25,727 bases of DNA. It comes from a virus. Location of the stretch: the IMG/VR virus record IMGVR_UViG_3300034198_015548, positions 1-25,727 of that record. One strand, given 5' to 3'. A program made the position numbers and the translations under genes. Positions within the stretch are counted from its first letter, which is position 1. Every line of letters starts with the position of its first letter. Of the stretch, positions 1-25,727 are shown piece by piece. Under the pieces are notes generated by a model. The model had not been told where the DNA came from. It searched no databases and saw nothing but the letters and a program-made list of their open reading frames with translations.

Positions 1-28
1 AGGTCACGATAGGTCACGATAGGTCACG
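1..28. repeat. 10-bp tandem repeat at window edge
   Basis: Two full copies of AGGTCACGAT and an 8-base third copy (AGGTCACG) lie head to tail from the first base. The array may continue upstream of the window, so its true copy number is unknown. Such short tandem arrays can be iterons or protein-binding sites near origins or packaging sites. No function can be assigned here; nothing similar is seen at the right edge. Confidence 0.8.
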
Positions 29-964
29 GCGCGTAGTCTTGGCGTGGTTTCGCGTTCATCGATCTTGCGCCCGGCGTTTGTCCGTCATTGTTTTTTTTCG
101 CGGCGGGGTCTTGCAAGAAAAGGAAGTTCGGTTGTAAAGTTCAGTCCATCACACGGCAGCAACACGTACGACCGGCGGGCAACGACGAAAAAATAAGCGT
201 CCCGCTCCGCAACCAGCGGCAATCCGGATCAAGGAAGCATCCGGCGAAAAGGAGACCAAGCGACGATGCCGTGTGACTGGTGAAAGAAAAACCCGCTCAT
301 TCCTTGGGGGGGTAGGGGGGGATTGTTTAATCGGCTTTGCCCTTGCCAGCGTTTTTAAGGTCAAAAGCGCGATAGATATCGCTTAAAGGCAAAGTCAAAA
401 CCGGCGCACGTGCCCGCGAGCGGTGGGCGTTTCATCGGCGCTGTTCGTTAGTATGCAAAGCGCGTGGCATTGAATCGCAACACGTTATGTTAAATCGCGG
501 GGAGGGGAAGGCGTGGGATTCGCCACAGAGCCGACCGAGTTGACGAATTCCCGACACCCACCTTCCTATAGACAGGCCAGTCGCGGGTTAGTCTTGGAAA
601 GCGCCCTTGTATCTCGGGTTGTCGCGTTAGGGTTGTCCGGCGGGGTTGTTATTCGGTTACTGGGTACAGTGCTGGTTGTTGTGCGGCGGTGTTGGCGGTG
701 CTCAGAATCTGAAAGGGCTTTGGGTTTGGGCGGGTTGCCAGACATCGTTGTGCGGCGCTGGTTGTCGGTTGCGTTTTCGGTTTGGTTTGGGCGTTGGTCT
801 TGGCTTTGGGTTCGGTGCTTGTCGCTGTGTCACCTAAGGTTACTAGTATCTGGACTTTGCCTGTGCTTGTGCGCGTGACCCCACCGATCTTCCCCCCAAG
901 TTTTTTTTGGGTTGCGTGATTATTATTTTTCCGTTATTGTATTTATTTTTTTACGGAACAATCC
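29..964. other. Long leader without a convincing gene; G-rich, with two G-quadruplex-type motifs
   Basis: About 0.94 kb with no open frame that looks like a real protein. The candidate frames are low-complexity and rich in Arg, Cys, Trp and Leu; the best of them (513-878, GTG start behind a purine-rich GGGGAGGGGAAGG) has no recognisable domain. The plus strand is markedly G+T rich from about 580 to 840. Two motifs stand out: two runs of seven G separated by TA (306-321), and four GGG runs with loops of 4, 3 and 1 bases (715-734). The last 60 bases are AT rich. A weak promoter-like pair, TTGCGT (912-917) and TATTGT (935-940) with a 17-base spacer, precedes the HNH gene. Confidence 0.6.
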
Positions 965-1423
965 ATGAAAACGCGAAAAACATGCAGTCGATGCGAGGCA
1001 GAAAAAGACATAACAGAGTTTGGACGTAACGCGGCAAAAGAAGATGGCCTGCAAAATTACTGCCTGCCGTGTATGAGGGAATATTCAAGATCACACGGAC
1101 GCCGAAAGCCAGAGGGATGGGCGAGAAAAACGGCAGACATGAAAGCGTACCAAGCAATTTACAGACAAAAAAATAAAGATCGCTTGAGAAAACAAATCAG
1201 CGAGTGGAAAAACAAAAACAGAAACATTGAACGTGAACGAATTAAATCAAAAGTTCGATACGCAATAAAAATAGGCAAATTGATTCGGCTTCCGTGCATA
1301 ACATGCGGAGACATGAAAGTTGACGCGCACCATCCGGACTATTCCAATCCGCTGGATGTGGTGTGGTTATGCAAGACGCATCACCAACAGCTACATGCCG
1401 AACAACGGTCTAAAACGAAGTGA
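965..1423 (+). CDS. HNH endonuclease with N-terminal zinc-finger-like module
   Basis: A 152-residue protein. An N-terminal CxxC...CxxC pair (Cys7, Cys10, Cys33, Cys36) precedes a long Lys/Arg-rich stretch (about 45-105). A C-terminal HNH-type site follows: Cys111xxCys114, then Asp120-Ala-His122-His123-Pro-Asp-Tyr, then Cys136-x-x-His139-His140-xxx-His144. The family cuts DNA through a beta-beta-alpha-metal fold, and the four cysteines probably hold a structural zinc. A weak GGAA (955-958) precedes the ATG by six bases. The gene is A-rich and Lys-rich, unlike the G-rich genes beside it, which suits a mobile, free-standing homing-type gene. HNH genes near terminase can also take part in cos cleavage in some phages. 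Family assignment is good; role is inferred. Confidence 0.85.
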   Translation: MKTRKTCSRCEAEKDITEFGRNAAKEDGLQNYCLPCMREYSRSHGRRKPEGWARKTADMKAYQAIYRQKNKDRLRKQISEWKNKNRNIERERIKSKVRYAIKIGKLIRLPCITCGDMKVDAHHPDYSNPLDVVWLCKTHHQQLHAEQRSKTK

Positions 1424-1430
1424 TCGTTTT
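1412..1430 (+). terminator. Possible weak terminator overlapping the HNH gene stop
   Basis: A 7-bp stem pairs AAAACGA (1412-1418) with TCGTTTT (1424-1430), with the TGA stop in a five-base loop, and runs into one more T. The stem has only two GC pairs, so it would be weak and could act in either direction. It may isolate the HNH gene from the operon that follows. Confidence 0.3.
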
Positions 1431-1476
1431 TGACTTTGAATTTTATCCATAGGTTTTGACTTTGCTTTACGGTCAA
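1428..1476 (+). promoter_or_regulatory. Operator-like direct repeats upstream of the winged-helix gene
   Basis: The 11-mer TTTTGACTTTG occurs twice with 26-base spacing (1428-1438 and 1454-1464). The second copy also forms an inverted pair TTGAC (1456-1460) and GTCAA (1472-1476). TTGACT resembles a -35 box, but neither copy has a good -10 box at 16-18 bases. The position just ahead of a DNA-binding protein gene suits an autoregulatory operator. The 9-mer TTTGACTTT recurs at the -35 of the promoter near 9173. Confidence 0.4.
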
Positions 1477-1495
1477 CGGGGTGGCAGATACGTGA

Positions 1496-1834
1496 ATGTT
1501 GCGTTTTTCGTTGATGTCGAGTATTTTGTTTCGCGTGGAACATAAACCGATCTGGCAGGACAGGAGATTAAAGCCGCTGCACTACCGTCTGTTGTGGTGG
1601 CTGCTGGACATGGGTGCTGCGGGCGGGTTATTGGGTAGGGGCTGGATGCTGGTTGCGAGTATGGATTTGGGAGTGCACCGGATAACGCTGAACAGGGCGT
1701 TGAAGCGGTTGGTTTCGGAAGGGATTGTTGTTGCGGGCAGGAAAGGGAGTTTCGGGGTCAGGGTCGAGAGTTTGGAGTCTGACGCGGATCAAACAAGGGT
1801 TTATTTAGTGGGTGCGAGGGGGCAACGGATATGA
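1496..1834 (+). CDS. Winged-helix DNA-binding protein, phage replication or regulatory type
   Basis: A 112-residue protein. Residues about 25-95 read as a winged helix: a helix with Leu-His-Tyr-Arg-Leu-Leu-Trp-Trp (28-35), a helix-turn-helix around Met55-Asp-Leu-Gly-Val-His-Arg-Ile-Thr-Leu-Asn-Arg-Ala-Leu-Lys-Arg-Leu (to 72), and a wing around Gly81-Arg-Lys-Gly-Ser-Phe. Similar domains occur in phage replication initiators and transcription regulators; this one has no extra catalytic part. The start is uncertain: ATG at 1496 has no clear ribosome site, and Met7 (1514) is possible. It heads a cluster whose next gene overlaps it by ATGA. Upstream repeats may be its binding sites. Confidence 0.6.
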   Translation: MLRFSLMSSILFRVEHKPIWQDRRLKPLHYRLLWWLLDMGAAGGLLGRGWMLVASMDLGVHRITLNRALKRLVSEGIVVAGRKGSFGVRVESLESDADQTRVYLVGARGQRI

Positions 1835-2082
1835 GCAGGGCATTGGAGATTTGCAAGAAGAATTTGGCTCCTGCGAAGGCGAGGGCTGAAGAAAACAGGG
1901 CGGCGTTTCCTGCGGTTGCGGAGATTCTCAACAAATTTCGATTGGATAACGAGCGAAACGAGGGCGGGATTCAGTTCGATCCGAAAGTTGTGTGGGTGTT
2001 GAACGAGGAACGGGAAGTCGGGCGGGTTACGGATTACGGTCGGGCGGGTCGGGAGAGGTATTTGCGAGGGCTGAAAGCGTGA
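1831..2082 (+). CDS. Small hypothetical protein
   Basis: An 83-residue, charged protein I do not recognise. It starts in an ATGA overlap with the winged-helix gene and ends in a GTGA overlap with the next small gene, so it is almost certainly translated as part of that operon. The N-terminal half is Ala/Lys/Glu-rich and probably helical. The C-terminal third is Arg/Gly-rich. There is no membrane segment, metal motif or catalytic motif. The third codon positions are G-rich like the flanking genes, which supports it being native to this cluster. Confidence 0.6.
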   Translation: MSRALEICKKNLAPAKARAEENRAAFPAVAEILNKFRLDNERNEGGIQFDPKVVWVLNEEREVGRVTDYGRAGRERYLRGLKA

Positions 2083-2219
2083 TTGCGCTGGCGGCGTTTA
2101 TTTGCGGCGTATGCGTTGCGTGTTGCGCGTGGGCGATGTGCGAGCGGGATGCGGTGTGGTCTTCGGTGTTTTTTTTGCTGGCGGGGATAACGGCGGCGCA
2201 GTGGTGGGGCGGGCTATGA
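2079..2219 (+). CDS. Small two-helix membrane protein (GTG start)
   Basis: A 46-residue protein reading from GTG at 2079, the start that gives a GTGA overlap with the upstream gene. It ends in an ATGA overlap with the next one. An in-frame ATG further upstream (1992) would bury the start in the previous gene and adds only low-complexity Gly/Arg sequence. Two hydrophobic segments are seen, about residues 2-20 (with four cysteines or nearby Cys) and 28-45, joined by a short loop containing Glu-Arg-Asp. Function is unknown. Tiny two-helix proteins in phages may be holin-like, or involved in superinfection exclusion; nothing here decides. Confidence 0.5.
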   Translation: MIALAAFICGVCVACCAWAMCERDAVWSSVFFLLAGITAAQWWGGL

Positions 2220-2530
2220 GTTTGCTGGATCAACCGAAGATCAAGCCGGCGAAGGGCAGGATTGTCAGGCCGTTGGGGTCGGATTCTCCGTCAATTCACT
2301 CTAACAGGAAGCGTGTGGATGCCGAGCCTAGAGAAAAGGCTGTCAATCTGTTGAGTCCGAAAGAGCGGGCGGCAATCAAAAAAACCAATACGGAGTATTG
2401 GAAGATTGTCTATCGGATAAGGCAGATAGAGGCGAGAATAGAGGCGGAACAGAAAAAGCTGTTGCTTGCAAAGAAAGACTTGTCTGCTGTCGAAAAGAAG
2501 CCGCGATTTATACTGCCGCAGGGAGAGTAG
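2216..2530 (+). CDS. Small basic protein with C-terminal coiled coil
   Basis: A 104-residue protein beginning at the ATG of an ATGA overlap (2216). The N-terminal half is Lys/Arg/Pro/Ser-rich and probably disordered. Residues about 47-95 form a predicted helix with heptad-like spacing (Tyr-Arg-Ile-Arg-Gln-Ile-Glu-Ala-Arg-Ile-Glu-Ala-Glu-Gln), typical of a coiled coil. I do not recognise the family. Its place two genes before the large terminase leaves a role as a small terminase or packaging accessory possible, since many small terminases combine a basic DNA-binding part with a helical oligomerisation part. That is inference from position only. Confidence 0.6.
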   Translation: MSLLDQPKIKPAKGRIVRPLGSDSPSIHSNRKRVDAEPREKAVNLLSPKERAAIKKTNTEYWKIVYRIRQIEARIEAEQKKLLLAKKDLSAVEKKPRFILPQGE

Positions 2531-2533
2531 GAT

Positions 2534-2731
2534 ATGCCGCCGATGCCCATGCCGAACGCCGATGCCGCCGAAGGGTTTATCAAGTATTACTCAGGCTTAT
2601 CCACGGAGGAAAGCAAACTGCGGTTCTTGCAGATGTTGAAAGAGCGGCGGGATTTGAATCTCGACCCGATTGCGGGGGATTTGCTGCCTAAACTTGCCGA
2701 GCGGTGGGTTTTGGAGAGGGTAAAGCGGTAA
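2534..2731 (+). CDS. Small helical protein upstream of terminase; small-terminase candidate
   Basis: A 65-residue protein directly before the large terminase gene (seven-base gap). After a short Met/Pro-rich start it is helical and charged: Ser-Thr-Glu-Glu-Ser-Lys-Leu-Arg-Phe-Leu-Gln-Met-Leu-Lys-Glu-Arg-Arg near residues 23-39, then a second helix to the end. The ATG is preceded by GGGAGAG (2521-2527), a good ribosome site. A small terminase often lies here, but at 65 residues this is shorter than most and no clear helix-turn-helix is seen. Treat the packaging role as a positional guess. Confidence 0.55.
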   Translation: MPPMPMPNADAAEGFIKYYSGLSTEESKLRFLQMLKERRDLNLDPIAGDLLPKLAERWVLERVKR

Positions 2732-2738
2732 CGCGGGT

Positions 2739-4505
2739 ATGAGCGCCTTTAATCTGCAAAACTTCTGGAAGTTCTGCTCTGCGTTGCAGATCGATACCAA
2801 AGAGTTAGGGCTTACTACGCTTAATCCCAAGACGCTGTTGGGAACGCAGCGGTATTTCATCGAAGAAGTTGCGAAGGGGCTTGAAGAAGGGGTGCATACC
2901 TTTGTTGTGCTGAAGGGCCGGCAGTTGGGGATTACAACGATTTCCCTTGCGCTCGACTTGTATTGGATGTTCAAACACAACGGCATGTCGGGATCGATGG
3001 TTACGCACGACGAAGAAACCAGAGACATGTTCCGATCAACGCTTGCGATGTATATGGATGGATTGCCGAATGAATTTAAGCGCCCACTTGTCACACATAA
3101 CCGGAGTCAGCTTACCCTCAAGAATCGGTCGCGATTTGCGTATCAGGTTGCAGGTACAAGAAAAAACTCCAAGTTGGGTAAAGGTAAGGCTCTTACGTTC
3201 CTCCATGCTACAGAGTGCTCTGAATACGGAGATGAGGAAGGGCTGGCGTCACTAGAGGCGTCGCTTGCGGAACAAAACCCGAACAGATTGTTTATTTGGG
3301 AGACAACGGCGCAGGGATACAACGCTTTTTTCGATATGTGGGAAGATGCAAAGGCTTCGCACACGAAGAAGGCAATCTTTATCGGCTGGTGGCGCAATCA
3401 GTTTTACCGCAAGAAAAAAGGCAGCATCGAATACGAAGTGTATTGGGATGGCCGGCTGACGCCCGAGGAAAAGAAGTGGGTTCGTCAGGTCAAGCAGTTA
3501 TACGACTTCGACATTGACGACGAACAAATGGCTTGGTGGCGATGGGCGCTGAACGAGAAGTCGCGGGATGAAACGCTGCACATGCAGAATTACCCGCCGA
3601 CAGAGGACTACGCTTTTGTCCTGTCTGGAAGCCAGTTTTTCAACGCGGCCAGAATCAACGACGAATACAAGCGGGCGTCGAAGTTTGATTTCCACAATTA
3701 CCGTTTTATACTCCGCGAATCGTTTGAAGATACGGACATTCAGGAGTGCAACGAGAAAAATGGAAACCTCAAGATTTGGGAGTTCCCCAAAGGACAGGGC
3801 CATTACGTTATCGGCGCTGATCCCGCGTACGGATCATCCGATTGGGCCGACCGGTTCTGCGTGTCGGTTTGGCGATGTTACGCTGATGGCATGGAACAGG
3901 TTGCCGAGTTCTGTACGCCAGATTGCTCCACTTTCCAGTTTGCTTGGGTCATGATCTACCTTGCCGCCAGCTACATCAACGGCGGCGGTTCAGTCATGCT
4001 GAATCTTGAAATTAACGGGCCGGGTCAGGCCGTTTGGCAGGAAATCCAGAATTTGAAGCGCACCGCCGTCAATCAGCCGGGCGAATCGGGTGCAAGACTT
4101 TACGCCGTCATCGCAAACATTCAAAATTACCTGTACAAGCGGTTGGATAGTATGGGAGCGCCGTCCGCCTATCACTGGAAAACAACCGGAGACACGAAAG
4201 AGCGCATGTTCAATTTGCTCAAGGATTGTTTCGAGCGCGGAATTTCTCTGGTGAAGTCGAAAGAAATGGTTGACGAAATGAAAAACGTCATACGGGATGG
4301 CGGAATTTTGGGTGCGCCGGGCAGGGGCAAGGACGACAGGGTTGTTGCCGCCGCTCTCGCGCACGTGGCGTGGGCTGATTTTGTCCGGATGCGTATGGTT
4401 CAGCAGGGAATGACGAGGGAGCAGGGCCGTATACGGGATCAGGGTTCGGCAAAGGATGCCAACAGCGTATCGGGCTTTCTTAAATCAATCGGATTGGCGG
4501 CATAA
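2739..4505 (+). CDS. terL: Terminase large subunit (ATPase and nuclease)
   Basis: A 588-residue packaging motor, the normal size. The ATPase half has the Walker A variant Lys59-Gly-Arg-Gln-Leu-Gly-Ile-Thr-Thr67, a Walker B-like strand Leu-Thr-Phe-Leu-His-Ala-Thr-Glu ending at Glu159, and a coupling motif Glu188-Thr-Thr-Ala-Gln-Gly193. The RNase H-like nuclease half has acidic residues in Gly-Ala-Asp361-Pro-Ala-Tyr-Gly, Leu-Glu424-Ile-Asn, and Lys-Asp-Asp533-Arg-Val-Val-Ala-Ala, the expected order of metal ligands. It docks on the portal to cut and translocate DNA into proheads. The ATG has only a weak GCGGGT upstream. All key motifs are present, so the gene looks functional. Naming is confident; packaging strategy (cos, pac or direct terminal repeats) cannot be read from it. 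Confidence 0.95.
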   Translation: MSAFNLQNFWKFCSALQIDTKELGLTTLNPKTLLGTQRYFIEEVAKGLEEGVHTFVVLKGRQLGITTISLALDLYWMFKHNGMSGSMVTHDEETRDMFRSTLAMYMDGLPNEFKRPLVTHNRSQLTLKNRSRFAYQVAGTRKNSKLGKGKALTFLHATECSEYGDEEGLASLEASLAEQNPNRLFIWETTAQGYNAFFDMWEDAKASHTKKAIFIGWWRNQFYRKKKGSIEYEVYWDGRLTPEEKKWVRQVKQLYDFDIDDEQMAWWRWALNEKSRDETLHMQNYPPTEDYAFVLSGSQFFNAARINDEYKRASKFDFHNYRFILRESFEDTDIQECNEKNGNLKIWEFPKGQGHYVIGADPAYGSSDWADRFCVSVWRCYADGMEQVAEFCTPDCSTFQFAWVMIYLAASYINGGGSVMLNLEINGPGQAVWQEIQNLKRTAVNQPGESGARLYAVIANIQNYLYKRLDSMGAPSAYHWKTTGDTKERMFNLLKDCFERGISLVKSKEMVDEMKNVIRDGGILGAPGRGKDDRVVAAALAHVAWADFVRMRMVQQGMTREQGRIRDQGSAKDANSVSGFLKSIGLAA

Positions 4506-4506
4506 A

Positions 4507-4833
4507 TTGAGCCTTAACGCATTTGGCCCGCGAAGCCTGAATTTCAACATTGCTGCAACGCAAACCCCATCGACAGCGATCCAGATTTCTGCCGATCCGT
4601 TGTGCGATGTTTATCAGTTCATCAATACCGGCACCGCAATTGCTTACATTGCAGTCGGCAATTCTAAAGACATTCAAGCTGCAATTGCCGCGCCGAACGT
4701 GCCGGCAAACGGAACGCCAATTCTGCCGAACGAGATTGTCCTGTATCGATTCGGGCCTAACTCTTGGATTTCCGCGATTTGCGATACGGGCAAGACAACA
4801 AACCTGTTCATAACCGTAGGCGAGGGAATGTAA
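4507..4833 (+). CDS. Small beta-rich virion-like protein
   Basis: A 108-residue protein read from TTG at 4507, one base after the terminase stop. The longer ATG frame (4456) overlaps the terminase end by 50 bases and is less likely, though neither start has a good ribosome site. The sequence is rich in Thr, Ala, Ile, Asn and Pro with alternating hydrophobic residues (such as Cys-Asp-Val-Tyr-Gln-Phe-Ile-Asn-Thr-Gly), as in small beta-sandwich decoration or head-fibre base proteins. No membrane segment or enzyme motif. It is followed at once by the fibre gene, so it may be its partner in the particle. Family not recognised. Confidence 0.6.
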   Translation: MSLNAFGPRSLNFNIAATQTPSTAIQISADPLCDVYQFINTGTAIAYIAVGNSKDIQAAIAAPNVPANGTPILPNEIVLYRFGPNSWISAICDTGKTTNLFITVGEGM

Positions 4834-4834
4834 C

Positions 4835-5917
4835 GTGGGTCTGAAAGCGGTAGGTTCTTCCAGCAGCGGATCAATTTCCCTGCCGGTCGCTGTTGGCGAC
4901 GGCGGAACAGGCGCAACATCTTTCACGGCAACCCGCCTGCTGATCGGAAACGGAACAAGTCCAATTACGACTGATGCAGGATTGACGTTTACTGGAGGCA
5001 CTCTTTATACCAGCGGTATCAGCAGCAAGCCCTTAACCGGCAACGGTAGCGGAGCGGGCAACGAAATATTCGGCGCTGGCGCAAATATCAACAGTAGTGT
5101 GCGAATCAACAACACACTGCTTGGGAACGGCGCGTATGTAAATGATACGGGAGCCTTTAGTGATGAAAACGTAATAATTGGATGCCTTGCTGGAATACAG
5201 GGTGCTCGTAGATCGGTCGCCATAGGAAAAAGCACTTTCTTAAATGCTTTATTTGGGGAAAACTGCATCCTTATTGGATACAATTCTTCCGCTAGCGGCA
5301 ACTTCATGACAATTGTTGGCGCTAACAACACTATTACAACCGGTCAAAATGCCACACTCTACGGACTAGGAAATACTTACAACTCTGCTAACGGTGCGAT
5401 AGGAATTTTTGGGAATTTCAACACCTATTCTGGCGCATCTCACAGGGGCGGCGGTCTTTTTGGAGTCGGCCTATATTCGCTTCGAGATCGTGAGTTGGGC
5501 ATAGGTCACTCGTATGGATTTGTTGGTGGCGGTTTCGGGCTTTCGTTCACCGGAGAAACTGGGGCGTATGTTCCCCGTGAGTTGGGCCGAACTGTTTTTG
5601 ATTGGGTTGATGCAACAGATGCAACGCGGAAGTCTAGGGTTATCAACTATGTTCGCGACAATACAACTGAACGTGAATATCTGCGCGCAGAATCAAACGG
5701 CACTGGCGCAGATGTTAATTTCAACGGTGCAAGTTATACCTTTGCAGTTCCAGTCAAATTTGCAGGTTACACAGTAGCAACACTTCCAGCAGGAACAGTA
5801 GGTATGCGAGCATATGTAACTGATGCGCTTGCCCCAGTGTTCCTCACAGCATTAGTTGGCGGCGGGGCAATTACGTGCCCAGCATTTTACAATGGCGCGG
5901 CTTGGGTCGCAGGATAG
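4835..5917 (+). CDS. Fibre or adhesin-like virion protein with YadA-type repeats
   Basis: A 360-residue protein from GTG at 4835, behind GAGGGA (4823-4828). The N-terminal part carries Gly-Asp-Gly-Gly-Thr-Gly-Ala (about 22-28), a motif common in phage tail fibres. Residues about 65-205 are Gly/Asn/Ala/Ile-rich short repeats (for example Ser-Val-Ala-Ile-Gly-Lys-Ser, Cys-Ile-Leu-Ile-Gly-Tyr-Asn), resembling the left-handed beta-roll of trimeric autotransporter heads. The last 50 residues (Ala-Thr-Leu-Pro-Ala-Gly-Thr-Val-Gly to Trp-Val-Ala-Gly) form a compact tip seen in many fibre-like phage proteins. It probably forms a trimer exposed on the virion. Its place between terminase and portal, away from the other fibre gene, is unusual. 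No C-type lectin fold or diversity-generating element is seen. Confidence 0.75.
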   Translation: MGLKAVGSSSSGSISLPVAVGDGGTGATSFTATRLLIGNGTSPITTDAGLTFTGGTLYTSGISSKPLTGNGSGAGNEIFGAGANINSSVRINNTLLGNGAYVNDTGAFSDENVIIGCLAGIQGARRSVAIGKSTFLNALFGENCILIGYNSSASGNFMTIVGANNTITTGQNATLYGLGNTYNSANGAIGIFGNFNTYSGASHRGGGLFGVGLYSLRDRELGIGHSYGFVGGGFGLSFTGETGAYVPRELGRTVFDWVDATDATRKSRVINYVRDNTTEREYLRAESNGTGADVNFNGASYTFAVPVKFAGYTVATLPAGTVGMRAYVTDALAPVFLTALVGGGAITCPAFYNGAAWVAG

Positions 5918-5926
5918 GGGATAGTA

Positions 5927-6199
5927 ATGGCAATTTATACATACGAAACCAATGCCGACGAAGATGCGGCACTGAACTTGGAACTGATGAAAATCAATGG
6001 GCAGTTAGTATCTCAACAGCGCCCGCCAGTAGGTCTTGATGGTATGTGGCAATTGCTAATTGCAGATCGCTTGAAGCCGTTGACGCAGCAAGTATTGCAG
6101 CAGCGATTGCAGCCGGTGATTGAGGCTTACATGTCTTGCGACTGTCCGGTTAAGCGCCAAGCGATACTCGACGCGGCGGCGGAAGCGGGGAAGCAGTAG
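5927..6199 (+). CDS. Small fibre-associated hypothetical protein
   Basis: A 90-residue, mostly helical and acidic protein nine bases after the fibre gene, with AGGGGAT as ribosome site. It contains Asp-Glu-Asp-Ala-Ala-Leu-Asn-Leu-Glu-Leu (about 11-20), a central Leu/Gln-rich helix and a Cys-Asp-Cys pair near residue 71. Small genes directly behind fibre genes often encode assembly chaperones or attachment partners, and that is the most likely role here. I do not recognise the family, and the assignment rests on position. Confidence 0.55.
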   Translation: MAIYTYETNADEDAALNLELMKINGQLVSQQRPPVGLDGMWQLLIADRLKPLTQQVLQQRLQPVIEAYMSCDCPVKRQAILDAAAEAGKQ

Positions 6200-6330
6200 C
6201 ATGGATGCAGCGGACATGGCGGCCTTGGGGTAAATGAGAGTTCAAATTCCGCCGCCGCCGATTTTGTTCCGAAAGATTCTGCGGTTTTCAATTTGGCGAT
6301 TCCGGTTTTCTGTCGAATGGAGAAAACGAA

Positions 6331-6780
6331 TTGGCTGAAGCGCCTTCGCATTTGACAATGCCGGTTGAGGAAATCCGCGCAAGATTAGATGCGGCGCGGA
6401 AATATTTTCCGTTAAGGCAGATTGCCAAAATAGGTAATTTCAAAGGATCATCGTTACTAGGATTTATTGCGGGTCGAACGCCTAAAAAAAACGATAGATT
6501 CGGCCCGATGCGTCTAAGGCGTCTTGCGAAAATATGCCTTGATATTGAAACCGGCGCACTGCGGCATAACGGGAAGATGGTGGGTCGCGGCAGCAAGGCT
6601 TGGGCTGACGAACCGATACGACCACCTGTTATTGTGCATCGCGTCATGTTTGGACGATCCGGATCAGCGCCAAAACTGGTAAAAGGCGAAACTCCTGACG
6701 GCCAGAAAATGCCTTCTTTCGCAACTTTGTTTGCCGGAAAACCGGCCATTAGATTGCCGAAATTGTCCTTTAAGCGTTAA
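6331..6780 (+). CDS. Basic protein with helix-turn-helix-like N-terminus, unknown role
   Basis: A 149-residue, strongly basic protein starting at TTG 6331, eight bases after GGAG (6319-6322). Residues about 15-50 (Arg-Ala-Arg-Leu-Asp-Ala-Ala-Arg-Lys-Tyr-Phe-Pro-Leu-Arg-Gln-Ile-Ala-Lys) look like a helix-turn-helix, followed by Met60-Arg-Leu-Arg-Arg-Leu-Ala-Lys-Ile. The C-terminal half is Arg/Lys/Pro/Gly-rich without clear fold. It sits amid virion genes, between the fibre pair and the portal, where a DNA-binding protein is unexpected. It could be a late regulator, a packaged DNA-binding protein or an acquired gene. A 131-base stretch without a clear gene precedes it. Family not recognised. 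Confidence 0.6.
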   Translation: MAEAPSHLTMPVEEIRARLDAARKYFPLRQIAKIGNFKGSSLLGFIAGRTPKKNDRFGPMRLRRLAKICLDIETGALRHNGKMVGRGSKAWADEPIRPPVIVHRVMFGRSGSAPKLVKGETPDGQKMPSFATLFAGKPAIRLPKLSFKR

Positions 6781-6803
6781 ATACGGAAGTTAAGGAGCCT
6801 AAA

Positions 6804-7250
6804 ATGCCCGTTTTACACGACTATTCTTGCAAGGCGCACGGTGTTTTCGAGAGCATGACCGGCGCGTGTCCTTACGGGTGCGGCGCTTCTATGGTGGAGA
6901 TTACCTATCTTCAGCCTGCGGGCCTTACCTCGTTCAGAACCAAGAATATCGACAAAACGCTTGGCAATCTTGCCGCCGACTTCGGGTTGACGGACATGAA
7001 CAATCAAAACGGCACTTCTGCGGTTGTTCGCCCAAATTCCAAAGCCGTAAGGCAGCAGCAGGAATTGATGGGCAAGCTAGGCGATACCTCAAGCGCATGG
7101 GGCAATGTTCCGCAGGGTAACGCCGGCATCTCGCAGGCATTGTCCACTACGCGGGCATTGCCGGATAATGCGCTGCAATCCCTGCGGCCTGCGCTGGCGC
7201 AGCCGAAACCGATGGTTGTTGCGCGTCACGATGGCGAAATCAAGGTATAG
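6804..7250 (+). CDS. Protein with N-terminal zinc-ribbon-like motif, upstream of portal
   Basis: A 148-residue protein with a good ribosome site (AAGGAG, 6792-6797). The N-terminus reads Leu-His-Asp-Tyr-Ser-Cys9-Lys-Ala-His12-Gly and then Cys22-Pro-Tyr-Gly-Cys26-Gly, resembling the FmdB-type single zinc ribbon. The rest is Ala/Gln/Asn/Leu-rich and probably flexible. It lies three bases from the portal gene, so it is co-translated with head genes and may be a head-assembly or minor virion protein. Zinc binding is inferred from spacing alone. Confidence 0.6.
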   Translation: MPVLHDYSCKAHGVFESMTGACPYGCGASMVEITYLQPAGLTSFRTKNIDKTLGNLAADFGLTDMNNQNGTSAVVRPNSKAVRQQQELMGKLGDTSSAWGNVPQGNAGISQALSTTRALPDNALQSLRPALAQPKPMVVARHDGEIKV

Positions 7251-7253
7251 CCC

Positions 7254-8903
7254 ATGAACATACCCGAAAATTTAGTTGATAGAGAGCGTTTCTATCAGGA
7301 CTTGATCCAGAAGTGCACGGCATCGCAGGACGACAGGCGTGTTGATTACGGCCTGATGCGGCACTTTTATCTGTTCGGCAGATCGCCGGATGAAGCGGAA
7401 ACGCCTTACAACAAGATTTTCCCGCACATCGACATGCTGACAGCGTTCCTGTTTGCCTCCGAGACAACGCGGTTTTCAACGCACTTCGGCCCGCATGTTT
7501 CAGAGCACGAGTACGAGCGAATAATCCCTATCAACAGGGCAATCAATGACCAATGGCTAATCAGCAACGCGGATCAGACGTTCGGGCAGGGGCTTACGTG
7601 GTCGCTTGTCTACAATACAATGATTTTCAAGATCATCGTTCGCGCCAATGACAAAGGATTGAAAAGTATTGATCCGTTCATCATTGACCCCGGCTCATTT
7701 GGCGTTCTGCGCGAGGATATTCCCTACCTCGACCGTCAGGAGGCAATGGTACATACGTTTTATACAACGAAATCGCAGCTTGAAATAGACTTGGAGAATC
7801 ACCCGCAAAAGGCGTCAATTCTGGCGCGGCTGGACGCTTTCCCGCGCACGGACAAGGAGGCTATGCCTTCCGGTGTTGATCGCATCATCCTGTCTGCCTC
7901 AACGCCAACGATGCAAGGTAACGCGCAGGTGCCTCTTAACGGCAACATGGATTACGCGCCGAAAGTTTCGGAAGATTTGGTTGAAATGCAAGAGTTGTGG
8001 TTGTGGGATACCAAAGTTGACGACTACAGGGTAGTCACCCGCGCCAGCAACGATATAACGATTTACGACCGGCCCAACTTTTTTATTAAGGGCGAAATTC
8101 CTTTTGTTCAGATTTGCCCCAACCCGATGTATTCCTACTTTTGGGGAATGTCCGAAGTCAACGGACTTATCGGGCTTCAGAAGTGGCGCAACGAAAGGAC
8201 TTTGCAGGTAAAGAATTTGCTGGACAAACAGGTTGACCCGCCAACATCCCTAACCGGATGGATGGGGCTTATTGACGAAAAGAATTTTGCGCTCAACATG
8301 CCGGGCGGTGTTCTTTCCACTGATTCAATGCAGGCAAAAGTGGATCGCCACAAGCCGGATATTCCGAACGATATTTTTGCCGTTATTCACGAAATAGATT
8401 CCATGTTCTCCGAGCGCAGCGGTTTGCAGAACATCATGATGGGGAAAGGCGAATCGGGCGTCAGGTCAGGCCGGCAGACTTCGGAGTTGGCAAGGCTTGC
8501 CAGCGCAAGGATCAAGAAACGCGCTCTTGTGGTAGAGGATGCGCTTGAGAAAGTGGCAACGCTTTATCTGAAGGTCATGCGTAAGCACGACACGAACGAC
8601 ATGAAAGATTCGGAAGGCAGGCCGTTTATTCCGGCGCAGTTTGCAGACGACTTTGTTGTGAAGGTTGACTCGCACAGCAATAGCCCGCTGTTTGTCGAAG
8701 ATCATAAACAGCTTGCACTTGAACTGTTGCAGGCCCACGCAATAGATCGAAACTCGTTTATCGATATGCTTGATCCGCCCATGAAAGACTTGTTGTTGCG
8801 GAAATTGAAGGTCATCGAAAAGAAAGAAGCCGAGGCAAAACAGCAGGAAATGGCAATGCAAGCAAAAAAAGAAGGCGCAGACTTGCAATCTGAAAAAAAG
8901 TAG
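7254..8903 (+). CDS. Portal protein (podovirus type)
   Basis: A 549-residue protein, typical for short-tailed phage portals, which form the dodecameric ring through which DNA enters and leaves the head. Features include an N-terminal helical wing, the segment Pro-Ile-Asn-Arg-Ala-Ile-Asn-Asp-Gln-Trp (about 92-101), and a helical stem and crown around residues 389-445 (Arg-Ser-Gly-Leu-Gln-Asn-Ile-Met-Met-Gly, then Arg-Gln-Thr-Ser-Glu-Leu-Ala-Arg-Leu-Ala-Ser-Ala-Arg-Ile). The last 30 residues form a Lys/Glu/Gln-rich coiled coil that may act as a barrel. Position after terminase and before scaffold and capsid supports the call. No truncation is seen. Confidence 0.88.
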   Translation: MNIPENLVDRERFYQDLIQKCTASQDDRRVDYGLMRHFYLFGRSPDEAETPYNKIFPHIDMLTAFLFASETTRFSTHFGPHVSEHEYERIIPINRAINDQWLISNADQTFGQGLTWSLVYNTMIFKIIVRANDKGLKSIDPFIIDPGSFGVLREDIPYLDRQEAMVHTFYTTKSQLEIDLENHPQKASILARLDAFPRTDKEAMPSGVDRIILSASTPTMQGNAQVPLNGNMDYAPKVSEDLVEMQELWLWDTKVDDYRVVTRASNDITIYDRPNFFIKGEIPFVQICPNPMYSYFWGMSEVNGLIGLQKWRNERTLQVKNLLDKQVDPPTSLTGWMGLIDEKNFALNMPGGVLSTDSMQAKVDRHKPDIPNDIFAVIHEIDSMFSERSGLQNIMMGKGESGVRSGRQTSELARLASARIKKRALVVEDALEKVATLYLKVMRKHDTNDMKDSEGRPFIPAQFADDFVVKVDSHSNSPLFVEDHKQLALELLQAHAIDRNSFIDMLDPPMKDLLLRKLKVIEKKEAEAKQQEMAMQAKKEGADLQSEKK

Positions 8904-8972
8904 AGTAAATGCTTACTTCAGGGTATGGCTGCGTTCCCTTTAAAACGTGGCCGCTTCGTAAAGGAGATCGAC

Positions 8973-9017
8973 ATGGCCCGCCGTGCTCGTCGCGCTAAAC
9001 GCGCTTCCAAGAAGTAA
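8973..9017 (+). CDS. Micro-ORF 1: 14-residue Arg/Lys peptide
   Basis: Reads MARRARRAKRASKK then TAA: eight of 14 residues are Arg or Lys and none is acidic. The ATG follows AAGGAG (8961-8966) by six bases, one of the best ribosome sites in the window. It lies 69 bases after the portal gene and shares an RAKR core and charge with a second micro-ORF 78 bases downstream. Very small basic proteins that bind packaged DNA are known in microviruses (protein J). A comparable DNA-neutralising role, or a regulatory leader peptide role, is inference. Too short for standard gene callers. Confidence 0.6.
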   Translation: MARRARRAKRASKK

Positions 9018-9058
9018 TAAACTGGATTCTTCCGGTTTAGGGGTGTCCGTCACGCCCC
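9018..9058 (+). promoter_or_regulatory. Two adjacent hairpins after micro-ORF 1
   Basis: The first stem pairs TAAACTGG (9018-9025) with CCGGTTTA (9032-9039), with one GU pair and a six-base loop. The second starts at the next base: GGGGTGT (9040-9046) with ACGCCCC (9052-9058), with one GU pair and the loop CCGTC. The second displays TGTCCGTCA (9044-9052) across loop and stem. No T-run follows, so these are not classic terminators. They may stabilise the transcript or control translation. Confidence 0.6.
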
Positions 9059-9094
9059 GCTGCTCATCCCCCAAATGCCAACTAGGAGATTGAC

Positions 9095-9136
9095 ATGCGT
9101 AAATCGTACCGCGCCAAACGTAAAACCCGCCGGTAA
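9095..9136 (+). CDS. Micro-ORF 2: 13-residue Arg/Lys peptide
   Basis: Reads MRKSYRAKRKTRR then TAA: eight basic residues of 13 and none acidic. The ATG follows AGGAG (9084-9088) by six bases. The YRAKRKTRR half matches micro-ORF 1 (RRAKRASKK) in spacing, which suggests an ancient tandem duplication. A hairpin with the same TGTCCGTCA element as that after micro-ORF 1 follows (9143-9166). The repeated plan of ribosome site, basic peptide, stop and hairpin argues against chance. Function is unknown: a DNA-binding virion micro-protein or a leader peptide are both possible. Confidence 0.6.
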   Translation: MRKSYRAKRKTRR

Positions 9137-9142
9137 ATCGGC

Positions 9143-9166
9143 ATTGGATGTCCGTCAGCATCCAAT
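9143..9166 (+). promoter_or_regulatory. Hairpin after micro-ORF 2
   Basis: A perfect 8-bp stem ATTGGATG (9143-9150) with CATCCAAT (9159-9166) encloses the loop TCCGTCAG. The 9-mer TGTCCGTCA (9149-9157) is shared with the hairpin at 9040-9058. It is followed by AAAAATTT rather than a T-run, so a terminator role is doubtful. Confidence 0.6.
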
Positions 9167-9172
9167 AAAAAT

Positions 9173-9201
9173 TTGACTTTATTGAAAAACGAGTTTTTAA
9201 T
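9173..9201 (+). promoter_or_regulatory. Sigma70-type promoter ahead of the first virion gene
   Basis: TTGACT (9173-9178) and TTTAAT (9196-9201) each match the consensus in five of six bases and are 17 bases apart in an AT-rich stretch. The expected start is near 9208, giving a leader of about 40 bases before the ATG at 9249. It would drive strong transcription of the capsid region using host polymerase. Confidence 0.6.
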
Positions 9202-9221
9202 ACAAACCGTTTATCATGAAA

Positions 9222-9241
9222 GTCAGTGCTTACTGACGGAG
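9222..9241 (+). promoter_or_regulatory. Hairpin abutting the ribosome site of the next gene
   Basis: GTCAGT (9222-9227) pairs with ACTGAC (9232-9237) around a GCTT loop, directly next to the GGAG ribosome site (9238-9241). TGACGGA (9234-9240) here is the exact complement of TCCGTCA displayed by the two upstream hairpins. A six-codon reading frame (ATG 9216 to TGA 9236) ends inside this element. Confidence 0.5.
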
Positions 9242-9248
9242 ATACACC

Positions 9249-9878
9249 ATGCCATTAGGTTATACAGTCCTGCGTCAAAAGGTCGGCAACCAGACAGAAG
9301 ATAACTTCGTCGCCGGCATCGCTCCTAACGGGCAAATCAACAATTTCAGCGGTCGCCTGACAGTTCCTAGTATTCCGATTGGCGGCGTCGCTTACGGCTC
9401 TCTCGGCACGAATACGACCGACGTTAGCGGCCAGCTTTGGATCACTGATCTTTTCCTGCCGTACAACCGCGTGGTTTCAACGATTGGCGTTCTGGCTGGC
9501 GGCACCGCCACTACGGACAACTGGCTTGCGGCGATTTACGACTCTTACGGGGTTTTGATTGCATCAACCGCCGTTGCCGGAAAAACGCTGTCAGGCGCAA
9601 ACACTTTCCAGACTCAAGCGATTGCGTTGACGTATGCTCGTGGCACTACAACGGGCGCAACGGCGGCAACCAGCGTTCAGCTTTTCGGGCCGCAGCAGTA
9701 TTTTGTTGTGGTTCAAGGCAACGGTACCGCAGCCGGCGCTTTCCGCACCGTGGCTACCGCAACCTATATCGACGTTATTGCAACTTCCGTTTCAGGCACT
9801 TTCGGCACCGTTCCGGCAACCATCACGGTTCCGACGACGTTCACCGCCGATAAAGCGCCGATTGTTTACCTGCAATAA
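9249..9878 (+). CDS. Beta-rich virion protein
   Basis: A 209-residue protein with ribosome site GGAG (9238-9241). It is rich in Thr, Ala, Gly, Val and Ile with few charges, typical of beta-sandwich virion surface proteins. Hydrophobic strands alternate with Gly/Thr loops (for example Gly-Gly-Thr-Ala-Thr-Thr-Asp-Asn-Trp, about 85-93). It lies behind the clearest promoter in the window and ahead of a second protein of like composition, so both are probably abundant. A decoration or head-fibre role is likely; the family is not recognised. Confidence 0.65.
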   Translation: MPLGYTVLRQKVGNQTEDNFVAGIAPNGQINNFSGRLTVPSIPIGGVAYGSLGTNTTDVSGQLWITDLFLPYNRVVSTIGVLAGGTATTDNWLAAIYDSYGVLIASTAVAGKTLSGANTFQTQAIALTYARGTTTGATAATSVQLFGPQQYFVVVQGNGTAAGAFRTVATATYIDVIATSVSGTFGTVPATITVPTTFTADKAPIVYLQ

Positions 9879-9887
9879 GGCTTTGGA

Positions 9888-10484
9888 ATGGCTCAAGACA
9901 TAGGAAACGCCTTACAAGTGTCGCTAGGCTCTAGCCTGCCGACCTATAAGGCCGTCCTATTTGACGTTGTTCCGTACACTTCGGCAACGGATATTGTCAA
10001 TATCAGCCTTCCGTCAACCGCTACAGTTGCGCTGAAAGTGACTCGCTGTTACGTGTCCTACAGCGCAACGGCGGCAGTTACGTCAGACGCATACCTGATC
10101 CGGCGCACAACCGCAAATACCGGCGGTACTCCGACAGCTTTAACAACGGTTCAAGCCTCCTTTTTGTCGGGATTTGCTGTGGTAACGCAATCCGATACGA
10201 GCGATGCGGCAACGGCGGCAACGGTTGTCGGTTATACGGTAGCGCCTACGCTTGGCACACCGCAAATTATCGACGGCGCACACATCACGATTCCGGCTGC
10301 GGCAACACCGACTGTTCCGGTGACGTTTTTTGAAGTGACGTTTGCGAATCGCGGTAGCAAGCCGCCGATTATTCGACCCGGACAATCTGTTTCGCTGTCT
10401 TTTGGCGGAAACGCGGTTCCCGCTGGCGCGTCGGTCTACGCTTCTATTGAGTGGGTTGAAGTTCCCCTCGCTTCGCTATTCTAG
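9888..10484 (+). CDS. Beta-rich virion protein, companion of the preceding gene
   Basis: A 198-residue Thr/Ala/Val/Pro-rich protein starting nine bases after its neighbour. It has the same character: short beta strands, few charges, Gly/Thr loops, and a C-terminal part ending Glu-Trp-Val-Glu-Val-Pro-Leu-Ala-Ser-Leu-Phe. Residues about 160-180 (Pro-Pro-Ile-Ile-Arg-Pro-Gly-Gln-Ser-Val-Ser-Leu) read like the edge of a jelly-roll or Ig-like sandwich. The ATG has no strong ribosome site, so translation may be coupled to the gene before. Probable minor or decoration protein of the head; no family recognised. Confidence 0.6.
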   Translation: MAQDIGNALQVSLGSSLPTYKAVLFDVVPYTSATDIVNISLPSTATVALKVTRCYVSYSATAAVTSDAYLIRRTTANTGGTPTALTTVQASFLSGFAVVTQSDTSDAATAATVVGYTVAPTLGTPQIIDGAHITIPAAATPTVPVTFFEVTFANRGSKPPIIRPGQSVSLSFGGNAVPAGASVYASIEWVEVPLASLF

Positions 10485-10493
10485 GAAAAAACG

Positions 10494-10943
10494 ATGCCCG
10501 CTATCGACCCCAAACTTGCCGCCCTGATGGGTAAATCCGGCCCCGCTACCCCCCCTCCGGTGGGGCCGGATGCAAGTCCTGCGGGTGGCGCTGGATCGCC
10601 GCCAACATCTTCGCCCATGTCTGCCCCGCAACCTAATGCTGGCGAAAAACAGCAGGCGATGATTAAGGTTCAGCAGGCAATGGATTTGCTGGAACAGGCA
10701 TTGCCTGATTTTGGCAGCGAATCAGAAGAAGGCGGCGAGATTATTAAAACGCTTGGCGCTTTGGGTAAAAAGTTTGGTGGCGCGAATCGTGCCAGAAGTA
10801 ACGAATTGATGCCGGCAGAATTGATGAATTTGCTGTCAAGCCTCCCGCAAGGGCCGAATGGGATGAAACCCATGCCGGCAGGCGGCGGCGCACCGATGCC
10901 GCCCGCTGGCGGCGCTGCACCACCAATGCCCCCGATGGGCTAA
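10494..10943 (+). CDS. Pro/Gly/Met-rich protein with central helical segment
   Basis: A 149-residue protein in three parts: a Pro/Ala/Gly/Ser-rich start (1-50), a helical middle (about 51-125: Lys-Gln-Gln-Ala-Met-Ile-Lys-Val-Gln-Gln-Ala-Met-Asp-Leu-Leu-Glu), and a Pro/Gly/Met-rich tail made of short PMPxGG-like repeats. Flexible, low-complexity proteins of this kind near scaffold genes are often scaffold cofactors or minor head proteins. GAAAAAACG precedes the ATG. The function cannot be read from sequence. Confidence 0.6.
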   Translation: MPAIDPKLAALMGKSGPATPPPVGPDASPAGGAGSPPTSSPMSAPQPNAGEKQQAMIKVQQAMDLLEQALPDFGSESEEGGEIIKTLGALGKKFGGANRARSNELMPAELMNLLSSLPQGPNGMKPMPAGGGAPMPPAGGAAPPMPPMG

Positions 10944-10955
10944 CAGGAGAAAACC

Positions 10956-11147
10956 ATGTCAAATTACACCGGCGTATTTGCCCCGAAATCCTATGCTATC
11001 CGCGATCCTCTGGATAAAAAGCAGAATCACGGTCGCATTGTCAATCCGCCGCGCACCGCGCAATTGGGCGGCATGGACAAAACCAAAGAAACCAACGGCG
11101 TATTTAAAAACGATATGTCGCTGAAAAAGCCGAGCGGCACAAAGTAA
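10956..11147 (+). CDS. Small basic hypothetical protein in head-gene cluster
   Basis: A 63-residue, Lys/Asn/Pro-rich protein with a strong ribosome site (AGGAG, 10945-10949). It has little hydrophobic core and looks extended: Ser-Tyr-Ala-Ile-Arg-Asp-Pro-Leu-Asp-Lys-Lys near 12-22 and Ser-Leu-Lys-Lys-Pro-Ser-Gly-Thr-Lys at the end. Its conserved setting between a Pro-rich protein and the scaffold suggests a minor head component or assembly factor. No motif recognised. A weak terminator-like hairpin overlaps its stop codon. Confidence 0.6.
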   Translation: MSNYTGVFAPKSYAIRDPLDKKQNHGRIVNPPRTAQLGGMDKTKETNGVFKNDMSLKKPSGTK

Positions 11148-11162
11148 TTTTTTGCCGTTTTT
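11133..11162 (+). terminator. Weak terminator-like hairpin before scaffold gene
   Basis: AGCGGCA (11133-11139) pairs with TGCCGTT (11153-11159), with one GU pair and a 13-base loop that contains the TAA stop. Five T (11158-11162) follow or overlap the stem end. If active, it would reduce read-through into scaffold and capsid genes, or protect the 3' end of a processed transcript. The loop is long, so efficiency is doubtful. Confidence 0.35.
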
Positions 11163-11199
11163 AAAGTGATTACTCACATCCAACCGTCAGGAGAAAATC

Positions 11200-11730
11200 A
11201 TGTCCGTATCGCTTGAAGGAATGACGCCGGAAGCCATTGCAGACCTTGCTGCATTGGCTAAAGGCTTGTCTGAAAACCCCAAAACTCGCGGTCAGTTTTT
11301 GGGAATGATGAAGCAAGCCGACCCGAATCTTTCGATTCCGGAGGTCGATATTCCTGCGCGTATCGGCGCGTCTGTCAAGCCTTACGTCGATAAGATCGCA
11401 AAGTTGGAGCGCGAAGGCCAAGAGCGGGCGATGCGGGATATGGTGAATGAGCGCCGCAGCAAGCTGGTCAAGAACAAAGGCATTTCTGAATCAGAGATTG
11501 CCGAAGTTGAAAAACTGATGGTTGAGAAGGGCATTCAGAACCACGATACCGCCGCCGATTTTTACCTGTCGCAAAAACAGGCGGCAGCGCCTACGCCAAG
11601 CAGTTTTTCTCAACCGTCAATTCCTCGGCCCGATCTGAAAACGATGGGGCTGAACATCAACCAGTGGTCGCGCAATGAGGCAACCAATGCCATTGCAGAC
11701 ATCATCAAGAATCGCGGTAGAGCCGCGTAA
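11200..11730 (+). CDS. Scaffolding protein (probable)
   Basis: A 176-residue charged helical protein directly upstream of the capsid gene, the standard place for a scaffold. It has helices at 9-45 and 60-135 with coiled-coil character (Val-Asp-Lys-Ile-Ala-Lys-Leu-Glu-Arg-Glu-Gly-Gln-Glu-Arg), a Pro/Ser-rich linker near 130-148, and a basic C-terminal helix ending Lys-Asn-Arg-Gly-Arg-Ala-Ala. A short basic helix at the C-terminus is how P22-type scaffolds touch coat protein. Ribosome site AGGAG (11190-11194). It is shorter than the P22 scaffold but within the range of podoviral ones. The call rests on position, composition and architecture, not on a sequence motif. Confidence 0.7.
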   Translation: MSVSLEGMTPEAIADLAALAKGLSENPKTRGQFLGMMKQADPNLSIPEVDIPARIGASVKPYVDKIAKLEREGQERAMRDMVNERRSKLVKNKGISESEIAEVEKLMVEKGIQNHDTAADFYLSQKQAAAPTPSSFSQPSIPRPDLKTMGLNINQWSRNEATNAIADIIKNRGRAA

Positions 11731-11742
11731 CAGGAGAGTAGC

Positions 11743-12750
11743 ATGAGCGTACTAGGTACCGGAATTATTCCGTCTGGCAGCATCGCCTCCGAACTGACGG
11801 CAGTAACCCGCCGTGCGTTCATCCCGAAACTCGTTGTTCAGTTGTACAATTCAACGCCTCTGTTGGCCGCGCTGATCGCAAATTCGCAAACCGCTTCTGG
11901 CGGCGTGTCGAGCGTGTCTGTGCCGGTGCAGGGCGCTCAATTTGTCAACGGTCAATGGTCTGACTATAGCGGCTCGTTCGCGCAGCCCGCTGTTCAGCAA
12001 GGTGCGTTCCTTGCCGAATTTAACCTGAAACTGTTTATCACGCCGATTCCGTTCCTCGGCATGGAAGGCGCAGTTCAGCTTGATTACGCGGTTATCCCGC
12101 TGATTGAGGCCCGCATGAACGACGCCACAAACGTGACTTGCGATGTGATGGCGACCGCGCTCTACAACAATACGTCGAACCAACAGGCGTTTATTGGACT
12201 TCCCGGCGCGATTGACGACGGCACCAATCTGGCGACCTACGGCAACATCAACCGGACAACCAGCACTTATTGGAAATCGAAAGTTTACGCTGCCGGTAGC
12301 GTAAACCCGACCCGCCAAAACGTGCTGCAATACATTTCCGGCACCGTGAAAAACGGCGCAGAAGTGCCGACCTTTGGCGTTTGCGGCTTCGGCACTTGGA
12401 CGCTGTTGGCGCAAGATTTTGTCGGTCAGGAAACCTACATGATTACGCCGGATAAGGCGTTTGACAGCAATCCGGACGGCCCGCGCAGCGCGTTCCGTGC
12501 GCTGATGGTTGCCGGTGTGCCGATCTTTGCTGATCCGTATTGTCCAGAGGGCACGATGTATCTGGTAAACAGCAACTATGCTTCGCTCTACTTCCATGAG
12601 CAAGCCTCTTTTGCGTTTACCGGCTTTGAGTCAACGCTGTCAAATTGGCAGCTTGGCTATGTCGGGGCACTGGTAAATATTGCCGAATTGGTTGTCACCA
12701 AGCCGAAGGCAATGACCCGTATTGGTGGTTACAACAGCATTACGCTGTAA
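11743..12750 (+). CDS. Major capsid protein
   Basis: A 335-residue protein, right size for an HK97-fold coat protein, immediately after the scaffold with ribosome site AGGAG (11732-11736). The sequence has the expected alternation: an N-terminal arm, an extended Gly/Ser/Val segment (about 50-80), a long spine helix region (about 110-140: Val-Ile-Pro-Leu-Ile-Glu-Ala-Arg-Met-Asn-Asp-Ala), a Gly-Leu-Pro-Gly-Ala-Ile-Asp-Asp segment (about 151-158), and a C-terminal axial-domain stretch Gly-Val-Pro-Ile-Phe-Ala-Asp-Pro-Tyr (about 258-266). Codon use is GC-rich and regular, as in highly expressed genes. No frameshift or protease gene is seen; maturation is probably non-proteolytic, with the scaffold leaving intact. 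Confidence 0.88.
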   Translation: MSVLGTGIIPSGSIASELTAVTRRAFIPKLVVQLYNSTPLLAALIANSQTASGGVSSVSVPVQGAQFVNGQWSDYSGSFAQPAVQQGAFLAEFNLKLFITPIPFLGMEGAVQLDYAVIPLIEARMNDATNVTCDVMATALYNNTSNQQAFIGLPGAIDDGTNLATYGNINRTTSTYWKSKVYAAGSVNPTRQNVLQYISGTVKNGAEVPTFGVCGFGTWTLLAQDFVGQETYMITPDKAFDSNPDGPRSAFRALMVAGVPIFADPYCPEGTMYLVNSNYASLYFHEQASFAFTGFESTLSNWQLGYVGALVNIAELVVTKPKAMTRIGGYNSITL

Positions 12751-12762
12751 AAGGAGACACAA

Positions 12763-13968
12763 ATGGCTTTTAATCAAATTGCTTTTCAAGGCCAGCCTCC
12801 GGCTGCTCGGAGCGTTGTTTTTCAACAAAACATCAACCAGCAGGCAGTATCGCAGCTGTACGGCAACGCGCAGCCGATTGCGCTTGCGCCTAGCGAAACC
12901 TTCCTGATTCCTGCGGGGCAGTGGATCACGCAGGCAGGCCAGTACTCGGACTTGCAGTATTACGATCAAGCCTCGCAAATTTGGCGCAATCTGATTGGCG
13001 CTGATGTGGCTCCGATTCCGCTTTCCTCGGACGGCACCAATTACCGGTTTGCAAACTTAACCGGTTGTCCGGTTGGCGCAATTGTAACTACGGCAGGCAC
13101 CACGCTTGGCGCAACCGCTCCGGTGCAGATGTATACGCCGACCGGCTTGTGGCAAGGCGGTTCGTTTACCGCGCAAACCACGCTTGGCCTTACCTGCACA
13201 GCTTCAGCGGGCGGCTCAACGTGGGATACGTTTATCGGCGGCGCAGTCAACACCACCGTTACGATCACTTCTGCCGGCACTCTCTACACCAGCCCGCCGA
13301 AGGTTGTTGTTCTCCCGCCTGCCGCGCAAGGCTCGCAGCCGTATATTCCGGCGACCGTGGTTTGCGGTATCTCGGGCGGCGTGGTCAACAGCGTTGTTGT
13401 AACCAATCAGGGCGCGGGTTATGTTGCGGTTCCGACGCTGTTGATCCTTAACCAGCCCGGCGATGTAACGGGTTCGGGTTGCGTGTTGACGGCGGCGCTG
13501 ACCGGCACCGGTCAGATCACTGCGGTTGTTATGGCAACGCCGGGCACCGTCCTGACCTCAACTCCGACTCTGGCGTTTGCGGGTTCGGGCCTTCCGGCTT
13601 CCGGCGCGGCTTCGGTCGTCATGAATTATTCGCTGACCAACACGGGCGCTGGCACGGTGACGGCGGGTTCGGGTTATACGAACGGTTATACGCTGTTCGC
13701 TTCAACCGGCCAATCGACTGCAACCGCTGTATATACAAATCCGGCGATTGAAAAAGGTTTGACCACGTTTGCACAGCCGATTATTTACTCGGCATCAACA
13801 ACGGTGGTTGGCTTGAGCAACGCGGCGTCAATCAACTTGTTCTACGGCACCGGCTTCCAAGTTGCGCCGACGCTCAACCCTTGCGCTGGCGTTATTACGG
13901 CAGGCGGCGCGATTGTCGGCCCGACTGTTGGCGGTCAGAACGACGTTTGCCTGTTGTATCCGATTTAA
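12763..13968 (+). CDS. Repeat-rich virion protein (head fibre, decoration or minor capsid)
   Basis: A 401-residue Gly/Thr/Val/Ala-rich protein, 12 bases after the capsid gene with ribosome site AAGGAG (12751-12756). The N-terminal 110 residues include Gln/Tyr-rich sequence (Ser-Asp-Leu-Gln-Tyr-Tyr-Asp-Gln). From about 155 to 330 it carries degenerate beta repeats with a Val-Thr-Asn-Gln-Gly-Ala-Gly-Tyr...Val-Pro-Thr pattern (for example Ile-Thr-Ser-Ala-Gly-Thr-Leu-Tyr...Pro-Pro-Lys-Val), a hallmark of phage surface proteins with Ig-like or spiral repeats. Few charges. Placement after the capsid gene and tight spacing suggest an abundant surface protein of the head. No enzymatic motif. Confidence 0.7.
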   Translation: MAFNQIAFQGQPPAARSVVFQQNINQQAVSQLYGNAQPIALAPSETFLIPAGQWITQAGQYSDLQYYDQASQIWRNLIGADVAPIPLSSDGTNYRFANLTGCPVGAIVTTAGTTLGATAPVQMYTPTGLWQGGSFTAQTTLGLTCTASAGGSTWDTFIGGAVNTTVTITSAGTLYTSPPKVVVLPPAAQGSQPYIPATVVCGISGGVVNSVVVTNQGAGYVAVPTLLILNQPGDVTGSGCVLTAALTGTGQITAVVMATPGTVLTSTPTLAFAGSGLPASGAASVVMNYSLTNTGAGTVTAGSGYTNGYTLFASTGQSTATAVYTNPAIEKGLTTFAQPIIYSASTTVVGLSNAASINLFYGTGFQVAPTLNPCAGVITAGGAIVGPTVGGQNDVCLLYPI

Positions 13969-13995
13969 CATAACGCAAGCAAGGGAGGGCTACCC

Positions 13996-14415
13996 GTGCT
14001 CAAGGTAAAAAACCGTAGTGATGCGGATTTGCAAGATCGTTTTGACGGCGTGGATTATCTCTTTGAAAAGGGAAAGTCCACGCTGATAGACGAGCAGGTT
14101 GCAACACACATTTTCGGGTTTGGGATGGAAAACAAAATCCCTTACCTGACGAGATTGGGCTGGATGCGGAACAATCTGGAATTTGAGCAGGGCATGGAAC
14201 GGCTTGCCTTGTTTACGTTTTCAGATGAACAGGATGTTGATCCTGACGAAATCCAGCCGCAAGCAGAGCAAGGTTTAGCCCCCTTGCAATCGGGGGCCGC
14301 AGAGGAAATTGCGACTGACGGCGCGGTGGAATCTGCGGTTCCCATCCCTTCGCGGGGCAGGCGGCGCTCTATTTTGGAACAGATCGGCGGCGCAATTAGT
14401 CGGGCGGCATCTTAG
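13996..14415 (+). CDS. Hypothetical protein between capsid and adaptor genes
   Basis: A 139-residue protein from GTG at 13996 with a strong AAGGGAGGG ribosome site (13981-13989). Residues 1-75 look folded (Leu-Gln-Asp-Arg-Phe-Asp-Gly-Val-Asp-Tyr-Leu-Phe, then Thr-His-Ile-Phe-Gly-Phe-Gly). Residues 76-120 are acidic and Ala/Gln-rich, and the end is basic (Arg-Gly-Arg-Arg-Arg-Ser-Ile-Leu-Glu-Gln-Ile-Gly). Small genes in this slot of podoviruses often encode head-completion or minor head proteins. I do not recognise a family. Confidence 0.6.
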   Translation: MLKVKNRSDADLQDRFDGVDYLFEKGKSTLIDEQVATHIFGFGMENKIPYLTRLGWMRNNLEFEQGMERLALFTFSDEQDVDPDEIQPQAEQGLAPLQSGAAEEIATDGAVESAVPIPSRGRRRSILEQIGGAISRAAS

Positions 14416-14431
14416 AGAAATCGGCGCATGA

Positions 14432-15064
14432 ATGACGACACTTGCAAATTACATCACGTATACGCGCCGGTTGCTGCACGATGCAAACGCTAATTTCTGG
14501 ACTGATTCAGAACTAACGGATTACATCAACGCAGGGCGCAATCGCGTTACCGCAGATACGGGTTGCAGTCGATCCCTGCAAAGTTATTCCCTTATCTCCG
14601 GACAGGAATCCTACGTTTTTTCCAGCGTGTTGCCGCTTGGCAGTACAACGATTGATGTTCTGAACATCACGTTGCTGTGGGGCAACATGCGCGTTCCGAT
14701 GAACTATATGCCGTTCACGGAATTTAATTCCCGTATGAGGGTATGGCAATCCTATACGGGGCGTCCGGTTGTGTTTACCGTTTACGGTCAATCAACCGTG
14801 TATGTCGGCCCGATTCCGGATCAGGTTTACGTTACCGAGTGGGATACGGTTGTAAGCCCGACTACCCTTGTAAATTCCGGCGACGTAGAGACTATTCTGT
14901 TTCCGTACACTGAACCTGTTACGTATTACGCGGCTTACATGGCGAAATACAAGGAGCAATCGTATCAGGAGGCGCAGATGTTCCACGACGAATACAAGCA
15001 GAAGGTATTGACTGCTATCCGTTCTGGAATGACGCGCAGGCTTCCTACTGCTTACGGGGGCTAA
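14432..15064 (+). CDS. Head-tail adaptor protein (connector, P22 gp4 / T7 gp11 role)
   Basis: A 210-residue protein. Its start, Asn-Tyr-Ile-Thr-Tyr-Thr-Arg-Arg-Leu-Leu-His-Asp and then Phe-Trp-Thr-Asp-Ser-Glu-Leu-Thr-Asp-Tyr-Ile-Asn-Ala-Gly (about 22-35), is the classic two-helix opening of podoviral adaptors. A beta-rich middle follows (Ser-Leu-Ile-Ser-Gly-Gln-Glu-Ser-Tyr-Val-Phe), and a helical C-terminus from about 165 (Ala-Ala-Tyr-Met-Ala-Lys-Tyr-Lys-Glu-Gln-Ser-Tyr-Gln-Glu-Ala). It forms a ring below the portal and seats the tail hub, whose gene follows after three bases. Order capsid, adaptor, hub supports the call. Confidence 0.8.
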   Translation: MTTLANYITYTRRLLHDANANFWTDSELTDYINAGRNRVTADTGCSRSLQSYSLISGQESYVFSSVLPLGSTTIDVLNITLLWGNMRVPMNYMPFTEFNSRMRVWQSYTGRPVVFTVYGQSTVYVGPIPDQVYVTEWDTVVSPTTLVNSGDVETILFPYTEPVTYYAAYMAKYKEQSYQEAQMFHDEYKQKVLTAIRSGMTRRLPTAYGG

Positions 15065-15067
15065 TCG

Positions 15068-16786
15068 GTGGCCCAACAAAAATCAACCGAAGGCCGCAAG
15101 CACGATCACACGCTGCGGGATTTTGGCGGCGTCAATACGCAGGCCGCTCGACAGGCAATTGACGATAACGAATTTGCATGGCTTGAGAATGTGCAGCCGA
15201 TTGGCTCCGGCAATCTTAAGGCTGTTCCGTATTCAACGGATACGGGCATTACGCTGGCCGCAACGTGCAACTGGATGAAATCGGCAAATATCAACAACGT
15301 CGATTACATGATGTGCTTTTGCACGGACGGTTCCGCGTATCAGGTAAACCTTACCTCCGGCAGCTACGGCATCACCACGATAGGCAATGCCGGCACGTTT
15401 TCAGCCAGCGGCGTTTCGTTCGATCAGTGGAACAACACGTTGATTGTCATTGCAGACCCGACGAATGGCATATTTTCGTGGAATGGTACGACGCGGGTAA
15501 AGATCAGCGGCAGCTTTGCAATTACGGCCAGCATTTCGACAACGACGCTTGACGTTACGGTAACGGCGGGCGTTTTGGCAATTGGTCAGGTCGTGACCGG
15601 CGCAGGCGTTACCGCGAATACCATCATTACCGGATTCATTTCCGGCACTGGCGGCATTGGAACGTATACCGTCAACAATTCTCAAGCAATCGTTAGCGAG
15701 GCAATGACTGCTACCTCTGCCGCGCCCACGGGCGGCACGGCAATTGCGTCCTACGCAAGCCGGATATGGATTGCAAACGGCAGGACGGTTACATTCTCCG
15801 CGCCGGGCACGTATACCGATTTCACGACAACCGATTTTGGCGGCTCGTTTACCGTCAACGATTCTACGTTGCACTCCAACATTACAAGCATGTTGGCGAC
15901 AAACGGTTATCTGTATTACACCGGCACGGATTCTGTAAGCGTTGTTAGCGATGTTCGCATTTCGACATCTCCCGCGACAACGCTTTTCTCAAATATCAAT
16001 CTGGTTACGACAACCGGCACAAACGCTGCAAACAGCATCATTTCATTCTATCGCACGTTATGGATGGCAAACCCTTCCGGCTTCATGGCGGTAACGGGTG
16101 CTACGGCGCAAAAAGGCAGCGATAAACTTGACGGCGTTTATCCGTTAATTGCGAATGTATCTAATATTTGCGTTGGCGTTGCAGTCATCAACAACATTCT
16201 TTGCCTTGTTTACTTCTTCATATACAACGATCCTGCGGTTGGCGCTCGTCCTTTGTTTGCGATTTTCTTCAACAAGAAATGGTTTTTTGCATCACAGGGC
16301 AGCGGATTGACGTTTGCGGCATACGCCAGCCTGTCCGGTACGCAATATATGTTTGCGACAAGCGGCACCAAGCTGTACAAATGTTTTAGCAATACAAGTT
16401 CAGCAATTACGCAAAAGGTTCAAACAAAGCTATGGGATTTTGGTGAGGGAACGATAGCGGATACGCAGGTTTTGAAAGTTGGCGTCGAGTGCATCATGCC
16501 AAGCGTTTCCGGATCAATCTCTATCACGGTTGACAGCGAGTTATCTTCCAGTTCTCCTGTTGCAAACGGATCAAGCACAACAACGTGGGTGAATAACCTA
16601 AGCAATGCGGTCACATGGATAAATAACGTATCCGCAACGGTTACTTGGTTGGCAAATGGATTCTTGTGGTTCAGAGGGGATGCGTCGAATTTTGGCAAAT
16701 ATGCCGGATTGACAATTTCCTCTACGGTTCAGCAAATGACGATTAACGCGATGCAAATGCAATACGAATTAAGGGCGAGGTGGTAA
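15068..16786 (+). CDS. Tail hub or nozzle protein, beta-propeller-like
   Basis: A 572-residue protein from GTG at 15068. The start [21 protein letters not shown] (about 16-36) is the usual opening of podoviral tail hub, tail tubular B-like or packaged-DNA stabilising proteins. The body has Trp/Gly/Asn-rich blades as in a beta-propeller (such as Gly-Ile-Phe-Ser-Trp-Asn-Gly-Thr-Thr, about 139-147, and Ser-Arg-Ile-Trp-Ile-Ala-Asn-Gly near 231). Near 180-215 lies a Gly/Thr/Val-rich stretch. It should form the tube below the adaptor. Size is shorter than T7 gp12. Confidence 0.75.
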
Positions 16787-16789
16787 ATC

Positions 16790-17743
16790 ATGGCGGTTAC
16801 ATTTCCGGTTACGTTTGCGGGTCTATCCGGCTCAATAGCCTTATCGAATCTCGACAACAATTTCAACGCGATAAATTCGGCAATCGGCACGGCTGCGGGA
16901 AATCTTGTTGCGCTGGACGGATCGGCAAAACTGCCTGCTGTTGACGGTAGCCAGCTTACTAATTTGCCGACTTCTTCAGGGCTTCCAGCGGGCCATTTGT
17001 TTGGTCTTACGCTGTCGAACAACGGAACGGCAACAAAACTTGACGTTGCTGCTGGCAGATGCCGTAACTCCACCAATTCCAACGATATTATTTTGTCGTC
17101 TGCAATTACGGGCGGATTGATTCAAACGTCAGGCTCTTGGGCGGCTGGCAGCAACCAAAACAAACTTGACACCGGAGCAAGAACAGTTAGCACTTGGTAT
17201 CACGTTCACGCGATTTACAAAGACAACGTATCCGACGATTGGCTTTTTTCTCTTTCGCCTACAGCCCCGACATTGCCGAGTGGATATACCAAATTCCGGC
17301 GCATTGGTTCAGTGTTTGCTGATAGCGGCACCAACATCACCGCTTTTGTCCAAAGGGCAAACGAGTTTTGGCTTGGAACGCCTGTTGCTGACGTAACCGC
17401 AACTAATCAAGGTGCATCTGCTGTCACTAAGATTCTTGGCTCTGTGCCGACAGGTGTTAGCGTCAAGGCGCTGATGAACGTGCAAGTAACCGCAGGCGGC
17501 GGCAGTAATTTGCTGTATTTGTCCGACCTGTCAACCACAGATCAAGCGCCGTCTTTCAGTGCTGCTCCGCTCTCAACTTACGGCGTCAATGCTGCCGCAT
17601 CGTCCGGAGGCGGCGCACAACTGGCGGGTATATGGACGGACACTGCCGCGTCGATCAGGACAAGGCAAACGGGAACAAACGTATCCGACGTTATACGGCT
17701 GGTAACTTTGGGCTGGCTTGATCCGCAAGGGAGGTTTGTATGA
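16790..17743 (+). CDS. Tail fibre or spike protein (receptor-binding candidate)
   Basis: A 317-residue protein three bases after the hub gene. It opens with Val-Thr-Phe-Pro-Val-Thr-Phe-Ala and a short helix with Asn-Leu-Asp-Asn-Asn-Phe-Asn-Ala-Ile-Asn. Next comes Leu-Asp-Gly-Ser-Ala-Lys-Leu-Pro-Ala-Val-Asp-Gly-Ser-Gln-Leu (about 42-56), a widely shared fibre stalk motif. The C-terminal 250 residues are Ser/Thr/Gly/Ala-rich beta sequence with Trp and Tyr scattered, as in receptor-binding tips; the end is Trp-Leu-Asp-Pro-Gln-Gly-Arg-Phe-Val. A small gene overlaps its stop by ATGA, consistent with a fibre plus partner pair. The receptor cannot be inferred. Confidence 0.7.
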   Translation: MAVTFPVTFAGLSGSIALSNLDNNFNAINSAIGTAAGNLVALDGSAKLPAVDGSQLTNLPTSSGLPAGHLFGLTLSNNGTATKLDVAAGRCRNSTNSNDIILSSAITGGLIQTSGSWAAGSNQNKLDTGARTVSTWYHVHAIYKDNVSDDWLFSLSPTAPTLPSGYTKFRRIGSVFADSGTNITAFVQRANEFWLGTPVADVTATNQGASAVTKILGSVPTGVSVKALMNVQVTAGGGSNLLYLSDLSTTDQAPSFSAAPLSTYGVNAAASSGGGAQLAGIWTDTAASIRTRQTGTNVSDVIRLVTLGWLDPQGRFV

Positions 17744-17892
17744 TTCGCTACGTAGAGCGTGATCCAGATACGGGATTGATTAAGGGTGACTACACTGTGG
17801 CACAACCCGATTACGCAGAGGAAGCAATCGATATTGAGCATCCTGATTTTGTTGAATATCAGGCAAGACTTGCGGCGATGGCGGGCCAGTGA
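17740..17892 (+). CDS. Short fibre-associated protein (50 residues)
   Basis: A 50-residue acidic protein that begins in an ATGA overlap with the fibre gene; GGGAGG (17729-17734) gives a good ribosome site. It starts Met-Ile-Arg-Tyr-Val-Glu-Arg-Asp-Pro-Asp-Thr-Gly-Leu-Ile and continues Ala-Ile-Asp-Ile-Glu-His-Pro-Asp-Phe (about 29-37). Small genes behind fibre genes with this look occur in many tailed phages and may act in fibre attachment or folding. The exact role is unknown. It ends in a GTGA overlap with the next gene, so coupling continues. Confidence 0.7.
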   Translation: MIRYVERDPDTGLIKGDYTVAQPDYAEEAIDIEHPDFVEYQARLAAMAGQ

Positions 17893-18242
17893 GCGACAAG
17901 ATAAAACAAGTCGCGCTCGGCTTTCTATTCTGGATTGCTTTCAGTATTCCGGTGCTGCTTGCCATTATTACCCTGCCGTTTTTCATTCTGGCGTTTGCTT
18001 GCGGCGCAGAAAATCTGCGTCCGTGGGTTTACAGGGTAGGCAAGGCGCTGGATCAAACATCAAACGCGGCGCTCTTTGGCGGAAATCCGAAAGAGACTGT
18101 CAGTTCCCATGCCGGACGCTGGATAGTATCGGGGCGCAATATGCCCGCATGGGTTCCGGTGGTTGATCGTGCAACGGGTATTTTTGAGGATGACCACTGC
18201 GTAAAAGCAATTGAAGAACCATTTTTGGGAGAGAGTTTGTGA
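17889..18242 (+). CDS. Membrane protein with N-terminal hydrophobic hairpin
   Basis: A 117-residue protein from GTG at 17889, in a GTGA overlap with the preceding gene. Residues about 8-38 are almost entirely hydrophobic (Ala-Leu-Gly-Phe-Leu-Phe-Trp-Ile-Ala-Phe...Ala-Ile-Ile-Thr-Leu-Pro-Phe-Phe-Ile-Leu-Ala-Phe), long enough for one long or two short helices. The remaining 78 residues are soluble, with Gly-Arg-Trp-Ile-Val-Ser-Gly-Arg-Asn and Val-Val-Asp-Arg-Ala-Thr-Gly-Ile-Phe-Glu. I do not recognise the family. Its place between fibre and ejection genes and next to another membrane protein could mean a lysis or superinfection role, but nothing proves it. Confidence 0.65.
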   Translation: MSDKIKQVALGFLFWIAFSIPVLLAIITLPFFILAFACGAENLRPWVYRVGKALDQTSNAALFGGNPKETVSSHAGRWIVSGRNMPAWVPVVDRATGIFEDDHCVKAIEEPFLGESL

Positions 18243-18544
18243 CCGATGTGACCGATGTTACTGAAGAACACCAGAACCGCCGCAGTTATGATCCGAGGGT
18301 TGAGCGCCTTGTGTTGGATGTCGCGGAATTAGGGCGGAAAATGGAGTGTGCTCAACGCTCCCGCGAAGCAATTAAATTGGAATTGGCTGTTAATACGGAA
18401 ATCAGTCGGCAGATACAGGATGCGGTTGCCAGTTTTAAGATTATTGCGACCGTTGCGAAATGGTTGACAGTTGTTGCCGGCGCGGTAATTGCCGTGATTG
18501 CAATGGTCAAGGGTATCGTTCACTTTAACGACGTATCAAATTAA
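18239..18544 (+). CDS. Coiled-coil plus C-terminal membrane helix (XhlA-like)
   Basis: A 101-residue protein from GTG at 18239, which overlaps the previous stop as GTGA and has GGGAGAGAG (18228-18236) as ribosome site. Residues about 20-70 are charged and helical. Residues about 73-92 (Trp-Leu-Thr-Val-Val-Ala-Gly-Ala-Val-Ile-Ala-Val-Ile-Ala-Met) form a single membrane helix, then a short tail. This order, helix then membrane segment, matches the XhlA-type holin partner or haemolysin-like proteins of phages, which act with a holin at the inner membrane. The match is one of layout, and a spanin or anchor is also possible. Confidence 0.55.
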   Translation: MTDVTDVTEEHQNRRSYDPRVERLVLDVAELGRKMECAQRSREAIKLELAVNTEISRQIQDAVASFKIIATVAKWLTVVAGAVIAVIAMVKGIVHFNDVSN

Positions 18545-18547
18545 CCC

Positions 18548-18892
18548 GTGGATATTTCTCCTTTCTCAGATTTTCAGTATGAAAACCGCGAAGCGTGGAG
18601 AGATTTTTTGCTGATGAACGGTTTGTCGCATACCAATTACAATACTTCTTTGGAGTTGTTGGGCGTGTTGCCGGCGACATATCCGCTGCTGGACATTGGC
18701 GATACGCAGGACGCCAACAACGATTGGCTGCAAACGCACTATTTGGTACACAAGAACATTGCCGCAGTTCTTGGCCTTTCAGAAATTCCAGATTTGTCAG
18801 ATGTGGAGTTGCACGACGAGGGGCAGTTTTTCAACTGGCTTCAATTGCATCAACAGCAACATCAATTGATAAATTCTGTGTTGGGTTTGTAG
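18548..18892 (+). CDS. Hypothetical acidic protein
   Basis: A 114-residue acidic protein from GTG at 18548, three bases after the previous stop. No Shine-Dalgarno is seen, so re-initiation is probable. It is rich in Leu, Asn, Asp, Gln and His, with Trp-Leu-Gln-Thr-His-Tyr (about 60-65) and a Gln/His-rich C-terminal stretch (Leu-Gln-Leu-His-Gln-Gln-Gln-His-Gln-Leu). Helical secondary structure is likely. It has no signal or membrane segment. Location just before the GNAT-like and ejection genes suggests a minor virion or assembly protein. Not recognised. Confidence 0.6.
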   Translation: MDISPFSDFQYENREAWRDFLLMNGLSHTNYNTSLELLGVLPATYPLLDIGDTQDANNDWLQTHYLVHKNIAAVLGLSEIPDLSDVELHDEGQFFNWLQLHQQQHQLINSVLGL

Positions 18893-18896
18893 TATG

Positions 18897-18912
18897 AACA
18901 AGGGGGCTAAAT
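18897..18912 (+). repeat. 16-bp leader repeat, copy 1
   Basis: AACAAGGGGGCTAAAT, identical to 24013-24028. It lies two bases before the ATG of the GNAT-like gene and holds the AAGGGGG ribosome site. The other copy stands in the same place before a membrane protein gene 5.1 kb away. Confidence 0.75.
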
Positions 18913-18913
18913 T

Positions 18914-19321
18914 ATGGGCATGGTTTGTTTTGAGGCTTCGCAGATAGGCGAGGTTTGGCCGTTGATCGAAAAGGGCATAGAAGATGCTCTTGAAACGTCC
19001 GAAGGCGAAAGCACTCCGGCGCAGGTAAAGCAGGGTCTTGAGGCGGGAAGAACGCGCCTTGTCATGCTGCAAAGGAACAAAAGCTATTTTGGTATGGTAA
19101 TTGTTTTGCTGGATTTTCCGCAATTCAGGATCGCCAGAATATTGCTTGGTTTTGGGCGCGGAATTTGCGTCGAAAAGTCGGAATGGTCATTGTTGGAAGG
19201 GTGGGCGCGGGAAAACGGCTGCGCTTGCCTAGAGGCGTGGGTTGCGACAGAATCAAGGGCAAGAATGTTCCGGCGTTTTGGTTTCGAGAAAACATACCAG
19301 ATAATCAGGAGTAAATTGTGA
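18914..19321 (+). CDS. GNAT-like acetyltransferase-fold protein
   Basis: A 135-residue protein with the C-terminal part of a GNAT fold: strand Cys-Ala-Cys-Leu-Glu-Ala-Trp-Val (about 103-110), then helix Ser-Arg-Ala-Arg-Met-Phe-Arg-Arg-Phe-Gly-Phe-Glu-Lys (about 114-126), the usual 'mother cell' tail of the fold. The central strands (Leu-Val-Met-Leu-Gln-Arg and Met-Val-Ile-Val-Leu-Leu) fit too. A clear Gln/Arg-x-x-Gly-x-Gly/Ala acetyl-CoA loop is not seen, so it may have no activity. In T7-like phages a GNAT-fold protein lies among the internal virion proteins, and this gene likewise opens the ejection-protein block. It ends in a GTGA overlap with the next gene. Confidence 0.65.
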   Translation: MGMVCFEASQIGEVWPLIEKGIEDALETSEGESTPAQVKQGLEAGRTRLVMLQRNKSYFGMVIVLLDFPQFRIARILLGFGRGICVEKSEWSLLEGWARENGCACLEAWVATESRARMFRRFGFEKTYQIIRSKL

Positions 19322-20514
19322 AAATATACACTCGGGTTGAATACGCATGGGATGCAAAAGCCAATAAATACGTCCTTTTGGACAGCGAATCTTTTGAGTA
19401 TTTTGGCCCGATTGCAACGTGTACAGGCGCGGAGGCGGTTCCTGTAGCGGCGGAAACGGCTGGCGGCAAGGCTGCGGCTGATGCGGTGGCGGGAGATGCT
19501 TTTTTGCCGGGCGCATTGGGCGCTGATGGTTTAGGTGCGGTCGGGGCAGCGGGTTCCGGTTTGGCGGGGGATGCTTTTTTGCCTGCGGCTCTTGGCTCGG
19601 AGGGCGCTGGCTTGGGAGCCGAAGCTATCGCAGCACCGTTAGCGACCGGCGCTGAAGTTGTTGGCACTCCGTTGATCGATTCCGGCGTTACCAGTTTGGC
19701 AAACACTGGCACGGCTGGCGATACGCTGGCCGGTCAATCCGCGTTTAAGGGCGCGGCTGACGGCGCTACGCCTGCGCTTTCTAATGCGGTGCCGACCGGC
19801 GCGGGGGTGCCTGACGCGCCTGTTGGGGATGTTTTGAACGCGGGCGCTCCGGCAAGCGCGACTACGCCGGCTGCGGCTCCGAATCCGTTAGCGGATACGA
19901 TGGCGGGTCAGGGCGAGGGCATTGGCGCAGGGAATAACGGCGTAACTGGCGGCGTCCAAACTACGGGCGTGACTACCCCCGCTCAACCCACCGATTGGCT
20001 ATCTAAAGGCTTGAGCGCAATCAAAGGCATTAAGCCAACTGATGCGCTGACTGCCGCAGGACTTGGTTATAACATGTACTCGCAGCAGCAAGCAAAAAAG
20101 GCGATGGGCGACATGCAGGGCAAGATCGCTAATGCCGTGAAGCCTCTGGAAACCACGCAAGGGCAACTGTTGGAGCAGTACAATAGCGGAACCCTTACCG
20201 CTTCGGACGCGCAAGGGATTCAGGACTACATCACGCACAGCAAGGCGCAGATTCGCCAGCAGTATGCGGCAATGGGTCAGGCCAATTCTCCGCAACAGGC
20301 GCAGGCCGAGGCTGCGGTAGAGCAAAAGGCTGCGGCAATGACGGATCAGGCTTTGAAAAATTACCTTACGGAAGCCTTACAAACGACCGGCGCGATTACC
20401 GGCCCGTACGCGGCAATTGCGAATCAGCAGATTGCGGCAGATACCGGCCTGCAAAATGCGGCAAAAAGCGTGTTCTCGGCAATCGGGGCGCAGCAATCGG
20501 GGCGTCCGGCGTAA
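19318..20514 (+). CDS. Ejection or internal virion protein, Ala/Gly-rich
   Basis: A 398-residue protein from GTG at 19318, behind AGGAG (19307-19311). The N-terminal 35 residues are a compact beta start (Tyr-Thr-Arg-Val-Glu-Tyr-Ala-Trp-Asp-Ala). Residues about 40-225 are very rich in Ala, Gly, Pro and Thr and include an internal repeat Ala-Gly-Asp-Ala-Phe-Leu-Pro seen twice (about 58-64 and 83-89). The C-terminal 170 residues are helical, Gln/Ala-rich (Ser-Gln-Gln-Gln-Ala-Lys-Lys-Ala-Met...). This build, a flexible part and a helical part in the middle of the late operon, is that of podoviral proteins stored in the head and ejected to form a trans-envelope channel. The family is inferred from order and composition. 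Confidence 0.65.
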   Translation: MKIYTRVEYAWDAKANKYVLLDSESFEYFGPIATCTGAEAVPVAAETAGGKAAADAVAGDAFLPGALGADGLGAVGAAGSGLAGDAFLPAALGSEGAGLGAEAIAAPLATGAEVVGTPLIDSGVTSLANTGTAGDTLAGQSAFKGAADGATPALSNAVPTGAGVPDAPVGDVLNAGAPASATTPAAAPNPLADTMAGQGEGIGAGNNGVTGGVQTTGVTTPAQPTDWLSKGLSAIKGIKPTDALTAAGLGYNMYSQQQAKKAMGDMQGKIANAVKPLETTQGQLLEQYNSGTLTASDAQGIQDYITHSKAQIRQQYAAMGQANSPQQAQAEAAVEQKAAAMTDQALKNYLTEALQTTGAITGPYAAIANQQIAADTGLQNAAKSVFSAIGAQQSGRPA

Positions 20515-20532
20515 CGATAGAGGAAGGCAAAA

Positions 20533-21921
20533 ATGGTTGATTTTATGGCAGAGCAACCGGCTAATCCGTTGTACAAGATTGGCCCGCAGGCGCAGTCGGC
20601 GCTTGGGATTAGCGATCCAATCGCGGGCATGAATTCCGCGTTTAAGGCGCGAGACGAGGACATTTCCAAGCTACGCGGCAAGGAACAGGCGGCGCAGACC
20701 GGCTACGAGAAAGCCCGCGAAACCCCTAGACAGGCAATCCAGACCGAAATGGAGGCGACAAAAAAAACTAACGAAATCGGGCCGGAACACAAGGACATTG
20801 CCGACGCCCCGAAATTCTCTCGCACCGAGATTCAAGGCACTGTCGGCGTTCTGATGGCGCTGGCAGCGTTTTCCGGCATGGCGTCAAGGCAACCCCTTAC
20901 CGCATCCCTCAACGCAATGGCGGGGATGATGGAGGGCTTGAACAAGGGCGACCAGCAGCGGTTTGAGAACGCTTACAAAGAGTGGGATGGAAATACCAAG
21001 AAAGTAATTGACCAGAACAAACAATATCTGGACAAATTCAACCGGATTATGAAAAACCACGATTTGAGCATCCAGCAACAGCAGGAACAAATGCGCCAGC
21101 TTGACGTTGAATACGGTCACAAGTTGGGGCTATTCCAGCATGAGCGCATGGACATTAATCAGCGCGTCAAGGACTATGAAACGATGACGCGCATTACGGG
21201 GCAGTTGGAAAATACGCGGGAACAAATCAAAGCCCGAAAAGAAGCGCAGGAACAAAACTACCTTTTACGCAAACAAATGATTCAACAGAGGCAAGAGCAA
21301 TTTGAGCGCCGCCAATCAGAAACAGAGCGCAGGAATCTTGCGCTTGAAGAATTGAAATCTAAAGCGGCGGCGCAGGGCGGCAAACCGACTGCGACCGAAA
21401 GGCAGCACTACGTTGATAGCAACCAAATGCTAAAGTCGATTGATCGCGTTGAGTCCATGTTAAATGACCCTGAAACCCGCAAAAAGATTGACGATTCTAG
21501 GGTTGCAAACTTCCTATCCGACTCGGTTGAAACAAAATCAATTCAACAGTTTTTGATTCGACCAAATATTGACCCCGCCGTAAAAAATTATCTTGCGGAA
21601 GTGGCGAATTTGCGAAATCAATATTATTTGGATATGTCGGGAAAGGCGGTTACTGGCGGAGAGGCATTGAGAAACTACGGCGCTGTTGTGCAGCCGCAGG
21701 ATTCTGCTGATGACGTTTTGAACAAAATGCAAATTGCCAAAACTCGCGCATCTGAAAAAATGAAAGACATGGAAACCTATTTCCCGTCATTGTCAATTAT
21801 TCGCGGCGGCGAAAAATCCGCCGCACGTTCATTTTCAAGCGAGGCCGAAGCCGAAAAGGCCGGTTTGAATGAGGGAGACCGCGTTATTATCAACGGCATT
21901 TCTGGAACTTGGAAAAAATAA
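20533..21921 (+). CDS. Ejection or internal virion protein, coiled coil
   Basis: A 462-residue protein with long helical segments. Residues about 175-285 are Gln/Glu/Arg-rich with heptad spacing (Met-Arg-Gln-Leu-Asp-Val-Glu-Tyr, Lys-Gln-Met-Ile-Gln-Gln-Arg-Gln-Glu-Gln), giving a long coiled coil. The last 25 residues form a small strand-rich module with Glu-Gly-Asp-Arg-Val-Ile-Ile-Asn-Gly-Ile-Ser-Gly-Thr-Trp, a common C-terminal cap in such phage proteins. A hydrophobic stretch near 95-115 (Val-Gly-Val-Leu-Met-Ala-Leu-Ala-Ala-Phe) may meet the membrane on ejection. Ribosome site GAGGAA (20520-20525). The stop overlaps the next ATG by one base. Confidence 0.65.
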   Translation: MVDFMAEQPANPLYKIGPQAQSALGISDPIAGMNSAFKARDEDISKLRGKEQAAQTGYEKARETPRQAIQTEMEATKKTNEIGPEHKDIADAPKFSRTEIQGTVGVLMALAAFSGMASRQPLTASLNAMAGMMEGLNKGDQQRFENAYKEWDGNTKKVIDQNKQYLDKFNRIMKNHDLSIQQQQEQMRQLDVEYGHKLGLFQHERMDINQRVKDYETMTRITGQLENTREQIKARKEAQEQNYLLRKQMIQQRQEQFERRQSETERRNLALEELKSKAAAQGGKPTATERQHYVDSNQMLKSIDRVESMLNDPETRKKIDDSRVANFLSDSVETKSIQQFLIRPNIDPAVKNYLAEVANLRNQYYLDMSGKAVTGGEALRNYGAVVQPQDSADDVLNKMQIAKTRASEKMKDMETYFPSLSIIRGGEKSAARSFSSEAEAEKAGLNEGDRVIINGISGTWKK

Positions 21922-23756
21922 TGCCTTTCGTTCCCGATCAGCTTGAACGCGCCAGATTTGTTCCCGATTCTCAGCCGCCGACAAAAGGCGACGCTATTTC
22001 CGCAAGCGTAGAAGTTCCGCGTCGCGCAACGGAGTCAGAATTAACACCATCAAAGCCGTCTGCTGGCGAGATAATGAAATCTGCGCTGTCAAATATTCCA
22101 AGCGCAACGGACGTTATAAAAACCCCTTACGAAGTTGGTGCATCGCTCGTAAGTGGCGCGGTGGCACCTGTCGGCGCTGGCGTTGTTGGCGCAGTAAGGC
22201 GATTATTTGGCGCATCGCCAGAGCAGGCGCAAAAGACTTTCAATAGCGTCATGGAGTCATTGCAGACTGACCCGAAAAGCCCCGTTTCTAAGTCCGTTCT
22301 TGAGTCGTTAGCTAAGTTCATGGACGTTTCAAAACTCGGAGGACTTACGCCGACGCTCAATCCAGCGAAGATGCCGCAGGCCGGAAGGGGCGCGAAGTCT
22401 GTTGCGGAGATTAAATCCCCAATTCCTGTCGGCGCGGCAACCGAAGGCGCAGAGGCGGCAATCAACGAATTGCAAAGGCAGCGCGGCGTTATTGAGTCAG
22501 GCAAGACCGGCCCGACGCTTGCCGCGCCGTCTGCCGTTGAAAAAGCAATGGCAAAGGCGAAGGGCGCAAGCGGGGAATTGCGAGATGTTTTTAAGAACAA
22601 TACCGGCAAATCTTTTGACGTTGCCGCTGCCTTGCGCCAAGTTGACCAAGAGTTGAGCACTACGGTAGATTTGTCCGAAAGGGCGGCGCTAAATCAGGTC
22701 AAAGAAACTATTCAAACTGCATTGCAGAACGAAAAGGCGGGCGGCGGCACTGTTACGCAGTTTCCCGGCTACGTTTTGCAGGGCGGAAAAGTAGTCAAAT
22801 CAAACGCGTCAACTCCGGCAAATGCCATTTCCCTTGACGCGCTGGACAACGTGCGCCAATCAATCAAAAAAACGGTTGACCAATGGGGCGCAGAAGGGAA
22901 GCCATTAGGCGATGACGCCCAAAGACGCCTGCTTAATGTCAGGGATGCGCTTGTTTCTAAAGCGCCGCCAGAATACAGCAACGCTATTGCTAAAATAGCA
23001 GAAACGCAGGGCGCTATTGAGCCGTTCACCGCAGAAGGCTCCATTCGCACAAAAATTACCGCAGACTCTACTAAGTTTGAGGGATGGACTGCCGCCGATA
23101 AGCAAAAAAAGATGAACGACGTTTTTAGCGGAACAACTCCGTCCGGTCAGGTTTTATCGGAATTGGTACGCGACACGCAGCACGACCCGAAGGCGTTGCA
23201 GTCTGTACGCAATGCGTATTTTGATTGGCTATCTCCGGCAAAGGGGATGCACAGCGTTCCAGACGCGAAGGCGTTTATTGATAATTGGGAAAAGACGCGG
23301 GAAGCCGTCACCAAGTCTGGGCTAATGACGCCAGAACACGCGGATACGTTTGAGAAGGTATCGAAGGACGTTCTGGCGGCGTATCAGGCAGAGCCAAGCG
23401 CGATTAAGCGTTCTGGCGAAAGCATTGCCTACATCGCCGGCTCGGTATTTGCAAACAAGGGTTACGGTGCGGCGCGTGGTTATAAGATGCTCTTTAAGGA
23501 CGATAGCCGAAATATCCGAGCAGAGAATGCGTTGATTGACGGAATGATGAAGTTATCCGCAGACCCCGAAACCGCGAAGTTACTGGCATCGCCACCGACA
23601 CCGGAAAACATCAAAAAGCTATCCTTGAAGCTGCCGCCCGATTTGGCGCAAACGATTGTGCCGATGATTGCTAGATCTGCCGCGCAGAAACCGCAGGAAG
23701 AAAAGCCGTCGCAAAAGATTGCCAACCCCTTTGGGGCTACCGGAGTGGTGAAATGA
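21921..23756 (+). CDS. Large ejection or internal virion protein
   Basis: A 611-residue protein starting at the ATG of a TAATG junction (21921). An in-frame TTG four codons upstream is less likely. The N-terminus repeats Phe-Val-Pro-Asp twice (about 3-6 and 13-16), perhaps a targeting tag. Near 70-100 is a Gly/Ala/Val-rich amphipathic part (Val-Ser-Gly-Ala-Val-Ala-Pro-Val-Gly-Ala-Gly-Val-Val-Gly). The rest is mixed helix (such as Leu-Asp-Asn-Val-Arg-Gln-Ser-Ile-Lys-Lys, about 310-319) with no lysozyme or transglycosylase motif that I can see. As third and largest of three consecutive genes of this type, it probably completes the ejection apparatus. Recognition is by context only. Confidence 0.6.
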   Translation: MPFVPDQLERARFVPDSQPPTKGDAISASVEVPRRATESELTPSKPSAGEIMKSALSNIPSATDVIKTPYEVGASLVSGAVAPVGAGVVGAVRRLFGASPEQAQKTFNSVMESLQTDPKSPVSKSVLESLAKFMDVSKLGGLTPTLNPAKMPQAGRGAKSVAEIKSPIPVGAATEGAEAAINELQRQRGVIESGKTGPTLAAPSAVEKAMAKAKGASGELRDVFKNNTGKSFDVAAALRQVDQELSTTVDLSERAALNQVKETIQTALQNEKAGGGTVTQFPGYVLQGGKVVKSNASTPANAISLDALDNVRQSIKKTVDQWGAEGKPLGDDAQRRLLNVRDALVSKAPPEYSNAIAKIAETQGAIEPFTAEGSIRTKITADSTKFEGWTAADKQKKMNDVFSGTTPSGQVLSELVRDTQHDPKALQSVRNAYFDWLSPAKGMHSVPDAKAFIDNWEKTREAVTKSGLMTPEHADTFEKVSKDVLAAYQAEPSAIKRSGESIAYIAGSVFANKGYGAARGYKMLFKDDSRNIRAENALIDGMMKLSADPETAKLLASPPTPENIKKLSLKLPPDLAQTIVPMIARSAAQKPQEEKPSQKIANPFGATGVVK

Positions 23757-23815
23757 ATTTCTTGTTTACCTCAATAATAGCAACAGGAAAACTTTGGGCG
23801 GCAGATGGCGTCTAA
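23753..23815 (+). CDS. 20-residue coupling ORF (doubtful)
   Basis: ATG at 23753 in an ATGA overlap with the ejection-protein stop, reading MNFLFTSIIATGKLWAADGV. It ends inside the start of the next gene (ATG 23805), so ribosomes could be handed on through it across an otherwise untranslated 48-base gap. No ribosome site of its own other than the overlap. It may be only a coupling device or chance. Confidence 0.25.
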   Translation: MNFLFTSIIATGKLWAADGV

Positions 23816-24026
23816 AAAAAAAGCGGGAATTGATCCTACATTGGAAAAGGCTATCGGTAAATTGCTTAAGGAAGTAATGGCAAGTACCGAGGCGACAATT
23901 ACCGACAAAATGAAAGTGATTGATCGGGCCTTGAAGTTGGAGGCTATCAAGCAGAAAATGGGTGACGATACCTATGGCAGCGGGTTTTTTTCGGAAGATA
24001 GTAATGACGACCAACAAGGGGGCTAA
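23805..24026 (+). CDS. Small helical Lys-rich protein
   Basis: A 73-residue protein, strongly helical and charged: Leu-Glu-Lys-Ala-Ile-Gly-Lys-Leu-Leu-Lys-Glu-Val-Met (about 13-25), then Asp-Lys-Met-Lys-Val-Ile-Asp-Arg-Ala-Leu-Lys-Leu-Glu-Ala (about 34-47), and an acidic tail. Its start follows only weak ribosome signals (AGGAAA, 23785-23790, is 14 bases away), so coupling from the short upstream frame is possible. Genes of this size and look occur near lysis genes of T7-like phages, where the small terminase lies; a small terminase role is a low-confidence alternative to the genes upstream of terL. I do not recognise it with certainty. Confidence 0.6.
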   Translation: MASKKKAGIDPTLEKAIGKLLKEVMASTEATITDKMKVIDRALKLEAIKQKMGDDTYGSGFFSEDSNDDQQGG

Positions 24027-24028
24027 AT
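24013..24028 (+). repeat. 16-bp leader repeat, copy 2
   Basis: AACAAGGGGGCTAAAT, identical to 18897-18912. It overlaps the end of the preceding gene and carries the ribosome site of the ATG at 24032. Confidence 0.75.
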
Positions 24029-24031
24029 CAA

Positions 24032-24274
24032 ATGGACGAAAAGCAAGTCAGGGCAATAATGATGTTTATTGCAGCGGGAACGAAAATTCTGTCTGCGCGT
24101 GTGGTGTTGATGCTGGCGCTGTTTATGACGTTCGGGCTTTTTGCGTGGGCGATGTATCTGCCGACGCCTGAACGGATAGCCGCCGCAACGCTTTTTACCT
24201 TGCTGGTATTTTTGCCGTCAATCAAGGCCGATTCAAAGCAGAACGAGGCAACAAAGCAAACACAAGGAGAATGA
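24032..24274 (+). CDS. Two-helix membrane protein, holin candidate
   Basis: An 80-residue protein with two clear membrane segments, about 21-41 (Ser-Ala-Arg-Val-Val-Leu-Met-Leu-Ala-Leu-Phe-Met-Thr-Phe) and 47-64 (Glu-Arg-Ile-Ala-Ala-Ala-Thr-Leu-Phe-Thr-Leu-Leu-Val-Phe). A third, amphipathic stretch near 5-16 may line the membrane. The tail is hydrophilic and charged, as in class II holins. It opens the lysis region, two genes before the lysozyme. A second and clearer holin follows the lysozyme, so this one could be an antiholin, a pinholin or an unrelated membrane protein. Confidence 0.55.
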   Translation: MDEKQVRAIMMFIAAGTKILSARVVLMLALFMTFGLFAWAMYLPTPERIAAATLFTLLVFLPSIKADSKQNEATKQTQGE

Positions 24275-24277
24275 GTT

Positions 24278-24613
24278 ATGGCAAGCCCAAGCATTAAGAA
24301 ATCGCAACCGGCGCAAATTACCGGAACAACCGATTCGATGACAAACAACAAGGCCAATATCAGGGATCGTACTGCGGTTCCGGTGCGGGCGCAGGTTCCG
24401 GATGACGCAAACCACGATCAATCTTACCGGAATTGGCAACCCGGCAATCTTCGGCCCTATACCGGCGTATTTGTTTTCAACTCGCGGAATCCTGATTCTG
24501 TCATGGTCAAAGGCCCAAATGCGTCGGTTGGCGGGAAACTTAACGGGATCGAAACCTGTTCTCCGTCGATGAACAGCAGCAGACTTTTCGGGAAAAACGG
24601 CTGGTCTAAATGA
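24278..24613 (+). CDS. Hypothetical protein in the lysis cluster
   Basis: A 111-residue protein three bases after the membrane protein gene, with AGGAG (24266-24270) as ribosome site. It is Asn/Ser/Pro/Lys-rich with little hydrophobic core (Asp-Gln-Ser-Tyr-Arg-Asn-Trp-Gln-Pro-Gly-Asn-Leu-Arg-Pro-Tyr, about 47-61) and no membrane segment, lipobox or coiled coil, so it does not look like a spanin. The end overlaps the lysozyme start by ATGA. It may be a late virion protein lodged among the lysis genes. Not recognised. Confidence 0.6.
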   Translation: MASPSIKKSQPAQITGTTDSMTNNKANIRDRTAVPVRAQVPDDANHDQSYRNWQPGNLRPYTGVFVFNSRNPDSVMVKGPNASVGGKLNGIETCSPSMNSSRLFGKNGWSK

Positions 24614-25080
24614 AGTGTTCTGACGAAGGGCTAAAACTCCTGTCGGAAAGGGAGGGGCTTGAACTTGTTGCTTATCCCGATCCGGCAACAGGTGGAGAGC
24701 CGTGGACAATCGGGGTTGGTCATACTGGCGGCGTGTCCGAGGGGGATACCTGCACAGTTGAGCGGGCAATGGAATGGTTGCGCCTTGACGTTCAGACTGC
24801 GGAAAAGGGTATCAACAACTCCGTCCGAGTCGGGCTAACGCAAAACCAATTCGATGCGTTGGTTTCTCTGGTGTTCAATATAGGCTGCGGCAACTTCAGA
24901 AATTCGACGCTGTTGAAAAAGTTAAACGATGAGGATGATGCCGGCGCTGCGGAACAGTTTTTAGTGTGGAAGTACGCCAATGGCAAGGTAATGAAGGGCT
25001 TAGAAATTCGCAGAAAATCCGAAATGGAGCAATTTATGAAAGCCGGAAATGATCCGGTTCCGAAATGGAGCAATTTATAA
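24610..25080 (+). CDS. Endolysin: T4-type lysozyme (GH24 family)
   Basis: A 156-residue muramidase that cuts the N-acetylmuramic-N-acetylglucosamine bond of peptidoglycan at the end of infection. The catalytic set is visible: Glu15 in Ser-Glu-Arg-Glu-Gly, Asp24 in Ala-Tyr-Pro-Asp, and Thr33 in Pro-Trp-Thr-Ile-Gly-Val-Gly-His-Thr, the T4 E-D-T arrangement with three extra residues before the Thr. The later motif Leu-Thr-Gln-Asn-Gln-Phe-Asp-Ala-Leu-Val-Ser-Leu-Val-Phe-Asn-Ile-Gly (about 76-92) is typical of the family. There is no signal peptide or SAR helix, so export depends on a holin. The start overlaps the previous stop by ATGA. Its last codons lie in a direct repeat read in two frames. 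Confidence 0.93.
   Translation: MKCSDEGLKLLSEREGLELVAYPDPATGGEPWTIGVGHTGGVSEGDTCTVERAMEWLRLDVQTAEKGINNSVRVGLTQNQFDALVSLVFNIGCGNFRNSTLLKKLNDEDDAGAAEQFLVWKYANGKVMKGLEIRRKSEMEQFMKAGNDPVPKWSNL
25018..25078 (+). repeat. 20-bp direct repeat at the end of the lysozyme gene
   Basis: TCCGAAATGGAGCAATTTAT occurs at 25018-25037 and exactly again at 25059-25078, 41 bases apart. The first copy is read Ser-Glu-Met-Glu-Gln-Phe-Met, the second in another frame as Pro-Lys-Trp-Ser-Asn-Leu-stop. The second copy holds the GGAG (25067-25070) that serves the holin ATG at 25082. Confidence 0.9.
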
Positions 25081-25081
25081 A

Positions 25082-25516
25082 ATGAACCCGCTATTGCTTT
25101 CTGGAATATTTGATATTGGTAAAAGTCTAATTGACAGGTTTTTTCCCGATCCGGAAAAGAAAGCGGCGGCGCAGTTGGAATTGCTGAAAATGCAGCAGTC
25201 CGGAGACTTGGCGCAGCTTGCAGCAGACACCGATCTTGCGAAACTCCAAATTGGAACGAACATCGAAGAAGCCAAAAGCGGCAATTGGTTTATTGCCGGC
25301 TGGCGTCCTTTTGTCGGTTGGGTCTGCGGCTTTTCTTTGTTTTATGTGGCAATGGGTGAGCCTGTTGCTAGGTTTATAGCGCAAGTATGGTTTGGCTATA
25401 CCGGCGCATTTCCGGCGATAGATACGAACATTACTATGCAAGTGTTGCTTGGGATGCTCGGGCTTGGCGCAATGCGCTCGGTTGAAAAGGTCAAGGGCGC
25501 GGAGGATCGGCGGTAG
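25082..25516 (+). CDS. Holin, three-helix type (GTA_holin_3TM-like)
   Basis: A 144-residue membrane protein from ATG 25082, one base after the lysozyme stop. A Lys/Glu/Gln-rich helix (about 22-66) is followed by Ser-Gly-Asn-Trp-Phe-Ile-Ala-Gly-Trp-Arg-Pro-Phe-Val-Gly-Trp-Val-Cys-Gly (about 67-84), the signature of the holin family found in gene transfer agents and many phages, and three hydrophobic segments (about 75-93, 94-108 and 117-132). It should form the inner-membrane pore releasing the lysozyme. An in-frame ATG at 25049 would add 11 residues with two Arg and one Lys, a lambda-S-like long form. The ribosome site for the short form is GGAG, 11 bases away. Confidence 0.85.
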   Translation: MNPLLLSGIFDIGKSLIDRFFPDPEKKAAAQLELLKMQQSGDLAQLAADTDLAKLQIGTNIEEAKSGNWFIAGWRPFVGWVCGFSLFYVAMGEPVARFIAQVWFGYTGAFPAIDTNITMQVLLGMLGLGAMRSVEKVKGAEDRR

Positions 25517-25534
25517 AGGCTTTGCAGGGGTGGG

Positions 25535-25591
25535 TTAAAAGTCTGCCGCGATAGGTTCTGCATCTTTCCGCAGCCAGCACTTACGGCAGAC
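25535..25591 (-). terminator. Possible terminator for the opposite-strand gene
   Basis: GTCTGCCG (25541-25548) and CGGCAGAC (25584-25591) form an 8-bp perfect inverted repeat with a 35-base loop. Read on the minus strand it ends in CGGCAGACTTTTAA, with four T overlapping the stop codon. The loop is long and the T-run short, so activity is uncertain. Confidence 0.35.
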
Positions 25592-25727
25592 AAACTCACC
25601 TTTTCGCAAATCCCTGATCTCTGCAATCAGGCGGCGCACGTGATAGGGTTGGTGTGATTGGCCTTGACAGTAAATATCAGCCCATTCATCTCCGTCAGCA
25701 TCTTGGTTAAAAAGATGCTCAATCTCC
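25535..25727 (-). CDS. C-terminal part of a gene on the opposite strand
   Basis: An open frame enters from the right edge on the minus strand and ends at TAA (25537-25535), giving 63 visible residues. It has Asp-Ala-Asp-Gly-Asp-Glu-Trp-Ala-Asp-Ile-Tyr-Cys-Gln-Gly (9-22 of the visible part), His-Gln-Pro-Tyr-His-Val-Arg-Arg-Leu, and Phe-Val-Cys-Arg-Lys-Cys-Trp-Leu-Arg-Lys (44-53), where CxxC suggests half of a zinc finger. No ATG lies in frame within the window, so the start is outside. Composition is protein-like and not low-complexity. It converges on the lysis genes and marks the end of the late operon. Probably an early-region small protein of unknown function. Confidence 0.6.
   Translation of the reverse strand, partial: EIEHLFNQDADGDEWADIYCQGQSHQPYHVRRLIAEIRDLRKGEFVCRKCWLRKDAEPIAADF

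Follow-up and report, generated by a model that had tools for sequence, protein, structure and literature searches.

Protein J of the Microviridae (phiX174 and its relatives) is a very small, basic protein that is encoded next to the capsid genes and packaged with the genome. It is 24–40 aa long, and its hydrophobic C-terminal part docks on the coat. In adenovirus, a dsDNA virus, the arginine-rich peptide mu (X) of 19 aa binds DNA and is present at 100–300 copies per virion (PMC7998265). On the side of the messenger RNA, gene 32 of phages T4 and RB69, which encodes a nucleic-acid-binding protein, has an H-type pseudoknot 5′ of its ribosome site, followed in the operator by more than 40 nt of unstructured UUAAA-rich RNA, and T4 gp32 represses its own translation (PMC535899).

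We analysed a stretch of 25,727 nt of viral DNA (IMG/VR record IMGVR_UViG_3300034198_015548, hereafter the window), in which two micro-genes, B and A, follow the portal gene and an H-type pseudoknot, PK1, precedes B. Like Microviridae J, the peptides are small, strongly basic and encoded in the head gene cluster. Unlike J, they are 10–15 aa long, a C-terminal hydrophobic or aromatic segment was sought in them and not found, and they belong to a tailed dsDNA phage with two peptide families and a pseudoknot leader. The likeness to adenovirus mu is that of short arginine-rich peptides of a dsDNA virus, DNA binding being presumed in our case. However, mu is cut by the viral protease from a 79-aa precursor, whereas the genes of 10–15 codons described here are translated directly; instead of proteolytic release, we found free-standing ORFs with their own Shine-Dalgarno (SD) site, start and stop in all 205 of the listed matches of the peptide scan reported below. 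PK1 resembles the gene 32 leader in being an H-type pseudoknot 5′ of the ribosome site, but it lies about 20 nt from the ATG (counted from its second stem, S2), has no region of UUAAA repeats longer than 40 nt, and differs in sequence and loops; moreover, gp32 is a large protein, unlike the product of B. In Rfam 15, no family reached its gathering threshold in the window or in eight relatives. The weak match to RF03012 (Mu-gpT-DE RNA; 15.3 bits against a gathering value of 49, E 0.69) runs through AGGAGAU..ACAUG and leaves the stem unmatched, and is a chance match because sub-threshold matches occurred in 13 of 14 control genomes; the matches of rox2 and snR36 to the window were likewise rejected as chance. 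An attenuation leader has no promoter between itself and the genes that it regulates, and here a TTGAC[AT] element intervenes. As J, mu and the gene 32 leader each fail at least one of the defining features tested, we have filed the finding under none of them. No earlier description of the peptides or the RNA was found in the literature searched, which covered part of the literature.

Two micro-genes behind the portal gene

The portal stop lies at 8903 and the next ORF, of 209 aa, starts at 9249, leaving a gap of 345 nt (Table 1). In both micro-genes GGAG ends 6 nt before the ATG, and their peptides share the motif RAKR; in these details, as in the ribosome sites and the eight basic residues of each peptide, the original prediction was correct. 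Its statement that the two ORFs sit alone in the gap was not, since the pseudoknot at 8920–8952, hairpins and a promoter-like site are also found there. Throughout the window, B and A are the sole ORFs that combine an SD site, a length of 8–20 aa and at least 45% K+R, and outside the gap the same scan of 537 kb of related loci gave none on the coding strand and two on the other.

Table 1. Positions in the window of the micro-genes and of the features around them
Feature	Position	Strand	Description and basis
Portal gene	7254..8903	+	SU10-like portal; fixed upstream neighbour
PK1	8920..8952	+	H-type RNA pseudoknot; covariation, descriptor and covariance-model scans
PK1 stem S1	8920-8923 / 8936-8939	+	AGGG / CCCU
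PK1 loop 1	8924-8926	+	UAU
PK1 stem S2	8927-8935 / 8944-8952	+	GGCUGCGUU / AACGUGGCC
Shine-Dalgarno of B	8960..8966	+	AAAGGAG; read from sequence
Micro-gene B (ORF 1)	8973..9017	+	14-aa peptide MARRARRAKRASKK; ATG..TAA; 8 basic residues; RKxRKxRKxRK type
Hairpin after gene B	9019..9038	+	Folding only
Second hairpin after gene B	9040..9058	+	Folding; an intrinsic terminator with a T run can be read here in L007
Shine-Dalgarno of A	9084..9088	+	AGGAG; read from sequence
Micro-gene A (ORF 2)	9095..9136	+	13-aa peptide MRKSYRAKRKTRR; 8 basic residues; KRxRKTRR type
Hairpin after gene A	9143..9166	+	Folding only
Promoter-like site, for downstream virion operon	9173..9201	+	TTGACT-17-TTTAAT; -35 conserved; -10 by eye, below threshold of promoter scan

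Family A, whose type (..KRxRKTRR) occurs in most relatives, includes MYKAHKRGRKTRR, MHRYGKKGRKTRR and MDKKMKRGRKCRR; family B includes MRKARKGRKSRK, MARKARKHKRK and MRKGRKGRKSRK. The charge pattern is kept while the other residues drift. The peptides carry a net charge of about +7 to +8, no acidic residue occurs in the A or B variants tabulated, and hydrophobic residues are rare: ILVFW and aromatic residues number one and two across 31 B peptides, and ILVFW four across 47 A peptides. Among pairs showing four differences or fewer, pN/pS is 0.075 for A and 0.057 for B, and codon position 3 holds 62 of the 75 differences in A and 38 of the 45 in B. Synonymous change dominates, and both peptides are under purifying selection; the comparison of synonymous with non-synonymous change, which had been proposed as a check, thus bore out selection (about 0.06–0.08 in close pairs). 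All 37 distinct B genes start with ATG and end with TAA, and 134 of their 139 Arg codons are CGT or CGC, against 62% in the portal genes, A being intermediate. Such constancy of start and stop and such codon preference are typical of highly expressed genes. We regard it as near certain that B and A are genuine protein-coding genes. A tandem duplication, suggested from the repeated layout, is not supported: within a genome, A resembles B less (0.38) than A resembles A (0.53) or B resembles B (0.54) across genomes, which argues against a recent event, and genomes differ both in gene order (A-B or B-A) and in copy number, some having one or three copies, with B before A in the clade of the window and A before B elsewhere.

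How widely are these genes distributed? We gathered relatives by portal sequence alone, and therefore free of motif bias; the samples, all metagenomic, are counted among the loci listed. At least one micro-ORF was present within 900 nt of the portal stop in all 68 of the nearest distinct loci with enough downstream sequence, and at least two in 50 of these 68, while the reverse complement of the same region gave micro-ORFs in none. A looser scan from three portal seeds found them in 133 of 175 distinct loci listed, a few of the 133 being chance-like ORFs (the reverse-complement control gave 5 of 175). The remaining 42 loci form two subclades, L176-like and L173-like; some members of the latter have a basic ORF of 20–25 aa, such as MYGKKPMKSPMKPMKKGPMREQKRK, at the place of A, and others have none. 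The count of 68 in 68 is therefore an effect of sampling near the window, and the micro-genes, which have been lost or replaced in places within the family, are not universally essential.

Independently of the portal, we scanned 2.9 million IMG/VR contigs with two degenerate B-type patterns plus a GGAG ribosome site. At least 205 distinct matches were obtained, and all those listed belong to this phage family: in 205 of 205, the ORF is 10–15 aa long and lies on the portal strand between the portal and the scaffold/capsid (MCP) genes. One family, one place and one length range exclude a compositional accident. Such micro-ORFs were not found in the more distant capsid relatives Mx8, TM7 phage and BUCT555. 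In size, the micro-genes come close to the smallest that a trans-acting gene can be, and they fall well below the cut-offs of gene callers. Even so, hundreds of phage contigs keep them at one fixed place, under strong purifying selection and with a structured RNA of their own. Position, a codon-pattern test and RNA covariation could together serve as a recipe for finding other genes this small.

That gene callers skip such ORFs, as had been supposed, is illustrated by two GenBank relatives, MW202825 (L016) and MW202753 (L017), in which the only annotations over the micro-genes are spurious antisense 'hypothetical protein' CDSs (7779–8039 minus in the former; 4740–4877 and 4874–5038 minus in the latter; coordinates are those of the locus). 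Long antisense frames stay open through Arg/Lys-rich codons. In the window, an antisense ORF of 73 aa (8940–9161) is disfavoured by the clustering of differences at the third codon position of the plus frames. Translation from the ATG at 8925, in frame with B, would lengthen the peptide to 30 aa, but this start was rejected as an artefact of PK1; in relatives, a stop closes the frame (L003, L007, L014) or the ATG has disappeared (L012, L010).

Structured RNA and promoter element around gene B

PK1, which the original prediction had missed and which is new in this analysis, has a loop 1 that is always UNU, an S2 of 7–9 pairs and a short, A/U-rich loop 3, and the sequence of S2 is kept beyond pairing (GGCUG../..GGCC). 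When 57 loci were aligned by sequence, the covariation score was 0.292 against 0.122 ± 0.009 in shuffles (0 of 500 reached it), 85% of cells were paired against 75%, 9 of 13 pairs showed changes on both sides, and slid controls all scored lower. Compensatory changes occur in both stems: AUGG/CCAU (L008), ACGG/CCGU (L097), GCAG/CUGC (L098), AGAG/CUCU (L102) and CCGG/CCGG (L172) in S1, and GGCUGAGUU/AACUUGGCC (L162), GGUUUCU/AGAAACC (L132) and GGCUGAUUU/AAAUUGGCC (L175) in S2. Mismatches in S2 comprise a U-C/U-U tandem in one subgroup and C-A in another. The S2 hairpin of the window folds at -12.7 kcal/mol.

The structure is coupled to gene B. Among the matches listed, PK1 lies in the 72 nt before the ATG of 176 of 185 B genes, where 4.0 would be expected from random pieces and 5.0 from shuffled leaders; the descriptor was written after examples had been seen, which these controls and the shuffled-column covariation offset only in part. 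The end of S2 is mostly 18–25 nt from the ATG. With a covariance model of S2, which scores 48 bits on the window, each genome yields a single copy, in every case before B, also in genomes outside model building; SU10, Mx8, BUCT555 and the TM7 phage yield none. PK1 was seen only together with B. The reverse does not hold: B occurs without PK1 in L101, L106, L330, L362 and L424, and L115-type loci have an A-type peptide only. Persistence of the peptide in loci without PK1 (L101, L106, L115) makes the peptide, not the RNA, the more basal feature. In L101 (2106–2304), and similarly in L330, L362 and L424, three basic micro-ORFs stand in a row, or B has a leader GGGGACGTTCACTCGTAC..AGGAGG in place of PK1.

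A second H-type pseudoknot, PK2, lies between the B stop and the next promoter in 100 of 192 B genes among the matches listed, against an expectation of 1.6 in shuffles and 2.6 in random pieces. It occurs with 14 S1 pairings (e.g., CATC/GATG, TGTC/GACA, AATTC/GAATT), 48 S2 pairings (e.g., GGCGGTT/AACCGCC, GGGAAGC/GCTTCCC) and an A-rich loop 3; the clade of the window has hairpins in its place. Rfam has no entry for either of these structured-RNA families, PK1 or PK2.

Behind the micro-genes, TTGAC[AT] occurs within 130 nt of the last micro-ORF in 107 of 127 loci (8.4 expected) and within 110 nt of B in 169 of 197 B genes among the matches listed. The -10 element is less regular (a loose pattern detects it in 58 of 127 loci, with 1.2 expected), few sites pass a strict 10/12 promoter scan (6 of 130 against 1.6), and the -10 of the window falls below the threshold of the consensus promoter/terminator scan; strong conservation is limited to the -35 element. 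From its position after the last micro-ORF, we deduce that the micro-genes end one transcription unit and that the scaffold/capsid operon begins anew behind them. In L108, L112, L130 and L134, an operator-like palindrome, TTTGTA-N-TACAAA, lies about 55–70 nt after B, just behind the TTGACA element.

Possible functions of the peptides

What might such peptides do? The reading that we tentatively prefer, while placing it somewhat short of an even chance, is that B and A are micro-genes of the morphogenesis module, whose structural neighbours are portal, scaffold-like and capsid genes, and that they supply abundant late polyanion-binding peptides from a stabilised mRNA cassette, acting in the head or on the packaged DNA. 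The message of B carries a pseudoknot just upstream of its ribosome site and, in many relatives, a second just after its stop; these folds might keep exonucleases off the short message and leave its ribosome site accessible, and if so one small message would yield many copies of a peptide of 10–15 residues with a charge of about +8. Late in infection, the peptides would bind polyanions, most likely phage DNA during or after packaging, or alternatively the scaffold or inner capsid surface, and might act like very small protamines. The reality of the genes, purifying selection on them, their fixed place, the optimal codons and TAA stop of B, and the pseudoknot with its coupling to B are observed; high expression, stabilisation of the mRNA, the binding partner and presence in the virion are what we infer. 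By our own estimate, a 35.9-kb genome has roughly 72,000 phosphates, of which about 415 copies (one per capsid subunit, with T=7 assumed) at +8 would neutralise only about 5%, and bulk neutralisation would need thousands of copies; either many copies enter, therefore, or the target is local (portal, scaffold or DNA ends). The lack of a hydrophobic capsid-docking tail, unlike in phiX174 J, speaks against this reading, and peptides this short allow no test of homology or fold. If they are in the virion, dsDNA tailed phages would own protamine-like peptides, which few studies look for and which trypsin-based proteomics often loses.

Binding to irregular RNA helices is common among arginine-rich peptides, and the main rival explanation is that peptide B binds PK1 in its own leader and stops its own translation when free peptide accumulates. 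The single copy of PK1 before B, the constant UNU loop, the S2 sequence kept beyond pairing and the tight spacing to the ATG would suit such a target, and gp32 offers a precedent (PMC535899); however, B persists in the five loci without PK1, its optimal codons point to a need for high output, A lacks a leader of this kind, and a stretch of only about 20 nt separates S2 from the ATG where the gp32 pseudoknot is followed by more than 40 unstructured nucleotides (PMC535899). We consider autoregulation unlikely, but it may coexist with DNA binding as the primary job of B. Slightly less probable is that the peptides help scaffolding or packaging by binding not the DNA but the portal, terminase, scaffold or inner capsid while the particle is assembled. 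The fixed place between the portal and scaffold-like/capsid genes in 205 of 205 matches listed, and the absence of the peptides outside this family among those matches, agree with such a role, but a charge pattern that is kept while other residues drift, and the missing hydrophobic or aromatic docking residues of B, do not. More doubtful again is a combined scheme in which peptide B would recognise the packaged genome as well as its own pseudoknot RNA, and late packaging of DNA would thereby feed back on synthesis from a 12-residue gene bracketed by two conserved H-type pseudoknots; if true, B would be one of the smallest self-regulating genes known.

Three further explanations seem improbable to us. 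The bracketing of B by two pseudoknots in about half of the relatives listed could mean that the functional product is chiefly RNA, a small structured PK1-B-PK2 molecule with a tiny ORF inside; yet the codon-position pattern and pN/pS indicate selection on the peptide, which is kept where PK1 is lost, and the clade of the window has no PK2. Still less likely are leader peptides, whose translation would control the downstream virion genes. This possibility, raised in the original prediction, draws on the very short ORFs, their strong ribosome sites and the hairpins behind them, but the promoter element of the downstream operon lies behind the micro-ORFs in the large majority of both sets counted above, so that the peptides close a transcript and do not open one; the best conserved RNA fold precedes B rather than follows it, and amino-acid conservation exceeds the need of stalling codons. 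Least probable of all are peptides that act on the host late in infection, for example on ribosomes, membranes or the nucleoid. Polycationic peptides can bind rRNA or DNA, and no known host excludes such action, but the strict linkage to the head module among the matches listed, and a composition without the hydrophobic part of typical antimicrobial peptides, speak against it.

The phage family and the surrounding genes

The family is a large one, made up of uncultured freshwater tailed phages. One contig, IMGVR_UViG_3300033061_000864 (35.9 kb, IMG/VR), has a portal gene 100% identical to that of the window and the same micro-ORFs. Among annotated phages, the portal search gave only the two uncultured GenBank relatives, and a capsid search added only distant ones. 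In 84,980 genomes, the capsid search found five contigs in unrelated bins (beta- and alphaproteobacteria, Balneolaceae, Saccharibacteria), a placement that is probably binning noise; these family contigs (L172–L176), in MAG bins of unrelated phyla, are probably contamination of GTDB species genomes.

Gene content around the micro-genes varies between clades. In the clade of the window, two extra virion-type ORFs (9249–10484) stand between the micro-genes and a scaffold-like gene (10494–10943), which in other clades directly follows the micro-genes. Most relatives (e.g., L102, L176, L180) have a conserved gene of 50–60 aa (..KADQPRVTTESL..YRVQ..R-rich C-terminus), absent in the window clade, that lies 0–180 nt after the portal stop and before micro-gene A. 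The capsid protein (11743–12750 in the window) is conserved at 71–96% across the family, far above the 50–80% of the portal.
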